Positions 1-64,000 of a stretch of 64,000 nt of DNA are shown here, one piece after another. How positions within the stretch are numbered: position 1 is the stretch's first letter; each line of letters opens with the position of its first letter. This stretch comes from Paracrocinitomix mangrovi (GTDB lineage Bacteria > Bacteroidota > Bacteroidia > Flavobacteriales_D > Crocinitomicaceae). A program made the position numbers and the translations under genes. The notes under the pieces are model-generated. The model made no database searches and was not told the origin of the DNA. It saw only the letters and a program-made list of their open reading frames with translations. Location of the stretch: assembly GCF_019740355.2 (NCBI RefSeq), contig NZ_CP091819.1:1860001-1924000 (forward strand), read 5' to 3'.

Positions 1-39
1 CGGATAAATTTTACAACTTATCGAGAAGTGATCCGTAAA

Positions 40-71
40 ATTGATTGACGTCAGATATCACTATATATTTG
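40..71 (+). promoter_or_regulatory. Putative Bacteroidota promoter for the glycine-rich T9SS protein
   Basis: A TATATTTG box at 64-71 fits the Bacteroidota -7 consensus TAnnTTTG. An ATTG lies about 20 bases upstream, near the expected -33 position. The start codon follows 20 bases after the -7 box, so the leader would be very short. Assigned by motif only. Confidence 0.45.
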
Positions 72-90
72 CGTTAACTACTACGTTTCT

Positions 91-1947
91 ATGAATAAGG
101 CAAAATTAGTTTTGTCTGTTGCGGCATTTACTACTACTACACTCACCGCCAACAGTCAAAACATAAATGGTTATGCCGAGGTTGTTGGTATTGTGGATAA
201 CATGCTGACACTTGGTACTGTGGATGAATCAGCAGATTCGTTCGAAGATGGTGAGTGGATTGTAATCATGCAAATGCAAGATGATGTAATTGGCAATGTT
301 TCTAATACAGTCAATTTTGGAGATCTTGGAAGCATTAACAGTGCAGGTTTGTATGAAGTCCGGCAAATTCAAACACACACAGAAATCGCCGGTGTGCCAA
401 ATTCAATTTCTTTAGTTAGTATTCCAAACAACACTTACAATATTTGTAATAATTGCTCAGTTCAGATCATCACTTTTCGAGACTTGGGGGCACCTGACTA
501 CACAACCACATTTGACATTACGGCTAAAGATTGGGATGGTACAACAGGTGGTGTGGTTGCATTCAACGTGGCCGGAACATTAACCTTAAACAATAATATT
601 AGCGCAGATTATAATGGTTTCAGAGGTGCCGGACCTAATGCCGGTGGATCAGCAGGTTGTTCAGGTGGTGGAAGCTATAGAGTTAATACACAAGCTAACT
701 TTGCGGACAAAGGAGAAGGAATTTTTAGAAGGATATTAGGAAATCAAGCAGCCGGAATGGGTAAAATCCTAAACGGAGGTGGTGGAGGAAATAGTCACAA
801 TGGAGGTGGCGGTGGAGGAGGAAACTACACTTCCGGAGGAGACGCAGGTCCAGGATGGCCCAATTGTAACCCATCTGCCGGAGGACTTGGAGGAATTTCT
901 TTACAAGGTCAAATTTCTGCTAACCGTATCTTCATGGGCGGCGGCGGCGGAGCCGGCGAAGGAAACAACAATCTTTCAACTGATGGTGGAGATGGTGGAG
1001 GCATTGTCCTTATCAAAGCAAATGAAATCATTACAGACGCTTGTACGGGTGTTACTATTTCTGCAAACGGAGAAAATATAGCATTTGCAGGAAATGATGG
1101 AGGCGGAGGTGGAGGCGCCGGAGGTTCAATTGTTTTTGAAGTGAATACCTGGAATATTACAGGTGCATGCCCTTTGAACATTGAAGCCAGTGGTGGAGAT
1201 GGTGGATCTGTTAATAGCGGCGCTACACATGGCGGCGGTGGCGGCGGTGGCCAAGGAGTTGTGTTTTATTCAGGTATGCAACCAATGGCTAATGCTTCAA
1301 CCATTACCAATAATGGCTCAGGAGGTTGCGACAATAATTCAAATCCTTGTACCTCAATTGCAGGAAGTGGCGGAGGATTAAATGGTGAAGGTGTTCAGGA
1401 AAACCTATCCGGACCATTACCCATTGAAATTATCTCATTTGATGCTGAATTAGTCAATGATCAGGTATTACTGAGTTGGGTTACTGCTTCTGAAAAAGAC
1501 AATGATTACTTCACAATTGAACATTCTTTGAATGGAAATCAGTGGAATATAATTACAACAGTAAAAGGAGCAGGTAATAGTACTCAAACCATTAATTACA
1601 GTACAATTCACTCAAATCCAAATTTGGGATTAAATTATTATCGCCTGCGTCAAACTGATTTCAATGGCACCTATACATTATCAGATACTAGAACGGTAAA
1701 TTTTGAAGATGACCAAACCATCTTGTACCCTAACCCGGCAAATGACATTGTTCATGTAATGAAACCAAATATCGGGCAGTATGAAATAAGTATCTACAAC
1801 ACCCTTGGTCAAAAAGTGAGCGCAACAATTGAAGCGTATCAAAATCTGATTCAAATTAACACATCAGAACTGTCTACAGGTGTTTATGTATTGGTATTAA
1901 TTAAGGATGAACAGCAAGAGCAAATAAAACTGGAAATTGAACGCTAA
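91..1947 (+). CDS. Glycine-rich secreted protein with T9SS type A sorting domain
   Basis: Predicted cell-surface or secreted protein of unknown function. Residues 1-22 are a signal peptide ending near TANSQ. Residues about 178-440 are extremely glycine-rich, with runs such as GGGGGG alternating with Asn/Ser/Thr. From about residue 443 (LPIEIISFDAEL) there is the linker domain common before Bacteroidota sorting domains. From residue 546 (YPNPANDIVHV) to the end there is a type A T9SS signal with the usual STGVYVLVL motif. The glycine-rich block resembles structural or adhesive low-complexity surface proteins, but no enzyme motif is visible. The G-rich codons raise local G+C and create false open frames on both strands. 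The gene ends on the same four bases as the convergent tsaB. Confidence 0.9.
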   Translation: MNKAKLVLSVAAFTTTTLTANSQNINGYAEVVGIVDNMLTLGTVDESADSFEDGEWIVIMQMQDDVIGNVSNTVNFGDLGSINSAGLYEVRQIQTHTEIAGVPNSISLVSIPNNTYNICNNCSVQIITFRDLGAPDYTTTFDITAKDWDGTTGGVVAFNVAGTLTLNNNISADYNGFRGAGPNAGGSAGCSGGGSYRVNTQANFADKGEGIFRRILGNQAAGMGKILNGGGGGNSHNGGGGGGGNYTSGGDAGPGWPNCNPSAGGLGGISLQGQISANRIFMGGGGGAGEGNNNLSTDGGDGGGIVLIKANEIITDACTGVTISANGENIAFAGNDGGGGGGAGGSIVFEVNTWNITGACPLNIEASGGDGGSVNSGATHGGGGGGGQGVVFYSGMQPMANASTITNNGSGGCDNNSNPCTSIAGSGGGLNGEGVQENLSGPLPIEIISFDAELVNDQVLLSWVTASEKDNDYFTIEHSLNGNQWNIITTVKGAGNSTQTINYSTIHSNPNLGLNYYRLRQTDFNGTYTLSDTRTVNFEDDQTILYPNPANDIVHVMKPNIGQYEISIYNTLGQKVSATIEAYQNLIQINTSELSTGVYVLVLIKDEQQEQIKLEIER

Positions 1948-2615
1948 ATCAATTTCTTTGGCTTTCCTGCAATAAAATCTTTAAGATATGCTGGCTCAAA
2001 ATAGGCGAGATCTTCAAAGTCTTTGGCTTTGAATTTCTCCAGTGCCAGTTGGATCATCCCTTTAGCTGAAACTTCTGTTGCAAGGTCAAATACGGCATTG
2101 TCATTTTGAATAATTTCTTGACATTTTTCAGCTCCGGGTCCAACAAAAATAATCTTGCCTTGAGACAATTCTGAAGTAAAAGAAAACTCATCTATAATCA
2201 TAGCCTGGGTTTCAAGAAGATTTTCGCCATTGCGATAAAGTGCCGTGTAAACTTCCATTCTCCTTGCATCAAACATTGGGCAAACAATGTCATTTGTATC
2301 AACCAAAGAGGCCAAGGCTTTTAAAGAATTGATACTAATTAAAGGAATATCTAAAGCATAACAAATCCCCTTTGCAGAACTGGTACCTATTCTTAATCCG
2401 GTATAAGATCCGGGACCAGCACTAATTGCTACAGCTTCTAAATCTTTTATAGACTTACCGGCTGCTTTCATCACTTCTTCAATGAAGAAATTCAACTTTT
2501 CAGCATGAGAGAATTTATCAGAGGTTTCCTCTGCAAGCTGCAATAATTGTCCATTTTCTGATAATGCTACTGAACATGTTTTAGTAGCTGTTTCAAGATG
2601 TAAGATGAGTGCCAT
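1944..2615 (-). CDS. tsaB: tRNA threonylcarbamoyladenosine biosynthesis protein TsaB
   Basis: TsaB is the non-catalytic partner of TsaD in the t6A37 modification of ANN-decoding tRNAs, acting in the cytosol. At 223 residues it matches the family. The ASKHA-fold N-terminus ETATKTCSVALSENG (residues 8-22) and the signature AGPGSYTGLRIG (66-77) are both present. The start codon overlaps the stop of the OmpA-family gene upstream by one base, so the two are probably co-transcribed. Its stop (TAG) overlaps the TAA of the convergent glycine-rich gene within CTAA. Identification is firm. Confidence 0.95.
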   Translation of the reverse strand: MALILHLETATKTCSVALSENGQLLQLAEETSDKFSHAEKLNFFIEEVMKAAGKSIKDLEAVAISAGPGSYTGLRIGTSSAKGICYALDIPLISINSLKALASLVDTNDIVCPMFDARRMEVYTALYRNGENLLETQAMIIDEFSFTSELSQGKIIFVGPGAEKCQEIIQNDNAVFDLATEVSAKGMIQLALEKFKAKDFEDLAYFEPAYLKDFIAGKPKKLI

Positions 2616-3802
2616 TATTCAATGATCAAAATTTCAACCCGCCTATTTGCTTCTTCCTCTTCAGGCTTTTTGGGATCTTTATAAATCATTTCAGTATTCC
2701 CAAACCCTTTAGCAATTAGTCTTTCAGGATTTATACCATTGTTTTTCAAAAATTTTCTAACTGCTTTGGCTCTATCTTCTGATAGCTTTTGAATTCTATT
2801 GCTATTCTCCATGTCCGGCGCATTTACATGCCCTTGTATTTCAATTGACACTTCTTCATTTAGCGCCATAAAATCAAGCAATCGTTTAAGTGCAGGCATA
2901 GCAATCGGTAAAAACTCATCTGAATCTTGATAAAATTTGATATCCTCCAACAGCAATTTTTTACCAGAAGACAGTCGTTCTAATTCAATCAATATATCGG
3001 CATCATCATTGGCCTTTTTATCCAATACTACATCCTTCACAAACAAAAAGTATCCCGGTGTGTTTGATTCAATATGCAATTCTCTCGCCCTTGTCCCTGA
3101 AAAAATGAAATCGGTCCCCATGAACAATGCATTGTCCTTACCTACTCCGTCAATAATCATATTGGCTTCAACAGGCTCAAGTGTCTCCTTATCTCTAATT
3201 CTAACGCGAATCATTGGATCGTCAGGCTTTACTCTAAAATCTTGAATAACCGCTTGCGTTCTACTGATCTCTCCTACTCTCTTCCACTTAATTTTGGCTT
3301 TCCCTTCAAAAGTAGAGTTGGTATGAATCATTAGGTAGTAAACATCTAAAAATTCAGTATCCACTGAGGGTTTAAAATTTTTGTCTTTTGGATCAATTGA
3401 AATACCCTTAGGATAAAAAGTAGAAGTAGAAGCCATGATAGGTTTTACCTGATCATTCTCCAGCTTTTCACAAAAAGAATTATCGTCTGCTTTAAACAAC
3501 ATAAAGCTGAAATCAACATTATTTTCTGTTGAAATTTCAAACTCAAGTTTACCTTTTAGGTTCGGTTCAACTCTGATCCATACAGAATTTACTTCATGAA
3601 AGTCAGGGTTCATTGTAATAAAATCATCTCTATTACCATAATTACCCGGAAACTGAATTTGTGCAGGATTATCAAAATCAAGAACCTCTAAAGCCCCAAA
3701 ACAATCGGCAAAAGAGTTAGAATAGTGCATTTTAAAACCTTGCGAAAACGCACCGTTCCCAATGACAATAGCTAATATAAAAAAGAGTAAATTTTTAATC
3801 AT
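2615..3802 (-). CDS. OmpA-family outer-membrane/peptidoglycan-associated protein
   Basis: Predicted envelope protein that anchors the outer membrane to peptidoglycan. I chose the ATG giving MIKNLLFFILAIVIG, a good signal peptide, for a 395-residue product. An in-frame GTG 45 bases upstream would add a Cys-rich stretch that fits no signal peptide, and a TATATTTG promoter box falls inside that extension. The middle region has no recognised domain. The last ~110 residues form an OmpA C-terminal domain: IEIQGHVNAPD, then LSEDRAKAVRKFLKNNG, then ANRRVEILIIE at the very end. Part of the canonical GHTDN motif is changed to GHVNA, so peptidoglycan binding is likely but not certain. It precedes tsaB with overlapping start and stop. 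Confidence 0.85.
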   Translation of the reverse strand: MIKNLLFFILAIVIGNGAFSQGFKMHYSNSFADCFGALEVLDFDNPAQIQFPGNYGNRDDFITMNPDFHEVNSVWIRVEPNLKGKLEFEISTENNVDFSFMLFKADDNSFCEKLENDQVKPIMASTSTFYPKGISIDPKDKNFKPSVDTEFLDVYYLMIHTNSTFEGKAKIKWKRVGEISRTQAVIQDFRVKPDDPMIRVRIRDKETLEPVEANMIIDGVGKDNALFMGTDFIFSGTRARELHIESNTPGYFLFVKDVVLDKKANDDADILIELERLSSGKKLLLEDIKFYQDSDEFLPIAMPALKRLLDFMALNEEVSIEIQGHVNAPDMENSNRIQKLSEDRAKAVRKFLKNNGINPERLIAKGFGNTEMIYKDPKKPEEEEANRRVEILIIE

Positions 3803-3812
3803 CCGGCAACAA

Positions 3813-3820
3813 CAAATATA
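3813..3820 (-). promoter_or_regulatory. Putative -7 box of the OmpA-family gene
   Basis: Reading on the minus strand, TATATTTG matches TAnnTTTG and lies 11 bases upstream of the chosen ATG. No convincing -33 TTTG at 19-22 bases is seen. It mainly supports the shorter start for the OmpA-family gene. Confidence 0.35.
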
Positions 3821-3869
3821 ACGTATTTTTGTTTGCTGTAATTTCACATATCATGCCAAAGCAATAGAT

Positions 3870-4244
3870 ATGAATAATATAATAACAATTTATGAAAAAC
3901 TAGGTGATGAAAAGCTAAAACAATTATTGGATGCTTTTTATGACAGAGTTTTTGCTTCTGAAATTATTGGACCATTATTCAATCATACCGAAAAAGACCT
4001 AATTAAGGATAAACAGTTTTGCTTTCTAACCCAGTTTTTAGGAGGTCCGCCAAGGTATATTGAAAAATATGGACATCCCAGAATGCGTATGAGACACATG
4101 CCTCATAAAATTACTATGGAAGGTAGAGATGAATGGTTGCGATTAATGAAGGAATCAATAAATACATTGGAAATAGAAGAAGATTTTAAAGAGGCTCTAT
4201 ACAACTGTTTTCCTAAGTTGGCAACCCACATGGTAAACAGTTAA
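3870..4244 (+). CDS. Truncated haemoglobin (group II / TrHbO-like)
   Basis: Small haem globin of the 2-on-2 fold, 124 residues, typical length. Visible family marks are FYDRV with Tyr24 at the expected B10 position, the GGPP motif (residues 58-61), YGHPRMRMRH with the probable proximal haem ligand His76, and Trp89 at G8, typical of group II proteins. Such globins bind O2 or NO and are linked to redox protection. The substrate here cannot be read from sequence. No signal peptide, so cytosolic. It is divergent from the OmpA-family gene and has no clear operon partner. Confidence 0.9.
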   Translation: MNNIITIYEKLGDEKLKQLLDAFYDRVFASEIIGPLFNHTEKDLIKDKQFCFLTQFLGGPPRYIEKYGHPRMRMRHMPHKITMEGRDEWLRLMKESINTLEIEEDFKEALYNCFPKLATHMVNS

Positions 4245-4325
4245 TATATTGCTCAAATTTTTATTTCCTATTTTAGGAATGAAAATTGTGACAATCAACC
4301 CATCTAGCCGTTAGATTTTAATAGA

Positions 4326-4901
4326 GTGAATAGACTATTGATCATATTTTTATTATTTATCGCCAGTACGCAAGTACTTGGTCAATCTGATAATCAATTA
4401 ACCTGGTCAAATAGAAAACTGAAATGGGCCGACTTTAAGGGTGATATTCCAGCCGATTCAAAATTTCATGCACTCACTCACTCAGTGATAGATTTAAAAT
4501 ATCATGCCGAAGGAAATAATGTCACCTTTGAGATTAAAACTGTATTTGAGAAGTTAAAATCATGGAAAAAAGAAGAAGCTGATACTTATCTTTTACAGCA
4601 TGAACAATTACATTTTGACATAACAGAATATTACAGCAGAATACTAAGAAAACGCATTAAAACTCACAGATTTAAAGGAATAAACACTTTTTCTAGTGAA
4701 GTAAGTGCTATTTTTAATCAGATTTATAAAGATGCCAATGAAATGCAATTGGCATATGATAAAGAAACCGAACACTCAATTAACAAGAAAAAACAAAAAA
4801 AATGGAACAAAAAGATTGCTTCCAGCATGAAAAAACTGGACAATTATAAAAATCCAAAAATTAAAATCAACATCAGTTACCTCACAAATAAATCAATATG
4901 A
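4326..4901 (+). CDS. DUF922-like exported protein with an HExxH motif
   Basis: A signal peptide (MNRLLIIFLLFIASTQVLG) is followed by LTWSNRKLKWADFKGDIP, the pattern seen in Bacteroidota DUF922 proteins annotated as putative secreted Zn proteases. HEQLH at residues 92-96, with Glu101 five residues later, is an HExxH zinc-binding candidate. The C-terminal third is Lys-rich and may be coiled. The start is GTG, and no in-frame ATG would keep the signal peptide. The stop overlaps the ATG of the WG-repeat gene by four bases, implying translational coupling. Protease activity is inferred from the motif only. Confidence 0.7.
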   Translation: MNRLLIIFLLFIASTQVLGQSDNQLTWSNRKLKWADFKGDIPADSKFHALTHSVIDLKYHAEGNNVTFEIKTVFEKLKSWKKEEADTYLLQHEQLHFDITEYYSRILRKRIKTHRFKGINTFSSEVSAIFNQIYKDANEMQLAYDKETEHSINKKKQKKWNKKIASSMKKLDNYKNPKIKINISYLTNKSI

Positions 4902-6088
4902 AACACTTATTTACGCTCTTACTCATTATCATTTCTTCAGTTGGAATAGCCAAAAACAAAACATGGTTAAGTCTTAAACCGGATGGATCTATTGCTTTTA
5001 AAATTGAAGCAAAAAGTGTTGATCAATTTAGTGATGGTTATGCTGCCGTAAAAATCAGTTTAGTTGAAAACAATACCTGGGTAACCAGATTAGGGTTCGT
5101 AGACAAAACAGGACAAATGGTGATTCCTGCTATTTACGATAAAACTAAAGGTGATGGATTTGTAAATGGAAGGGCCTGGGTAAAGAAAAAAGATGATAAA
5201 TATTGGACCTTAATCGACAAAAAAGGAAACGTAATCAAAACAGGTGATTATGACAATGTAGGTTATATATTAAGCGGAAACAACAACTTACTATGCGTCC
5301 AACAAGGTGATTACAAAGGTTTCATAGACTATGACGGAAAAGAAATAATCCCATGTAAATACATAGGTTCTTCAAGTTTTAGTCAAGGCTTAGCATGTGT
5401 AGCAACAGAAGAAAGTGATGGATATGGTTTTATTAACGAAAAAGGTGAAGTTGTAATTCCACTTAAATTCAAACAAGCCGGGGTCACCACATTTACAGAA
5501 TATGATTTAGCAAGAGCAGGAGTTGGCGGAACAACAGTATTAATTGACAAAACCGGCAAAATAGTTTTTAAAACCGGACAGGGAAACATTCAAAGTATTA
5601 GCAATGGCTGGATTAGAGTTTTTACCAGTAGCAGAAGAGATGATTGGGGATATTTAGATTTTAATGACCAGTGGAAAATCAAACCCATTTATGATAAACT
5701 GAGTGACTTTAATGAACAAGGATGGGCAGAAGCAACATTGAAAGGATATACAGGAATCATTGATACCACAGGGAAAACCATTTTAGATTTCAAATACGCA
5801 ACTTTATATCTAAATCCTAAGGAAGATGGATACATCATGGGAGTATTACCTGTTGAAAAGCCCTCTTCGTTACTGAACACTCCAAAAGATTACTTCACTC
5901 CTGATTTAAAACCGGTTGATACAACTGGAATTAAATACATCTATCCGGCAAAGGGTGGTGAATTGATGCCTTATTTGGATCACAATGAGAAAAAAGGTTA
6001 TTTAAGCAGAGATTTCAAAGTTGCCATTCCGGCTAAATACAGCCGCGCAGAGATTTTTTCTGAAGGTTTAGCCTGGGTATCTGAATAA
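4898..6088 (+). CDS. WG-repeat (KWG) exported protein
   Basis: Signal peptide MKHLFTLLLIIISSVGIA, then about nine repeats with the WG-type pattern x-x-x-G-a-x-V-x-x-x-x-x-x-G-f-I-D-x-x-G-x-x-x-I-P, for example GFIDYDGKEIIPCKYI and GFINEKGEVVIPLKFK. WG repeats form beta-rich solenoid-like scaffolds presumed to bind proteins or ligands, with no catalytic role known. The protein is 396 residues with no sorting domain, so it is probably periplasmic. Translation is probably coupled to the DUF922-like gene, suggesting a joint envelope role. Confidence 0.85.
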   Translation: MKHLFTLLLIIISSVGIAKNKTWLSLKPDGSIAFKIEAKSVDQFSDGYAAVKISLVENNTWVTRLGFVDKTGQMVIPAIYDKTKGDGFVNGRAWVKKKDDKYWTLIDKKGNVIKTGDYDNVGYILSGNNNLLCVQQGDYKGFIDYDGKEIIPCKYIGSSSFSQGLACVATEESDGYGFINEKGEVVIPLKFKQAGVTTFTEYDLARAGVGGTTVLIDKTGKIVFKTGQGNIQSISNGWIRVFTSSRRDDWGYLDFNDQWKIKPIYDKLSDFNEQGWAEATLKGYTGIIDTTGKTILDFKYATLYLNPKEDGYIMGVLPVEKPSSLLNTPKDYFTPDLKPVDTTGIKYIYPAKGGELMPYLDHNEKKGYLSRDFKVAIPAKYSRAEIFSEGLAWVSE

Positions 6089-6180
6089 GAAGTACAATCA
6101 AGAACATTGTCGCAATAGTAACGTATAAGACCTAAAATTCGCGAAAAAACAGTTATTTTCACGGGCCAAAGTATTTTACC

Positions 6181-7122
6181 ATGATTAGAGGATTAAGCAA
6201 GGGGATTTTTTTATTGACATTTATTTGGGTTGCCACATTTTCATTGGCGCAAGAAAAACCCACGTACAAAACCAAAAATGTCATTGTAGTTATCATGGAT
6301 GGACCACGATACACTGAAACCTGGGGAGACTCAACTCATCAACATATTCCTCACCTGGCAAATGACATGGTTCAACATGGTGTTTTATACACCAACTTTA
6401 GAAACAATGGTCCTACTTATACAGTAGCCGGGCACACTGCTATTTGTACAGGGAATTATCAAAAAATAAAAAATAACGGCTACGAATTGCCAAAGAAACC
6501 TTCCATGTTTCAGTATTGGTTAAAAGAAACCGGCAAAAAAAATAACAAAGCTTTTGTAATCACAAGTAAAGATAAACTAGCGGTTTTAACCAACTGTAAA
6601 GACAGAGACTGGAGAGACAAATTTAGACCCAATCAGGATTGTGGAAACAATGGTTTATTTACCGGATATAGAATAGATTATAAAACAGCTGACAAAGTGA
6701 TTGAAATTTTTGGGAGAGATAAACCTGAATTAGCATTAATCAATTTTCAGCAACCGGATTCGTGGGGACACGCTAACAACTGGGAAAAGTATCTGGCAGG
6801 AATGAAAAAAACTGACGAGTACATTTACAGAATATTCCAATACATCAACACCGATCCTAATTACAAAGATCAAACTACCCTTTTTGTGACCAATGATCAT
6901 GGACGTCATTTAGATGGGCACAAAGATGGTTTTGTTTCGCATGGAGACGGATGTGAAGGATGCAGAAGAATTTTATTGTACGCTTACGGACCTGATTTTA
7001 AACGCAATTTGAAATTGGATACGCAAAGAGAGCAAATTGATATCCCAGCTACTATTGCAGAAATGATGGGCTTTTGCATGCCAACCGGTGATGGTGTGGT
7101 AATGGAAGAGTTGTTTAAGTAG
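6181..7122 (+). CDS. Alkaline-phosphatase-superfamily (phosphodiesterase/sulfatase-like) exported protein
   Basis: Signal peptide at residues 1-23. The two-metal phosphatase core is visible: VVIMDG (Asp40), GPTYTVAGHT with Thr79 or Thr81 as probable nucleophile, QPDSWGHANN (Asp193, His197), TNDHGRH (Asp239, His240) and FVSHGD (His254). This pattern fits periplasmic phosphodiesterases, nucleotide pyrophosphatases or related hydrolases. The substrate is unknown. At 313 residues it is compact. It stands alone, followed by a palindromic extragenic repeat. Confidence 0.8.
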   Translation: MIRGLSKGIFLLTFIWVATFSLAQEKPTYKTKNVIVVIMDGPRYTETWGDSTHQHIPHLANDMVQHGVLYTNFRNNGPTYTVAGHTAICTGNYQKIKNNGYELPKKPSMFQYWLKETGKKNNKAFVITSKDKLAVLTNCKDRDWRDKFRPNQDCGNNGLFTGYRIDYKTADKVIEIFGRDKPELALINFQQPDSWGHANNWEKYLAGMKKTDEYIYRIFQYINTDPNYKDQTTLFVTNDHGRHLDGHKDGFVSHGDGCEGCRRILLYAYGPDFKRNLKLDTQREQIDIPATIAEMMGFCMPTGDGVVMEELFK

Positions 7123-7135
7123 TATCTGGCACAAT

Positions 7136-7240
7136 CAGCTGCATGCAGCTGTCGGGCTTTCGCTAGTCGCTTCCCGAGGTTTCGGGAGAGCTTCAACAAA
7201 CCATCCACTAGATTTCTCGCCCCGAGAGCTCGGGACGAAA
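7136..7240. repeat. G+C-rich palindromic extragenic element (REP-like)
   Basis: Three inverted repeats stand in tandem in a short stretch much richer in G+C than its surroundings. They are CAGCTGCATGCAGCTG at 7136-7151 (perfect), TCCCGA-GGTT-TCGGGA at 7172-7187, and CCCGAG-AG-CTCGGG at 7221-7234 inside a longer imperfect palindrome from ATTTCTCG to CGAAAT. The sequence resembles dispersed palindromic repeats seen between genes in Bacteroidota genomes. Only one copy is in this window, so dispersal is inferred. It may also help end transcription between the convergent flanking genes. Confidence 0.55.
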
Positions 7241-7300
7241 TGACCACGCACCGCTCAATCCCTTTGTCTTAATAATGAAAATTTAAAATTTACCTGATAA

Positions 7301-9340
7301 TTAAACTTTTACTCCAATTACGCACAAATCGTCCAATTGCTCATAACCACTTTTCCAACTCTCAAACTCCTCTTCTATTTGTGCTTTTTGTTCATCCATT
7401 TCTAAATGAGCTATGCCTGCCAAAAAGCTTTTGAAAGGTTTGTACTTATACTTTTTACCCTTGTCTCCTCCAAACTGATCTGCAAATCCATCTGAGAACA
7501 TGTATAGGCAATCCCCTTTTTGAACCTCAACATCATGCGTTGTGAATGGTTTTTGATCAGCATATTTCCCTATTGGTTGCTTATCAGCTTTTATCTCTAT
7601 CAACTCACCATTTCTAACCAACCACAAAGGGTTATTGGCCCCAGCGAATTGAACAGTAATCTTTTCTCCTTCATCTTTGCTCTTTGTTCGCGCGACTGAA
7701 AGGAGCGCAATATCCATCCCATCTTTTACTTCTTCTTCACTTTTTTCAAATTCCTCAATTACTATCTCTCTGGTTTTATCCAAAATCAGTCCGGGTTCTT
7801 TAAGTTGATATTCCCTAAATGAACGGTTCAAAGCATTATGACAAACCACACTCACCAATGCACCCGGAACACCATGACCGGTACAATCAGCTGCAGCAAT
7901 CAATTGCTTATTTTCATCATTTGCAAACCAGTAAAAATCTCCTGCCACAATATCTTTTGGTAAATACAAAATGAATGAATTGGGGATATGCGATTTCACC
8001 AATTTATCCGGTGGTAAAATTGCTTGTTGTAATCGTTTTGCATAGTTGATAGAATCTAAAATCTCCTGATTTTTTTCATCCACAATATGTTTTTGATGCT
8101 CAATTTCTGCCTTTTGTTCTCTGGTAACTTTTAATCTTCTATAAATGACAAATGCAAAAATTGCTACCAAAAATCCCCCAAAAGAAACAGCAATTTTAAT
8201 CGTGTTTTCTTGCTTTAATTGTGCATCTTTTTCATTTAACTGTGCTTCAGAAACTTCCTTTTGTTTGATTAAATTTAAACTATCCTGCAGTTGCTTTTTC
8301 TCAAATCCAAATGACACTTCTTTTTGAATCAAAGCTCTTTCCTGCTCATCATTGGTTAAACTATCTAAATTGCTCAAATACAATTCATGATGCTTCAAGG
8401 CATTTTTAAAATCCCCTTTTTTCTTGTAGTTTTCATGTAAACAATCATGACAATACACAATAGTTTGCATGTCATGAGATTCCATAGAAAAATTCAAGGC
8501 CTTTTCACAATAAGTAATACCCTTGGCAGGATTTCCCATTAATCCTTCAACTATTCCAATTCCGACATAAGTGTCAGCCAAACCATATTTTCCGTCTTCA
8601 TGGTTTTCAAAAACATCCTCTGCTAAATAGTAGTAATAAGCCGCCGAATCATAATCTTTCAAATCCATATAAACCCCACCAAGATTAATATATGAAAAAG
8701 CCGCACCCAGTGTATCTCCTTTATTTAAATCATGACCAATAACTGACCTGAGATAAGTTTTAGATTTTTCATAATTTCCTAAACTTCGCTCAATTACTCC
8801 CAAATTGTTATAGGTACTAAATACTGAAGAAGTATCAGCTCTAAGTCGATCAAAACTCAAGCTTTTAATAAAATATTCTTTCGCCTTTACATTTTGATCA
8901 ATGTTCATGTAAATAGCTCCAATTGTATTCATGCTATTGGATTTGGCCAAATAATAAAGTTCTTTTACCTGAGGATCTGTACTTGATGTATCAATAAAAT
9001 CAGCTGCTCTAATACTATTCTGTAATTCGTCAATTGCAGTTTGAAAATCAGATTTCATGTAATAAGCAGCACCTTTAGCTCCATAAGCATTGGAAAGCCA
9101 TATAGCATCACCTTTTTCAAAACATTCATTAATCAGTATGTCTACGTAATAAATGGTCGAATCCGGATTTGTATACAAATAGCTCCATGTGTGATGATAC
9201 AATCCGGTAATTCTAACAGAATCCGAATTTTCTTCATTTTCCCAATCTGCATAATATTCCCAATCCTGACTATATGCAGAGAAGGCTAAAAAATAGATGA
9301 AAACAAATATGAATTTTGTCACGGTATACCTATATATCAA
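7301..9340 (-). CDS. TPR-repeat membrane protein with SpoIIE/PP2C-type serine phosphatase domain
   Basis: Predicted sensor-phosphatase. Residues 1-24 are a signal sequence and residues about 70-330 are tetratricopeptide repeats (for example YNNLGVIERSLGNYEKSKTY), presumably periplasmic. A coiled segment (340-380) leads to a transmembrane helix at 381-400, a second short helix, then a cytoplasmic SpoIIE domain from about 455 to the end. The phosphatase motifs are VAGDFYWF, ADCTGHGVPGALVS and LYMFSDGFADQFGG. Such proteins often dephosphorylate anti-sigma antagonists or report through other partner-switch partners, but no STAS or HATPase gene lies nearby. It is a single-gene unit. Confidence 0.88.
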   Translation of the reverse strand: MIYRYTVTKFIFVFIYFLAFSAYSQDWEYYADWENEENSDSVRITGLYHHTWSYLYTNPDSTIYYVDILINECFEKGDAIWLSNAYGAKGAAYYMKSDFQTAIDELQNSIRAADFIDTSSTDPQVKELYYLAKSNSMNTIGAIYMNIDQNVKAKEYFIKSLSFDRLRADTSSVFSTYNNLGVIERSLGNYEKSKTYLRSVIGHDLNKGDTLGAAFSYINLGGVYMDLKDYDSAAYYYYLAEDVFENHEDGKYGLADTYVGIGIVEGLMGNPAKGITYCEKALNFSMESHDMQTIVYCHDCLHENYKKKGDFKNALKHHELYLSNLDSLTNDEQERALIQKEVSFGFEKKQLQDSLNLIKQKEVSEAQLNEKDAQLKQENTIKIAVSFGGFLVAIFAFVIYRRLKVTREQKAEIEHQKHIVDEKNQEILDSINYAKRLQQAILPPDKLVKSHIPNSFILYLPKDIVAGDFYWFANDENKQLIAAADCTGHGVPGALVSVVCHNALNRSFREYQLKEPGLILDKTREIVIEEFEKSEEEVKDGMDIALLSVARTKSKDEGEKITVQFAGANNPLWLVRNGELIEIKADKQPIGKYADQKPFTTHDVEVQKGDCLYMFSDGFADQFGGDKGKKYKYKPFKSFLAGIAHLEMDEQKAQIEEEFESWKSGYEQLDDLCVIGVKV

Positions 9341-9391
9341 GCTAATACATTGACAATAATACGTTTTTTAGAAACAAATTTTATTTGAACC

Positions 9392-9425
9392 AAAAAAAAA
9401 AAGAGCAACACTTTACGCATTGCTC
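9392..9425 (-). terminator. Rho-independent terminator of the isocitrate dehydrogenase gene
   Basis: On the minus strand the arm GAGCAA (9420-9425) pairs with TTGCTC (9403-9408), followed by an uninterrupted run of about ten T. It lies about 25 bases beyond the stop codon of the dehydrogenase gene. Confidence 0.85.
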
Positions 9426-9449
9426 CTTTAACTTTATTCTTTTATCCGC

Positions 9450-11780
<2,331 letters not shown>

Positions 11781-11846
11781 TCAACTTTTTGAGCGAATAG
11801 TGAATCCAATTGTTATAAAACAGCTGTAAAAGACCCCAAAAACTAA

Positions 11847-12527
11847 TTAAGAAAGTTCGCTTAATAATGCTGCTGCCAAAACCAAATCCACCGGTCGTGT
11901 AATTTTGATATTCTCTACATTTCCCTCAACCAAAACAATATCGTGTCCACAAGCTTCTACCACAGTTGCATCATCAGTAAAATTTGGATGATACTTTTGC
12001 TCATAGGCAATTTTAATGATGTTAGATTTAAATACCTGTGGTGTTTGCACTAATCTGTATTCTTTTCTGTTAACCGCTTCAGATTCATCATAAGTGATTT
12101 TTCTAATAGAGTCTGTTAATTCAACAACAGGAACTGCCGCCCCGGTATTAGCAGCCTGCTCGTAAACAGCTTTGATCACATTTTTATCTATCAACGGTCT
12201 AACCGCATCATGAACACCTATGACATCTCCGGTAGCTAAAGCCAAACCAGCTTTTACAGAATGATATCGTTGCTCCCCTCCTATCGCCAGTTTTACCTCA
12301 TGATTAAATTGATGTTTATCAACTAATTGATGCCATAGCTTTTGCTGATATTCCGGTAAAACAACAATGATTTCAATATCCGGCAAAGCATCCACAAACT
12401 TTTGGATGGTGTGAAAAATGATGGGTTTGTCATTGAGCAATAAAAATTGCTTAGGTATCTGCGCACCCATTCTGCTTCCGGAACCTCCGGCAGCAATAAT
12501 TACAGAATATTTAACGTGAGTTGACAA
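11847..12527 (-). CDS. ispD: 2-C-methyl-D-erythritol 4-phosphate cytidylyltransferase IspD
   Basis: Third step of the MEP isoprenoid pathway: transfer of CMP from CTP to methylerythritol phosphate. The 226 residues match the family. The N-terminal nucleotide-binding loop AAGGSGSRMG (12-21) with Lys26, the GVHDAVRPL motif, and the ITRPVDLVLA C-terminus are all clear. It lies 47 bases downstream of queA on the same strand, so the two may be co-transcribed. The MEP product feeds polyprenyl lipids, including the GGGPS homologue later in this window. Confidence 0.95.
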   Translation of the reverse strand: MSTHVKYSVIIAAGGSGSRMGAQIPKQFLLLNDKPIIFHTIQKFVDALPDIEIIVVLPEYQQKLWHQLVDKHQFNHEVKLAIGGEQRYHSVKAGLALATGDVIGVHDAVRPLIDKNVIKAVYEQAANTGAAVPVVELTDSIRKITYDESEAVNRKEYRLVQTPQVFKSNIIKIAYEQKYHPNFTDDATVVEACGHDIVLVEGNVENIKITRPVDLVLAAALLSELS

Positions 12528-12574
12528 ATCCTCAGTTTTGATTACACCAAAATAATCAAATCCTGAAAACCTTC

Positions 12575-13630
12575 TTAAAGAATCAACATAGCGTCACCGT
12601 ACGAGTAGAATTTGTATTTCTCTTTTACCGCCTCATTATAAGCTTGCATGATAAAATCATGACCGGCAAAAGCAGACACCATCATCAACAATGTAGATTG
12701 TGGTGTGTGGAAATTCGTAATCATACAGTTAGCAACTGAAAAATCATAAGGAGGAAAAATGAACTTATTTGTCCAACCTTTGAAAGGCTTCAAATAACCT
12801 TCAGTTGAAACGCTTGATTCAACAGCTCTCATAACAGTTGTTCCAACTGCACACACTTTCTTTCTATCGTGTTTTGCTCTGTTTACAATATCAGCAGCTG
12901 TTTGATCAATTTCTGCTTCTTCTGAATCCATCTTATGTTTGGTTAAATCCTCTACTTCAACCTGACGGAAAGTCCCCAATCCAATGTGCAATGTCAATTC
13001 AGCAAATTCAACACCTTTAATCTCAAGACGTTTCATCAATTGTTTACTAAAATGCAAACCTGCAGTAGGAGCAGCAACTGCACCTTCTTTCTTAGCATAA
13101 ATAGTTTGGTATCTTTCTTCATCCTCAGGAACTACATCTCTTAATGATTTGATGTATGGAGGAATTGGAGTTTCTCCTAATTCAGTAATCTTAGCTTTAA
13201 ATTCTTCATAGGTACCATCAAATAAAAATCTGATTGTTCTACCTCTTGAAGTAGTATTATCTATTACCTCAGCAACCAAAGAATCATCATCAGTAAAATA
13301 AAGTTTATTTCCGATTCTGATTTTTCTTGCAGGATCTACCAAAACATCCCACAACAAGCTTTCTCTGTTCAATTCTCTCAACAAGAACACTTCGATTCTA
13401 GCACCTGTTTTTTCTTTATTACCATACAATCTAGCAGGAAATACTTTTGTGTTATTTGTGATCATTACATCACCTTCATCAAAGTAATCCAAGACATCTT
13501 TAAACATCTTGTGCTCGATAGTTTGCTTCTCGCGATTTAGAACCATTAATCTGGCCTCATCTCTTACATCACTAGGGTGTTTGGCAATAAGATCTTCAGG
13601 TAAGTCAAAATTGAATGCTGATAGCTTCAT
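12575..13630 (-). CDS. queA: S-adenosylmethionine:tRNA ribosyltransferase-isomerase QueA
   Basis: Transfers and isomerises the ribosyl group of SAM to preQ1-tRNA, making epoxyqueuosine at wobble position 34. At 351 residues it is full length. Family stretches are [21 protein letters not shown]-like at the N-terminus, [29 protein letters not shown] and [27 protein letters not shown] -7 box lies 26 bases upstream. The ispD gene follows. Confidence 0.95.
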
Positions 13631-13655
13631 AAACTTCTTAAAATTTAAAGGATGG

Positions 13656-13663
13656 CAAAGTTA
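13656..13663 (-). promoter_or_regulatory. Putative -7 box for queA-ispD
   Basis: TAACTTTG on the minus strand fits TAnnTTTG and lies 26 bases before the queA start. No clear -33 TTTG is seen at the expected distance. Confidence 0.4.
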
Positions 13664-13751
13664 ATATTTATTAATGTTATTTGGAAGGATTATGAATAAA
13701 AACCCTTCAATTGGAATATAAAATTGTTCATTGCCGGATGTGATAAAACAA

Positions 13752-13807
13752 AAATCGGCTTACTATCATGCGAATGAAGTAAGCCGATTTGCTGACTCCT
13801 GAGTCAG
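13752..13807 (-). terminator. Terminator hairpins after the VWA lipoprotein gene
   Basis: AAATCGGCTTAC (13752-13763) pairs perfectly with GTAAGCCGATTT (13779-13790). On the minus strand it runs into ATTTTTGTTTTATC, a reasonable T-tract. Just before it sits a second small perfect hairpin, CTGACTC-CT-GAGTCAG (13792-13807). Both lie between the stop of the VWA gene and the queA promoter. Confidence 0.75.
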
Positions 13808-13825
13808 GCGTTTAATCATTTATTA

Positions 13826-15427
13826 CTAAGAAGCTTCAGGAATCAATTTTGCTTGTTCTACCAGTTGTAGAAACTCAACTTTTTGTAAATCATCAATTTT
13901 TACAATCTCTTTTAACATATCACTTACATCATCCATATCAAAATCATTGATGTATTGTGACTCTCTTAATATCAATGAGAAACCGGCAACAGCAACAGAA
14001 AACTTGAAAGATTCAGAATTCTCTTCCCATTGTAGACCTTTATCTTTAACTGGCATTTCAATTAATTTACTCTTGCTCCCTTTTGGTTTTTTATATCTCA
14101 ATTTCACCCACACCAATTCATCTGATTTACTTGATTGCGACTGTTGATACTTCAAGTTTGATTTATCAGCTTTTCCTGGAACTATCTCATAAATCGCAGT
14201 AACTGTGTGACCCGCTCCCAATTCACCTGCATCTTTCTTGTCATTGTCAAAATCTTCATTGTTCATTACGCGATTTTCATAACCAATCAATCTGTATTCT
14301 TTTACTAAATCAGGGTTAAATTCTACCTGGATTTTCACGTCTTTAGCAATCGTCAGTAAGGTACCAGCCAAATTAGTCACCAACACTCTATTGCTTTCTC
14401 TGATATCATCAATGTAGAAATAGTTTCCATTTCCATGGTCCGCTAAACTTTCCATTTTCGAATCTTTGTAGTTACCCATTCCAAATCCTAAAATGGTTAA
14501 GAAAACACCTTGATCTCTTTTCTCTTCAATTAATCTTGTAAGCTCACCATCAGAAGATCTACCAATATTAAAATCACCATCAGTAGCCAAAATCACTCTG
14601 TTATTTCCATCTTCCAACAAGTTGTCTACTGCAATTTCATACGCTTTTTCGATTCCACCAGCACCATTTGTTGATCCGCCTGAAGTTAAATTGTCAATTG
14701 CCTCTTTAATTTCATCCTTGTGTTCGCATGAAGTAGACTCTAATACAACTCGCTCATCACCGGCATAAGTAACAATTGAAACTCTGTCTTTTGCATTTAA
14801 TTTATCCACTAATAATTTGTATGATTTTTTAAGTAGTGGCAATTTGTTGTGATCTTCCATTGAACCCGAAACGTCAATTAAAAAAACCAAATTTGAAGGA
14901 GGCAGATCTTCAACATCTACAGTATATCCTTTTAGCCCGATATGCACCAATCTATTTTTTTTATTCCAAGGACAATCTCCCACCTCAGTATAAACTGAAA
15001 ATGTTTCATCTTTTGTAGGAACCGGATAATCATAATCAAAATAATTTATAAACTCTTCTGTTCTAACGGCATCAACAGGTGGTTTAACTCCATCTTCTAT
15101 AAATCTTCTAACATTTGTATAGCTGGCATTGTCTACATCAATAGAAAAAGTAGAAAGCGGATTGGATCCAGGAGATAAAAATTCATTTTCAGGCATGTAA
15201 GCATACTCTTCGGTATTAAATTCTATCTGTGCAATATCATCTTCCATCATCATATCCATGTCGTAATTTTCAACTATTTCTCCTGCTTCCTCTTCAGTAT
15301 AAGCTACCTTGTTATAGTTTTCAGATTGACCTAGATCTTCATATGACGAACCTTCGCCACCTCCACATGCAGTTAGTTGAACAATCATTGTAGCAACTGC
15401 TGCTATTTTAAGATTTCGTGTTTTCAT
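13826..15427 (-). CDS. VWA-domain (YfbK-like) lipoprotein
   Basis: A lipoprotein signal (MKTRNLKIAAVATMIVQLTAC, acylated Cys21) is followed by an acidic segment (residues 28-66), then a conserved domain starting SPGSNPLSTFSIDVDNASYT typical of YfbK-type proteins. The von Willebrand factor A domain begins near residue 178. Its metal site is complete: DVSGSM (Asp185, Ser187, Ser189), Thr253 in GGSTNG, and ATDGD (Asp283). The C-terminal DUF3520-like part ends with VAGFSLILRESQYINDFD. It should sit on the periplasmic face or outer membrane and bind a partner protein. It is divergent from a sigma factor, and its acidic segment resembles one in the protease next to that sigma factor. Confidence 0.9.
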   Translation of the reverse strand: MKTRNLKIAAVATMIVQLTACGGGEGSSYEDLGQSENYNKVAYTEEEAGEIVENYDMDMMMEDDIAQIEFNTEEYAYMPENEFLSPGSNPLSTFSIDVDNASYTNVRRFIEDGVKPPVDAVRTEEFINYFDYDYPVPTKDETFSVYTEVGDCPWNKKNRLVHIGLKGYTVDVEDLPPSNLVFLIDVSGSMEDHNKLPLLKKSYKLLVDKLNAKDRVSIVTYAGDERVVLESTSCEHKDEIKEAIDNLTSGGSTNGAGGIEKAYEIAVDNLLEDGNNRVILATDGDFNIGRSSDGELTRLIEEKRDQGVFLTILGFGMGNYKDSKMESLADHGNGNYFYIDDIRESNRVLVTNLAGTLLTIAKDVKIQVEFNPDLVKEYRLIGYENRVMNNEDFDNDKKDAGELGAGHTVTAIYEIVPGKADKSNLKYQQSQSSKSDELVWVKLRYKKPKGSKSKLIEMPVKDKGLQWEENSESFKFSVAVAGFSLILRESQYINDFDMDDVSDMLKEIVKIDDLQKVEFLQLVEQAKLIPEAS

Positions 15428-15475
15428 AGTTTCAATTTTTTAGATTTCGTTTTTATTGATGTATCCTTTGAAAAT

Positions 15476-15525
15476 TTAAAAGGTCACCCATGTTTTATTT
15501 TTTTTTATTTTGGGTGACCTTTTAA
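15476..15525. promoter_or_regulatory. Perfect 15-bp inverted repeat between divergent VWA and sigma genes
   Basis: TTAAAAGGTCACCCA (15476-15490) and TGGGTGACCTTTTAA (15511-15525) are perfect inverted copies separated by 20 bases that are almost all A/T. It lies 48 bases upstream of the VWA start and 26 bases upstream of the sigma start. It could be an operator for a dimeric regulator or a leader hairpin in both transcripts. It is not a classic terminator because the only T-run is part of the stem. Confidence 0.7.
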
Positions 15526-15551
15526 CCATTATCAGGATATACAATTAGACA

Positions 15552-16097
15552 GTGCAAATTGATCAGGAAATACCGTCAGAATTAGTCAAGAAAATAAGAC
15601 AAATGGACGACCTAATTTTAAGAGCTGTCTACAAAGAGGTTTATCCAATGGTAGAGAAGTATGTGATTAAGAACAATGGTTCATCTGATGATGCAAAAGA
15701 TGTTTTTCAGGATGCCATTTATCTACTTATTAAAAAAGCAGGACAAGAAGGCTTTGAGCTAACGTCCAAACTCAGCACTTTTTTATTTGGAATTGGTAAA
15801 AATTTGTGGCTTAAAAAGCTTACAAAAAATAAAATAGACCCCAAAAGTTATGAAGCTGAAATAGAGGACAACAATTTGCCGGAGGAAGATTTTACGCAAT
15901 TAGAAAGAAAGAAGAAAGTAAAAGAGTGTATTGAAGCTTTGGGTGAGCCTTGCAAAACAATTATTGTTCAGTTTTACTACTTTAAAACAAGCATGCAAGA
16001 AATTGCAAAAATGCTCAATTATACAAATGCCAATAACGCTAAAAACCAAAAGTACAAGTGTTTTTTGAGGCTTAAAAAAATGATGTTAAAAGGATAG
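15552..16097 (+). CDS. RNA polymerase sigma factor, sigma-70/ECF-like
   Basis: 181-residue sigma factor. A region 2-like part includes AVYKEVYPMVEKYVIKNNGS and DAKDVFQDAIYLLIKKA (about 25-75). A region 4-like helix-turn-helix is at about 118-180 (CIEALGEPCKTIIVQFYYF, MQEIAKMLNYTNANNAKNQK). The start is GTG, and no better ATG precedes the conserved region. Six bases after its stop begins the membrane protease gene, the usual position of an anti-sigma factor. The ECF subgroup cannot be assigned from sequence reading alone. Confidence 0.88.
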   Translation: MQIDQEIPSELVKKIRQMDDLILRAVYKEVYPMVEKYVIKNNGSSDDAKDVFQDAIYLLIKKAGQEGFELTSKLSTFLFGIGKNLWLKKLTKNKIDPKSYEAEIEDNNLPEEDFTQLERKKKVKECIEALGEPCKTIIVQFYYFKTSMQEIAKMLNYTNANNAKNQKYKCFLRLKKMMLKG

Positions 16098-16102
16098 AGA
16101 TT

Positions 16103-17215
16103 TTGAACGAAGAGGAAAAAATAGCATTGTTTGACGCTTATTTGAATGGAGACTTAAATCAAGAGCAGGCATCAGATTTTGAAAAACTGATTGCTAATGA
16201 TATTGATTTGTCTGCTGAATTTGAAGAGCATAAAAAATTAGCTCAAGACATATTTGAAGGACATGAATATGCTGAGATTCTGCATAAACTAGACATTATT
16301 CACAATGATGAAATTGGCAAGAAAAAAAATAATGTCTTACTCAAACCTAAATTCTTAATTCCATTAGGAATCGCTGCCAGTATTATATTCATTGTAATGG
16401 TTGTAAATCCATTTGGAAATACCAGTAATGAAGATTTAGCAAAGTCTGAAGACTATCGTCCACTTTACAATGAAGAAGAGGGCGAATCTGCCTATACTGA
16501 GGAAGAAGCTGAGTTGGTTGAAGTTTACGATACAGTTGAAGAAAATGCAACAGAACTTGATAGCATTGATGACAAACCAAATAAACTTGATGAAGATTTG
16601 AGTTTAATAAGAAAATTACCAAAAGGAAGTGCATTTTTAATTTCAAATGGAGGCTATTTTCTAACATCAAAGCACCTAGTAGAAAAAAGTGAGCTTGTCA
16701 AACTTCAACAAAAAGATTTAGGCATCACATTTAATGCTGAAGTTGTATATGTCGATTCAGTAATTGATTTCGCCATCTTAAAATGTTCAGAAAAATACGC
16801 GACTAATCTAGAAGCTGTTCCATTTAAAATAAGCTCCAAATCAATTGAATTAGGGGAAGATGTTTTCACTTTAGGATATCCTAAATCAGACATTGTTTAC
16901 ACCAAAGGAACCATTAGTTCAGAAACCGGATATAAGTCAGATTCCTTGACCTACGAACTAAGCATGGCTTCAAATCCGGGAAATAGCGGAGCACCACTTT
17001 TTAATACAAAGGGAAATTTTGTTGGAATGATAATCGCCAATAATTCTAAAAAACAATCTGTGACATATATTTTACGACCTGAATACATTGAAGAGCGCTT
17101 GGATAACTTAAAGGATTCTATTGACATTGACATGAGCAGAAACTATACTAAACGCTACAGTCAGGTAAAACAATTCATTTCAAAGTACCGCAATTTTGTG
17201 TTTGAAATTCATTGA
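16103..17215 (+). CDS. Membrane-anchored trypsin-like serine protease in the anti-sigma position
   Basis: Residues 1-80 are an acidic, cytoplasmic, anti-sigma-like region (MNEEEKIALFDAYLNGDLNQ resembles N-termini of Bacteroidota anti-sigma factors). Residues 84-101 are a transmembrane helix. Residues 104-160 are an acidic linker. From about 172 there is a trypsin/DegP-like protease domain with a plausible triad: His191 (LTSKHLV), Asp222 (VIDFAIL) and Ser295 (NPGNSGAP). No PDZ domain is present. The start is TTG. Known systems use a separate protease to cut the anti-sigma factor, whereas here sensor tether and protease look fused. Whether the N-terminus binds the neighbouring sigma factor is inferred. 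Confidence 0.82.
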   Translation: MNEEEKIALFDAYLNGDLNQEQASDFEKLIANDIDLSAEFEEHKKLAQDIFEGHEYAEILHKLDIIHNDEIGKKKNNVLLKPKFLIPLGIAASIIFIVMVVNPFGNTSNEDLAKSEDYRPLYNEEEGESAYTEEEAELVEVYDTVEENATELDSIDDKPNKLDEDLSLIRKLPKGSAFLISNGGYFLTSKHLVEKSELVKLQQKDLGITFNAEVVYVDSVIDFAILKCSEKYATNLEAVPFKISSKSIELGEDVFTLGYPKSDIVYTKGTISSETGYKSDSLTYELSMASNPGNSGAPLFNTKGNFVGMIIANNSKKQSVTYILRPEYIEERLDNLKDSIDIDMSRNYTKRYSQVKQFISKYRNFVFEIH

Positions 17216-17265
17216 TCAATTAACACCACTTAACACATTTTTTAGACAATTAATGTTACTTACTG

Positions 17266-17273
17266 TAACTTTG
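17266..17273 (+). promoter_or_regulatory. Putative -7 box for the DUF5686 gene
   Basis: TAACTTTG fits TAnnTTTG and lies 28 bases before the start codon. A T-rich TTTTTTAG stretch lies about 20 bases upstream but is not an exact -33 TTTG. Confidence 0.4.
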
Positions 17274-17301
17274 CGCATTACATTCGTGTCTAATAGTTGA
17301 A

Positions 17302-19833
17302 ATGCGTCTACGCACACTCATAATCCTGGTATTGCTGATTTGTTCAAAAACCCAATTTGCACAAAGCTTACAGGGATTTGTATATGATGAAAGCAACAAC
17401 CCAATTCCCTTTGCAAAAGTCTACGTTAAAAACTTCAACAATTTAGGAGCAGTTACAGACACTGAAGGAAAATACTTCTTTGGTTGTGATATGGGAACTT
17501 ATGATGTCATCTATAAATGTGTTGGATTTGAAGATCAAGAAGTAAAAGTAACCATAGACAAAGTTCAACCAACAGTACAGAACGTTTGGCTAAAACAAAA
17601 GGACAATGAATTAAACACTGTTGAAGTTGAAACTAAAAAGAGAAATGTTGGGTGGGAAATTGTTCAAAACGTTATTTCACATAAAAAAGATTTGATCAAA
17701 CAATTTGATTCATACAATTGTGAAGTATACATCAAAGGAGTTGAAACTTACGAAACAAGACAAGAACAAAAGAATCAAAATCAAGATGAAACTGATGAAG
17801 AGCCCAATGATAAATTTCAAAAACAAAAAGACGAAATCAACAACAAGCTGAATGGTGAAAATCGTCTTAACCTCGTTGAAATAAATCTTGAAAAACACTT
17901 TCAATATCCCAACAAAATAAAGGAAATAAGAAATGGTTATGATAAACTAGGAAGACCGGATCAAATTTATTTTCAAACCACTACAAGCGGAGAATTTAAC
18001 TTCTATGAAAGTTTAATCAGAAAAGATGATTTACACCGCACCCCTATCGTTTCCCCTTTACATCCTGCAGGTATTTTGAACTACAAATACAAACTCAAAG
18101 AAGTAATAGAAATTGAAAACGACACTATTTATAAAGTTGAAATTTCACCAAGAAGTGTTGGAACCTCAACAATGGAGGGATTTTTATGGATATTAAAAAG
18201 TGAATGGGTGCTTACAAAGGTTGATGTGAGCATGCATAAAGGAAACCTCAAAATTTATGACAATTTCAGAATCACACAAGACTATGAAAAAATTGATTCG
18301 TTTTGGGTTGTAAGCAAACAATCCTTTGAATATGACACCAAATACTTTAAAGAAAAAGTTCACGGAATCACCACAGTTTCTTATTCGAATTGGAACTTTA
18401 ACCCTACCTATCCTCCAAAGTTTTTCAACAGCGAAATTGGTGTAACTACCAAAGAAGCTTATGAAAGAGATTCAACTTATTGGGATCAAATAAGACCTGT
18501 ACCGCTAACACCTGAAGAGCAAAGAAAAAAATTCGTTCAGGATAGTTTAACCGCTATTTATACTTCAGAAAAATACCTTGATTCAGTTGATGCTGTTTTC
18601 AATAAAATTACCTGGTTGAAAGCCTTGTGGTTTGGTTTTGAGCACAGAAATAGAGAGAAAAAAGAACAATGGTACATCTCTTCTGTAGCTCAATTAATTG
18701 AACCTATATCGGCAGGTGGACCAAGAATAGGACCGGGATTTCAGTACTTCAAAAAATGGGAAGATGAGCAATGGATTGACGTAGATGGCGATTATTCAAT
18801 TGGCGTCACCAACTGGGATTCAAGAGGTAGATTGAGAATTTATCATAGATATTTACCAAAGAAATTTGGAACCTGGTCCATTTGGGGATCCCGGGAAACA
18901 GACCTCATCAACAGCTGGAATTCATACCTGGGAACATTGAGTAGGAGCAACTGGTACATGAACAATAAGTTTGGAGCATGGCACAGAATTGAAGTTGCCA
19001 ATGGTTTATATGTTGCTACAAGTGCCAGGTTTGAGCACAGAGAACCTTTTGATTCAACTTATAAATTCATCAGTTGGTTTGACAAATGGCTACAACAAGA
19101 AGATCCTGAACCTTACACCTTTAATCCATACAACGCATTCAGAACAAACTTGAGTATTCAGTTTACGCCATTTCAAAAATATATGACTGAACCTAACAGA
19201 AAAGTAGTATTAGGAAGTCGTTGGCCAACCCTCTCATTTTATTGGGAAAAAGGATATCGAAATATTTTAAAATCGGTAGTAGACTTTGACTACATATCCT
19301 TTACGGTTGACCAGGAGTTTAATATTGGAACCATGGGTAAATCCTATTACATAGTCAAATCGGGTAAGTTTGTGAATCAGGATAGTGTCTTTTATATTGA
19401 TAGAAAGTTCTTTAGAAAATCAGATTCGGACCCTTTCTTTAAATATTTCTTAAGTCAACCTTTATACTCATTCCAAAACCTTGATTCATCTTACCAAACT
19501 CAGGATTTTTATTTTGAATTGCATTATATACATCACTTTAACGGAGCACTTATCAATAAAATTCCTTTCATGAAGAAAACAGGAATCCAAGCCTTAGTTG
19601 GAGGAGGTACTTTGTTTTTACCCGAACACAACAACTATTTTTACATGGAGGCATATACGGGAATAGAAAGGACATTTAAATTTATGAGGCGGCGACTGCG
19701 GATAGGTGCCTATGTCATATTTAGTTGGGCCAATAATGCTTTTGCTATACCGGACGATCAGAAGCCTAAAAACGTCCAATTTAAAGTCTCCTTTGACATA
19801 ATGAATGAGCGAGATTTGAAGTTTAACTTCTAA
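17302..19833 (+). CDS. DUF5686-family outer-membrane protein with carboxypeptidase-regulatory-like N-terminus
   Basis: Signal peptide at residues 1-20. Residues about 22-105 form a CarboxypepD-reg-like beta-sandwich (LQGFVYDESNNPIPFAKVYV, VTDTEGKYFF). A Lys/Gln/Asp-rich insertion (150-185) follows, and the long remainder has the DUF5686 pattern, predicted as an outer-membrane beta-barrel ending DIMNERDLKFNF with a terminal aromatic. The function of DUF5686 proteins is not established, and they are common in Bacteroidota. At 843 residues the length is normal for the family. It is transcribed alone, downstream of the sigma/protease pair after a clear gap with its own promoter motif. Confidence 0.85.
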   Translation: MRLRTLIILVLLICSKTQFAQSLQGFVYDESNNPIPFAKVYVKNFNNLGAVTDTEGKYFFGCDMGTYDVIYKCVGFEDQEVKVTIDKVQPTVQNVWLKQKDNELNTVEVETKKRNVGWEIVQNVISHKKDLIKQFDSYNCEVYIKGVETYETRQEQKNQNQDETDEEPNDKFQKQKDEINNKLNGENRLNLVEINLEKHFQYPNKIKEIRNGYDKLGRPDQIYFQTTTSGEFNFYESLIRKDDLHRTPIVSPLHPAGILNYKYKLKEVIEIENDTIYKVEISPRSVGTSTMEGFLWILKSEWVLTKVDVSMHKGNLKIYDNFRITQDYEKIDSFWVVSKQSFEYDTKYFKEKVHGITTVSYSNWNFNPTYPPKFFNSEIGVTTKEAYERDSTYWDQIRPVPLTPEEQRKKFVQDSLTAIYTSEKYLDSVDAVFNKITWLKALWFGFEHRNREKKEQWYISSVAQLIEPISAGGPRIGPGFQYFKKWEDEQWIDVDGDYSIGVTNWDSRGRLRIYHRYLPKKFGTWSIWGSRETDLINSWNSYLGTLSRSNWYMNNKFGAWHRIEVANGLYVATSARFEHREPFDSTYKFISWFDKWLQQEDPEPYTFNPYNAFRTNLSIQFTPFQKYMTEPNRKVVLGSRWPTLSFYWEKGYRNILKSVVDFDYISFTVDQEFNIGTMGKSYYIVKSGKFVNQDSVFYIDRKFFRKSDSDPFFKYFLSQPLYSFQNLDSSYQTQDFYFELHYIHHFNGALINKIPFMKKTGIQALVGGGTLFLPEHNNYFYMEAYTGIERTFKFMRRRLRIGAYVIFSWANNAFAIPDDQKPKNVQFKVSFDIMNERDLKFNF

Positions 19834-19902
19834 AATTTCATAAATCTTTTCAAATAAACTGCACGACTATTCTGGAATGAACTTTGTTTTAGGATATTTG
19901 TC

Positions 19903-20316
19903 ATGATGAAACTTGCATTTTTAGCAATAGTATTTATATCCACCTTGGGATATGCTAATGTGAATAGCTTTACCATTAAGCTAGATCAGTTTACTTTATA
20001 TCAAAGTCAACAAGCAATAAATGACACCATTGAAATCACCAAAAAAGCCTGGTGGAGAGCAGACTCACTTCATCTTTCTGCCTACCTATGTGGAGATAAT
20101 CAAATTGGTAAAAAAGCCACCTTTATTGCCAGAAACGAAAAAGAGCTTGTTTTCAAAAAGAATTTCACCAACCAAGGACTGGCTTATGAATTTTCATTTG
20201 CCACTGGAGACATAGACCCTACAAAAATCAAAGTACTTGCAATGACTCTTGGAGCAGATGCCTCCTTAGGCAAAGCAGGATGGAATTATAGAATGGGTTT
20301 TATCAGGTTTATTTAA
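19903..20316 (+). CDS. Small exported hypothetical protein
   Basis: 137 residues with a signal peptide (MMKLAFLAIVFISTLGYA) and a beta-rich mature part. I do not recognise the family. It has a single Cys, no lipobox and no sorting domain, so it is probably periplasmic. Its TAA overlaps the TAA of the convergent BtuG-like gene within TTAA. The reading frame is credible because of the signal peptide and normal codon use. Confidence 0.6.
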   Translation: MMKLAFLAIVFISTLGYANVNSFTIKLDQFTLYQSQQAINDTIEITKKAWWRADSLHLSAYLCGDNQIGKKATFIARNEKELVFKKNFTNQGLAYEFSFATGDIDPTKIKVLAMTLGADASLGKAGWNYRMGFIRFI

Positions 20317-21353
20317 AACCTAACATCCTTGGCTACAAATCCGCCTGTAAAACTGTATTTATAAATTCCGGCACCATCATAAACTCTAACGGTAGATGAA
20401 GTCGTCCAACCTTCAGCATCTGTAGTCACAATAATGTTGTCTCCCACATGAATTGAATACATATTGGTATACGAACTACAATCAATTAGGGGATTACTAT
20501 CAAAAGTTTCCGTCAAGGTATTGAACCTGTAAATCCCATTCAAATTTGCATCATGGAAATAAATCATCTCGCCGTATTTAGCCCAACTACTTATTGAAAA
20601 ATCCCATTCTTCACTTACCGAATTTGTTTGGGTATCTATTCGCAACATAGCCGGAGCAATACTACCGTAATTCCCATTTGACAAAACATAAATATCACCT
20701 TGTGAATCTGTAATCATACTTGAACAATTTGTTCTACCATAAAACTGCATTTCTTCAGTTTCTGTAGTAAGATTTACAACTGAGATGGTAGAATCATAAT
20801 CAGGCCAATTTAATCCTCCCGAATTAGCAGTATAAAGATAATTCCCCACTATGGCTGCACCATCAGGGTTGGCTCCAACAGAAATGGTGTTAGTTATAGT
20901 ATTAGATTTTAAATCTACCACAGAAACAGTTCCGTCATAATTGATACTGTATGCTTTGTCATTTTGAACCTTTACAATTCTTGGCTCTCTAGCAACAGTC
21001 CCATCAAAAACAGGAATTTGTTTAACAGATTTCATGGTTCTGGCATTTACAATTTCAAGTTGACTTGACAAATCAACCGCAATAATAAAATATGCAGAAT
21101 CTCCTATTGTATAATACTCCCAATCATTCGCCAAATCACCTAAACCTCTTCCATTTTGCGTATAAAACACTTGTTGAGTTACCTGATGAGTTTCATAATC
21201 AAAAAATGAAATTGATGCATTATTCTGTTGATACAAACCTTCATTCATTACAAGGATTCCGTTATCGTAATCCCCTTTGATTACAACCGGTTCATCCTTT
21301 TTACATGACAAAAGCATAGTAGCGGAAAGGGTTGTAAAAATTAACTTTTTCAT
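20313..21353 (-). CDS. BtuG-like beta-propeller surface lipoprotein (YncE/DUF5074-like)
   Basis: Lipoprotein signal MKKLIFTTLSATMLLSC (Cys17), then a seven-blade-type beta-propeller with recurring blade motifs such as VSVVDLKSNTITNTISVG and ISVVNLTTETEEM. It starts one base after the stop of a TonB-dependent receptor gene that carries a cobalamin riboswitch. In Bacteroides, BtuG is a propeller lipoprotein that binds B12 at the surface and caps BtuB. Family, lipidation and context all fit that role, so high-affinity cobalamin capture is the best inference. No direct cobalamin-binding residue can be confirmed here. Confidence 0.8.
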   Translation of the reverse strand: MKKLIFTTLSATMLLSCKKDEPVVIKGDYDNGILVMNEGLYQQNNASISFFDYETHQVTQQVFYTQNGRGLGDLANDWEYYTIGDSAYFIIAVDLSSQLEIVNARTMKSVKQIPVFDGTVAREPRIVKVQNDKAYSINYDGTVSVVDLKSNTITNTISVGANPDGAAIVGNYLYTANSGGLNWPDYDSTISVVNLTTETEEMQFYGRTNCSSMITDSQGDIYVLSNGNYGSIAPAMLRIDTQTNSVSEEWDFSISSWAKYGEMIYFHDANLNGIYRFNTLTETFDSNPLIDCSSYTNMYSIHVGDNIIVTTDAEGWTTSSTVRVYDGAGIYKYSFTGGFVAKDVRF

Positions 21354-21354
21354 T

Positions 21355-23361
21355 TTACTTGTATTTAAATTTTAATGTGCATTGATAATATCTTCCAGGC
21401 ATTGGAAAACTTCGGACAACTTCATAATTGTTGCCTAAAACATTCATGACTTTGGCGCTAACAAACAACTTATAAGCAGTACCAAACTCAAATTCTTTTG
21501 ACAATCCTACATTCCAATCAAAGAATGGATCAAGGTGATTAATTGCAATGTTTTCATTAAGAGAATATCTCTCGCCTGTATAAATGAGATTATTAGAAAT
21601 CATCCAACCTTTCCAACTAAAATTGGCCCCAAAATTTGAAACAAGTAAAGGAGTATAAGGCAGCTGATGACCATAAGAACTACTTGTACTGTCTGTAATA
21701 TCTACAGAATGGTTGATTGTCAATGATGCAGAAACACTCCATTTAAAATCCTTTATTTCCTGGGCGTACAACATGGCCAAATCCAATCCAACCGCTTTGG
21801 TTTTACCTAAATTTTGCATACTCCAATTAAAAATATCCTTGGTAGGTATGGCTATGATTTTATTCTTTACTGCATTATAAAATCCATCTACACTCAACTC
21901 CAAAATGTTGTAATTTTTAAGATCGAATTCATGACTCAATCCGTAATTGATTAGGTGTGCGTCTTCAGGTAATAAGTTTGTGTTCCCTAAAAAATTATAA
22001 TACAAATCATTAAATGTTGGCATCCTAAACACTCTTTTATAAGAGGACCTGATTCCAAATTTGACATTATCAAACGGAAGCAATTTCAATCCTATGAATG
22101 GACTTAGTTTGGAATAATTTTTAAGCACTGTTGTATCGGCAGATCTTGCCTGATCATGAATCAATTGATGATTTACATTTGCCTCGATAATCAACTTTGG
22201 AAAATTAATCTTCATGGCAACTACAGAATTAGCTCCTGCTCTGAAAGGCTGGTTGTTGAATTCGCTACTTTTTAATTGCGAATAGTATACATCCGAACCA
22301 AAATAAAGTCTGGCTGAGAGCTTACTTAATTTTACTGAGGACATTATACCGGCCCCTAAAATTTGATTTAAATAAGAAGAGCTCCAAAAACCTTGTGAAT
22401 TGAAGTAAGTAGGATCAAAATATCTCAGATAATTGGATTGAACAAATCCATGAGATTTAATGGTCCAACTATTCTTTATTGACATAACATTTATGTCACC
22501 CCTATAATCTTCATTATATAATTTTTGATCATTTGAAGGATTATATAAAATAACTGCTCCTGGAAGTTCTTGCTGATTGTTATTGAAGTAAAAGCTTCCT
22601 CTTAACATCCCATTTTTAAACTTATACCCCATTCCAATTCTACCTTTATAATTGAAAATTTGAGAATTGATTCTGCTCAACTTTACATTGGAACCTGACA
22701 AATCATAATTAAAGTCATATTCTCCTGAACCGTACTTTGAAAACAATTGGGTTCCAACAAACACTTTATTACCAAGCGGCACTTTAACTATTGCTCCTGA
22801 TTCGTAACTATTAATAGAAGTAACATTTTGATACAGTTCAGCATTGAAGGTGGTGTCAAAAGACATCAACTTTGAGTTTATTTGAATGGTATTCGCCGGG
22901 ATATAAGCAGAAGCCATAGCTAAATATACTTGAGGCTGTCCACTGGTAAACAACACTTCTTTCAAACCAAAAGACTCAAATTGTGACAGATTAATGGTAC
23001 CAACTTGTGTATTTTGCTGACTATTTCCATCTAACAAAACTCCTGTATGTGAAGAACCTAAACTCCTATATGAAATAGTTTTAACACCACCTATTCCACC
23101 ATAATCTTTTATAAGTGAACCGGGAATCACTTTTAAAGCTCCACCAACATCTCTAACTCCAAGGAATTCAATTTTTTTATTGGACAATAGGTAAGAAGGT
23201 GCAGTTGTTTCAATTTGAGAAACACGCGCATCTGCCCTCACCATTTCAATGGTAACCGGATTTAAAGTGTGTGAAGTGTCTTGAGCAGAAACTTGATTCG
23301 TCTGCAAAAAAAACAACAATACACACCATTCTCTTTTAAATATCTGTCCTAATAGACTCAA
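21355..23361 (-). CDS. btuB: BtuB-like TonB-dependent cobalamin receptor
   Basis: Outer-membrane TonB-dependent receptor of 668 residues, compact like BtuB. The signal sequence ends near QVSAQ, a TonB-box-like LNPVTIEM follows, and then a plug domain (about 50-165) with GGVKTISYRSLGSSHTGVLLDG. The rest is a 22-strand-type barrel. No carboxypeptidase-like extension is present, unlike the other receptors in this window. The best start is TTG, because no ATG before the signal sequence is in frame. A cobalamin riboswitch precedes it, which gives the substrate assignment, and a BtuG-like gene follows immediately. Confidence 0.9.
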   Translation of the reverse strand: MSLLGQIFKREWCVLLFFLQTNQVSAQDTSHTLNPVTIEMVRADARVSQIETTAPSYLLSNKKIEFLGVRDVGGALKVIPGSLIKDYGGIGGVKTISYRSLGSSHTGVLLDGNSQQNTQVGTINLSQFESFGLKEVLFTSGQPQVYLAMASAYIPANTIQINSKLMSFDTTFNAELYQNVTSINSYESGAIVKVPLGNKVFVGTQLFSKYGSGEYDFNYDLSGSNVKLSRINSQIFNYKGRIGMGYKFKNGMLRGSFYFNNNQQELPGAVILYNPSNDQKLYNEDYRGDINVMSIKNSWTIKSHGFVQSNYLRYFDPTYFNSQGFWSSSYLNQILGAGIMSSVKLSKLSARLYFGSDVYYSQLKSSEFNNQPFRAGANSVVAMKINFPKLIIEANVNHQLIHDQARSADTTVLKNYSKLSPFIGLKLLPFDNVKFGIRSSYKRVFRMPTFNDLYYNFLGNTNLLPEDAHLINYGLSHEFDLKNYNILELSVDGFYNAVKNKIIAIPTKDIFNWSMQNLGKTKAVGLDLAMLYAQEIKDFKWSVSASLTINHSVDITDSTSSSYGHQLPYTPLLVSNFGANFSWKGWMISNNLIYTGERYSLNENIAINHLDPFFDWNVGLSKEFEFGTAYKLFVSAKVMNVLGNNYEVVRSFPMPGRYYQCTLKFKYK

Positions 23362-23461
23362 ACTATACTATTTAAAAGGAATAGAAACAGAGATCAAGTG
23401 ATGAATTTCAATTCTTCACTCAAACTTGCTTTTATCCCGAAAGCGTTGTTTAATATGAATG

Positions 23462-23618
23462 ATGGCAGGTCTTCTGACTCACTCCCTGGCCTTGCTACCT
23501 TCCCATTCGAACAGAACGAACAGTGGTAATCAGCAAGGTTTCGGAGCTTACAGCTGCGGGAACAGTACAGGAATTTCACCTGTTTCCCTTTTAACCATGT
23601 ATAAAACATGGACCAAAA
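23462..23618 (-). ncRNA. Cobalamin (B12) riboswitch
   Basis: On the minus strand the conserved elements appear in order: GGGAAACAGGTGAAATTCC, CTGTTCCCGCAGCTGTAA, a CCACTG segment, GGGAAGG, and GAGTCAGAAGACCTGCC at the 3' side. This is the standard cobalamin aptamer arrangement. The 3' edge lies 100 bases before the BtuB-like start. B12 binding should reduce expression of the receptor and the BtuG-like gene. I see no clear terminator in the expression platform, so translational control is more likely. Confidence 0.95.
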
Positions 23619-23625
23619 CTCAAGG

Positions 23626-23633
23626 CAAAAGTA
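23626..23633 (-). promoter_or_regulatory. Putative -7 box upstream of the cobalamin riboswitch
   Basis: TACTTTTG on the minus strand fits TAnnTTTG and lies just upstream of the aptamer, at the spacing expected for transcription to begin a few bases before it. No exact -33 TTTG was found. Confidence 0.45.
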
Positions 23634-23950
23634 CTTAAATAAACTCCATAAAAACACACTTATTTAGGATTCCAATTTTAATTATTTTTTGAAAAATCAA
23701 CATGAAAAGCAACCATTCAAGAACTCCTATCGTTTATTAGATGTTGCAAAGAAATTGAATATTTACTTATTTATTTGATTTTTAACCATTTAAAAAATTT
23801 ATTTGCTTATTGAAAAATTTCTAAACCCTTCGATAAAATTTAATTATCGCTATTCAATTATCTAACTAAGCAATTCCAAATTCATTTAATTATTTGATTT
23901 AACATTCCAATAATTGGACTTGGAAAAGTATTGCCTAAACTTTTACAAAA
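23634..23950. other. A+T-rich intergenic region between divergent genes
   Basis: No gene is visible. The stretch is very A+T-rich, with repeated TTATTTGATTT-like words and a small perfect hairpin CGATAA-AATTTAA-TTATCG at 23831-23849. It must hold the promoter of the small exported protein gene that starts at 23951, but I found no convincing TAnnTTTG box for it. Confidence 0.5.
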
Positions 23951-24379
23951 ATGAAACTGAACTATATAACTTTCATATTAATCAATATCCTCTCAATTAG
24001 CTTATTTGCTAATTCAAACACCAATTCATCAATCTTTCAGATCAATGAAGAAACTGAACTTGAAGCATTTTTTGATGATCATGCTGATTTCAATAAATCT
24101 GTTGATGAATTCACTGTAGTTGAATTCACTTTATCTAGAGTTTTAAACTCAAATGAAGAAAAAGAAATGAATGAATTAAACTCTGAAAATGCCGAACGAA
24201 TCAAAATTGAAGTAAACGGCTTGCAAGTTAAAATTAGCTTAAAGAGTGATATCAGTAATTCTAATGTATGGGCCAAAATATTCCATACAATCGGAATATC
24301 ACAATACACTTTCGGAGACAAGACTGATCAAATAAAACAACCATTTGACGTTTTCGCTAACCATTTCAAATTAAAATAA
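23951..24379 (+). CDS. Small exported hypothetical protein
   Basis: 142 residues with a signal peptide (MKLNYITFILINILSISLFA) and a strongly acidic mature part, including EETELEAFFDDHADF and a central NEEKEMNELNSENAE stretch. I do not recognise a family, and no sorting domain or Cys is present. It lies 18 bases before the large T9SS type B gene, so the two are likely co-transcribed and it may assist or accompany that secreted protein. Confidence 0.6.
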   Translation: MKLNYITFILINILSISLFANSNTNSSIFQINEETELEAFFDDHADFNKSVDEFTVVEFTLSRVLNSNEEKEMNELNSENAERIKIEVNGLQVKISLKSDISNSNVWAKIFHTIGISQYTFGDKTDQIKQPFDVFANHFKLK

Positions 24380-24397
24380 CCTTAATCTACCCCCAAA

Positions 24398-27304
24398 ATG
24401 AAATCTATAATATTTATCATATCATTTTTTATATCAACTGTTGGATTTTCGCAGTTGTATTGTACAAATGCACCATATGGAGGTGTACTTTCAAATTACG
24501 GTACTGGTCAAGTAGAAGACTCAGTATATTATTTCTGTACAGATCCTGTATTAGCCTCATTAGAAGTAATACCTGAAGGTGGTGTAGCCGGATGGACGTT
24601 TGACTGGCAAGAATACAGTAGCAACTCCAATTCCTGGACTCCACTTATTACTGAATCAAATGTTCCAGTTTCAACAATTGATGTTCCAGAAGGAGGATAC
24701 CGTGTTACTGTTACTGATGGATTAGGAGAAATTGTAGGATGCTACAGACTTTGGATTGTAAAAGTAATAACTCCGGCCATAGGCTCATCACTTACGGTTA
24801 CCGCAACTCCATTTGGTTGTACAGGTGTCCAACTTGATGCCAACTTCACTCCTGGCACACCTGCCGTTACAACACCTTATTACGCACCACCAGCAGAACC
24901 TATCTATGTAGATAGCAGCACTGAAATAACTGTATCCTTCTCAGCACAGCACACTTATGTATCAGATTTAGGATACTATTTAATAGGACCAGCATCCTGC
25001 GGAAGCCCCGTAGTTGCTTTATCACCTGTAAACTATCAAATTGGGTTACCTATGAATTGCAATTCTGGGAACAATGTTGATAGCTTAACTTTTAATTCCC
25101 TATCAACAGCACTATTTAATGTGTGTAACACTCCAACACCATTATCAGGGACATACGGCGTTCAAGGAAACGGAGCACCAATTGATTGGTCACCTATATT
25201 TGGATGTGATGCAACTGATCCGGGTTGGCAAGTACAAATCTTTGATTGTGTTGGTTTAGATATTGGATTCCTTACAGAAGCAAATGTTTCTTTTACAGGA
25301 CAATCTGTATGTGGTGATACTGTCACTCAAAACTATGCTTCAGGACCTATTATGGAACCAATTAATGACAACGCTTGCAACACTTTTGCCGCAGCAACAT
25401 ATACTGTTCCGGTTGCACCGGCTACTCCGGTAACGTGTACTCCGGTTTATGAATGGAATGCTAATCCTTACTTTTTTATTGCCGACTCAATGGGAGGTCC
25501 TAGTATTATAATCGATCCTGCCCCAACTGTTGCTACTTACTTCACTTATGATTTAGTTCAGGCATGTGATGATCCGGGAGGAGGAGCCTGTGGAATTCCG
25601 GGACAATGGAACAATGGAGCATGGTTTTATCCTGCCCCACCACAACAACTTTATGTAAATGGTCCTTCTACTTTATGTGTAGGAGATCCTCAAGCTCAAC
25701 TTTTTGCTGACATACCTGGAGGTATTTGGACAGGACCTGGTATTACAGATCCAGTAAACGGAATATTTGACCCATCAATTGCGGGAGTTGGAATTCACAC
25801 ATTTATTTATGATGTAATGACCCAATGTGGTCCATTAACGGACGTAGTAGTTGTAGAAGTTACTGATCAAGCTAGTCCAAATCTCAGTGGGCCTTCACAA
25901 ACTTGTTTAAATGATACTCCATTGAACTTCACTTCGGATATTCCAGGAGGAATCTGGAGCGGAACTGGAATTACAGATCCAGTTAATGGGACTTTTGATC
26001 CAAGTATAGCAGGAGTTGGTAATCATTCAATTTTGTATACTCCAAACTCAACTTGTGTAGGTCCACAAACTATCGTTATTGAAGTTACTCAACCTTCAAC
26101 TGCATCTTTAAATGCTTTACCAATAATCTGTGTTGATGCAGGATTACAAGATTTTGCTCCTTCAATTTCAGGTGGAGATTGGATAGGAGCCGGAATGTTG
26201 CCTACCGGATACTTTAATCCGGGTGTTGCTGGAATTGGAATTCATCAAATAGGATATGTACCGCCTGGAACTTGTACAGATACAACATGGATAACAGTAG
26301 AAGTTATACAACCTGTCCCTGTTGACGTTAATGGATTTGCTGCTGTATGTTTAAATGCAGATAGCCTTGTTCTTCCTGATCCCGCAGGAAACGGAACATG
26401 GAGTGGAACAGGAGTAGTACCTGGTAACATTTTTGTACCAAGCATGGCAGGTGAAGGAATATTTAACCTTTCGTATGATGTGCCAGCAAATTGTACTGCT
26501 CCGGGAACTTATACAGTTGAAGTATTACCGGTTCCACCTTCAGCATTTACATCTGACATTACAGAATCATGTGCGCCAGGTGAGTTTTTACTAAGTCCAA
26601 CAAATCAAAATCAACTTTGGAATTATGATTGGAGTGTAAATGGAAACAATTATAATGGAGGAACTTACACTCTAAATAATGCAGGAGTTGGTACCTATTC
26701 AATTTCACTTACAGTTACTGATGCAAATGGATGTTCTACAACAACAGAAAAAATAGATTATCTAATTGTACACGACAGCCCTGTTGCAGAATTTAGTACT
26801 TCAGCTGTTTCATTTTACAACACCACAGTTGACTTTACTAACTTGTCTTCTGGTGCCACAAACTATAACTGGAATTTTGCCGGATTAGGAAATAGCACTG
26901 AAACAAATCCAACCTTTACTTTTCCTAATGCTACCGCCGGAGATTATGAAGTTTGTTTAATAGCAACCAATGCTTTTGGCTGTATAGATTCAACCTGTGC
27001 TCACATAATTATAGAGCAAAATGGAACATGTTATGCTCCAAACTCATTTAGTCCAAATGGCGACAGCAAAAACGAAATATTTCTGCCGATACTTTCTGGT
27101 TATGCTACTGATTCTTATAGCTTAAGCATATACAATAGATGGGGAGAACAACTATTTCAAACCAACGATATTAATAGAGGTTGGGATGGTACTCATGAAG
27201 GAAGTTTAGTACAAGACGGTGTGTATATTTGGAAAATATCAGCAATTGAAATCAGTACAGATTTACCGATAGAACTGACAGGTCATGTTACCTTAATCAA
27301 GTAA
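24398..27304 (+). CDS. Large PKD/repeat adhesin-like protein with T9SS type B (CHU_C) sorting domain
   Basis: 968-residue secreted protein. The signal peptide is MKSIIFIISFFISTVGFS. An N-terminal half contains a proprotein-convertase P-like beta domain (about 170-305, with VSDLGYYLIGPASCG and GWQVQIFDCVG). Four tandem beta repeats of about 75 residues follow (about 425-710), each with a GG(I/D/N)W-G-G-hydrophobic core such as IPGGIWTGPGITDPVNG. A PKD-like domain contains YNWNFAGLG. The CHU_C module (CYAPNSFSPNGDSKNEIF to the end) is the type B T9SS signal. Probable surface adhesin or matrix protein, ligand unknown. Confidence 0.88.
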   Translation: MKSIIFIISFFISTVGFSQLYCTNAPYGGVLSNYGTGQVEDSVYYFCTDPVLASLEVIPEGGVAGWTFDWQEYSSNSNSWTPLITESNVPVSTIDVPEGGYRVTVTDGLGEIVGCYRLWIVKVITPAIGSSLTVTATPFGCTGVQLDANFTPGTPAVTTPYYAPPAEPIYVDSSTEITVSFSAQHTYVSDLGYYLIGPASCGSPVVALSPVNYQIGLPMNCNSGNNVDSLTFNSLSTALFNVCNTPTPLSGTYGVQGNGAPIDWSPIFGCDATDPGWQVQIFDCVGLDIGFLTEANVSFTGQSVCGDTVTQNYASGPIMEPINDNACNTFAAATYTVPVAPATPVTCTPVYEWNANPYFFIADSMGGPSIIIDPAPTVATYFTYDLVQACDDPGGGACGIPGQWNNGAWFYPAPPQQLYVNGPSTLCVGDPQAQLFADIPGGIWTGPGITDPVNGIFDPSIAGVGIHTFIYDVMTQCGPLTDVVVVEVTDQASPNLSGPSQTCLNDTPLNFTSDIPGGIWSGTGITDPVNGTFDPSIAGVGNHSILYTPNSTCVGPQTIVIEVTQPSTASLNALPIICVDAGLQDFAPSISGGDWIGAGMLPTGYFNPGVAGIGIHQIGYVPPGTCTDTTWITVEVIQPVPVDVNGFAAVCLNADSLVLPDPAGNGTWSGTGVVPGNIFVPSMAGEGIFNLSYDVPANCTAPGTYTVEVLPVPPSAFTSDITESCAPGEFLLSPTNQNQLWNYDWSVNGNNYNGGTYTLNNAGVGTYSISLTVTDANGCSTTTEKIDYLIVHDSPVAEFSTSAVSFYNTTVDFTNLSSGATNYNWNFAGLGNSTETNPTFTFPNATAGDYEVCLIATNAFGCIDSTCAHIIIEQNGTCYAPNSFSPNGDSKNEIFLPILSGYATDSYSLSIYNRWGEQLFQTNDINRGWDGTHEGSLVQDGVYIWKISAIEISTDLPIELTGHVTLIK

Positions 27305-27314
27305 CTATAAATTA

Positions 27315-27662
27315 TTAATCAAATGAAAGCTCTTCTGAAGGATTCCAGAAGAGCTTTTTAAATTCTTGGACCTGATCATTAACAACTTTGATTCCTTCTG
27401 CCTCTAGTCTTTCTTGCATTGTATTGGGTGTTTCAAAATGCATTTTACCACTTAACAAACCATTTCTGTTAACCACTCTGTGCGCCGGAATACTAATACT
27501 ATTCTTGTGAGATGCATTCATAGCCCAACCAACAAGTCTGCTAGATCGAGCTGCTCCTAAATACTTGGCTATGGCACCATAAGAGGTGACCCTACCTTCA
27601 GGTATTAATGCTACTACTTGGAAGACGTCTTGAAAGAAATCTTTTTTTGAATCCAATTCCAA
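27315..27662 (-). CDS. Alkyltransferase-like (ATL) DNA-binding protein, MGMT family
   Basis: 115-residue member of the O6-alkylguanine-DNA alkyltransferase fold: IPEGRVTSYGAIAKYLG (20-36) and SSRLVGWAMNA are conserved. The active-site PCHRV motif is PAHRV, with Ala60 replacing the nucleophilic Cys, so it cannot accept alkyl groups. Such ATL proteins bind alkylated guanine and hand the lesion to nucleotide excision repair, and an Ala variant is known in Thermus. Its start lies 49 bases inside the 3' end of the preceding hypothetical gene. A terminator for the convergent gene lies within its last codons. Confidence 0.88.
   Translation of the reverse strand: MELDSKKDFFQDVFQVVALIPEGRVTSYGAIAKYLGAARSSRLVGWAMNASHKNSISIPAHRVVNRNGLLSGKMHFETPNTMQERLEAEGIKVVNDQVQEFKKLFWNPSEELSFD
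27326..27359 (+). terminator. Terminator of the T9SS type B gene, embedded in the convergent ATL coding sequence
   Basis: AAAGCTCTTCTG (27326-27337) and CAGAAGAGCTTT (27346-27357) form a perfect 12-bp stem with an 8-base loop, followed by TT on the plus strand. It lies 22 bases beyond the type B gene stop and inside the last codons of the minus-strand ATL gene. Confidence 0.75.
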
Positions 27663-28141
27663 AACTTATGAAGTGAATTAGGTTGACTTTTAGATTGATC
27701 AGCATTCACCCAATAAAAGTTATCATTCTTCAATTTTGCAAACAACATAGGTTCTGTTTCCTTTGCCAACCACTTATGTCTTGGCAACAAAATCATAAAC
27801 CCTCTAAAATTAGCGTTCAAATATGTTTGCTCGCTTTTGATTGAAAGAATCGTTTGAATTGAAAAATCTTGATTATAATTAGATGAATCAACTAGCTTTT
27901 TGGCAGATAAAAAACCTTTTTTCACTAGCTGTTTTTTAGAGAAAATACGGTCAAAATCTAAGCGTAATTCGTCAACATCACTTATTAGACCTTTGTTCTG
28001 AGCATAGATTTCAAGCATGATTTGCTCTTCCTCTAATTGCTCACCAAAAAACAAATTTTTGATTTCACTCACCGCCTCTTCTTCATTCGAAATTTGAATA
28101 GAAGAAAGTTCCCCCTCGCTATAAAATCTGGCTAATTTCAA
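27614..28141 (-). CDS. Hypothetical protein
   Basis: 175 residues, cytosolic by absence of signal or membrane segments. I do not recognise the family. The N-terminal half is acidic (EEEAVSEIKNLFFGEQLEEEQ), the C-terminal half basic with aromatic residues (FWNWIQKKISFK). Its 3' end overlaps the start of the ATL gene by 49 bases, so the two probably form one transcript. The overlap is unusually long, and a frameshift or a later true start of the ATL gene could also explain it. Confidence 0.6.
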   Translation of the reverse strand: MKLARFYSEGELSSIQISNEEEAVSEIKNLFFGEQLEEEQIMLEIYAQNKGLISDVDELRLDFDRIFSKKQLVKKGFLSAKKLVDSSNYNQDFSIQTILSIKSEQTYLNANFRGFMILLPRHKWLAKETEPMLFAKLKNDNFYWVNADQSKSQPNSLHKFWNWIQKKISFKTSSK

Positions 28142-28265
28142 AGTAATAAGTGTTTAATTCTAATATTAAAACGTCTTAAAATATTGACGGTTGCCAGTAA
28201 ATTAAAGAAAAATGGGCAAACAAAGCAACAGTTTGTCGATTAAATTTAGGCTAAGAAAATCCTAA

Positions 28266-28946
28266 TTAATTGATTCTGAACTTAACATACTTAATATCAT
28301 GTCCTTTTTCAGAGAAAATTTGTTCGTAATGAGTTTTTATTTCTAAAATTTCACGTGTATCGACATCTAAATTTTCAACCAACTCACCATACAAATCCCA
28401 ACTTTTGCTAATTAATTCATATTGATGTTCATCAATTTGTTCAAGCGTAGAAGCAAACAACCAAGAGCTATCTGTTTTGAGGTGAACAATTCCCCCAGGC
28501 TTTAAAAACTTTCTATAACGATCAATAAACAATTTTGAAGTAAGTCTCTTTCTTGGCTTTCTTGGCTGAGGATCTGAAAAAGTAAGCCATATTTCACTGA
28601 TTTCATTTGGCGCAAAAAAGCTTTCTATAAAATCAATTCTTGTTCTTAAAAATGCCACATTAGACATTTTTTCTTCCCTTACTGTATTGGCTCCATACCA
28701 AATTCGTGCTCCTTTTATATCAACACCTAAAAAATTTTTATCCGGAAATTTTCTTCCCATCCCAACAGCATACTCACCTTTTCCACAACCTAGTTCCAAT
28801 ACTATGGGCGAATCATTTTTAAAAATCTCTTTGGCCCATTTTCCTTTTAATGGAAACTGTTTATTCTTTATCTCCTCCATGGTAGGTTCAACAACCCAGT
28901 CCATGGTTTTGATATCTTCAAATCTGATGAGCTTCTTTTTAGGCAT
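28266..28946 (-). CDS. trmB: tRNA (guanine-N7-)-methyltransferase TrmB
   Basis: SAM-dependent m7G46 methylation of tRNA. 226 residues with the Rossmann motif I VLELGCGKGEYAVGMG, motif II NFLGVDIKGARIW, WLTFSDPQPRKPRKRL at the catalytic region and HLKTDSSWLF. The length is normal. It is two bases downstream of the HEAT-like gene, suggesting co-transcription. Confidence 0.95.
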   Translation of the reverse strand: MPKKKLIRFEDIKTMDWVVEPTMEEIKNKQFPLKGKWAKEIFKNDSPIVLELGCGKGEYAVGMGRKFPDKNFLGVDIKGARIWYGANTVREEKMSNVAFLRTRIDFIESFFAPNEISEIWLTFSDPQPRKPRKRLTSKLFIDRYRKFLKPGGIVHLKTDSSWLFASTLEQIDEHQYELISKSWDLYGELVENLDVDTREILEIKTHYEQIFSEKGHDIKYVKFRIN

Positions 28947-28948
28947 GA

Positions 28949-29497
28949 CTACAAATTGTCATTCATTTGTTGAAGAATAACAACAATCTCCTTAATAAGA
29001 TTCACTTTTGAATCATCATTATCATTGTTGTCAACCAAATAGGCATTAAATACCATTATCGCATCTAAAATATGCTCTTCCTCCAATTGCTCCTCAATAT
29101 TTTCAATAATAGTAATGCATTCCATAGCATCCATAAAATCTCCCTCAACTGTAGCAGTTGCAATAATACCAAGGTATGGTCTGTAATCCAATCCTGAATT
29201 CCAAATTGATGCAAGCAATATCTGTCTAACATCTTTGTAATCCGGATTTTCAAGACATTTTGCAACTTGTGCAGGTACTTTGGAAGACTTTATTGTGTTT
29301 AAAAGTTCAGTAATCTCATATTTCACTGAATCAAAAGATGAAGCAGCAAGTACTTGTACCAAAGGCTCAATTACTGTTTCATCTCCATGAACTTTTAGAG
29401 ACTTGATTGCTTGCAATTGCTTTTGCTCGTCTTTTGAAGCTAATAAAGACAGTAATTCCTTTACTTTCTTATTTTTTTGTGAATCTTTTTCTGCCAT
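28949..29497 (-). CDS. HEAT-repeat-like cytosolic protein
   Basis: About 182 residues from the ATG giving MAEKDSQKNKKVKELLSLLA. The upstream MCPNFI extension is possible but weaker. Helical repeats of HEAT/armadillo character are visible: KQLQAIKSLKVHGDETVIEPL, SFDSVKYEITELLNTI and KDVRQILLASIWNSG. Such proteins usually act as protein-binding scaffolds. No enzyme motif is present. It sits directly upstream of trmB and downstream of rnpB on the same strand, so an RNA-related role is possible but only by context. Confidence 0.7.
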   Translation of the reverse strand: MAEKDSQKNKKVKELLSLLASKDEQKQLQAIKSLKVHGDETVIEPLVQVLAASSFDSVKYEITELLNTIKSSKVPAQVAKCLENPDYKDVRQILLASIWNSGLDYRPYLGIIATATVEGDFMDAMECITIIENIEEQLEEEHILDAIMVFNAYLVDNNDNDDSKVNLIKEIVVILQQMNDNL

Positions 29498-29554
29498 AAT
29501 AAAATTGGGGCACAAAGATAGTTATAGTTGAAACGATAATCCAAAAAATAAATA

Positions 29555-29923
29555 AAAACAAACCTATAAGCCGGGTTCTGTAATTATTCGCCAAGGCGGA
29601 TAATGCTTGTCATTTATCTAGTCACGCAATCACTCACGTGATCCATCTATCTACCCTCCGAGATCGGCCGAGTAAGCCTCAAACCCCGGTTTACATGATA
29701 TTTCAGCTCATGAGGTTTACCCTGCTACTAATGTCACCATCAGTACGGTGAGCTCTTACCTCACCTTTTCACCCTTACCACAACAAGTATGGCGGTATTT
29801 TTTCTGCGGCACTATCTGTAGCTAAAACGTCGCCATTTTAACTCCTTCCAGTTAGGAAGCATGACACTCTATGCTGCCCGGACTTTCCTCACACATAAGC
29901 GCGCGACAAGCCGGTTTGTTTTT
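29555..29923 (-). ncRNA. rnpB: RNase P RNA (bacterial class A)
   Basis: Catalytic RNA that matures tRNA 5' ends. On the minus strand the 5' part reads AACAAACCGGCTTGTCGCGC, then GAGGAAAGTCCGGGCAGC (P4/CRI region), and the 3' part ends with CAGAACCCGGCTTATAGG followed by GTTTGTTTTT. The two ends pair (ACAAACC with GGTTTGT) as helix P1. The length of about 369 bases is normal. A run of T after P1 may end transcription. Confidence 0.95.
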
Positions 29924-29929
29924 ATTTAC

Positions 29930-29964
29930 TTTAAGTACGACTCCTGATCTGGAATCGTTGCAAA
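29930..29964 (-). promoter_or_regulatory. Putative rnpB promoter
   Basis: On the minus strand TTTG (29964-29961) is followed after 23 bases by TACTTAAA (29937-29930), close to the Bacteroidota TTTG / TAnnTTTG pair. A start about seven bases downstream coincides with the P1-defined 5' end of RNase P RNA. Confidence 0.45.
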
Positions 29965-29980
29965 TTTACGACAAGAACAA

Positions 29981-31060
29981 TTATTGAACAACTAATTTAC
30001 TGGTAGAAACAGTATTTTGCTGATCAACTTTAATTAGATAAATTCCTTTATCCCAATTAGTTGTGTTTATTTTTAATTGATTTGAAGTGGGTACAACATT
30101 ATAAATCATACTTCCTTTTGCATCAAATATTTCAATTTTCTCAGCCACATTGTCTGTACTAATAGTTACAAACTCTGCTGTAGGATTTGGATATACACTG
30201 AAATTAATAGCATTTTCCTGTACTGAAGCAAAATCCCTCTTTTTATCCTTGAATTTAACTTCCGTTATAGTCTCTGTTCCTGCAATATCGGTTGTAGTGA
30301 TAGAAAAAATTGGAATTTTCTGACCATTGGTAAACCAATGATATTCTACTCTATCCGGAGTTGGTAAAGCATAAGTTCCGCCTAAAAACCCAACATAAAT
30401 AGAATCTTGAGAAGTTAAATGAGATCTAACTCTTAAGGCATCAAAAGAACCAAAAGGAGTAATAACTGTACCCCATCCATCTACATTTGAATTTCTGATT
30501 TGATATCTGGTATAAATTGCATCAAAAGCCGGATTCAAATCCACTTCAATATATGAAGGAGATGTCCAGGCATCACTATAATTCATTGGAAGTTCATATT
30601 GGATGTCAATTGTATCTGCCGGTCCCGGGATTCCTTGTCCTTGAATATAAAATCCAATTCCGGTATTTTTTACTTGATTACTTAATACAGCTGTAAATTG
30701 AACTGGACTTTCAATTCCAATTCCAAATTGCCCTAATTGAGACAAGCCACCTCCAAACCATGGAGTATAATAGTCAGACTCATGCTCTGGATAAAACCAA
30801 GCATTGTTAAATACTGCTTGATACAAAGCTGCTGAACCTGCTACAGAATGAAAAGTATCAATTGTTTGTGTAGGAATATTAATGGTAGAAAAATCCCAAA
30901 CAACGTCTGCTCCTGTTGTTACAAAATCTAAAGAAGTTTCATCTGAAGTACTCACCATTACTGTGTCATTAGCAGCAGCAAAATCAGCACTAGTAATAGT
31001 AATTTGGGCATAACTCATTCCTGAAATCAGCAATGCAGTACAAAGTAAAATTTTATTCAT
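29981..31060 (-). CDS. Secreted protein with T9SS type A sorting domain
   Basis: 359 residues. Signal peptide MNKILLCTALLISGMSYAQ, a beta-rich body I do not recognise, and a type A T9SS signal from about residue 290 (FSVYPNPTAEFVTIS to WDKGIYLIKVDQQ). It follows the lipoprotein gene by nine bases and is the last gene of a sigma / anti-sigma-barrel / lipoprotein / cargo string, so it may be an output or ligand of that regulatory module. Confidence 0.82.
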   Translation of the reverse strand: MNKILLCTALLISGMSYAQITITSADFAAANDTVMVSTSDETSLDFVTTGADVVWDFSTINIPTQTIDTFHSVAGSAALYQAVFNNAWFYPEHESDYYTPWFGGGLSQLGQFGIGIESPVQFTAVLSNQVKNTGIGFYIQGQGIPGPADTIDIQYELPMNYSDAWTSPSYIEVDLNPAFDAIYTRYQIRNSNVDGWGTVITPFGSFDALRVRSHLTSQDSIYVGFLGGTYALPTPDRVEYHWFTNGQKIPIFSITTTDIAGTETITEVKFKDKKRDFASVQENAINFSVYPNPTAEFVTISTDNVAEKIEIFDAKGSMIYNVVPTSNQLKINTTNWDKGIYLIKVDQQNTVSTSKLVVQ

Positions 31061-31069
31061 GGTTTTAGT

Positions 31070-32131
31070 TTATTGCAGTCCAACATTAAATGTCCCTGAC
31101 ATTGAACTCAAAGATAGTGTTTCTGTTTCACCTTCTGTCGCTAATAATGCGTCAAAATAGAAATCAAAAACAACCCTTGTTGGAGTTCCTGCATTTGAAG
31201 AAATATATTCAATATCGCTTACGTTAAAGTTACCATTGTAAATATTCCATGGAGTATTTTCAGATTTAAATTCAACTCCGTCTTTAACTACAGTAACTTT
31301 TACTTTTCCATAATTGGATTGATTGTTTGTTCCACCTGAACACTGATTTAGTTTCATTTGCCAATCAAAGACAAAATCAATAATTCTAATCAATGAAGTA
31401 CTAGAGGATTCATTCATGTACTCATCTCTTATGACGTGCTCAACTTTGTGAATTCCGATTGGCATTGTAGTGATAGTTTGAAACCCACTTCCTATATAAT
31501 TTCCATCAACATACCAATCGTGTGTGTACTCATTCAAATTAGCCGTAAGCACCACTGAATCTTGTAAGGCAGATGCAGTAAAATCTGAATTCAATGAATT
31601 ATTGTGATATCCATAATTTACAGGAACAGTAATTGTATTTTGACCTACGTCCGTAAACTTAAATGATACATCATAAATCCCGTACTCATCAAATTCCAAC
31701 TGATTAGCTTGTTCAAAAACGCCCTGCTGATTTTGAATCATTAAAAAGTTTCCTTGCGTTAAATTTCCTCCAAATGATGGAGCAAGGCAGCCTTCTTGCT
31801 GAAGCATATAACTGATGTTTCCGTTATTCATCAGATTAATACCATTGCTAGATTTGAGTTGTTCTGGTTGAGTAAATTCAATTTTAAGCAATAAATCATC
31901 ATTAACAGATATCAACTGTCCATAATAAGTTTTGATACCATTTTCAACGTTTACTCCTTGCGAAATATGTATCCCTTCCTGATCAACATTCATTTCTACA
32001 AAATTACCGTCAATATTTCCTTTGATGGAATAGTATGGTGGTGATGCAGGTGGCAAATCAGGTAATGGCTCTTTTTTACAAGCAACTAGCCCTAACACAA
32101 TTCCTAATATGTACAATTTACCTTTACCCAT
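31070..32131 (-). CDS. Lipoprotein of the sigma/barrel operon
   Basis: 353 residues. Lipobox GLVAC with acylated Cys18, then a Pro-rich spacer (PLPDLPPASPP) and a beta-rich body with a PKD-like stretch in the middle (ANLNEYTHDWYVDGNYIG). I recognise no enzyme family. Its start shares a base with the stop of the barrel-anti-sigma gene. Position and lipidation make it a candidate outer-membrane partner of the barrel. Confidence 0.72.
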   Translation of the reverse strand: MGKGKLYILGIVLGLVACKKEPLPDLPPASPPYYSIKGNIDGNFVEMNVDQEGIHISQGVNVENGIKTYYGQLISVNDDLLLKIEFTQPEQLKSSNGINLMNNGNISYMLQQEGCLAPSFGGNLTQGNFLMIQNQQGVFEQANQLEFDEYGIYDVSFKFTDVGQNTITVPVNYGYHNNSLNSDFTASALQDSVVLTANLNEYTHDWYVDGNYIGSGFQTITTMPIGIHKVEHVIRDEYMNESSSTSLIRIIDFVFDWQMKLNQCSGGTNNQSNYGKVKVTVVKDGVEFKSENTPWNIYNGNFNVSDIEYISSNAGTPTRVVFDFYFDALLATEGETETLSLSSMSGTFNVGLQ

Positions 32132-33702
32132 TATTTCTTCACTGTAAACAAGTTATATTTTACACCCATCATCAAACTGATATCTCTATCTGCCAGTTTG
32201 TTCAGCATAATACTGTTTACTGTTTTATCAAATACTCCAATACTAGTGTTGGCTTGCAACGTAAATCTATTTGATATTTCATATTCATATCCAACACCCA
32301 ATTTCATATCCCAGTTATTTAAACCATCTCTAACACCCCAGTTATTATTAATTGTATTAATCTTTCCTGTTGGTTCATTCACATAAGACATATTAGATTT
32401 TACTGCAGTTAAATATTCAACTCCTGCTCCAAAGCTCAATTTGTGATAAGGCGCAATTCTTACACCCACAGTTAGATTAAGATTAGTAAACACCATATCT
32501 TTCAACTGCCATTGTCTCCAATACTTATGTGTTCCGTAAGCATCTGAAACAGTTTGTCTTTGAACGGTTCCTAAAGCATTTTGACGAACATGATACACCA
32601 TCAAATTACCACCAAAATCAACATCAGGTAATACTTTACTATGAGAAACAGTATACTCAATTCCGGCTCCATTTCTCATGGTTGGCATATAACTAAAATC
32701 TCCCCATTTATTTCCTATACCTGATCTGGCAAAAGCCGATACACTGTGTCTCCACATTGGTTTTTTAGGCACAAGTTCGATTTCAGGAATTGGTCTTGCG
32801 TAACCCAATTGTAAAATTTGTGTCTTTGCTCCCGGCACAGCATGAATAGTTGTGTTTTGACTTTCATTTTTAGACAAGTCTTCTGCTCTATTTTCAATTC
32901 CTAAAGCAAAATTCACCTCTGAAGGATTTACACTACCTTCAACAGCACCTGTAGCAGACACATCAACAACAGTTGAATTATCAATTACTGTTTGATGAGC
33001 ATAGTCCTCATTGCTTAAGGTTGAATTATTCAACTGATTTGCCATATCATTAGCATTCAAATCACCCAGATTCACCATATCCTTAGACTCTAAGGTGATT
33101 TGACCTAATTTTTGAGGAGAATCCACTTTATTTGAAGCATGCATAGCATTTACTTCAGATAAAGGAGTAGTAGTGAATTGTCCTCCAAACGACAACAATA
33201 GCAAGATAGCTGCAACCGCAGACCATCTTGTAAAGAATATTTTTCTATCAGATTTATCCAGTAACTTCTTAGCTTCTTGCCAGTATGCGCTATCATACTC
33301 GTAATGCAAACCTTCATCTTGTAAGGCAACATCTGCATCTGACCAATACTCAGGAAGATAATCAACTACTGTAGCAGCAGCAGCTTCATTAAAAGCATCA
33401 TCCATCAATAAGTCACCTTCTTTCTTCATGAAATCTTCAAAGAAAGAAGCATTGTAATCAGCCGTTTGGTTGGCAGAAGCATCTACAAAAGCACTGTCCA
33501 TAAACATATCATCAATGCCTTCTGTTTGACTAAAATCAGGAATAGCCACTGCATTATTTGCAGCAGCTCTGAATGCGTCATCCAGATTAGCATCATCCAG
33601 TTTAGCTTTAGCTTCATCCCAAAACGAAGGATTGTAAGAAACTTCAAATTCCTCACTCATTCGCTTGAAAGCATCATCCATATGTTTATTTTCCTCAGCC
33701 AT
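32131..33702 (-). CDS. Dual-membrane-spanning anti-sigma factor (Dma-like): cytoplasmic repeats, TM helix, outer-membrane barrel
   Basis: 523 residues with no N-terminal signal peptide. Residues 1-150 carry regular repeats: MDDAF or variants at residues 8, 40, 68 and 100, and Y-x-x-x-[FW]-[FW] motifs at 23, 83, 115 and 136. A transmembrane helix lies at about 160-174. Residues 175-300 look disordered. From about 300 to the end are alternating beta strands of outer-membrane barrel type (SFGAGVEYLTAVKSN, DMKLGVGYEYEI, LMMGVKYNLF). It overlaps the sigma gene upstream by eight bases. This matches dual-membrane-spanning anti-sigma factors (Dma) described in Bacteroides. Anti-sigma activity is inferred from position and architecture. 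Confidence 0.78.
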   Translation of the reverse strand: MAEENKHMDDAFKRMSEEFEVSYNPSFWDEAKAKLDDANLDDAFRAAANNAVAIPDFSQTEGIDDMFMDSAFVDASANQTADYNASFFEDFMKKEGDLLMDDAFNEAAAATVVDYLPEYWSDADVALQDEGLHYEYDSAYWQEAKKLLDKSDRKIFFTRWSAVAAILLLLSFGGQFTTTPLSEVNAMHASNKVDSPQKLGQITLESKDMVNLGDLNANDMANQLNNSTLSNEDYAHQTVIDNSTVVDVSATGAVEGSVNPSEVNFALGIENRAEDLSKNESQNTTIHAVPGAKTQILQLGYARPIPEIELVPKKPMWRHSVSAFARSGIGNKWGDFSYMPTMRNGAGIEYTVSHSKVLPDVDFGGNLMVYHVRQNALGTVQRQTVSDAYGTHKYWRQWQLKDMVFTNLNLTVGVRIAPYHKLSFGAGVEYLTAVKSNMSYVNEPTGKINTINNNWGVRDGLNNWDMKLGVGYEYEISNRFTLQANTSIGVFDKTVNSIMLNKLADRDISLMMGVKYNLFTVKK

Positions 33703-34279
33703 TCTCGTAGCCCCAAAGCTCTGTATTTTCTGATTTATTCAATTTAACAACCATTTCACGTAACAACTTTCTCGCATTAGATAAATGCCATTTAGATGTT
33801 CCGTCTGAGATATCAAGCATATCTCCAATTTCTTTATGTGAGTATCCGTCAATCACGTATAGGTTAAACACTTTTCTGGATACATCCGGCAACCTTTTAA
33901 GTAATCCCATTAAAATATCCATCTCCAGTTTTGACCATACACCGTTATCAACACTCAAACCATGTATCTCCAATTCGCGATCAGTTTCTTTTTGATCAAC
34001 CAATTGCATGTAATTTTTATTTTTTCTGAATTCGTCTATGATGGTGTTCATCATAATTCTTCGCACCCAAGCTTCAAAAGGAGTTCCTTCTTTAAGCTTG
34101 TCTAGATTTTTACAGATTTTAACGAATCCCAGATTCAAAACATTTCGAGCGTCTTCCTCGTTCTTGTGATAACGCATACACGTGGGCATCAACTTAACGT
34201 AGGCCCATTCATATAGCTTCTCTTGCGAACGGCGGTCGTTTTTTCTACAACCTTCTATGACTTTTTGCTCGTCAAACAT
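33695..34279 (-). CDS. ECF-type RNA polymerase sigma factor
   Basis: 194 residues. Region 2 contains ACMRYHKNEEDARNVLNLGFVKICKNL-type sequence (about 35-60) and FEAWVRRIMMNTIIDEFRKNK (about 68-88). Region 4 is LPDVSRKVFNLYVIDGYSHKEI followed by DISDGTSKWHLSNARKLL. The stop codon lies inside the barrel-anti-sigma gene that follows, a typical coupled pair. A terminator-like hairpin sits in its leader. Confidence 0.93.
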   Translation of the reverse strand: MFDEQKVIEGCRKNDRRSQEKLYEWAYVKLMPTCMRYHKNEEDARNVLNLGFVKICKNLDKLKEGTPFEAWVRRIMMNTIIDEFRKNKNYMQLVDQKETDRELEIHGLSVDNGVWSKLEMDILMGLLKRLPDVSRKVFNLYVIDGYSHKEIGDMLDISDGTSKWHLSNARKLLREMVVKLNKSENTELWGYENG

Positions 34280-34301
34280 TTGTTTCTTTTTCTGAAAAAA
34301 T

Positions 34302-34333
34302 GACCGACCCTATAATACAGAGAAGGGTCGGTC
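34302..34333 (-). promoter_or_regulatory. Terminator-like hairpin in the leader of the ECF sigma gene
   Basis: GACCGACCCT (34302-34311) and AGGGTCGGTC (34324-34333) form a perfect 10-bp stem with a 12-base loop. On the minus strand it is followed directly by ATTTTTTCAG, a U-tract, then the sigma start codon 22 bases after the stem. No minus-strand gene lies upstream, so it is best read as an attenuator in the leader rather than a normal gene terminator. Confidence 0.65.
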
Positions 34334-34452
34334 TGAATAAGTAGTTTTATTCACTTTATCACAGTAAACCCAAAAAACCATGATAAACATTTTTCATACA
34401 TAATAACGAGAATAGTTAACTTAGGGTTGGAAAAAAATCAATTTTTTTAAAA

Positions 34453-34938
34453 ATGTTGCATTTGTATTTGTTGAGACATGGAAAAGCTGCTAACCCGGCT
34501 AGTTATGATGTGGATTATGACCGTCCTTTAAATAAGAAAGGAATTGCCCAAATTAATCAAATTGGATTCCGCTTAAAACAGGATAATTTAATTCCTCACC
34601 AAATCATCAGTTCATCTGCAAAAAGAACAGAAGAAACCACAGCCACTGTAAATCATTACTTAGAAATCGGAGACATCACTTTTTTAAAAGAACTCTACCT
34701 TGCTAAGGACGAAGTGATTTTACACCACCTGGTTAAAAATGCCGAGAAAAAAGAGATTTTATATGTGGGACACAACTTTGGAATCTCAAATATAGCTTCA
34801 TACTTCTCAGGCGAAACAATTAGCATGTCCACCGGAATGCTGGTTCATTTTACGTTTGAAGTTGACAAGTGGGAGCACGTTGGTAAAGATTCAGGAATAG
34901 TAAAAGACATTTATATACCAGACGTATTTATTCCATAG
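34453..34938 (+). CDS. SixA-like histidine phosphatase
   Basis: 161-residue member of the histidine phosphatase (RHG) superfamily. [10 protein letters not shown] (4-13) carries the catalytic [15 protein letters not shown] the conserved Arg, and [12 protein letters not shown] the second His. In E. coli, SixA dephosphorylates phosphohistidine of HPt or PTS proteins. No HPt partner lies nearby, so the substrate is unknown. Its TAG overlaps the GTG start of ruvC. Confidence 0.85.
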
Positions 34939-35501
34939 TGAAAAAGACGGATAAAATCATATTAGGAATTGATCCTGGAACTGTAGTTATGGGTTATGGT
35001 CTAATCCACGTAAAGGGAAAGGAGATGGTAATGTTAAACTATGGCATTTTACAACTAAGTAAATTAAAAACACAACCTGAAAAGCTGAAAAGAATTTTTG
35101 ATCGAGTAGATCAATTAATTGCTGAATATAAGCCTGATGAGATGGCAATTGAAGCTCCGTTTTTTGGAAAAAATGTTCAATCCATGTTAAAATTGGGGAG
35201 AGCACAAGGTGTAGCCATAGCTGCAGCATTGAATAGAAATATTCCTATTGAAGAATACACACCAAAAAAAATCAAACAGTCAATTACCGGATCCGGAAAC
35301 GCAAGTAAAGAACAAGTAGCCCATATGCTTCAAAGATTACTTGGGTTAAAGGAAATACCAAAATATTTGGATGCAACGGACGGTTTAGCCGCAGCGGTTT
35401 GCCACCATTTTCAAGGAGGTATTGGAGAAAATAATAAAAGTAAATCAGGTAGCTGGAAAGGATTTTTATCGGATAATCCTCAAAGGCTTAAAAACAACTA
35501 A
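34938..35501 (+). CDS. ruvC: Holliday junction endonuclease RuvC
   Basis: Resolves Holliday junctions in homologous recombination. 187 residues with the RNase H-fold acidic residues: [25 protein letters not shown], and the C-terminal [15 protein letters not shown]. The start GTG overlaps the stop of the SixA-like gene by one base. Its TAA overlaps the TAG of the convergent HIT gene in CTAA. ruvA and ruvB are not in the window. Confidence 0.95.
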
Positions 35502-35887
35502 GCATTTCTCAATTTCTGAGCAATCTCAGCCAATTCATCTTGTGACAGATTCAGTTTTTCACTTCTGAAATTCATGTCTTTCTCTGCATTTATAGGAATT
35601 AGATGTATATGCGCATGCGGAACTTCTAATCCAATCACAGTCATCCCCACTCTATTACATGGAAAGGTTTTTTTAATCTTACCTGCTATTCCTTTAGCAA
35701 AGATTATCATTTCACTTAACAGTTCATCCTCTACATCAAAAATGTAGTCAACCTCTTTTTTAGGAACTACAAGGGTATGGCCTTTTTGAAGTGGAGAAAT
35801 ATCCAAAAAAGCATAGAACTTATCGTTTTCTGCCACTTTGTGTGAAGGTATTTCCCCATTTATTATTTTGGTAAAAATGCTTGACAT
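35498..35887 (-). CDS. HIT-family (Hint-like) nucleotide hydrolase
   Basis: 129 residues with the histidine triad HAHIHLIP (His91, His93, His95) and the N-terminal CxxC-free form [16 protein letters not shown]. Hint-type enzymes hydrolyse AMP-lysine or AMP phosphoramidates. The start codon shares a base with the greA stop, so it is read in the greA transcript. Confidence 0.93.
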
Positions 35888-36360
35888 TATCTAGCAATTT
35901 CTAAAATTTCAAACTCCATTTCTCCATTAGGCACTTTAATTTTGGCTAGATCACCAACTTTTTTACCTAATAATCCTTTTCCGATAGGAGAGTCTACTGA
36001 GATTTTCTTTTGCTTCAAATCTGCTTCGTTTTCTGCCACTAGAGTGTACTGAATTTCCATTCCATTTTGGACATTTTTAATGGTCACTTTTGACAAAATC
36101 AAAACTTTTGAATTATCCAATTGAGATTCATCAATAATACGTGCGTTAGCAACTATATTTTCTAATTGAGCAATTTTAGCTTCTAATAATCCTTGAGCTT
36201 CTTTTGCTGCATCATATTCTGCATTTTCTGAAAGATCACCTTTGTCACGTGCATCTGCAATTTGCTGCGATATATGAGGACGCTCAACCGATTTCATGTG
36301 GTTAAGTTCATCCTTCAATTTCTGCAATCCTTCTTCAGTATAATATCTAATTTCTGACAT
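35887..36360 (-). CDS. greA: Transcription elongation factor GreA
   Basis: Rescues backtracked RNA polymerase by stimulating transcript cleavage. From the ATG giving MSEIRYYTEEGLQKLKDELN the product is 157 residues, the normal length. A 34-residue extension is in frame but contains the promoter box and the leader hairpin, so it is not used. GDLSENAEYDAAKE carries the acidic tip residues. The C-terminal domain contains PIGKGLLGKKVGD. Followed without a gap by the HIT gene. Confidence 0.95.
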   Translation of the reverse strand: MSEIRYYTEEGLQKLKDELNHMKSVERPHISQQIADARDKGDLSENAEYDAAKEAQGLLEAKIAQLENIVANARIIDESQLDNSKVLILSKVTIKNVQNGMEIQYTLVAENEADLKQKKISVDSPIGKGLLGKKVGDLAKIKVPNGEMEFEILEIAR

Positions 36361-36375
36361 ATTATAAGGTAATTT

Positions 36376-36416
36376 AAAAAAGAACAAGAGCTTCCGACTA
36401 TCTCGGAAACCCTTGT
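36376..36416 (-). promoter_or_regulatory. Attenuator-like hairpin in the greA leader
   Basis: On the minus strand ACAAGGG-TTTCCGA-GATAG-TCGGAA-GCT-CTTGT forms a stem (TTCCGA/TCGGAA plus ACAAG/CTTGT with a small internal loop) followed by TTCTTTTTTAA, then the greA ATG about 15 bases on. It has the form of an intrinsic terminator placed before the coding region. E. coli greA also has a leader that produces terminated transcripts. Confidence 0.6.
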
Positions 36417-36422
36417 ATAAAA

Positions 36423-36455
36423 CAAATGTATGAAAAATATTTAAACTACCATCAA
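36423..36455 (-). promoter_or_regulatory. Putative greA promoter
   Basis: TACATTTG (36430-36423, minus) fits TAnnTTTG, with a TTG about 22 bases upstream near the expected -33 position. A transcript starting just downstream would include the attenuator-like hairpin. Confidence 0.5.
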
Positions 36456-36487
36456 GTGGCACATTTCAAGTGATTTATCTTTATAAT

Positions 36488-39400
36488 TTACAGATTATCA
36501 AGGTCTGGTGTGCGCAATGCTCCATACCATTTTAAAATACGTTCTTCATATGAAACATCACCATTATCAGCAGTAATTGGAAGTTTTACATGAATCAGGT
36601 ATAATCCACCTGCAATTGGAACACCCGCATGATTCTTTAAATTCCAGTCAAGTGAAGTGATTGGGTCATCTTTTTCAAATGATCTAATCAAAGCACCCTG
36701 CATGTTAAAGATTGTTACTGTACATCTCTCCGGCAAATTGGTAATTTTAACTCTGTTATCAATTTTAGATGTCTCGTACTCACTGTATCCATAGTAAGGA
36801 TTAGGAACCACATTTATGTTATCTAAAACAGACAATAACCTGTCATCCTTAATCTTCTCAGTTGGATTATCAATTGAGAACTGATACATAGGTCTTCCTG
36901 TATTTTCACCATTTACCAATCTATCTTCATAAGGTTTATTAATTCTTAATTTAATCTCAACATCTGTTTCTAATAAGGTGGCATTTTGAATCAGCATAGG
37001 TTCCATTACCCAAAAGCAAGATTTCCAAGCCTTGTAAAAATTATTAGCCCAATCAGCAGGTGGATGATTCAAGTCAAATTTATCCGCAAGCCAAGCTCCT
37101 TCATCATACGAAGGACATTCACTTCCATCAACATTTTCACCAAACACATAGATATAATGCATTCCTCCAAACAAAGGGTTTCCTGTTTGATCAGCAAATC
37201 TTGAAGTTGGATTCCAGATCATGTCATTTCCATTTTCACCTCCTAACCAAGAGTTTTCTGCAAAACACATATTTAGTCTTTTACCCGTATTGACGTCTAC
37301 TGCATAACCTGGAAACCATCCCATACCGGTTCCAGTTCCATCAGGCTTACCAAACTTATCCACAGATGAATCTCTTCTCATATGTAATATATCATCTCCA
37401 TGTTCTGTTTGAGCTTCATTGTCATTGATTTCAATAACAGGACATCTGGTCCAATAATCTTTATTACTTGTAAAAACGATATCCACATCATGCAACACTG
37501 GAAAGCAAGACTTGGTTAATGAAACTGTTCCGAGAGATGAAAACCAACTTTCTAGCGGTTTAAATGTAGACGGATCATCCCCAGGGAATCCAAAAGGCAT
37601 TCCGTAAACTCCTGTTCCTACTCTATTAAAAGGCGCTACAATTCCATCAAGTAATTTTTCATATTCCTGATCAACATCCAATGGATAATCATTGTATTTG
37701 CATTCATTATAAATCCATGTGGTTGGATCACAAGCTGGCAATGTGTCTCCAAGTTCACTCGTTGATCCAGATCTAATCCAATTGGTTGGATAAAATTGAT
37801 CGTCATCAGACACTCCTCCTAACCATGCTTTTGATGAATCTTGATATGTCATAGTAGCATCAATGGGTGAAGTGTACTTGTAGGTACAATTTCCATTACC
37901 TTGATAAAATTGTTGATTAATGGTCACAGAAATTCCCCAATCTAAAATCAATTCCTCGTTTTTAACTCCCACTGAAAATTTAGAATTAAATGTGTCGATT
38001 TGAATTTGACCGTTTTCATCTTCGTATTCTCTGGTTAACGACCATTCTTCATCATTAATATCAGTGTTTACAGTACCAAATTTCAAGGTATAATTCCCAC
38101 CTGCAAGGTTCAATGGATCTATTACCTTAATATCCACAGGGCCTGAACCCGGTTTGTATTTAGGATGTACGTTTGGAGATGACCAGTTAAGCACATTGTT
38201 ATCCCTGTAAAGTGAGTCCAAATCAGTAAAAGTTCCACCATTTCCAATTCCTTCAATTTGTACTATAGCAGGTTGATAACCATATGAAGTGGTAAAAAGC
38301 GTTCCATCTGCTTCGGGTGTTGGATCATGAGGAATACCAGTAACAGACTCAATTCCACCACCGGTTGCAGATAATCTGGAACGCAAATAAGGCTTTTTTT
38401 GTCCGAATAAAGAATCAGGTTCAGTTGGGACATAGTTCATAAAATTATTATGTGCATATGCTACAGCCAGGAAGTAGTACTTTTTATGATTAACCAAATT
38501 TCTTGCGCCTGTAGCAAATTGATCTTCTGTAATATGAAATGAATGTCTAATCCCAGCATCTTCACCATCAACCATTACCTGAGGAATAGTGATCCCTAAC
38601 TGTTCATTGTACTCATAGTTAACAAGTTTTGAAACTCCATTTTCAACATCACATTGGGCAACTAATCTTGCTTTTTGAATATCATCAATATCAGATACAG
38701 ATGCTTCCGGTCCAATCATTTGAAATATTTGATAACCTTCAAATCTGAAAGTGTCATCATAAAAGATTCCTTGATCTTTTAATGAATCCGGAGTTTGGAT
38801 GTAGATTACATCTTCTGAGAACCAATTTTGTTCATCTTCACCAGGTTGTAAGAACAATATTAGCTCATTTTCCATTTCTTGTATTGTAAGAGTTGGAGCT
38901 CTTGGAGGCTCAACTAATTCAAAACAATTGTCAAATAAGGCTTGTGCTTTTGAATCTGCTTCCTTCATTGTTCTCACGGAAGCTTCTAGATCTGTTTCCT
39001 GCGTATTTCTACCATAAACCACTCCAACAGTAATATTATTAACTGCTCCAGGTTCTAACGTAAATGGACCCGCAGATTGTAAAAACCTTCTATCTCCCGG
39101 AGGGTTTCCTTCAGTCACTTCTGACCAGTTTGATTGCCCCGTTGGAACTCCCAAAGTTCCCCAATTGTATGGATCAGATTCTCCAGGAAAACAATAATTT
39201 GTAGGAATTGATCCACTTGCTCCATTACCACCAAAAGTAAATGGATCGTTATTCAGCCAAAGACCTTTTAAATACTGATAGTAATCTGTAGCATCATCAG
39301 GATCTCCTTGAACTGCTCCTGCCCCACCAGTAAAATATACAAACTTTGACATTCCTAATCTTTCATTATCTACAGTTCCGTCTCCATAGCCAATTCCCAA

Positions 39401-40648
39401 TCCTTCATAAGGAATTCCACCCTGAGCAATGGCTTCGGCAATATTAGTTGTTAATGGATTGTCGATTCCATCATTGTCTTTATATGGACCTTCAAAAAAA
39501 TCAATCCCGATTGCAGGAGGAGAAGCACCATAAGGATCTTGACCAGAATTTCCGTTATCAACAGATTCACCATTGTAAGCGTATCCTAATCCTCTTGAAA
39601 CATCACAACCAACATAATCATTTGAATAATCACCTATGTCCGTATCCACCCATTGGCCGAAATAGGTATTTGTAAGTCTATATGAACCTCTGTTGATTAA
39701 CTCATAGTTGTAAAATGTCATGTCATTAATTGCGTCATCTGTTGCAAATGAAAAGGCTTGTGCTCTGATTTCCATTCCAATTGAAGCTCCACCCGTTTCA
39801 GTGTGAATGTTTCCTCTATCATTGAAAACCCACCAATGCGTTTCATCTCCATATAAAGTAACCCTTCTGTCCGCTCTGCAGTCAATTTTACCTTCAATAT
39901 CATACCATGGATAATCACCATCATTGATAGGGTCATAGACTCCTGGTGTATTATTTTCATATTCAACATTGTCATAAAATGGTGCCAAATAATAATCTTC
40001 CTTCAAAGACATATCACCATGTGCCGGCCAATTAATTATTCGATCCATTACTTCATCAGATGGTTTTTCAACGCCTTCACATTCTGATGGGTCTAGATTT
40101 AAATTCTCGCATTCCCACCATGCTATAAATTGTAAAACTTCAGCCTTTCTAATTGTGTAGAATTGGTCGTATTTAAGGCATTGTGAAGACTTAATGTCTG
40201 TGGATCCATGATCTCTGTACAGTGTAGTTTCTGCATTTTGAACTATAGATGGATCATAATTTCCAGAGTTAAGATCTAGACTTCCGAGTGGACCTGTCCA
40301 AAAATCACGGCCCTGACCAAACATTTGTGCAGCAATCTTTAATTGTCCGTTTACATCTTCACCACCCATCCAAAGGGCACCTGAATAAATAACGTACTTA
40401 TTAGATCCTTTAGGAACTTCATATGAAGCTGTTCCTGTTGATCTTTCTTGCCATAGCAAACCACCGGTTTCAATAATTGCCTTTACATTATTAAATTCCA
40501 TGTAAAGTCTCTCATTTGCAGGAGCACATCCAGCTGCTCTTGAACCTGCATCACCATCATTGTTTCCGGGTCTGTGATGATCGAAGTTTCGATAAGACCA
40601 CGAAGTGAAACAAAATGAAAGTGTAATTAGTGTAATAGATAATCTCAT
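36488..40648 (-). CDS. Giant secreted protein, paralogue A, with T9SS type A-like C-terminus
   Basis: 1386 residues with a signal peptide (MRLSITLITLSFCFTSWS). The N-terminal part (CAPANERLYMEFNNVKAIIETGG, YSGALWMGGEDVNGQLKIAA) and long asparagine/aspartate-rich loops such as DPINDGDYPWYD, DNDGIDNP and GDPDDATDYYQYL are shared with paralogue B downstream of the TonB receptor. Near the end NVVPNPYYGYSEYE begins a T9SS type A-like sorting domain with AGGLYLIHVKLP, followed by an extra tail ending RTPDLDNL. Function unknown, and no catalytic motif was recognised. Separated from the PorV-like gene by a terminator, so it likely has its own promoter. Confidence 0.85.
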   Translation of the reverse strand: MRLSITLITLSFCFTSWSYRNFDHHRPGNNDGDAGSRAAGCAPANERLYMEFNNVKAIIETGGLLWQERSTGTASYEVPKGSNKYVIYSGALWMGGEDVNGQLKIAAQMFGQGRDFWTGPLGSLDLNSGNYDPSIVQNAETTLYRDHGSTDIKSSQCLKYDQFYTIRKAEVLQFIAWWECENLNLDPSECEGVEKPSDEVMDRIINWPAHGDMSLKEDYYLAPFYDNVEYENNTPGVYDPINDGDYPWYDIEGKIDCRADRRVTLYGDETHWWVFNDRGNIHTETGGASIGMEIRAQAFSFATDDAINDMTFYNYELINRGSYRLTNTYFGQWVDTDIGDYSNDYVGCDVSRGLGYAYNGESVDNGNSGQDPYGASPPAIGIDFFEGPYKDNDGIDNPLTTNIAEAIAQGGIPYEGLGIGYGDGTVDNERLGMSKFVYFTGGAGAVQGDPDDATDYYQYLKGLWLNNDPFTFGGNGASGSIPTNYCFPGESDPYNWGTLGVPTGQSNWSEVTEGNPPGDRRFLQSAGPFTLEPGAVNNITVGVVYGRNTQETDLEASVRTMKEADSKAQALFDNCFELVEPPRAPTLTIQEMENELILFLQPGEDEQNWFSEDVIYIQTPDSLKDQGIFYDDTFRFEGYQIFQMIGPEASVSDIDDIQKARLVAQCDVENGVSKLVNYEYNEQLGITIPQVMVDGEDAGIRHSFHITEDQFATGARNLVNHKKYYFLAVAYAHNNFMNYVPTEPDSLFGQKKPYLRSRLSATGGGIESVTGIPHDPTPEADGTLFTTSYGYQPAIVQIEGIGNGGTFTDLDSLYRDNNVLNWSSPNVHPKYKPGSGPVDIKVIDPLNLAGGNYTLKFGTVNTDINDEEWSLTREYEDENGQIQIDTFNSKFSVGVKNEELILDWGISVTINQQFYQGNGNCTYKYTSPIDATMTYQDSSKAWLGGVSDDDQFYPTNWIRSGSTSELGDTLPACDPTTWIYNECKYNDYPLDVDQEYEKLLDGIVAPFNRVGTGVYGMPFGFPGDDPSTFKPLESWFSSLGTVSLTKSCFPVLHDVDIVFTSNKDYWTRCPVIEINDNEAQTEHGDDILHMRRDSSVDKFGKPDGTGTGMGWFPGYAVDVNTGKRLNMCFAENSWLGGENGNDMIWNPTSRFADQTGNPLFGGMHYIYVFGENVDGSECPSYDEGAWLADKFDLNHPPADWANNFYKAWKSCFWVMEPMLIQNATLLETDVEIKLRINKPYEDRLVNGENTGRPMYQFSIDNPTEKIKDDRLLSVLDNINVVPNPYYGYSEYETSKIDNRVKITNLPERCTVTIFNMQGALIRSFEKDDPITSLDWNLKNHAGVPIAGGLYLIHVKLPITADNGDVSYEERILKWYGALRTPDLDNL

Positions 40649-40651
40649 AGC

Positions 40652-40677
40652 ATTGGGTTTGTAGATTTTAACCCAAT
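40652..40677 (-). promoter_or_regulatory. Hairpin at the start codon of paralogue A
   Basis: ATTGGGTT (40652-40659) pairs with AACCCAAT (40670-40677) around a 10-base loop, ending three bases before the ATG. It would cover the ribosome-binding region of the transcript, so translational control is possible. I found no exact TAnnTTTG box upstream in the 240-base gap. Confidence 0.45.
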
Positions 40678-40839
40678 TTCCTCATAATTAATAAGGACTA
40701 CAATGGATATAATTACTATGATTTTGTTATTTATATCACTCTATATAGCTGATTTTCAAAGCCTTTTTACAGATGACTCAATCAAGCCTACAGTTTAATT
40801 GTATAAACGAGCATAAAAAGAATTTGCAAAATACAAGTC

Positions 40840-40870
40840 AAAAAAAATCCCCGACTGTTGAGCCGGGGAT
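40840..40870 (-). terminator. Terminator of the PorV/PorQ-family gene
   Basis: On the minus strand ATCCCCG (40870-40864) pairs with CGGGGAT (40853-40847) around a 10-base loop, followed by eight T. It lies about 20 bases beyond the stop of the PorV/PorQ-family gene and splits it from paralogue A. Confidence 0.85.
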
Positions 40871-40892
40871 TACTATATAAATCTAAAGAAGA

Positions 40893-41972
40893 TTATTTCA
40901 TATCAATCGATAATCCAATTGTGTGGATACCATTGAATGGATTTGCATGTCTGTAGCTGTACTGAACACCTAATCTGTGTTTGTTTTTACCAACGATACC
41001 GTCAACTGAAACACCAGCAGATAAACCGCTCAAAGCAGTAACTCTACCACCATATACAAAACCATCACTAGAGAAAAGACCTTTTTCAAAAGTGTACCCA
41101 GCCATTACGTTAAATGCCATTTTATTAGCATCCATTCCATAATTAACTCCTAATCTGTATTGGTCATGTGAAAACGAGTTAGCAGAAAAAGCAAATGCCG
41201 TAGTAAGCTTGTGCATTTCTCCAAAATTGAAATCATATGAACCACCGATATTCAAAGTAGAAGGCATTTCAAATGAAGCAGCTCTTTGCTCCAAAGTAGC
41301 CAATTCACCTGTATTAGGATACATAATTTGAATTGCCATACCATCACCTTTAAAAGTCATAGTTGGCCCGATATTTTTCAAAGTAATACCAAATTTAATT
41401 TGATCTTCTTCACCAGTTACATATCTGATACCTGCATCCAAAGCTACCGAAGTACCTCTTAAATTAGCAATAGCTTCGTTAACTACTTTAAAGTTGATAC
41501 CTCCGTAAATTGAATTGGTAAATTCTCTTGCATACCCAACATTAAAGTTAGAATAAGTAGGAGAGAAAGTTCCAATACCACCTTCAGGCAAATCAACTGT
41601 AGTAATATCAATATCACCAAATGTCATTGCCATAACAGTAACAGAGATAACAGAGTTATCTGAAATTCTTTGAGCTAATCCCGCAGAGTTGATACCGATT
41701 CCTGAACCACCCAACCAGTTTGTTCTATCAAATCTAATTTGAGTTTTATCAGTAAATGCTAATCCAGCAATATTGGTATAAACAGCATCCAGACCAGTAC
41801 CACAAGCAACACTTGCATCAGCCCAAGCAGCTGAACGAGCCCAAGGATTAATTAACAATTCAGTAGCTCCTGCTGATCCAATACGGTCCCCATTTCCAGC
41901 AAATGCGGGTGCACTTGCTAAGAAAACTGCTGAAGCCAATAATGTTCTTTTAACTATCTTATTCATTTTCAT
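40893..41972 (-). CDS. PorV/PorQ-family outer-membrane protein
   Basis: 359 residues with signal peptide MKMNKIVKRTLLASAVFLASAPAFA, then the family start SAGATELLINPWARSAAWADA and a FadL-like barrel pattern (GGINFKVVNEAIANLRGTSVALDAGIRY, FKGDGMAIQI). PorV carries T9SS cargo to the attachment complex, and PorQ is a relative. This copy sits between two giant T9SS-type cargo proteins and after a TonB receptor, so it is probably a dedicated partner of them rather than the general PorV. That specialisation is inferred. Confidence 0.78.
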   Translation of the reverse strand: MKMNKIVKRTLLASAVFLASAPAFAGNGDRIGSAGATELLINPWARSAAWADASVACGTGLDAVYTNIAGLAFTDKTQIRFDRTNWLGGSGIGINSAGLAQRISDNSVISVTVMAMTFGDIDITTVDLPEGGIGTFSPTYSNFNVGYAREFTNSIYGGINFKVVNEAIANLRGTSVALDAGIRYVTGEEDQIKFGITLKNIGPTMTFKGDGMAIQIMYPNTGELATLEQRAASFEMPSTLNIGGSYDFNFGEMHKLTTAFAFSANSFSHDQYRLGVNYGMDANKMAFNVMAGYTFEKGLFSSDGFVYGGRVTALSGLSAGVSVDGIVGKNKHRLGVQYSYRHANPFNGIHTIGLSIDMK

Positions 41973-42003
41973 ATGCGAATAAATTCTTTCTTAAATTCAA
42001 GTT

Positions 42004-45000
42004 TTACAGGTTATCAAGATCTGGTTGTCTTAAGGCACCATACCACTTGATTATTCTTTCTTGTTCTCTCACTTCAGTACCATTCTCTGTAATTGGTATT
42101 TTCACATGTATTAGGTACAATCCTCCTGCAATAGGAACACTTTTGTGGTTCTTCAAATCCCAATCTACAGATGTCAATGCATCATCTTTTTCAAAAGTTC
42201 TGATCAACGAACCTTGCATGTTGAAGATGGTAATTGTACATCTTTCAGGAAGGTTAGTAATCTTCACTCTATTATCTAATTTAGAAGTCTCGTATTCACT
42301 GTATCCATAGTAAGGATTTGGTACTACATTGATATTATCTAATACAGATTCTAATCTATCAGCTTGACCTTTAAGGGTAGCATTTTCGATCGTGAATTGA
42401 TACATTGGTCTTCCTGCATTTTCTCCACCTACTACTCTTTCCTCGTAAGGTCTGTTAATTCTTAAGTTGATTTCAACATCTGTAGCCATCAATTCAGCAT
42501 TCTCCTCAACCATAGGCTCCATAACCCACATACAGTTTTTCCAAGCTGTTAAGAAGTTAGTTGCTTTTTGAGCTGAAGTAACATCAAATTTTTGAGCTAA
42601 CCACGCTCCTTCATCATAAGCTGGACATCCACTGTTGTCAATATTCTCTCCGAAAACATAGATATAATGCATTCCACCAAATAAAGGATTATCTACCTGA
42701 TCAGCAAAGTTTGAAGTAGGGTTCCAAATCATATCTGCTCCGTTTTCACCTAACAACCATGAATTTTCAGAGAAAACCATATTAAGTCGTTTACCAGTGT
42801 TAACATCCACAGCATATCCTGGGAACCATCCCATACCAGTTCCAGTACCATCAGGATTTCCAAATTTGTCAACAGACTCATCACTTCTCATGTACAAGAT
42901 ATCATCTCCATGTTCAGTTTGATTCTCATTATCATTGATTTCAATCACTGGACATCTCGTCCATAAATTTCTATCATTTGTAATTATGATATCTACGTCA
43001 TGTAATTGAACAAAAGAAGATTTTGTTTGTGCAATTGACCATTGAGAGAACCATCCTTGAGGAGGATTGTTGTCATTTGTACTTGGATCATCACCAGGCC
43101 AACCAAAAGGCATTCCGTAAACTCCTGCACCTACTCTATTGAATGGTGCAACTGTTCCGTCTAATAATTTCTCATATAACTGATCATCATCTAATGCTTT
43201 ATCATTGTAAGCACATTGATTGTAAATCCAGTTTTGTGGATCACATCCACCAGGATTGTCAGTTTCATTCTCAGCTGTACTTCCTGATCTAATCCAGTTA
43301 GTTGGATAGAATTGGTCATCATCTTGAACACCTGTTAACCAAGCTTTAGATGAATCAGCATAAGTAATTGTAGCATCAATAGGCTCAGTATATTTATTCG
43401 CTTCCAAACCAGTTCCAATGTAAAACTGTTGATTTACTCTAACTGAGATTCCCCAATCAAGAATTAATTGCTCATTTCTAATTCCAATTACATAATCAGA
43501 AGAAACGCTTTCAGTTTGAGCTGCTCCATTCTCATCAATATAATCTCTAGTCAACGTCCAAGTATCTTCATCAACTGATGACGAATCTTGTCCAAATCTC
43601 AATGTAAACGTTCCGTCAGCTAAATTCAATGGGTCAATTACTTTAACATCAATTGGACCTGCACCTTCTTCATAAAGCACTTGCTCATTCATGTTTGTCC
43701 AATTAACGACATTGTTCATTCTGTAAGCAGAGTCTAATTGTGTAAATGTTCCTCCGTTTCCTATACCCTCAATTTGAGTAATTTTTGGTTGGTATCCATA
43801 AGAAGTTGTATAGATAGTTCCATCAGCTTCTGGAGAAGGATCATGAGGAATTCCAATTGCAGCTTCAATTCCTTTACCAGATCCAGAAATACGTGATCTC
43901 AAATAAGGGATTTTTTGACCATCCAATGCATCAGGATCACTAGGATCGTAATCTTTATAACTGTTATACGCATAAGCCACAGCTATATAGTAGTATTTCT
44001 TATGATTTACCAATTCTCTAGCACCAGTTGCAAATTGATCTTCAGTAATTCTAAAAGAATGACTTAAACCTTCATCTGCTCCATCAACCATTACTTGAGG
44101 AATTGTAATATCTAATTGTTCATCATAGATATAGTTAACCAATTTGGCAACACCGTTTGAAATATCACACTGTGCAACTAAACGGGCTTTTTCAATATCA
44201 TCTAAATCAGCTACTGAGGCTTCAGCATCAACCATTTGGAAGATTTGATATCCTTCAAATCTGAAAGTATCGTCATAATAAATTCCTTGTTGTGCTAAAT
44301 CATCAGGAGTAATGATGTTAATTCTGTCAACCTCAAACCAAGTTTGCTCATCAAATCCTGGTGGCTCTTCAATGAAAAGAATTAATTCATTTTCCATTTC
44401 TTGAATAGATAGATTCGGAGCTACTGGAGGCTCAACTAATTCAAAACAGTTTTCGAATAATGCTTGAGCTTTAGAATCAGCTGTTTTCATAGTTCTAACA
44501 GAAGCTTCTAAATCAGTTTCAGCAGTATTTCTACCATAAACAACTCCTACAGTAATGTTATTTACTGCTCCAGGAACCAACGTAAATGGACCTGCAGACT
44601 GTAAGAAACGTCTATCTCCATCTGCATTTTGCTCAGAAACCTCTGACCAATCAAATCCAGGGTCTACCCCTCCAGTTCCCCAAAATTCATTGTCCGTATC
44701 TCCCGGAAACATAAAATCGGTAGGCAAGGTAGTCCCTGATAAGAAGCCATCCCCCCCGTAAACCATTTGTTGTCCATTTTGCCAAATTCCTTGAAGATAT
44801 AAATAGTAATCTGTAGCATTGTTAGGGTCACCTGTAGGTCCACCTCCAATATTGTGATATACAAACCTTCTCATACCGTAACGCTCATTATCAGCAATTC
44901 CATCACCGTAACCTATTCCATTTAATGCCTCGTTAACTCCAATACCTTTGGCGTTATCAATACCATCATTGTCTTGATAAGGTCCTTCAAAGAAATCCAC

Positions 45001-46143
45001 TCCAATAGCTGGTGGTGACGCTCCATATGGCGCCTGACCATTTTGTCCGTTATCAACCGACTCTCCATTATATGCGAAACCTAAACCTCTATTTACATCA
45101 CATCCCACATAGTCATTATTCGCTGCTCCAATATCCGGATCTACCCACTGACCAAAATAAGTGTTGTACAAAGTTTGAGTACCACGATTGATTAACTCAT
45201 AGTTGTAGAATGTCATGTCATTGATAGCATCATCAGTTGCAAAAGCAAAAGCCTGCGCCCTAATTTCCATACCAATTGGATCACCACCTGTTTCAGTGTG
45301 AATATTTCCTTTATCGTTGAAAACCCACCAGTGAGTTTCATCACCAAATAAGGTTACACGACGGTCATTTCTACAGTCAATCTCATCTTCCATATCATAC
45401 CAAGGATAATCCCCGTCATTAATTGGATCATAAATACCATTTGGCGCTTGAGCATCAGTTCCATTATCATAAAAAGGAGCTAAGTAAAAATCCTGACCTA
45501 AAGACACATCTCCATGCGCCGGCCAGTTAATAATTCTCTCCATTATTTCATCATTTGGTTGCTCAACATCTTCACAATCCGCAGGATCAGTAATTCCATT
45601 AGAACAATTCCACCAAGCAATGAACTGTCTTACTTCAGCTTTACGAATAGTATAGAATCTGTCATAAGCAAGACACTCAGAAGGAATAATTTCGGCAGCA
45701 CCATAATCTCTATATAAAGTCAATTCAGCATTTTGAACTGTAAAAGGATCATAGTTTCCTGTACCATCAATCAAATCTCCAAGGGGTCCTGCCCAAAAGT
45801 CATTTCCTTGACGGAACATGTGCGCAGCTAATTTTAACTGACCGTTAACATCTTCACCTCCCATCCACAAAGCTCCTGAATAAAGGACAAACTTATTTGA
45901 CCCAGCTGGAACCTCATAAGACGCTCTTGAGTTTGCTCTATCTTGCCATAAAGAACCACCTGTTTCAACCAATGCTCTAACATTGTTGAACTCCATGAAC
46001 AATCTCTCATTCGCAGGAGCACAGTTGGCTGCTCTTGAATCACCAGACGGCAAATGGTCCGGTCCGTGGTGATTGAAGTTTTTATAAGCAAAAGATGTAC
46101 TTGCTAATCCTAAAACTAAAAAGTTAATTAATACTTTTTTCAT
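42004..46143 (-). CDS. Giant secreted protein, paralogue B, with T9SS type A-like C-terminus
   Basis: 1379 residues with signal peptide MKKVLINFLVLGLASTSFA. It aligns along its whole length with paralogue A: CAPANERLFMEFNNVRALVETGG, LYSGALWMGGEDVNGQLKLAA, DPINDGDYPWYD, and GPFTLVPGAVNNITVGVVYG all recur. It too ends with a NVVPNPYYGYSEYE sorting domain and the tail RQPDLDNL. Ca-binding-like acidic loops (DNDGIDN, YGDGIADNERYG) are frequent. Function unknown. It lies 36 bases after the TonB receptor gene and 31 before the PorV-like gene, forming one probable operon. Confidence 0.85.
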   Translation of the reverse strand: MKKVLINFLVLGLASTSFAYKNFNHHGPDHLPSGDSRAANCAPANERLFMEFNNVRALVETGGSLWQDRANSRASYEVPAGSNKFVLYSGALWMGGEDVNGQLKLAAHMFRQGNDFWAGPLGDLIDGTGNYDPFTVQNAELTLYRDYGAAEIIPSECLAYDRFYTIRKAEVRQFIAWWNCSNGITDPADCEDVEQPNDEIMERIINWPAHGDVSLGQDFYLAPFYDNGTDAQAPNGIYDPINDGDYPWYDMEDEIDCRNDRRVTLFGDETHWWVFNDKGNIHTETGGDPIGMEIRAQAFAFATDDAINDMTFYNYELINRGTQTLYNTYFGQWVDPDIGAANNDYVGCDVNRGLGFAYNGESVDNGQNGQAPYGASPPAIGVDFFEGPYQDNDGIDNAKGIGVNEALNGIGYGDGIADNERYGMRRFVYHNIGGGPTGDPNNATDYYLYLQGIWQNGQQMVYGGDGFLSGTTLPTDFMFPGDTDNEFWGTGGVDPGFDWSEVSEQNADGDRRFLQSAGPFTLVPGAVNNITVGVVYGRNTAETDLEASVRTMKTADSKAQALFENCFELVEPPVAPNLSIQEMENELILFIEEPPGFDEQTWFEVDRINIITPDDLAQQGIYYDDTFRFEGYQIFQMVDAEASVADLDDIEKARLVAQCDISNGVAKLVNYIYDEQLDITIPQVMVDGADEGLSHSFRITEDQFATGARELVNHKKYYYIAVAYAYNSYKDYDPSDPDALDGQKIPYLRSRISGSGKGIEAAIGIPHDPSPEADGTIYTTSYGYQPKITQIEGIGNGGTFTQLDSAYRMNNVVNWTNMNEQVLYEEGAGPIDVKVIDPLNLADGTFTLRFGQDSSSVDEDTWTLTRDYIDENGAAQTESVSSDYVIGIRNEQLILDWGISVRVNQQFYIGTGLEANKYTEPIDATITYADSSKAWLTGVQDDDQFYPTNWIRSGSTAENETDNPGGCDPQNWIYNQCAYNDKALDDDQLYEKLLDGTVAPFNRVGAGVYGMPFGWPGDDPSTNDNNPPQGWFSQWSIAQTKSSFVQLHDVDIIITNDRNLWTRCPVIEINDNENQTEHGDDILYMRSDESVDKFGNPDGTGTGMGWFPGYAVDVNTGKRLNMVFSENSWLLGENGADMIWNPTSNFADQVDNPLFGGMHYIYVFGENIDNSGCPAYDEGAWLAQKFDVTSAQKATNFLTAWKNCMWVMEPMVEENAELMATDVEINLRINRPYEERVVGGENAGRPMYQFTIENATLKGQADRLESVLDNINVVPNPYYGYSEYETSKLDNRVKITNLPERCTITIFNMQGSLIRTFEKDDALTSVDWDLKNHKSVPIAGGLYLIHVKIPITENGTEVREQERIIKWYGALRQPDLDNL

Positions 46144-46179
46144 AATCTTTATTTGGACTTTAAATACCTAAATTGGTTC

Positions 46180-49100
46180 TTAAAAATCAAATTTAACACC
46201 TAATCTAATTGTTCTTGGAATACCAAAATTGAATGGATTTACAACCTTCATTTGATAGTAATCTCTGAATGATTGCTCATCCAATTGACTTTGAATAGAA
46301 GTTTGATACTGAGAAGCTGCCAAATAACCATCATCATCAGGAGTACCTGTAGCTCTGTACACATTTAATGTGTTGATGATGTTGAAAATATTTGTTACCC
46401 TTAAGTAAACATTCAAGTATGCCGCTTTCTTCTTGTCTTCGTCTTTACCAAACTCTAAGTTGATATTTCTATCAATTTGGAAATCCATTCTATACTGCCA
46501 TGGTTTTCTTGAACCGTTTAAAGTTCCGTCTAATTGTGAACTATTAGGTGACAATAACGCATCTCCAACTGGAATTTTCAATCCTGAGTAAGGAGTACCA
46601 GAACCAATATTAGTTACTAAGTTAACACCAGTATTTCCGAATAATTCGAAGTCTTTAATTTTTGGACCATTGTAATCTCTTCCAGAACCATATCTGTAAT
46701 CAAATACAATGTTGAAACCATGTCTTTGGTCATATGAATAAGGGAAAATTACTCTTAAGTTAGGCTCTCCTGAGTTTACTAATCCCAATGCAGAAGTTGC
46801 ATCTGAACCAGTTCCGTTTGCAAACTGTAATGTATAAGCTGCAGTCATTCTAACATTTCCTGTTCTTCTTAAATCATATGAAACTGTAATTCCTTTCACA
46901 GTACCAAAGTCTCTGTTTCCGTAAGAACGGTAAGTATTTGGATAAGCCTGGAAAACATTCACCAACTGTACTTGATCTCTTTGCTCTTTGTAGAACGCTG
47001 AAATCTTTAATGATGACGTTTTTGACAACACTTGTTGGAAACCTATTTCGTAGTCAATAGTTTTCTCTGGTTTCAAATCCGGATTACCGATAATCACGTT
47101 TCTATCTTGCATAAATTGGTAATCAATTGGATTAAACCTGTTTCCTGTAGTAGGACGTTTAGTCAAGATATCATAGTGAGCAAAGAAAGATGCTTCATCC
47201 GAAATTGGGAATGAGAATGCAATTCTAGGCATTACGTTAACCTGAGGTTTATAATCTTCAAAAGCATCAGCTGTAGGAGAAGTTAAAGAAGGATCTTGCA
47301 AATAAGGAGCAATACCTTTAGAACCCTCAATCAAAGAAGCATCCGCGATTTCAACACCTTCCGCATTGTACCAAGTATCTCCATTTCTATATCCTAAAAT
47401 TGAATTTACATTGTTTACGTCATTCACATACACAACATAATCATCTCCCATATTTTCAGGGTGAGCGCCTAGATCATCAACTTCTGCAACTGTTTTTGCA
47501 TTATACAATAAGTATTTATCTTTCATTACAGGTTGGTTTGCATCAAATACATCAACACGAACACCAACGTTGAAAATGATATCATCAAATGCAAATTTAT
47601 CCATTACATATCCAGCCATGTAAATAGGTTGGAATGCTCCAATATGTCTTCTGTAGTTTCCATTTCCATCAAACTCAGTAAAGTAATCATTGATATCTGT
47701 ATTACCTTTTACTTTATTTCCAGAATGGTCATATCCATACCAAGTAAAAATGTTATTACCTGAATTCAATAACTCATCTGCGTTGAACATGTCAACTGTA
47801 AAGAAGTTTGGATCAATTGCATCAATATCAACAAAATCAGTTCCATCAGGATCTAGTCCTAATTTCTGTCTTACATTATAATCAAAGAAATACTGAGCAT
47901 CATTTCCTTCTTGACCTTGGTAATCACCTTCAGAAGCATTCAACCTTTCATAAGTAACACGAGGGAAAGTTCCGTAGTAGTCAAATGTTGTACCTGCAGC
48001 AGACTTGTCTAACTCCAAAATATGGTTATTCATGTACTGACGTGCAATAGTCCAAATTCCAATAGGTGAACCACTCCAAGCTCTATCCCATCTTTGCTCA
48101 TATTCAAAACCTAATGAAATTGCGTGATCATTTAGATTAATTGAACCTGAACCAGTAATACGAAACTGATCTGCTTGTGAATATCCATATCCATTATAAG
48201 GTGTACCTATATTATTCCAAATTCCATAAACCGATTGCGGCAAATCTCCATTTCTCAAAGCTCCACCTTGCTGAACTTGGAACAAATTCTCGTAATGATC
48301 CTCTGTTTGACCCGCATAAATTGAGTAATACTGAGAAGTAATTGCAGAAAAAGCCTCATTAGTTGCTGATGGTGTAAAAGCAACTAAAGTATCATTAAAA
48401 CCATTGTGAATCAATGAATCACCATCATCATTAAATTCATAAGTTGTTTCTCTAAAAGTTTCAAAAGTACCCACATGACCATAGTTGAAAATTCTATCCT
48501 CATGTCTTGAATCTTGAAATTTGTTATGCGCCTGAGTATAATCTACCATGATTGAATAGTTGGCACTTTTAATTTTAGAAGAAGAACCTTCTTGAGTATT
48601 ATTAAAACGTTGAGTAAATCTACCATAAACTCTCCAGTCTAAACTCGAGCTTTCACCAAAGTTTTCAAAGTTTAAAAGAGATCCATTGTAGTTATAAATA
48701 GAACCTTTACTCCAAGCCATTGATCCACCAAATGTTAAGTTAATGTTAGGACCAGCGTTTACATCAATTTTTCCAGCAGCTGAGGCAGATCTACTTCTAG
48801 CATTCATTCTCCAAGGAACTTGTTCAAATGCATTGTTCGGATCATCAGGATCATTCATATTGTTTCTGAAAAACTCAGCATTATAATAGGTACCCTGACC
48901 AAGACCTGTAGGTCTTAAAGGATTGGCAATTAAAGAATCTCTATACTCTTCTTTAATTCTGTAAGTACCACCGTGAGCAGTTGGTCTTCCATCTAATTGA
49001 TCAGTAAAGTTTGCTGAGATAAAAAATCCTAAGATTGGTTTTGTTTTATTTCCAGCTGAATCTTTCTTCATCCAAAGCGGACCAGAGATCATACCTTCTA

Positions 49101-49905
49101 ATAAGTTGTATGCATACTTATCTAAACCAAAAACTTTTCCATCATAACCTAAAGGATTTTGACCATTAAAGTAGAAACCAGAAGTTACTCCTTCAAATGA
49201 ACCAAAATATCTTGCAGAAGGACCTCTCGTAGTAATTGATACGATACCTCCTGTTAAGTCACCATAGTTAGCAGGCACACCCCCTGTAATTACCGCAACC
49301 TCTTGGATTGCAGACTTAGGTAATGCTGAAGACCCACGAACTTTAATTCCATCTATATAATAATACGTTGCATCAGATCTTGTACCTCTAATACTCAAAG
49401 CACTTGAACCTTCTGAAGAGTAAACCCCTCCAACTGTTTGCGCGATTCCTGTTGCAGAACGAGTTGGCATTTTAGAGATATCTTCTCTTGTTACTGTAGC
49501 ACCAGAAGCACCACCATCTTTATCAATCAACGGAACCTCATAGTGAATAACCTCAACAACATCCAACATTTCTGCTGAATTACCCATTTCCATATCAAGG
49601 ATGGTATATTTATCTGAGTTTACCACAACCCCTTCTTGACGAACAGGTTGATAACCTACGAATTTCAATTCAACATCATATTCTCCTGGAGGCAGAGAGC
49701 TAACTAAAAATTTACCGTCAAAATCAGTATTGGAAAATCCTTTTTGTTGACCGTTTTGAGTAACGATAACTTTTACAAATGGCAATGGTTCTCCGTTCTC
49801 TTTATCTAAAACCTGACCTTTAATAGATCCGTTTCCAGTTTGAGCAAAGGCAAAACCTGCCGACAAAAGGATAGTGGTTAATAATAACCTTAAGTTAGTA
49901 AGCAT
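46180..49905 (-). CDS. Large TonB-dependent receptor with carboxypeptidase-regulatory-like domain
   Basis: 1241 residues. Signal peptide at 1-21, CarboxypepD-reg-like domain at about 25-110 (GSIKGQVLDKENGEPLPFVK, FSNTDFDGKFLVSSLPPGEY), plug domain at about 125-235 (VGGVYSSEGSSALSIRGTRSDATYYYIDG, then ITGGVPANYGDLTGG), then a long barrel ending NPFNFGIPRTIRLGVKFDF with terminal Phe. SusC-like in layout, but no SusD gene is nearby. It heads the giant paralogue/PorV block, so it may import what those proteins bind or be assembled with them. Substrate unknown. Confidence 0.9.
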   Translation of the reverse strand: MLTNLRLLLTTILLSAGFAFAQTGNGSIKGQVLDKENGEPLPFVKVIVTQNGQQKGFSNTDFDGKFLVSSLPPGEYDVELKFVGYQPVRQEGVVVNSDKYTILDMEMGNSAEMLDVVEVIHYEVPLIDKDGGASGATVTREDISKMPTRSATGIAQTVGGVYSSEGSSALSIRGTRSDATYYYIDGIKVRGSSALPKSAIQEVAVITGGVPANYGDLTGGIVSITTRGPSARYFGSFEGVTSGFYFNGQNPLGYDGKVFGLDKYAYNLLEGMISGPLWMKKDSAGNKTKPILGFFISANFTDQLDGRPTAHGGTYRIKEEYRDSLIANPLRPTGLGQGTYYNAEFFRNNMNDPDDPNNAFEQVPWRMNARSRSASAAGKIDVNAGPNINLTFGGSMAWSKGSIYNYNGSLLNFENFGESSSLDWRVYGRFTQRFNNTQEGSSSKIKSANYSIMVDYTQAHNKFQDSRHEDRIFNYGHVGTFETFRETTYEFNDDGDSLIHNGFNDTLVAFTPSATNEAFSAITSQYYSIYAGQTEDHYENLFQVQQGGALRNGDLPQSVYGIWNNIGTPYNGYGYSQADQFRITGSGSINLNDHAISLGFEYEQRWDRAWSGSPIGIWTIARQYMNNHILELDKSAAGTTFDYYGTFPRVTYERLNASEGDYQGQEGNDAQYFFDYNVRQKLGLDPDGTDFVDIDAIDPNFFTVDMFNADELLNSGNNIFTWYGYDHSGNKVKGNTDINDYFTEFDGNGNYRRHIGAFQPIYMAGYVMDKFAFDDIIFNVGVRVDVFDANQPVMKDKYLLYNAKTVAEVDDLGAHPENMGDDYVVYVNDVNNVNSILGYRNGDTWYNAEGVEIADASLIEGSKGIAPYLQDPSLTSPTADAFEDYKPQVNVMPRIAFSFPISDEASFFAHYDILTKRPTTGNRFNPIDYQFMQDRNVIIGNPDLKPEKTIDYEIGFQQVLSKTSSLKISAFYKEQRDQVQLVNVFQAYPNTYRSYGNRDFGTVKGITVSYDLRRTGNVRMTAAYTLQFANGTGSDATSALGLVNSGEPNLRVIFPYSYDQRHGFNIVFDYRYGSGRDYNGPKIKDFELFGNTGVNLVTNIGSGTPYSGLKIPVGDALLSPNSSQLDGTLNGSRKPWQYRMDFQIDRNINLEFGKDEDKKKAAYLNVYLRVTNIFNIINTLNVYRATGTPDDDGYLAASQYQTSIQSQLDEQSFRDYYQMKVVNPFNFGIPRTIRLGVKFDF

Positions 49906-49988
49906 AAGTTCAAGTGTATTTGTTAAAATTTCCTAAAATACAATAGCGTGCTAATATAGGTAATAAAAATGTGAACCGACCAAATTAA

Positions 49989-50005
49989 ATTAACAAAATG
50001 TTAAT
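49989..50005. promoter_or_regulatory. Small inverted repeat upstream of the large TonB receptor
   Basis: ATTAACA and TGTTAAT are perfect inverted arms around AAA, about 85 bases upstream of the receptor start. It could bind a dimeric regulator. No other support. Confidence 0.25.
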
Positions 50006-50102
50006 CTGATTGATTCAAATACAAAACTACATGAGTAATTAGAAAATAGGAATAGTTAAAATTGATAAAATGCAATAAATTATACACGTCTAATATCCGC
50101 TT

Positions 50103-50381
50103 CTAAGTCAAGCGATTATTTCTCATAGGCTTCCCTCTTTGACGTCTTTTTGCATTTTTTGCTGCACGTTTCATTCTTTTACGCGTAGCTTTATCTTGAT
50201 TTCGATAACTTCTTTTTCGAGAACGTTTTCCTTGCTTAATTCTCTTTCTCCTTTTACTAGTTCTACCAGTTTTTACAGTTTTTGCACCTTGATCTTGTGC
50301 AATAACATCATCCGGAGAAAAGAATAAACACACAATAAATATGCTTAACTTCGTTAATATATTGGAAAATCGTTTCTTCAT
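50103..50381 (-). CDS. Tiny exported, extremely basic protein
   Basis: 92 residues. Signal peptide MKKRFSNILTKLSIFIVCLFFSPDDVIA, cleaved near residue 28. Of the 64 mature residues 29 are Lys or Arg, with runs such as SKRRKRIKQGKRSRKRS and KNAKRRQRGK. No family is recognised. It could bind nucleic acid, lipopolysaccharide or acidic polymer outside the cytoplasm, or act as a counter-ion protein. The start codon overlaps that of the divergent Rieske-like gene. The signal peptide and stop placement argue it is real, although the plus strand also has an open frame here. Confidence 0.6.
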   Translation of the reverse strand: MKKRFSNILTKLSIFIVCLFFSPDDVIAQDQGAKTVKTGRTSKRRKRIKQGKRSRKRSYRNQDKATRKRMKRAAKNAKRRQRGKPMRNNRLT

Positions 50382-50814
50382 GCCTCAAATATATTCAAGA
50401 TTCGCAATTATCTCTTCTTTCACCCTCGCTTTATTTTTAACATCTTGCGATAGTGAGACACATCCTGTGCCAAATGTTCCCGTGAATATAAACATTAATC
50501 TTGACTTACCATCTAACCAATCATTAAATGCACCGGGCGGTTGGATATATGTTAATGGAGGTTCAAGAGGCATTGTTGTTTACAGAAATTTTGATGAATT
50601 CGTGGCTTTAGATCGACACTGCACATATCACAGTGAAGACGCTTGCGGAGTGGTTGAAGTGGACAGTGTGAATTATTTTGAGTTAACATGCCCTTGCGGA
50701 TCATCAAGATATAGTATAATGTCCGGGGTAGTTATGGAAGGTCCTGCAAAATTTGGATTGAGAAGATATAACGCTACCTGGGATGGAGCATACAATGTAA
50801 ATATCTATAACTAA
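50380..50814 (+). CDS. Rieske-like lipoprotein lacking one His ligand
   Basis: 144 residues from the ATG giving MPQIYSRFAIISSFTLALFLTSC, with lipobox LTSC. An in-frame ATG 39 bases upstream is possible. The second half resembles a Rieske [2Fe-2S] domain: LDRHCTYH as the first Cys-x-x-His, and LTCPCGSSRYSI where the second site should read CPCHGS. The His of the second pair is missing, so a normal cluster is unlikely as read. Function unknown. It is divergent from the basic protein and shares the CATG with its start. Confidence 0.7.
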   Translation: MPQIYSRFAIISSFTLALFLTSCDSETHPVPNVPVNININLDLPSNQSLNAPGGWIYVNGGSRGIVVYRNFDEFVALDRHCTYHSEDACGVVEVDSVNYFELTCPCGSSRYSIMSGVVMEGPAKFGLRRYNATWDGAYNVNIYN

Positions 50815-50815
50815 A

Positions 50816-50846
50816 AAAGCATCCTCAGAATTTCCAAGGATGCTTT
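50816..50846. terminator. Bidirectional terminator between the Rieske-like gene and ahcY
   Basis: AAAGCATCCT (50816-50825) pairs with AGGATGCTTT (50837-50846). On the plus strand it ends with TTT, and on the minus strand with AAAGC preceded by A's, which read as TTTTT. It lies between two convergent genes. Confidence 0.8.
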
Positions 50847-50869
50847 CACTATTTTAAACTATTTTCTAA

Positions 50870-52183
50870 TTAGTATCTGTAGTGTTCAGGTTTGTAAGGA
50901 CCCGCAACTTCAACACCAATATATTTAGCTTGATCTTCAGACAATACGTCTAATTCAACACCAATTTTAGCTAAGTGTAATTTAGCTACCTTCTCATCTA
51001 GATGTTTAGGCAACATGTATACTTTGTTCTCATATTTGTCAGAATTGTTCCACAATTCTAATTGAGCCAAAGTTTGGTTTGTAAATGAATTAGACATTAC
51101 AAATGATGGGTGACCAGTTGCACAACCTAAGTTTACCAATCTTCCTTCTGCTAATAAAATAATATCATTACCGTTTACATTGTATAAATCAACTTGAGGT
51201 TTGATTTCAACTTTAGTAGAACCATGATTATTATTCAACCAAGCAACATCAATTTCATTATCAAAATGTCCGATATTGCATACGATTGTTTTATCCTTCA
51301 TTTTCTCAAAGTGTTTTCCTACGATAATATCTTTATTACCAGTTGTAGTCACAACAATGTCAGCTCTACTTACGGCATTTTCCATTTTTTGAACTTCAAA
51401 ACCATCCATTGCAGCTTGTAAAGCACAGATAGGATCAATTTCAGTAACAATAACTCTTGCACCAGCACCTCTTAATGAAGCTGCTGAACCTTTTCCAACA
51501 TCACCATAACCAGCAACAACTGCTACTTTTCCGGCCATCATTACATCAGTAGCTCTTCTGATTGAATCTACCAATGATTCTTTACATCCGTATTTGTTAT
51601 CAAATTTAGACTTAGTAACTGAATCATTTACGTTGATAGCAGGCATTACTAATGTTCCATTTTTCATTCTGTCGTACAATCTGTGTACACCAGTAGTAGT
51701 TTCTTCAGAAAGTCCTTTGATATCTTTTGTCAACTCTGGATACTGATCAAAAACCATGTTTGTCAAATCTCCTCCATCATCAAGGATCATATTCAATGGC
51801 TGACCACCTTCAAATGCAAAAAGTGTTTGCTCGATACACCAATCAAACTCTTCTTCATTCATTCCTTTCCATGCAAATACTGGAATACCTGCTGCCGCAA
51901 TTGCAGCTGCTGCATGATCCTGAGTTGAAAATATATTACAAGAAGACCATGTAACATCAGCTCCTAATTCAACCAAAGTTTCAATTAAAACTGCAGTTTG
52001 AATAGTCATGTGAAGACATCCGGCAATTCTAGCACCTTTTAAAGGTTTTGAAGCACCATATTCTTCTCTTAATGACATCAATCCCGGCATTTCTGCCTCT
52101 GCCAATGTAATTTCTCTTCTTCCCCACTCTGCAAGGCTAATGTCTTTAACCTTGTAATTTAATTTTTCCTGTGTATCACTCAT
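50870..52183 (-). CDS. ahcY: Adenosylhomocysteinase
   Basis: NAD-dependent hydrolysis of S-adenosylhomocysteine to adenosine and homocysteine, closing the methyl cycle. From the ATG giving [21 protein letters not shown] the product is 437 residues. A 20-residue upstream extension is in frame but a TATTTTTG promoter box falls within it. Hallmarks are [21 protein letters not shown], the NAD loop [28 protein letters not shown] and the C-terminal KPEHYRY with the conserved cofactor-contacting Lys-Tyr. Confidence 0.97.
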
Positions 52184-52212
52184 TTTTACATTATTTTCTT
52201 TAGAATCAGGCG

Positions 52213-52220
52213 CAAAAATA
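52213..52220 (-). promoter_or_regulatory. Putative -7 box of ahcY
   Basis: TATTTTTG on the minus strand fits TAnnTTTG, 30 bases before the chosen ATG. It supports the shorter protein start. No exact -33 TTTG at the usual distance. Confidence 0.4.
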
Positions 52221-52254
52221 CAAAACTCCTTTTTAATTTGCACCTTTATTTCAA

Positions 52255-52890
52255 ATGGGTTTGACCTATCAGATAAAAAATATCATTGAAACCGACCGAA
52301 TTTTAATTAAAAAATTAGAGTACGAAGAGGTTGATGTATCTGCCATTGATACTACTATTTTTAATGAGAATGAATTAAAAAAATATCAGTCATTTATTTC
52401 TGATAAACGCCGAAGAGAATTTTACTTTACTCGTGTTCTGCTTAAATCCTTTAATGTAGATTGCTTTATTGAATATCACGAAACAGGAAGGCCATTTATT
52501 AGAGGTGGACACATTGGAATTTCCCACTCAAGAAATACCGTAATAATAGGCTATTCTGAACATCATATAATTGGGTTAGATATTGAATATTATAATCCTA
52601 AAATCCACCGCATTAAACACAAATTTCTTGCAACGCTTGAGAAAGAAAGATTTGACACAGAAAATGAAGAGATTCTAACTTTACTTTGGAGTTTAAAAGA
52701 AGCTATTTATAAACTTGAGGATATTCCCGGTCTATTATTTAAAGAACATATTGTAGTTCAATCACTCAGTCATAGAGGAAAAGTATTGGTAACCAAAAAT
52801 AATATGCAACACGAATATCTATTTGATTACCTGATTTTCAATGAATTTGTAATCACATATTGCCAGTTGGTTAAAAACGAACTTAACTAA
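52255..52890 (+). CDS. 4'-phosphopantetheinyl transferase (Sfp-like)
   Basis: Attaches phosphopantetheine from CoA to carrier proteins. 211 residues. Family pattern: [18 protein letters not shown] (78-93), GLDIEYYNP with Mg ligands Asp109 and Glu111, and WSLKEAIYK (145-153) with Glu149. It is first of a plus-strand run leading to the kelch-like and GGGPS genes. No synthase gene is nearby, so the carrier may be fatty-acid ACP. Confidence 0.9.
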
Positions 52891-52943
52891 CTCACATTCA
52901 ATTAAAAAATAATTATTTGAAGATAGTTTGTATTTTTAGGCTT

Positions 52944-54140
52944 ATGAAAAGGCTACTGATTGCTACATTTTTCATATTACCCTTATTTCCAACCCAGCTA
53001 TTCGCTTGTGAGCAATGGGTTCAAATTGCTAGTTTTCCTGCTGCAGCAAGACATAGAGCAACAGCATTTGTCGTTGGCAATAAAGGCTATGTAGGTGGTG
53101 GTCATATCAATTCACTGTTTGAAGTAATTCATGAAGATTTTTGGGAATATGATCCCGGATCAAATACCTGGACTCAAATTGCAAACTTTCCCGGAGGAAA
53201 AAGATATCATTCAGTAGCATTCACGATTGGTGATTATGGATATGTCGGCTGCGGAGAAGGTGAAAACAATGATTATTTCAATGATTTCTATAGATACGTA
53301 CCCGGATTGAACATTTGGCAACCTATCGCTAATTTTCCCGGAACACCGAGAAGAGCAGCTACGTCTTTTGTAATTAACAACAAAGGCTACGTAGGAACCG
53401 GACAATCTGACTTTGGATACGAAAACAACTTTTACAGATATGTACCAGGAACAGATTCATGGGAAGTTGTTGCCAATTTTCTTGGTGAAGCCAGATCTTC
53501 AGCAGTTGGTTTTTCTCACAATGGCAAAGGTTATGTGGGTACCGGCCACATTTTTGGTGACGACACAAAAGATTTTTATGAGTATGATCCGGATTTAAAT
53601 CAATGGACTCAAAAAGCAGATGTTGGAGCAATATATAGACAGGATGCTACTGGATTTGTCTTAAATGGTTTTGGATATATAGCCACTGGTAATGATGTAG
53701 AGGGTGACAATGATTACAAAGATGTATGGAGATACGATTTTAATACGGATACCTGGACTCAAATAGAAGATTTTTGCGGTGCGCCTAGACGATATATGGT
53801 ATCATTTGTCTTAGGTAATGTTGCGTACGCAGGAGGCGGAACTGATGGAACCAACCTTAACGATTTTTACATGTTTAATCCACTTTTATCGGTAGATGAA
53901 ACTGAAGCAGTTACTATCAAAATATTCCCAAACCCATCTAGTGATTTAATTGAACTAAATTTTTCAAAAGATCACAATGATATTAAAGTGTATAGTCTAA
54001 GTGGCAAATTAATGTTTAGTGGTTCAGACATTTCGGACAAAGTTGTTTTTAATAAAAAGGATTTTGGAGCAGGAACATTTATTTACCAGATTACCCAAAA
54101 TGATGAATCTGTGCATATTGGAAAATTCAGCTTTATATGA
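52944..54140 (+). CDS. Kelch-type propeller protein with T9SS type A sorting domain
   Basis: 398 residues from the ATG giving MKRLLIATFFILPLFPTQLFA. An upstream in-frame TTG adds nine residues and is unlikely. Kelch-like blades repeat the pattern A-T-x-F-V-x-x-x-K-G-Y-V-G-x-G followed by FYRYVPGTDSWE-type strands (six copies). The T9SS type A signal starts at about residue 325 (IKIFPNPSSDLIELNF) and ends FGAGTFIYQITQND. Secreted or surface protein, ligand unknown. Its TGA overlaps the ATG of the GGGPS gene. Confidence 0.85.
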   Translation: MKRLLIATFFILPLFPTQLFACEQWVQIASFPAAARHRATAFVVGNKGYVGGGHINSLFEVIHEDFWEYDPGSNTWTQIANFPGGKRYHSVAFTIGDYGYVGCGEGENNDYFNDFYRYVPGLNIWQPIANFPGTPRRAATSFVINNKGYVGTGQSDFGYENNFYRYVPGTDSWEVVANFLGEARSSAVGFSHNGKGYVGTGHIFGDDTKDFYEYDPDLNQWTQKADVGAIYRQDATGFVLNGFGYIATGNDVEGDNDYKDVWRYDFNTDTWTQIEDFCGAPRRYMVSFVLGNVAYAGGGTDGTNLNDFYMFNPLLSVDETEAVTIKIFPNPSSDLIELNFSKDHNDIKVYSLSGKLMFSGSDISDKVVFNKKDFGAGTFIYQITQNDESVHIGKFSFI

Positions 54141-54889
54141 GTCCAAAATTGAGCATATCAAAAAACAAAAAGCAACTGGCAATTTTAATTGATCCTGAAA
54201 AGACACAGTTTACAAACTCAGAAAATGATCTTATAAAAAAGATTAATCTCCTGTCGCCGGATTTCATTTTTGTTGGAGGTAGCACTGTTACAAAGGAAGA
54301 ATTAAAAAGCTGCATTGCCTTTTTGAAAAATAATTCAAACATTCCAATAATTATTTTCCCTGGTTCTCATCAACAAGTGGATGAAAATGCAGATGCAATT
54401 TTGTTTCTGTCATTAATCTCAGGTAGGAATCCTGATTATTTAATTGGACATCAGGTTCAAAGTGCCAGAACAATAAAATCCATGGGGATTCAAACAATAT
54501 CAACTGCCTACATGCTTATAGATGGTGGAAAAAATTCTTCCGTAGCATATGTAAGTCAAACAACGCCTATTCCTAGTGATCAAATTAGTATCGCCGTAGA
54601 TACTGCAGTGGCAGGAGAAACAATAGGATTTGAAGTAATATTTATGGATGCAGGTTCAGGAGCTATACAACCGATTTCTCCTCAAATGATCGCTTCCGTT
54701 AAAATGAATATTAATATTCCCTTGATAATTGGGGGAGGTGTTAGAACTATCGAAGATCTTGAAAACGCTTATAAGGCAGGTGCTGATTTGGTTGTAATCG
54801 GCAACAAAATTGAAGAAGACGACAACTTTTTACTTGATTTAGTAATTTATAAAAAAGAAATCCAAACCTTCAATGAAGAGAATGCGTAG
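54137..54889 (+). CDS. Geranylgeranylglyceryl phosphate synthase-like protein (GGGPS, group II)
   Basis: Predicted to condense glycerol-1-phosphate with a polyprenyl diphosphate to make an ether-linked glycerophosphate, the archaeal-type first step, known also in Bacteroidota. 250-residue TIM barrel: ILIDPEK (17-22), FVGGST (45-50), IIIFPGS (71-77), phosphate-binding GGGVRT (199-204) and VIGNKIEED (220-228). It shares four bases with the kelch-like gene. A glycerol-1-phosphate dehydrogenase is not in this window. Confidence 0.9.
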   Translation: MSPKLSISKNKKQLAILIDPEKTQFTNSENDLIKKINLLSPDFIFVGGSTVTKEELKSCIAFLKNNSNIPIIIFPGSHQQVDENADAILFLSLISGRNPDYLIGHQVQSARTIKSMGIQTISTAYMLIDGGKNSSVAYVSQTTPIPSDQISIAVDTAVAGETIGFEVIFMDAGSGAIQPISPQMIASVKMNINIPLIIGGGVRTIEDLENAYKAGADLVVIGNKIEEDDNFLLDLVIYKKEIQTFNEENA

Positions 54890-54897
54890 AAGAAATT

Positions 54898-57501
54898 GTG
54901 AAACAACTACTTAGTATACTACTCTTGTCAATATCTTTTGTTGGATTTAATCAACAATTGAGTGATCCCATAGTTTCTTATGAATCTGGATATTATAGCT
55001 CAGACATTACAGTAAACATTTCTCACCCCGACCCTGACGCAACTATTTTTTACACACTCAATGGAAGTGAGCCTAATCCACAAAGTCCCATCTACAGTGG
55101 TCCGATCACAATGGGTTCAAAAGCAGGAGTACCTGATAATTTTGCATTAATTCCTACTAACCCATCTCTCACCTATCCAATTGGTGATTATACAGAAAGT
55201 AGAGCCAACAATAGAGGATGGTTACCTCCTTACAGTTCTGAAATCTACAAATTCAACATTTTAAGAGTCAAAGTTTACAAAGCGGGCTTTGTTCCTTCTA
55301 ATGTGGTGACAAAAACCTTTATTATAGACCCGGCTGGTGCATCACTTTATTCTTTTCCTGTTGTTTCCTTTGTCATGGATAGTATTGATCTTTTTTCCAA
55401 TAGCACTGGAATATATCATTACGGATTTAATGCCAATTACACACAAAAAGGACCTCTATGGGAAAGAGAGGCTCATATCGACTATTTTGATACTCAAGGA
55501 AATTTAGAGTTCTCAAGAAATGTCCGCACAAGGATTCACGGTGGTGGTAGTAGACATTCAACCAAAAAAACTTTTAGAATTTATGCAGAACATGATGGCT
55601 ACTCCAACTTCGATTATGAGTTTTTTCAAGATACCGAACAAAAGAAATTCAAAAGAATGCTGATTAGAACAGGAGGTCACAGACCAGACTGTTTTCCAAG
55701 AGATAATTTAACCAATTCCATCACTAAAGGACTAGATGTTGAACAACAACATTTTAGACATGTTATAGTATTTATCAATGGTGAATATTGGGGGATTCAC
55801 TCCATGAAAGAGCGAGTTGACAAATACTTTATCCAAAATATTTATGGCATTGATGATGATGATTTGACCATTTTAGATCAGGAATTTGATGTACAGGATG
55901 GATCGGCCGCAGACAGCTTGGAAATGTCAGGAATAGAAGCGTTTGTGGACAATGGAGATATGAGTGATCCTACAAATTATGAATGGGTAACAGATAGAAT
56001 AGATATAGACAATTACATAGACTATATGGCTGCCGAAATCTTTTTAAGTAATGAAGATTGGGTGTACTCAAACATAATGCTATGGAGAAAATCGGGAAGT
56101 TATTCACCAGGTGCCGGAGCAGGATATGATGGTAAGTTCAGATGGATATTTTATGATTTTGATGGTGCCTATGGAGGGTCTTGTGACAATGCATATTACA
56201 CGGCCAACACACTAGAAAGTGCTACTGTAGAAACAGGAATCTATTCAACTTATACCCGACTTTTTAGAGGTCTTTTGGAAAATGAAGAATTTAAAACAAG
56301 TTGGATTAACAGAGTTTCTGATTTGATGAATTCTCATTTTAGAGAAAATGTAATGGTGGAGAAAATAAATGCCTTCTATGATGAGTTGACTCCAGAGATG
56401 CCACAAGAAATTGATAAATGGAGATATCCATCTTTAGCAACAACATTAGCTGACAGAAGCAATGAAGTGCCTAATATGACACAATGGGATACTACTTTTT
56501 ATTATTTAAACAGATTTGGTACCAGAAGACAACGTAAAATAAGAGAACACATCATGGATAAATGGGGTTATCCAGACACAAGTAAAGTTACAATTGACGT
56601 AAGTAATGTTGCTCATGGAAGTGTTAAAATAAATACTATCCAAATCAATTCGCTTTTGCCTGGCGTTGATGCCAATGTATATCCTTGGACAGGTATGTAC
56701 ATTGATTCTGTGACCTGTACTTTAATTGCTATTCCACAACCGGGTTATGAATTTGTTGAATGGCAAGAAACAGGAGAAACTAATGACACTATCAATTGGG
56801 TACCGAATGGAGATGTCTCATATACAGCCATTTTTCAGGCAGTCGCAGATTATCAACCAGTTGTAATTAATGAGGTAATGCCTTCAAATAGTAACAACAT
56901 TGCAGATAATTTTGGAGAACATGATGATTGGTTAGAATTGTACAACCCTAATAGTTATGCAGTTGATTTATCGGGATGTAGATTGAAAAAGGACACTTCA
57001 AATTGGATCATTCCAAACGGAACTGTGATCGCTGCAGATGGATATTTGTTGTTTTGGCACGATAATGAAGAATATCAAGGTGCAGATCACACAAGTTTTA
57101 AGTTAAACAATACTACTAAAACAGTCTATTTGTATGATCAACAGGACAACATTATGGACCTTGTAATTTACCCTGAAACGACAACTGATTACAGTTACGG
57201 AAGATATCCAAACGGCTCAAGTACTTTTGAAACATTTACTTACCCTACTCCAAGAGAAAACAATAATATCAGTACAGTTGAAAGTCCTGAAGAAATTTCA
57301 TCATTGCAAGCTTTTCCAAATCCATCCAACGGTATTTTCCATTTAAATAAAGCTGTAAACTACAGTACCTATTCACTTGATGGAAAATTGATTCAATCAA
57401 AAGAAAACTCGAATCAAATCAACCTAATAGGTGAAACCAAGGGAGTTTATATTTTGAGAACGGATAAAGGTGAAACCATTAAAATTGTGCTTCAGCCGTA
57501 A
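54898..57501 (+). CDS. CotH kinase-family secreted protein with lamin-tail and T9SS type A domains
   Basis: 867 residues, GTG start, eight bases after GGGPS. Signal peptide; a chitobiase/hexosaminidase C-terminal-like beta domain at about 20-110 (FYTLNGSEPNPQSPIYSG); a CotH kinase-like domain at about 180-510 (RTRIHGGGSRHSTKKTFRIYA, RDNLTNSI, MKERVDKYFI, RWIFYDFDGAYGG); an InlB/Listeria-repeat-like segment at about 560-645; a lamin-tail domain at 648-760 (VINEVMPSNSNN, DWLELYNPNS); and a type A signal (FPNPSNGIFHL). CotH kinases phosphorylate proteins. Activity of this secreted form is inferred. Confidence 0.87.
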   Translation: MKQLLSILLLSISFVGFNQQLSDPIVSYESGYYSSDITVNISHPDPDATIFYTLNGSEPNPQSPIYSGPITMGSKAGVPDNFALIPTNPSLTYPIGDYTESRANNRGWLPPYSSEIYKFNILRVKVYKAGFVPSNVVTKTFIIDPAGASLYSFPVVSFVMDSIDLFSNSTGIYHYGFNANYTQKGPLWEREAHIDYFDTQGNLEFSRNVRTRIHGGGSRHSTKKTFRIYAEHDGYSNFDYEFFQDTEQKKFKRMLIRTGGHRPDCFPRDNLTNSITKGLDVEQQHFRHVIVFINGEYWGIHSMKERVDKYFIQNIYGIDDDDLTILDQEFDVQDGSAADSLEMSGIEAFVDNGDMSDPTNYEWVTDRIDIDNYIDYMAAEIFLSNEDWVYSNIMLWRKSGSYSPGAGAGYDGKFRWIFYDFDGAYGGSCDNAYYTANTLESATVETGIYSTYTRLFRGLLENEEFKTSWINRVSDLMNSHFRENVMVEKINAFYDELTPEMPQEIDKWRYPSLATTLADRSNEVPNMTQWDTTFYYLNRFGTRRQRKIREHIMDKWGYPDTSKVTIDVSNVAHGSVKINTIQINSLLPGVDANVYPWTGMYIDSVTCTLIAIPQPGYEFVEWQETGETNDTINWVPNGDVSYTAIFQAVADYQPVVINEVMPSNSNNIADNFGEHDDWLELYNPNSYAVDLSGCRLKKDTSNWIIPNGTVIAADGYLLFWHDNEEYQGADHTSFKLNNTTKTVYLYDQQDNIMDLVIYPETTTDYSYGRYPNGSSTFETFTYPTPRENNNISTVESPEEISSLQAFPNPSNGIFHLNKAVNYSTYSLDGKLIQSKENSNQINLIGETKGVYILRTDKGETIKIVLQP

Positions 57502-59813
57502 TGCGCCATCTTATAATATTCATATGGCTCTTTCCAGCTTTTTGCTTTGGTCAAAATTTCACTGAAGTAATTAAAGCAGTTGCTGCTGACAGAGATGTAG
57601 ATGACAGATTAGGTTATGCAGTAACGATTGATGGTAATTGGGCTGCAATTGGCGCTTACGGTGATGATTACAGCGCAGTTGACCCAAACATGGGATCGGT
57701 TTACATTTTTGAACAACAAGGTTTAAACAATTGGGTGCAAGTGCAAAAGCTTTCTGCGTCAGATCAGGGAGATTATGACCGATTTGGTTGGTCTGTTGAT
57801 ATGCATGAAGACTTTTTAATAGTTGGAGCATATGGTGATGATGAAGATGAAAATGATGCTAATTATTTATCTAAAGCGGGATCGGCTTATATTTTCAAAA
57901 ACATCAACGGAACCTGGACAGAAATGCAGAAAATAGTTGCATCAGACAGAGATGCAGATGATGAATTTGGATGGTCGGTTGCGATTTACGATTCTACTGC
58001 AATTGTTGGCGCTCATATTGAAGATCATGACCCGGCAGGAAACAACTTTAAGTACCACTCAGGATCAGCCTATGCGTTTGAATTAGGAACCAATGGAATT
58101 TGGACCGAAACTCAAAAAATTTGTGCGACAGATCGCTGGGTAGATATGAATTATCCCAATGGATATTCAGGTGAAGATTTGGCTGATCAATTTGGAGGAA
58201 GTTTGGATTTGTGGGGAGATTGGTTAATTGTAGGTGCTCATCATCATGACTATGCCACCACTTCTCCTTTAACTGGAGCTATGTGGAGCTCAGGAGCAGC
58301 TTATATTTTTGAAAGAACCGGTTCAAGTTGGACTCAAGTTCAAAAAATCCAAAATTTTGACCGTGAACCGTGGGATAGATTTGGTTATGCCGTAACAATT
58401 GATTCAAATATGATAGCGGTTTGTGCTTATTCAGAAGATGAAGATACAGATGGTGTCAGCAATCCTTTAACCAACCCGGGGTCTGTATATTTATGGGAAA
58501 GAGATGGAGGAGGAAGTTGGAATGCTATTCAAAAAATTGTTCCTAATGATCGCTCATCAGGAGATCATTTTGGATATTCATTAGACATAGATGATACTCT
58601 TATGATAATTGGTTGTCACTCTGATGATCATGATGAATTTGGAGCAGATGTTAAAGATGACGCAGGATCAGCTTATGTATTTGAAAAAAATGGTGGAGTT
58701 TGGTCGCAACTTCAAAAACTAGATGCTTCAGATAGAGTAACGGGAGATGATTTGGGAATAAGTGTGGGAATATCGGGATATTCAATATTAGTTGGAGCAC
58801 AGTACCAAGACTTTAATACTGTTGCGGCTGATTCATTAGAAGATGCAGGCGCAGCCTACTTTTACAGCAATAACCTATGCCCTATTTTGGCAAGTAGTAT
58901 TACAGCTACAATTTGCTCAGGAGATTCTTATCAGGTTGGTCCTTATTCACATGACACAAGTGGGATATTTGTAGATGTCATTCCTAGCGTAGCTGGATGT
59001 GATAGTACTGTAACCTTAGATTTAACAGTTGAAGATGAAATGATAACACATGTAAATGCCAGCATGTGTGATGGTGGGACATATTACGTTTTTGGATTTC
59101 CAACTACCGTTCCAGGAAATTACAGCTATACGCTAACTGCACAAAACGGATGTGACAGTGTGGTGATTACCCATTTAACTATGGATGCACCAATTACAAA
59201 TGAACAATGGGTTACGATATGTTATGGAGACAGTTATACGATTGGATTGAACACCTACACTGAATCAGGTACTTATGAAGATGTTGTATCAGCCACCAAC
59301 TTTTGTGATTCAACCATAACCACTCACTTAACAGTTGAGCTACCACTTGACAAAAGCATTAGTCAAAGCATCAGTATGCTTACAGCAAATGAAGACAATG
59401 CGGACACCTATCAATGGTTCAATTGTGACACAAATCTTCCAATAAGTGGAGCAACAAACCAAACATTTTATGCCAGTGAAGTAGGAAACTATGGTGTGAT
59501 TGTATCTAAAAATGGTTGCTCAGACACCTCTGCTTGTGTTTATGTTAGTTGGATAGTTGCCAATACAGAAAATCAAATTTTAGATCAAAACCTAAACATT
59601 TATCCAAACCCGAGCAATGGTCAGTTTTACTTTGAATTAAATGATGACAATCCTAGCGGAGCAATTAACATATATGACACTAAAGGAGCATTAATTCAAC
59701 AAGTGAATATTGTATCTAAAACAACTGCAATAAACCTGTCTTTATCAGGTGTTTATATCGCAGAAATCAATACCGGATCAGGTATTATCAGAAAGAAAAT
59801 TGTGGTGCAATAA
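57501..59813 (+). CDS. FG-GAP-repeat secreted protein with T9SS type A sorting domain
   Basis: 770 residues, ATG overlapping the preceding stop by one base. Signal peptide MRHLIIFIWLFPAFCFG. Six to seven FG-GAP/integrin-alpha-like repeats (about 20-455) with the pattern D-R-x-x-D-D-x-F-G-x-x-V-x-I-x-x-x-x-x-I-V-G-A. Three Cys-rich modules follow (CSGDSYQVGPYSHDTSG, VAGCDSTVTLDLTVE and relatives), then a type A signal from about 700 (YPNPSNGQFYFEL). Probable surface propeller or adhesin. Confidence 0.88.
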   Translation: MRHLIIFIWLFPAFCFGQNFTEVIKAVAADRDVDDRLGYAVTIDGNWAAIGAYGDDYSAVDPNMGSVYIFEQQGLNNWVQVQKLSASDQGDYDRFGWSVDMHEDFLIVGAYGDDEDENDANYLSKAGSAYIFKNINGTWTEMQKIVASDRDADDEFGWSVAIYDSTAIVGAHIEDHDPAGNNFKYHSGSAYAFELGTNGIWTETQKICATDRWVDMNYPNGYSGEDLADQFGGSLDLWGDWLIVGAHHHDYATTSPLTGAMWSSGAAYIFERTGSSWTQVQKIQNFDREPWDRFGYAVTIDSNMIAVCAYSEDEDTDGVSNPLTNPGSVYLWERDGGGSWNAIQKIVPNDRSSGDHFGYSLDIDDTLMIIGCHSDDHDEFGADVKDDAGSAYVFEKNGGVWSQLQKLDASDRVTGDDLGISVGISGYSILVGAQYQDFNTVAADSLEDAGAAYFYSNNLCPILASSITATICSGDSYQVGPYSHDTSGIFVDVIPSVAGCDSTVTLDLTVEDEMITHVNASMCDGGTYYVFGFPTTVPGNYSYTLTAQNGCDSVVITHLTMDAPITNEQWVTICYGDSYTIGLNTYTESGTYEDVVSATNFCDSTITTHLTVELPLDKSISQSISMLTANEDNADTYQWFNCDTNLPISGATNQTFYASEVGNYGVIVSKNGCSDTSACVYVSWIVANTENQILDQNLNIYPNPSNGQFYFELNDDNPSGAINIYDTKGALIQQVNIVSKTTAINLSLSGVYIAEINTGSGIIRKKIVVQ

Positions 59814-59815
59814 AA

Positions 59816-59837
59816 AAAGCGACTCGAAAGCCGCTTT
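59816..59837. terminator. Terminator between convergent FG-GAP and thiamine-receptor genes
   Basis: AAAGCG (59816-59821) pairs with CGCTTT (59832-59837). Runs of A before the stem on the plus strand give a T-tract on the minus strand. Weak on the plus side. Confidence 0.6.
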
Positions 59838-59842
59838 ATCAA

Positions 59843-62299
59843 CTACAATTTTAACATTACCCTACCCAACCAATTAATACCGGCTTGAGGATAGTAAAAG
59901 TTCTCCTGAATATATTCGCCTCCGTAATAATATCCCCAGGTATATCCATTGTTGGCATAAAGGGTATTAGTGAAGTTGTTGATAGCAACACCCAGGACAA
60001 TCTCTTTAAAAAACTTGTCTTTGATAGTATAATCTACTCTGAAATTTGAAATGAAATATGATGGAATCATTCTGTTTTCATTAGAAGTATTATCCAGGTA
60101 TTGATCATCTACATATTTACCTAAGACGGTAAGATGTAAATTTTTAATTGGCTCATAATCTAATCCTAATGAAGCTATCATATTTGGTGAAAAAGCCAGA
60201 TCTGTATTAGTATGTTGGATTTCAATTTGCCCGCCATTGTCATAATCATCAACGTACTCAGTGAAGTTTGGAATTTTATTCATGCTGTATGTAAAGTTTC
60301 CTGATAAGCTTAGGTTTTTCATTAAATACACACCTCCTTCAATTTCCAATCCGGCACGGTAGCTTCTGCTAACATTTGTTCTGGTATAAGATCCAACATC
60401 ATTTACCTGACCGGTTAAAATCAACTGATCAATGTAGTGCATGTAGTAAAGATTTGCATTTAAATAAGCCTTCTTTAATTTCATTCGGTAACCTGTTTCA
60501 ATATTATGCAACTGCTCTGGATTTGGTTGTTGTGAAGGAGGACTCTCAACGAAATCTCCTCTTGTAGGTTCTCTATTAGCCATTGCATAAGAAGCATAAA
60601 AATTGTGCTTGTCATTTAGATCATACATCAATCCGGCTTTTGGATTTAAAAACAAATAATTCACCTTTTGATCTAAACTGATAATCTCACCATAAGATTC
60701 ATCTACACCTTCAAATTGATAATCAATATATCTTATTTGAACGTCTCCAAAAAATGTGAATTTCTTTAACTCATAAGTAGCCTTTACATAAGATGAAACA
60801 TCTACTTTAAAAGCATCAGTTTGGTAATATTTGTCTTGGTATTGCGAATTGGATGCAAATTCTGACCAAATAATCTCACCATAATGCAATCCTGTATAAG
60901 CATTTCCAGCTCCACCCCAGGTAAAATCAAATCCCTTTTTATTATTGTAATTCAAAGCAAACACAGCACCCGAAAAATGATTATCCAACCATCTTCTTCT
61001 GATAATATCGGTTGTAGTGATGGTATCTCCTCCTATAAATAGAGAATCTAAACCATAAGTTGCCAGATCATCATCTGCTTTGTACTGCTCATAATATCCT
61101 TTACCTCTTGTATAATGACCTGCTATAGACAAATTTAAATTCGGTGAGATAGACTGCATAAAATGCAATTGATAATGATCTTGCCCGTAATTGTCTACTT
61201 CGTTTTGATAAGTATAGTAGTTATAAGTACGACCTGAGTTTAAAAGATTATCTCTGTCATCTCCAAAAATCCAATTTCTATCAGCATATGCCACAACATC
61301 TTCTTGCGTTCCAAAAACCACAGATTCAGGTGTACCCCACCATGCCTGATAGGTTCTTTCTCTACCCATAAAAACATTGGCTTTAAGCATGGCTTTTTTA
61401 CCCACCCATGCTACCGAGGAATACAAAGATTTTAAGTTAGATGAAGCGCGATCAATATATCCATCAGATTGGATGTTAGACAAACGCATGTCAAAGGTGA
61501 ACTTATCATTGATTAATCCTGAACCCACTTTTAGTGAGTTTTTTAGGGTATTAAATGAACCGTAACTATTATCCAAAACACCGTAGGCTTTTTTATTGAT
61601 GTCGTTCGTTTCAATATTAATAGTTGCTCCAAAAGCAGCTGCACCGTTTGATGAAGTACCCACACCTCTTTGAATTTGAATATTATCCACAGAAGATGCA
61701 AAATCAGGCATATTTACCCAGTAAACTCCATGAGATTCTGAGTCATTAATAGGAATACCGTTAATAGTAACGTTAGTTCTTGTTGGATCAACTCCTCTGA
61801 TTCTGATTCCGGTATAACCAACTCCTGCACCCGCATCTGATGACACAACAGTTGAGGGCGTACTTCTGAAAAGAAAAGGAATATCTTGTCCAAAGTTTTT
61901 CTTTTCTATTTCTTCTTTATCAATATTGGTATAAGTTGTGGGAGTTTTTTCTCCAGCTTTTAAAGCCGTTACAATCACTTTATCCGTCATGTATTGCGCT
62001 TCTTTCATAACAAAGTTCAGCTCTACATCTTTACCTGTAATGTCAACTTCCTCACTAATAGATTCATATCCTACAAAAGTGATTAACAATTGATACTTCC
62101 CATCCTGGAGACCGGTTAGTTTAAAAGTACCATCAGATTCGGCAAGGCAACCTTTGTAAGTGTTCTCTAATTTCACTTTTGCTCCTGCAAGTGGACTTCC
62201 GTCCGATTGTTTAACAGTACCTGAAATACTGTGTTGGGCTATGGAAAGAGGGACCGAAAATAATAAGGCCCCAATCATAGCAATTAATCTTGTTTTCAT
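59843..62299 (-). CDS. TonB-dependent receptor under TPP riboswitch control (probable thiamine receptor)
   Basis: 818 residues. Signal peptide ending SIAQ, CarboxypepD-reg-like domain at about 23-110 (HSISGTVKQSDGSPLAGAKV), TonB plug at about 117-235 (GAGVGYTGIRIRGVDPTRTNV, YWVNMPDFASSVDNIQIQRGVG), barrel to the C-terminus. The TPP riboswitch in its leader gives the substrate: thiamine, or a precursor or phosphate of it. No SusD partner. Confidence 0.9.
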   Translation of the reverse strand: MKTRLIAMIGALLFSVPLSIAQHSISGTVKQSDGSPLAGAKVKLENTYKGCLAESDGTFKLTGLQDGKYQLLITFVGYESISEEVDITGKDVELNFVMKEAQYMTDKVIVTALKAGEKTPTTYTNIDKEEIEKKNFGQDIPFLFRSTPSTVVSSDAGAGVGYTGIRIRGVDPTRTNVTINGIPINDSESHGVYWVNMPDFASSVDNIQIQRGVGTSSNGAAAFGATINIETNDINKKAYGVLDNSYGSFNTLKNSLKVGSGLINDKFTFDMRLSNIQSDGYIDRASSNLKSLYSSVAWVGKKAMLKANVFMGRERTYQAWWGTPESVVFGTQEDVVAYADRNWIFGDDRDNLLNSGRTYNYYTYQNEVDNYGQDHYQLHFMQSISPNLNLSIAGHYTRGKGYYEQYKADDDLATYGLDSLFIGGDTITTTDIIRRRWLDNHFSGAVFALNYNNKKGFDFTWGGAGNAYTGLHYGEIIWSEFASNSQYQDKYYQTDAFKVDVSSYVKATYELKKFTFFGDVQIRYIDYQFEGVDESYGEIISLDQKVNYLFLNPKAGLMYDLNDKHNFYASYAMANREPTRGDFVESPPSQQPNPEQLHNIETGYRMKLKKAYLNANLYYMHYIDQLILTGQVNDVGSYTRTNVSRSYRAGLEIEGGVYLMKNLSLSGNFTYSMNKIPNFTEYVDDYDNGGQIEIQHTNTDLAFSPNMIASLGLDYEPIKNLHLTVLGKYVDDQYLDNTSNENRMIPSYFISNFRVDYTIKDKFFKEIVLGVAINNFTNTLYANNGYTWGYYYGGEYIQENFYYPQAGINWLGRVMLKL

Positions 62300-62326
62300 T
62301 TAAAACAATTTAACAAGACAAGGGGC

Positions 62327-62342
62327 TAATTCTTGGGAATTA
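62327..62342 (-). promoter_or_regulatory. Small hairpin between the TPP aptamer and the receptor start
   Basis: TAATTC-TTGG-GAATTA lies 28 bases before the receptor ATG, between aptamer and gene. It could belong to the expression platform, but no T-tract follows. Confidence 0.35.
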
Positions 62343-62358
62343 ATAATTAGTTGATGTC

Positions 62359-62445
62359 ATCATTTTCCTACGCAGGTATGAGCCTGATCAGGTCAATGGG
62401 TATAATCTCAGCCCACTGATATTAGTGGACACCCCTTATGAGACT
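62359..62445 (-). ncRNA. TPP (thiamine pyrophosphate) riboswitch
   Basis: On the minus strand the THI-element order is complete: AGGGGTGTCC, GGGCTGAGATTATACCC, GACCTGATCAGG, and ACCTGCGTAGG. This is the conserved TPP aptamer. It precedes the TonB receptor by about 60 bases, and the receptor should be repressed when TPP is plentiful. Confidence 0.95.
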
Positions 62446-62462
62446 TTCTTTCGAAAACGTCA

Positions 62463-62495
62463 CAAAGGTATGTTATTGAAATTAATTGTTGCAAA
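62463..62495 (-). promoter_or_regulatory. Promoter of the TPP riboswitch transcript
   Basis: TTTG (62495-62492) and TACCTTTG (62470-62463) match both Bacteroidota boxes with a 21-base spacer. Transcription would begin just before the aptamer. Confidence 0.65.
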
Positions 62496-62516
62496 TGAAA
62501 ACGGAAATGTTTTCAA

Positions 62517-63017
62517 TTAAAGGTTATCTATTGCCTTAATTGCCTGATTTAATCTTTGATTATGATCTCCCTCAATAATGATGAAACGACGTCCTGAATC
62601 GGCTAGTTCAGTTAAGTATTTTTCAAATAACTCATCTCTATCATTGGGATTTTCTCTTAGACCATCATCTTCATATGGGATATCAGGTTTGCAAAGTAGA
62701 TACAAATCAAACTCCTGCTCTTCCCAAAGTTGCTCAATATATGGACTACAGGATCCATATTTGTATTCAGACCAAACTTTCATTACCAGCATTTCTGTAT
62801 CTGATAACAATAAGTCTGTTCCATTTAAAGCACAAGTTGCTCTTAATTGACCTTCGGCTATTTTATCCAAATCTGTTTGACTATAATTGCCATCAGTTTG
62901 ATCTAAAAAAGTGCGCGCGTACTCAGCTACCCATTTAACACCATAATGACGTGCCAATTGTTCTGTCAACGTTGTTTTGCCCGAGCATTCTGCTCCCGTT
63001 ATTGCAATGCGCTTCAT
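62517..63017 (-). CDS. NadR-like P-loop kinase/ATPase
   Basis: 166 residues with the Walker A motif ITGAECSGKTTL (5-16) and AEYARTFLDQ, the pattern of the NadR ribosylnicotinamide kinase domain. No adenylyltransferase domain is present. It overlaps the PnuC/PnuT gene by four bases, so the two make a transport-plus-trapping pair. Substrate could be nicotinamide riboside or, given the neighbouring TPP-controlled receptor, thiamine. The sequence alone does not decide. Confidence 0.75.
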   Translation of the reverse strand: MKRIAITGAECSGKTTLTEQLARHYGVKWVAEYARTFLDQTDGNYSQTDLDKIAEGQLRATCALNGTDLLLSDTEMLVMKVWSEYKYGSCSPYIEQLWEEQEFDLYLLCKPDIPYEDDGLRENPNDRDELFEKYLTELADSGRRFIIIEGDHNQRLNQAIKAIDNL

Positions 63018-63616
63018 GCAGTTTGAGAATTAAATTGTTTGCGCCATGATATCCATCCAAACACAGCAATAATTGTAAAAATCAAAAACAGTAAAGAAGA
63101 AAGATACAAGCCTCTTCCACTATACAAGAAAATAGACACCAGATCAATTACCACCCAATACCACCAGTTATTCAACACTCTTCTGGTAACCATAAAAGTT
63201 GCTGCCAAGCTAAAAACAGTCGTAAAAGCATCAGTAAAAGGATTTTGTTGATCTGTATACCATGCGAAATATCCACCCAACATTAAAGCCACAACAGCAC
63301 TAGCAACAATATTTATAGCATGATATTTAATGGGCCATTTAATAATGAAACCCTCATCCTCTTGTGAATGATACCAGGTAAACCATCCAACAATTGCCAT
63401 AATCACATAAAACAATTGTAAAAAGGACTCCAGGTAAAGTTGAGCTGAAAAACACAAATAAACATAAAGTATGGAACTGAAGAGAGCGAATACCCAGCAC
63501 CAAATATTTTTGCGAGCAGCCAATATTACGTAGATAACACCGGTTACCACGGCAAACCACTCAAAGATGGTGGTAGCCAAAATATTCAGCCACAATTCTG
63601 CAAACATTTCCTTCAC
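63014..63616 (-). CDS. PnuC-family vitamin transporter (PnuC or PnuT)
   Basis: 200 residues, seven predicted transmembrane helices, with family motifs WCWVFALFSSILYVYLCF, VGWFTWYHSQ and a NNWWYWVVIDLVSIFLY substrate-site region. PnuC takes nicotinamide riboside, PnuT thiamine, both by facilitated diffusion with phosphorylation as trap. It is coupled by four-base overlaps to the small gene upstream and the kinase downstream. Confidence 0.88.
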   Translation of the reverse strand: MKEMFAELWLNILATTIFEWFAVVTGVIYVILAARKNIWCWVFALFSSILYVYLCFSAQLYLESFLQLFYVIMAIVGWFTWYHSQEDEGFIIKWPIKYHAINIVASAVVALMLGGYFAWYTDQQNPFTDAFTTVFSLAATFMVTRRVLNNWWYWVVIDLVSIFLYSGRGLYLSSLLFLIFTIIAVFGWISWRKQFNSQTA

Positions 63617-63969
63617 GGTTGCAAAGATTCAAGTTTTTTCTTTAACTCGCTCAGCAATTCGACATTTTCAATGTAAAATCCGCTTAATCTAATATTTGAG
63701 ATTTGCGACAGTACATTCAGGTCCACTACTTTCAAATAAATTGGAATATTGATGCTTACTATCATCCAGCCGTAAGCCGGTTTTATGGGAGACAATCCTT
63801 CCAGTTCATTTAAATTCTCTCCTGTCCAAATAACGGCGTCTGCTCCAGCATTTTCTGCATTTAAAGCTTCTCCAAAATTATTGACATGCTGAACTTTTCC
63901 AATTTCATCTACAGAAATAAGCTCGGCATCAAGGACAGAATCATTTACTAAGAATTTGTAGTCAGGCAT
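63613..63969 (-). CDS. Hypothetical protein upstream of the PnuC/PnuT gene
   Basis: 118 residues, no signal peptide or membrane helix, family not recognised. Its ATG overlaps the stop of the partial gene upstream and its stop overlaps the PnuC/PnuT start, so it belongs to the same operon. A role in the same vitamin pathway is only implied. Confidence 0.6.
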   Translation of the reverse strand: MPDYKFLVNDSVLDAELISVDEIGKVQHVNNFGEALNAENAGADAVIWTGENLNELEGLSPIKPAYGWMIVSINIPIYLKVVDLNVLSQISNIRLSGFYIENVELLSELKKKLESLQP

Positions 63970-64000
63970 TAAGCGTCAAGAATTTCATCATTTTCAACCG
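63969..64000 (-). CDS. 3' end of a partial gene at the window edge
   Basis: The last codons read VENDEILDA then TAA, with the stop overlapping the next ATG by one base. Too short to identify. Confidence 0.45.
   Translation of the reverse strand, partial: VENDEILDA

Follow-up and report, generated by a model that had tools for sequence, protein, structure and literature searches.

In Paracrocinitomix mangrovi, an ECF sigma factor gene is followed by a gene whose single product, here given the working name ASP, carries a predicted anti-sigma domain, a transmembrane (TM) helix and an HtrA/DegS-type protease domain with an intact catalytic triad. The arrangement recurs in Bacteroidota, and this recurrence suggests a one-protein, apparently undescribed form of the well-known alarm system for cell-envelope stress, in which ASP is probably a protease-bearing anchor that keeps the sigma factor in check.

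The locus lies in the 64,000-nucleotide stretch of DNA that was analysed (the window), part of a genome that consists of one contig of 4.37 Mb, and its features are collected in Table 1. Both the sigma and the fused reading frame were found in the ORF list where an earlier note, made from the sequence alone, had placed them. In an NCBIfam profile search the sigma factor scored 68.4 bits with TIGR02937 against a cut-off of 42.9, and its assignment as an ECF factor comes from this profile; both Pfam region matches are sub-threshold (Sigma70_r2, 23.8 bits, slightly below the cut-off of 24; r4_2, 16.7 bits, below 25.7).

Table 1. Features of the sigma/ASP locus (window coordinates) and of the second sigma locus of the genome
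Feature	Coordinates	Strand	Evidence
YfbK-like VWA lipoprotein	13826..15427	-	PF12450, PF00092, PF12034
GGGTGACC-N15-GGATA, putative ECF promoter facing VWA gene	15462..15489	-	motif search
Inverted repeat made by both divergent sites (29-nt arms, 79% complementary, 20-nt gap)	15462..15539	.	repeat search
GGGTGACC-N15-GGATA, putative ECF promoter facing sigma gene	15512..15539	+	motif search
ECF sigma factor, 181 aa	15552..16097	+	TIGR02937, E 5.4e-19
ASP, anti-sigma/S1C-type protease fusion, 370 aa	16103..17215	+	domain profiles, predicted fold
ASP residues 1-83, cytoplasmic helical anti-sigma-like domain	16103..16351	+	model m07a215fd0630, Foldseek
ASP residues 84-102, single TM helix	16352..16408	+	hydropathy, sequence
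ASP residues 103-172, disordered acidic linker, presumed cleavage site	16409..16618	+	pLDDT, composition
ASP residues 173-341, HtrA/DegS-type trypsin domain	16619..17125	+	Pfam, Foldseek, VIA-align, profile alignment
ASP residues 342-370, one helix and one strand at the C-terminus (last residues FEIH), where a PDZ would be	17126..17212	+	model secondary structure
DUF5686/CarboxypepD_reg protein, gene 3' of ASP	17302..19833	+	PF18939, 472 bits
Second sigma and 660-aa VWA protein	L221:3315-5827 = G000:C1:2043314-2045826		

Domain architecture of ASP

The order of parts read in the earlier note, a cytoplasmic domain, one TM helix and an external trypsin-like domain, was borne out by Pfam and by an AlphaFold model, with a disordered acidic linker between helix and protease. 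The model, built from 15 sequences, has a mean pLDDT of 71.4; both ends are confident, and residues 70-158 fall below 50 and are taken as disordered. The description of the cytoplasmic domain as acidic is correct, since residues 1-83 hold 20 D/E versus 10 K/R, and the linker holds 23 versus 6. The chain stops 29 residues past the protease domain, the Pfam scan found no PDZ domain in ASP, and F367 in the terminal segment is kept across family alignments.

Trypsin_2 (PF13365) matched residues 175-309 with 79.8 bits against a cut-off of 27.6. The triad His191/Asp222/Ser295 (codons at 16673, 16766 and 16985) is intact, as had been claimed, and in a profile alignment it falls onto the His, Asp and Ser of the Deg2 structure 4fln. 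These three residues are unchanged in all 11 family rows, and with the GxSG glycines they are invariant in all 40 rows of a wider alignment that spans several families and takes in L148, a distinct 452-residue protein without a sigma gene; given this invariance, the triad match is far beyond chance. The best Foldseek match of the ASP model was DegS-deltaPDZ (3lgv_A, E 1.7e-10), with the S1C-NTF2 structure of RsgI9 (7sjy), from an anti-sigma protein, at rank 8. VIA-align gave DegS (2qf0_G) with Z 18.6 and rmsd 2.5 over 164 aligned residues; RsgI9 is not among the 50 VIA matches listed, which excludes nothing. ASP thus has the trypsin fold and the His/Asp/Ser triad of S1C proteases, and full HtrA membership was considered and is not claimed, a PDZ domain being absent.

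The first 80 residues were modelled alone (mean pLDDT 74.8) and compared with 350,542 chains. Ranks 1-7 were all class I anti-sigma domains (MucA four times, RskA, then RslA twice; E 1.8-6.2), and such domains make up 10 of the 15 matches listed, with E-values from 1.8 upward. By its nearest solved structures the predicted domain is anti-sigma-like; because the E-values are weak, this fold call depends on consistency across the match list. The sole Pfam match of the N-terminal domains was zf-HC2, seen in two of 14 members with an E-value no better than 0.017; PPAR nuclear receptors, the best PDB sequence matches of the N-terminal profile (E 0.0045), were taken as chance. The predicted fold together with the gene order described below supports an anti-sigma role and suggests that the N-terminal domain would hold the sigma factor. 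A related anti-sigma N-terminus also occurs with a sigma gene in L043 (4289-5566) and L044 (188-1467), where a C-terminal part that looks TPR-like by eye replaces the protease.

Distribution and gene order

The search for this domain order across Bacteroidota that the earlier note had called for was run, and the fusion recurs. Among 395 sampled genomes of the phylum, 37 matched at 1e-30: P. mangrovi itself, 28 in which the anti-sigma, TM and protease parts are all present (L120-L147), and a further 8 matching over the protease range only, among which L148 was the one inspected. The sigma gene is immediately 5' of ASP in 28/28 of these distant loci. At the level of the order, 24 of 349 genomes matched at 1e-25, and in four loci from other families (L109-L112) sigma is again followed by ASP, the ASP of L112 being broken by unknown bases. 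In length and charge the linkers are wholly unlike between the clades, those of the distant clade being basic rather than acidic.

Within the family, 12 of 150 genomes hold a whole or partial ASP ortholog (G000, G026, G104, G070, G059, G042, G004, G020, G008, G023, G096 and G031), that of G096 being truncated at a contig end; the other matches were mostly to the protease range alone, and a few (G070:C24, G002:C80) to the N-terminal part alone. Sigma lies directly upstream in 9 of the 10 fetched ASP loci (L032-L041), that is, in 9/9 having upstream sequence, since in L040 the contig starts only within ASP. Eight of the 10 also carry the divergent VWA gene; L033 and L040 stop short of it. In G031 a remnant is left, the last 127 ASP codons alone, beside queA (L042:3877-4260), and the VWA gene, sigma and the ASP N-terminus have been lost jointly. 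The DUF5686/CarboxypepD_reg gene adjoins ASP in 8 of the 11 fetched family loci (L032-L042). A gene for a DUF4349-type lipoprotein lies within the module, next to the sigma gene, in L033-L035, L037 and L109, the profile match having been checked in L109 alone.

A shared promoter motif

Two divergent promoter-like sites lie between the sigma and VWA genes. The relaxed pattern GGGTKACC-N13..16-GGATA has three matches in the 4.37 Mb genome, two of them at this locus, and a control pattern has none. The third lies 19 nt 5' of the gene at C1:3948789 (L070:4292-4858), whose product has a Cys-rich N-terminus, a TM-like segment and an acidic tail and has no match in Pfam or NCBIfam; this protein is conserved behind the motif in G004, G023 and G026 as well. 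In 11 other genomes there were 19 matches versus 3 for the control, and by reading these fall before sigma (7), the VWA gene (1), the Cys-rich protein (3), small acidic lipoproteins (2, in G008 and G026) and unrelated genes (6). At the level of sequence, the divergent GGGTKACC...GGATA sites suggest a single regulon.

In the distant clade (36 loci: L083-L086, L109-L112 and L120-L147), a -35/-10-like site with a spacing of 15 or 16 stands on the sigma side in 30 of the 36, by a pattern drawn up after the sequences had been viewed, and a simple pattern finds an inverted motif pair in 21.

Lipoproteins opposite the sigma gene

The ASP linker has a counterpart in residues 28-56 of the VWA lipoprotein (SYEDLGQSENYNKV and AYTEEEAGEIVENYD). 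Acidic low-complexity sequence of this kind is hard to score, and the likeness was compared with several controls. Across nine genomes for which both proteins were available, the ASP linker scored a mean of 55.3 with the VWA lipoprotein from the same genome versus 38.3 with those from other genomes, a difference reached in 0 of 20000 permutations, and all nine pairs scored better than shuffled linkers (p<=0.0145). Other acidic segments reached the linker score in 0 of 926 and 0 of 962 cases in two genomes, where the linker pair scored 74 against 57 for the best other segment and, by a thin margin, 52 against 50. The linker likeness is a Crocinitomicaceae feature, since it is missing with the small lipoproteins of the distant clade (30 pairs, 19.8 versus 19.9, p 0.59) and with the tail of the Cys-rich protein (p 0.38-0.71), and is partial with DUF4349 lipoproteins (p<0.03 for three of the five). 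A VWA relative in G003 without a neighbouring sigma gene has a Lys-rich segment in the linker position. The shared motif, the linker likeness and the joint loss in G031 lend support to the link with the VWA lipoprotein that the earlier note had raised.

A second ECF sigma gene in the genome is followed by that of a 660-residue protein with a short N-terminus, a TM-like segment and YfbK/VWA domains, which has full-length relatives in G026, G059 and G070. As judged from its sequence, the VWA domain there is the outer domain of the putative sigma partner.

In 34 of the 36 distant loci the gene opposite sigma encodes a small lipoprotein of 58-113 residues with a repetitive A/T/S/D/K tail; the two loci without one (L132 and L144) belong to the same genus. 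The same pattern was found in 2 of 501 genes of two genomes and in 2 of 83 other genes of the same loci. Of the 34 tails, 19 end in Lys, a residue that accounts for 9.2% of tail positions (binomial 9e-12, without correction for relatedness), and Lpp is attached through its C-terminal Lys. The NCBIfam PG1828 lipoprotein model gave the two members searched 38.4 and 39.5 bits, below its cut-off of 50, and the Lpp/OprI alanine-zipper model matched one member weakly (16.6 bits of 43). An Lpp-like tethering role for these proteins is no more than a lead. In L135, three small lipoprotein-like reading frames lie in tandem upstream of the sigma gene, in the slot opposite to it.

Proposed mechanism and alternatives

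The model that we favour, and to which we give about an even chance, is an envelope sigma pathway with the anti-sigma factor and the site-1 protease on one polypeptide, feeding an RseP-type cascade; the lipoprotein would act in it as a partner, a substrate or a decoy. The model builds on the parts themselves, their conservation, their gene order, the shared motif and the linker likeness. The ECF sigma factor would be tethered at the inner membrane by the N-terminal domain of ASP, with the DegS-like domain, lacking a PDZ, placed in the periplasm on a flexible acidic tether of 70 residues. Envelope trouble would switch the protease on, and it may then cut the tether of another ASP molecule or its own, by analogy with HtrAw; cleavage of ASP itself, of its copies or of the VWA lipoprotein had been suggested in the earlier note. 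Release of sigma would be completed by the RseP-type M50 protease of the genome, a protein of 501 residues with a PDZ encoded at C1:4163336. The freed sigma may fire from both outward GGGTGACC-N15-GGATA sites, giving more sigma and the opposite lipoprotein. Because its segment after the anchor resembles the tether of the same genome, the VWA lipoprotein is proposed to compete for the protease or to dock on it, which would close a feedback loop.

The trypsin domain might instead be a working periplasmic quality-control protease with another target, the anti-sigma part merely reporting and sigma being freed either through a change in conformation or by a different site-1 protease. The triad is kept in 40/40 rows while the linkers differ fully between clades, which would be odd were the linker the main substrate, and the genome holds a second HtrA-type match (C1:1359290). 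Against this, both the fusion and the sigma adjacency are strict, and an HtrA protease would be expected to cut an unstructured tether first; we consider such a division of labour unlikely. More improbable still is that the domain serves chiefly as a ligand-binding sensor with a retained triad, for which the excerpt of PMC12203970 on RsgI9, with its cellulose-binding S1C domain, is a precedent and the fold match to 7sjy an argument: in a pure binding domain, neither the triad nor the glycines of GxSG would need to stay constant.

The linker likeness could also be mechanistically uninformative, a product of gene conversion or of convergence between acidic low-complexity sequences. The segments are indeed short, acidic and of low complexity, their coding stretches are just ~1 kb apart, and the likeness was not found in the other clade. 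Recent conversion is nonetheless disfavoured by synonymous differences, since one linker block in P. mangrovi has 12 of 14 residues identical and just 6 codons identical, and an origin in composition alone is disfavoured by the shuffles and within-genome controls; we regard this explanation as doubtful while taking it seriously.

Relation to known systems and significance

The general plan favoured here is DegS/RseA/RseP logic with two proteins fused. As in sigma-E/RseA/DegS/RseP of E. coli and AlgU/MucA/AlgW of Pseudomonas, there is an ECF sigma factor, a membrane anti-sigma factor with a MucA-like predicted fold, a DegS-type protease domain and an RseP-type M50 protease in the genome. Unlike those systems, ASP joins the anti-sigma factor and the site-1 protease in one chain without a PDZ, and here a lipoprotein gene lies opposite the sigma gene.

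The statement in the earlier note that known systems have a separate site-1 protease is too strong. According to the excerpt of PMC12203970, periplasmic self-cleavage is a property of the RsgI anti-sigma factors of Clostridium thermocellum, among which RsgI9 bears a fused S1C protease-like domain, reported to bind cellulose, with self-cleavage performed by a separate periplasmic domain; RsgI9 therefore precedes ASP as an anti-sigma factor with an S1C domain. By the same excerpt, RsgI proteins differ from ASP in belonging to the SigI family and a Gram-positive envelope, RsgI9 being an individual factor without a sigma pair of its own. No RsgI profile is among the Pfam or NCBIfam matches of ASP and the best profile of its sigma is ECF, not SigI-type, so RsgI membership is not claimed. 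Another parallel is HtrAw of Brevibacillus sp. WF146, an HtrA-like protease which, in the excerpt of PMC5359297, removes its own N-terminal membrane anchor intermolecularly with substrate present; unlike ASP it has a PDZ, and its anchor is not an anti-sigma factor.

The Dma proteins of Bacteroides, according to PMC13088901, are likewise envelope-spanning anti-sigma factors of Bacteroidota paired with ECF sigma factors; they reach the outer membrane, whereas ASP ends in its protease domain, and a similar Phocaeicola anti-sigma factor has a C-terminal beta-barrel (PMC9308784, excerpt). Since the protease is the only extracytoplasmic domain found in ASP by Pfam and the model, Dma membership is not claimed. 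In a literature search of partial coverage, and so as weak evidence, we recognised no description, for Bacteroidota, of a protein that joins an ECF anti-sigma factor to a catalytic trypsin domain.

In one survey, class I anti-sigma domains adjoin just 6% of Bacteroidetes ECF sigma factors (PMC7406223, excerpt). To the question of how the others are controlled, the ASP loci contribute a candidate set with profile-poor anti-sigma domains, a built-in protease and few testable partners. If self-cleavage is true, ASP would be a DegS-RseA fusion with which signalling might be reconstituted from one gene, and a function would be in view for the small repeat lipoproteins and the YfbK/VWA proteins.

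Follow-up and report, generated by a model that had tools for sequence, protein, structure and literature searches.

In FecR/FecA cell-surface signalling, an event at the outer membrane is relayed to an ECF sigma factor, and the receptor and the anti-sigma factor are separate proteins. The idea that one polypeptide chain can signal across both membranes is recent, and it has been studied mainly in Bacteroides. There, the Dma proteins are laid out as an N-terminal sigma-binding part, a transmembrane (TM) helix, a disordered tether and a C-terminal barrel, and Dma1-Dma3 of Bacteroides thetaiotaomicron work with the Das ECF21 sigma factors (PMC13088901). Deletion of dma2 in Bacteroides strongly induces its own operon, and the vesicle phenotype requires das2 (PMC13088901). 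Because the family has been described as found among Bacteroidota (PMC13088901), a Dma protein outside Bacteroides is not in itself new.

Short cytosolic anti-sigma elements are known from class II proteins such as CnrY of Cupriavidus metallidurans, in which the first helix binds sigma4 and the second binds sigma2 (PMC7406223). Among Bacteroidetes ECFs, only 6% have a class I anti-sigma domain nearby (PMC7406223), so another short anti-sigma class is expected in these bacteria. Here we describe a sigma/anti-sigma module from Paracrocinitomix mangrovi, found in a stretch of 64,000 nucleotides of contig NZ_CP091819.1 (the window), which combines a Dma-like layout with several copies of a putative sigma-facing motif.

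Results

Operon organization and predicted topology of the anti-sigma factor

Four genes follow each other on the minus strand, on which all features described below lie, in the order sigma factor, anti-sigma factor, lipoprotein and T9SS-tail gene. A first-pass annotation made from the DNA letters had placed an ECF sigma gene before the anti-sigma protein, and this gene (33695..34279, 194 aa) indeed encodes sigma-70 regions 2 and 4 (Pfam Sigma70_r2, 7e-9; r4_2, 4e-12). The sigma factor passed the general ECF cut-off TIGR02937 and reached no subfamily cut-off among the ECF subfamily models listed. In the sigma alignment, the closest named relatives of the module were a Crocinitomicaceae MAG and Crocinitomix, and the sigma identity to relatives of the array clade (see below) was 79-93%. 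The anti-sigma ORF (32131..33702, 523 aa) overlaps the sigma ORF by 8 bases and was assigned as a Dma-like dual-membrane protein from the ORF, hydropathy and AF2.

The lipoprotein and T9SS cargo genes proposed downstream were also found, and both are conserved operon members in relatives. The lipoprotein gene (31070..32131; lipobox ACKKE) lies 3' of the anti-sigma gene in most relatives examined. Its product is predicted to be all-beta (AF2 pLDDT 93), has no clear PDB match and reaches no Pfam family at its cut-off; a known fold was rejected for it, as the Foldseek hits, to Ig-like or SGBP-like proteins, were all weak. The fourth gene (29981..31060) encodes a T9SS-exported protein with a C-terminal type A sorting domain (Por_Secre_tail, 1.7e-14, 54.3 bits, above the cut-off), and a homologue of it lies 3' of the lipoprotein gene in most intact Crocinitomicaceae loci.

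By hydropathy the anti-sigma factor has no signal peptide, and it shows a single hydrophobic peak (residues 155-173) flanked N-terminally by basic residues; from this positive-inside pattern, the strongly acidic N-terminal part (residues 1-158, net -25) is probably cytosolic. AF2, run with a 46-sequence alignment, predicted helices between residues 4 and 150 and then a TM helix at 153-174 (residues 155-176 in our assignment; 33175..33240). The TM helix is followed by a periplasmic tether of 125 residues (177-301; 32800..33174) with pLDDT <50 over 177-295 and 297-301, which, if extended, would be long enough to span the periplasm. The absence of a signal peptide, one TM helix near residues 160-174 and a disordered stretch of about 125 residues had all been read from the sequence in the first-pass annotation, and the present analysis agrees with it on each.

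The C-terminal half (residues 315-523; 32134..32760) is predicted to be an 8-stranded outer-membrane beta-barrel of the OmpA/NspA type. AF2 modelled residues 317-522 mostly at pLDDT 90-98, and VIA-align comparison of the barrel with NspA, OmpA, OprF, PagL and OmpW gave Z scores of 15-17 (17.3 for NspA/OmpA). The OMP_b-brl_2 match of the barrel was below the Pfam cut-off, and no credible sequence relatives of the anti-sigma factor were found in the PDB. The barrel-like half had earlier been set against a soluble periplasmic fold as the opposing outcome; prediction of the full-length protein gave a barrel instead, and AF2 together with fold comparison rejected the soluble fold. Both the sequence and the AF2 prediction thus bear out the earlier proposal that one chain links the cytosol to the outer membrane.

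Copies of a short motif in the cytosolic region

We fetched 80 named loci via the sigma alignment and read the gene after the sigma gene in each. In most of them this gene has the same plan, but only one cytosolic unit of ~35 residues ending at the TM helix. The unit carries the motif (I/L)D-x-LF ... (F/Y)-x4-W-x6-L, present in one copy in each of 52 sigma-adjacent sequences. When a motif HMM built from the single-copy set was run on the window protein, it matched at residues 6-36, 36-51, 71-92, 101-123 and 134-154, and the five matches sum to 50 bits, whereas none of 2000 shuffles exceeded 14.3.

The cytosolic array accordingly consists of three more or less complete units and two half-units. 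Unit 1 (residues 6-36, 33595..33687; 13.7 bits) is complete, with D9, F12, Y23, W28 and L35, and so is unit 4 (residues 99-129, 33316..33408), with D101, F104, Y115, W120 and L127. Unit 3 (residues 68-92, 33427..33501; D69, F72, Y83, F/W88) is nearly complete and degenerate in the window protein. Unit 2 (residues 37-51, 33550..33594; D41, F44) retains the first helix only and unit 5 (residues 134-150, 33253..33303; Y136, W141, L148) the second helix only, the latter having the best HMM score of all (19.7 bits); all five units are backed by the HMM and conservation. The spacing D-3-F-11-Y-5-W-7-L is identical to that in single-copy proteins (e.g., L044, which is locus L009). AF2 predicts two helices per complete unit, at a pLDDT of ~60-80 with gaps <50 over the array, so that the tertiary arrangement is not to be read from the model.

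In the 14 orthologues, mean entropy is 0.10 bit at the 19 key positions of the array versus 1.50 elsewhere; none of 100,000 random position sets was as low, and sliding the key positions by 1-6 residues abolished the effect. Conservation is equally strict in half-units and complete units. The near-invariance of the key positions indicates that all units, including the half-units, are under selection, and the shuffles and the conservation in 14 loci rejected an artefact or chance repeats. As judged from these comparisons, the cytosolic repeats of the window protein are copies of the motif found singly in its relatives, and each unit may be a short two-helix anti-sigma element with putative sigma binding. 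The repeat region noticed by the first-pass annotation is therefore real, although it was not recognised there as tandem copies of a sigma-facing motif.

The array protein is accompanied by an unusually conserved sigma factor. At a RuvC identity of 78-82%, sigma pairs of the array clade average 83% identity as compared with 57% for single-copy modules of the same family, without overlap of the ranges in that bin; part of the single-copy pairs may involve paralogues, which would possibly inflate the divergence. The high identity fits a sigma factor that has to suit several motif copies differing from one another, but a fixed regulon could also explain why it evolves slowly.

Distribution of the motif and of its arrays

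When a profile covering the single unit and the TM helix was used, 107 of 395 Bacteroidota genomes were matched, and the loci read from 30 of these 107 genomes had one motif copy in every case (30/30). When the array was used as the query across the phylum, only the window's own genome was matched among the 395 sampled genomes at E<=0.001, indicating that the array is clade-specific; this specific array was seen only in a Crocinitomix-like clade.

Other arrays were found outside this clade and elsewhere in the window genome. Fluviicola XM-24bin1 (L033) has four complete tandem copies that are closely similar to one another, and in the sigma tree its sigma factor falls among those of single-copy relatives, a strongly supported placement. 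Another Flavobacteriales locus (L054) has two copies. Among paralogues in the window genome, L114 has two copies and L113 has four of a diverged type (AP-x3-W); the relatives of L113 (L120-L125) seem to carry between two and four, L120 having four. The profile is reached by only some of the copies in L113 and L120, and the others were recognised by eye as further repeats of the pattern. On this sequence evidence, arrays arose separately in Fluviicola, in another Flavobacteriales and in paralogues of the window genome.

A conserved promoter and a structured RNA leader upstream of the sigma gene

The region upstream of the sigma gene contains two elements that the first-pass annotation missed, a promoter and an RNA leader. 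Alignment of 14 array-clade loci revealed a candidate ECF-type promoter, CCAACCCTAAGTTAACTATTCTCGTT (CCAACC-N16-CGTT; 34405..34430), with CCAACCCTAA..CGT common to all 14, and CCAACC-N16-CGTT or a similar sequence is also found upstream of the sigma gene in ~20 single-copy Crocinitomicaceae modules. This footprint across loci makes autoregulation, as deduced from promoter conservation, well supported, and it agrees with the finding that deletion of dma2 strongly induces the dma2 operon (PMC13088901). The extended form of the promoter occurs once in the 4.37-Mb genome, at its own operon, and the short form was at chance level in six genomes; a separate regulon reached from this promoter was rejected on these grounds. 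One site recurred between genomes and was discarded, as it lay within a conserved ORF in both loci checked, and the genome promoter searches pointed to no regulon other than the operon itself.

Between the promoter and the sigma ATG lies a structured leader of ~95 nt (34294..34391, match of covariance model R1). It comprises hairpin 1 (34355..34387), the nearly invariant ACTACTTATTCA (34334..34345) and hairpin 2 with a U-run (34295..34333; stem GACCGACCC/GGGTCGGTC), which resembles an intrinsic terminator and whose U-run stops 15 bases short of the sigma ATG in the window. Two-sided changes were seen in 15 of the 21 predicted pairs and both stems covary; 98.4% of the cells were paired, versus 84.3% after shuffling and 26-53% in slid structures. 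The covariation score was beyond all shuffles (0/500), and the fold had a z of -4.6. Of 200 Crocinitomicaceae genomes, 16 contained a match to the covariance model, always as a single copy. Array proteins follow the leader wherever the orientation of the locus let the next gene be read, among them those of two further lineages (L208 and L209), and the leader was seen only in the array clade. No Rfam family matched it at its cut-off, the matches being sub-threshold only. A leader peptide was rejected, as inspection by eye showed an interrupted reading frame in L012, L013 and L023.

How the leader acts can be read in two ways. One tentative possibility, to which we give somewhat less than even odds, is that it is a sigma-dependent, trans-acting small RNA that ends at the terminator, the operon being transcribed by read-through, rather than a cis attenuator. 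Its own ECF-type promoter, two covarying hairpins and U-run would suit a small RNA, as would a nearly invariant ACTACTTATTCA that is unpaired or weakly paired. However, sites complementary to this stretch were not in excess in the genome (64 with <=1 mismatch versus 71 for the control), which led us to reject seed-pairing targets, and a cis attenuator accounts equally well for the terminator.

Discussion

The interpretation that we favour, with a probability of roughly 0.6, is that the locus encodes a sigma/anti-sigma module of Dma-like design in which the sigma-facing domain is multiplied, and that this array holds several sigma molecules or holds one with avidity. The single unit of ordinary members would hold one sigma factor, and the array would let one receptor hold several, or one more tightly through avidity. 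The barrel would sense a change at the outer membrane or the cell surface, and the tether would relay it by pull or proteolysis, upon which sigma would be released. The freed sigma would then fire its own promoter, CCAACC-N16-CGTT, to give the leader RNA with its terminator, and read-through past the terminator would yield the operon of sigma factor, anti-sigma factor, lipoprotein and T9SS cargo. Multiplied sites combined with positive autoregulation may raise the threshold and make the burst sharper and larger. With two half-units and a degenerate unit 3, the capacity may be below four sigmas.

The same array can be read in other ways. One sigma molecule may wrap around several units, with first helices on sigma4 and second helices on sigma2, so that the copies would add affinity or slow release and not capacity. 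The composition of the window protein, with four first halves and four second halves, only some of which stand side by side as pairs (A1B1 A2 A3B3 A4B4 B5), is consistent with this, and so is the strictness with which half-units are kept; we nevertheless consider it unlikely, as the Fluviicola protein L033 has four complete tandem units, as expected for separate sites. We find it rather improbable that the cognate sigma is bound at a single unit, probably unit 5 next to the TM helix or else unit 1, and that the remaining units take other ECF sigmas of the same cell, so that the protein would act as a hub between several regulons. The genome does offer candidate partners, with 22 places matching the sigma profile, the units have diverged from each other with different HMM scores, and crosstalk between Dma systems has been suggested in Bacteroides (PMC13088901). 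Against such a hub, it is the adjacent sigma that shows unusual conservation in the array clade, as would fit if several units contact it, and the copies are closely similar to one another in the independent array of L033. The low AF2 confidence over the array might also suggest a structural spacer or a degradation handle unrelated to sigma binding, but the near-invariant motif residues and a spacing equal to that of the lone motif in sigma-adjacent relatives make this very improbable.

Returning to the interpretation with several sigmas or avidity, a fuller proposal is that a tandem array on one two-membrane receptor stores and releases several sigmas, that such arrays arose repeatedly in Crocinitomicaceae, and that the array is coupled here to a sigma-driven structured RNA, either an attenuator or a small RNA. 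We put this combination forward only tentatively, somewhat short of an even chance. If the array does store several sigmas, it would be a simple genetic way to set both the threshold and the burst size of an envelope response, and the covarying leader RNA would add a second layer of control. The putative sigma-facing element is now a readable residue pattern that occurs phylum-wide and whose copy number has been varied several times in nature, so that the question of how sigma is held and released can be addressed directly by stoichiometry and point mutants.

The resemblance to Dma that the first-pass annotation had pointed out holds for all four published elements of the layout according to the sequence and the AF2 prediction, the sigma-binding role of the N-terminus being putative, and formal membership of the window protein in the Dma family is likely. 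What appears to be new is the multiplication of the sigma-facing motif, together with the structured leader; among open-licence papers we found no report of tandem anti-sigma elements, and no report of such a leader was found in these papers or in Rfam. The domain order of a cytosolic part, a TM helix, a long disordered tether and a barrel is shared with Dma, as are an adjacent sigma gene, a downstream gene of unknown function and an autoregulated operon, which is known from RNA-seq in Bacteroides and deduced from promoter conservation for the window module. In contrast to Dma, the window module has a multiplied cytosolic motif, a structured RNA leader and conserved lipoprotein and T9SS cargo genes, and its host belongs to the Crocinitomicaceae; the sigma factor is a separate protein here, whereas in Dma3 it is fused to the N-terminus.

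The short two-helix cytosolic element resembles class II anti-sigma factors such as CnrY in design only, and CnrY has one element whereas the window protein has an array; to our knowledge, CnrY has no outer-membrane part. The 8-strand C-terminal barrel shares its fold with OmpA, NspA and OprF at an identity of only ~10-16%, but the window chain is without a peptidoglycan-binding domain of the OmpA type. As with FecR/FecA, an outer-membrane event would be relayed to an ECF sigma factor; in the window module, unlike in FecR/FecA, a single chain carries both the receptor end and the anti-sigma end.

Neighbourhood of the sigma gene and related loci

A sixA-like phosphatase gene with an adjoining ruvC lies divergently upstream of the sigma gene (window 34453-35501), and this placement was seen in 13/13 loci of the array clade, the Crocinitomix-like loci with a multiplied anti-sigma motif. 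Several single-copy relatives, read by eye, also have sixA-like sequence upstream. In the sigma tree, locus L052 (CP034120.1) clustered with Fluviicola; the record is titled Glaciecola amylolytica THG-3.7, a gammaproteobacterium, and is probably mislabelled.

The promoter-type sequence CCAACC-N16-CGTT also occurs elsewhere in the genome (G000:C1:802916-802941(-)), some 220 bases upstream of the gene for a different ECF sigma (L181); this could be a site of cross-talk or possibly the L181 sigma's own promoter.

The same genome encodes a second Dma-like protein with a GTG start (L113:1572-3053(-), about G000:C1:2244571-2246052), in which a diverged motif (AP-x3-W) is repeated in four tandem units, some reaching the motif profile and the rest read by eye. 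In its relatives at L120-L125 the apparent number of units is two to four.

Other proteins encoded after ECF sigma genes of this genome have different C-terminal parts. The L115 protein (L115:845-2827(+), 3' of the sigma gene) has an anti-sigma-like N-terminus followed by a TM helix and a C-terminal VWA/YfbK region. Two further proteins, L112:2413-3525(-) (about G000:C1:2739412-2740524) and L114:2088-3497(-) (about G000:C1:4287087-4288496), carry the anti-sigma motif N-terminally, twice in L114, then a TM helix and a linker, and where the barrel would be they have PKD domain(s) together with a type B (CHU_C) sorting domain of the T9SS. Both are candidate anti-sigma factors with a type IX export signal at the far end.
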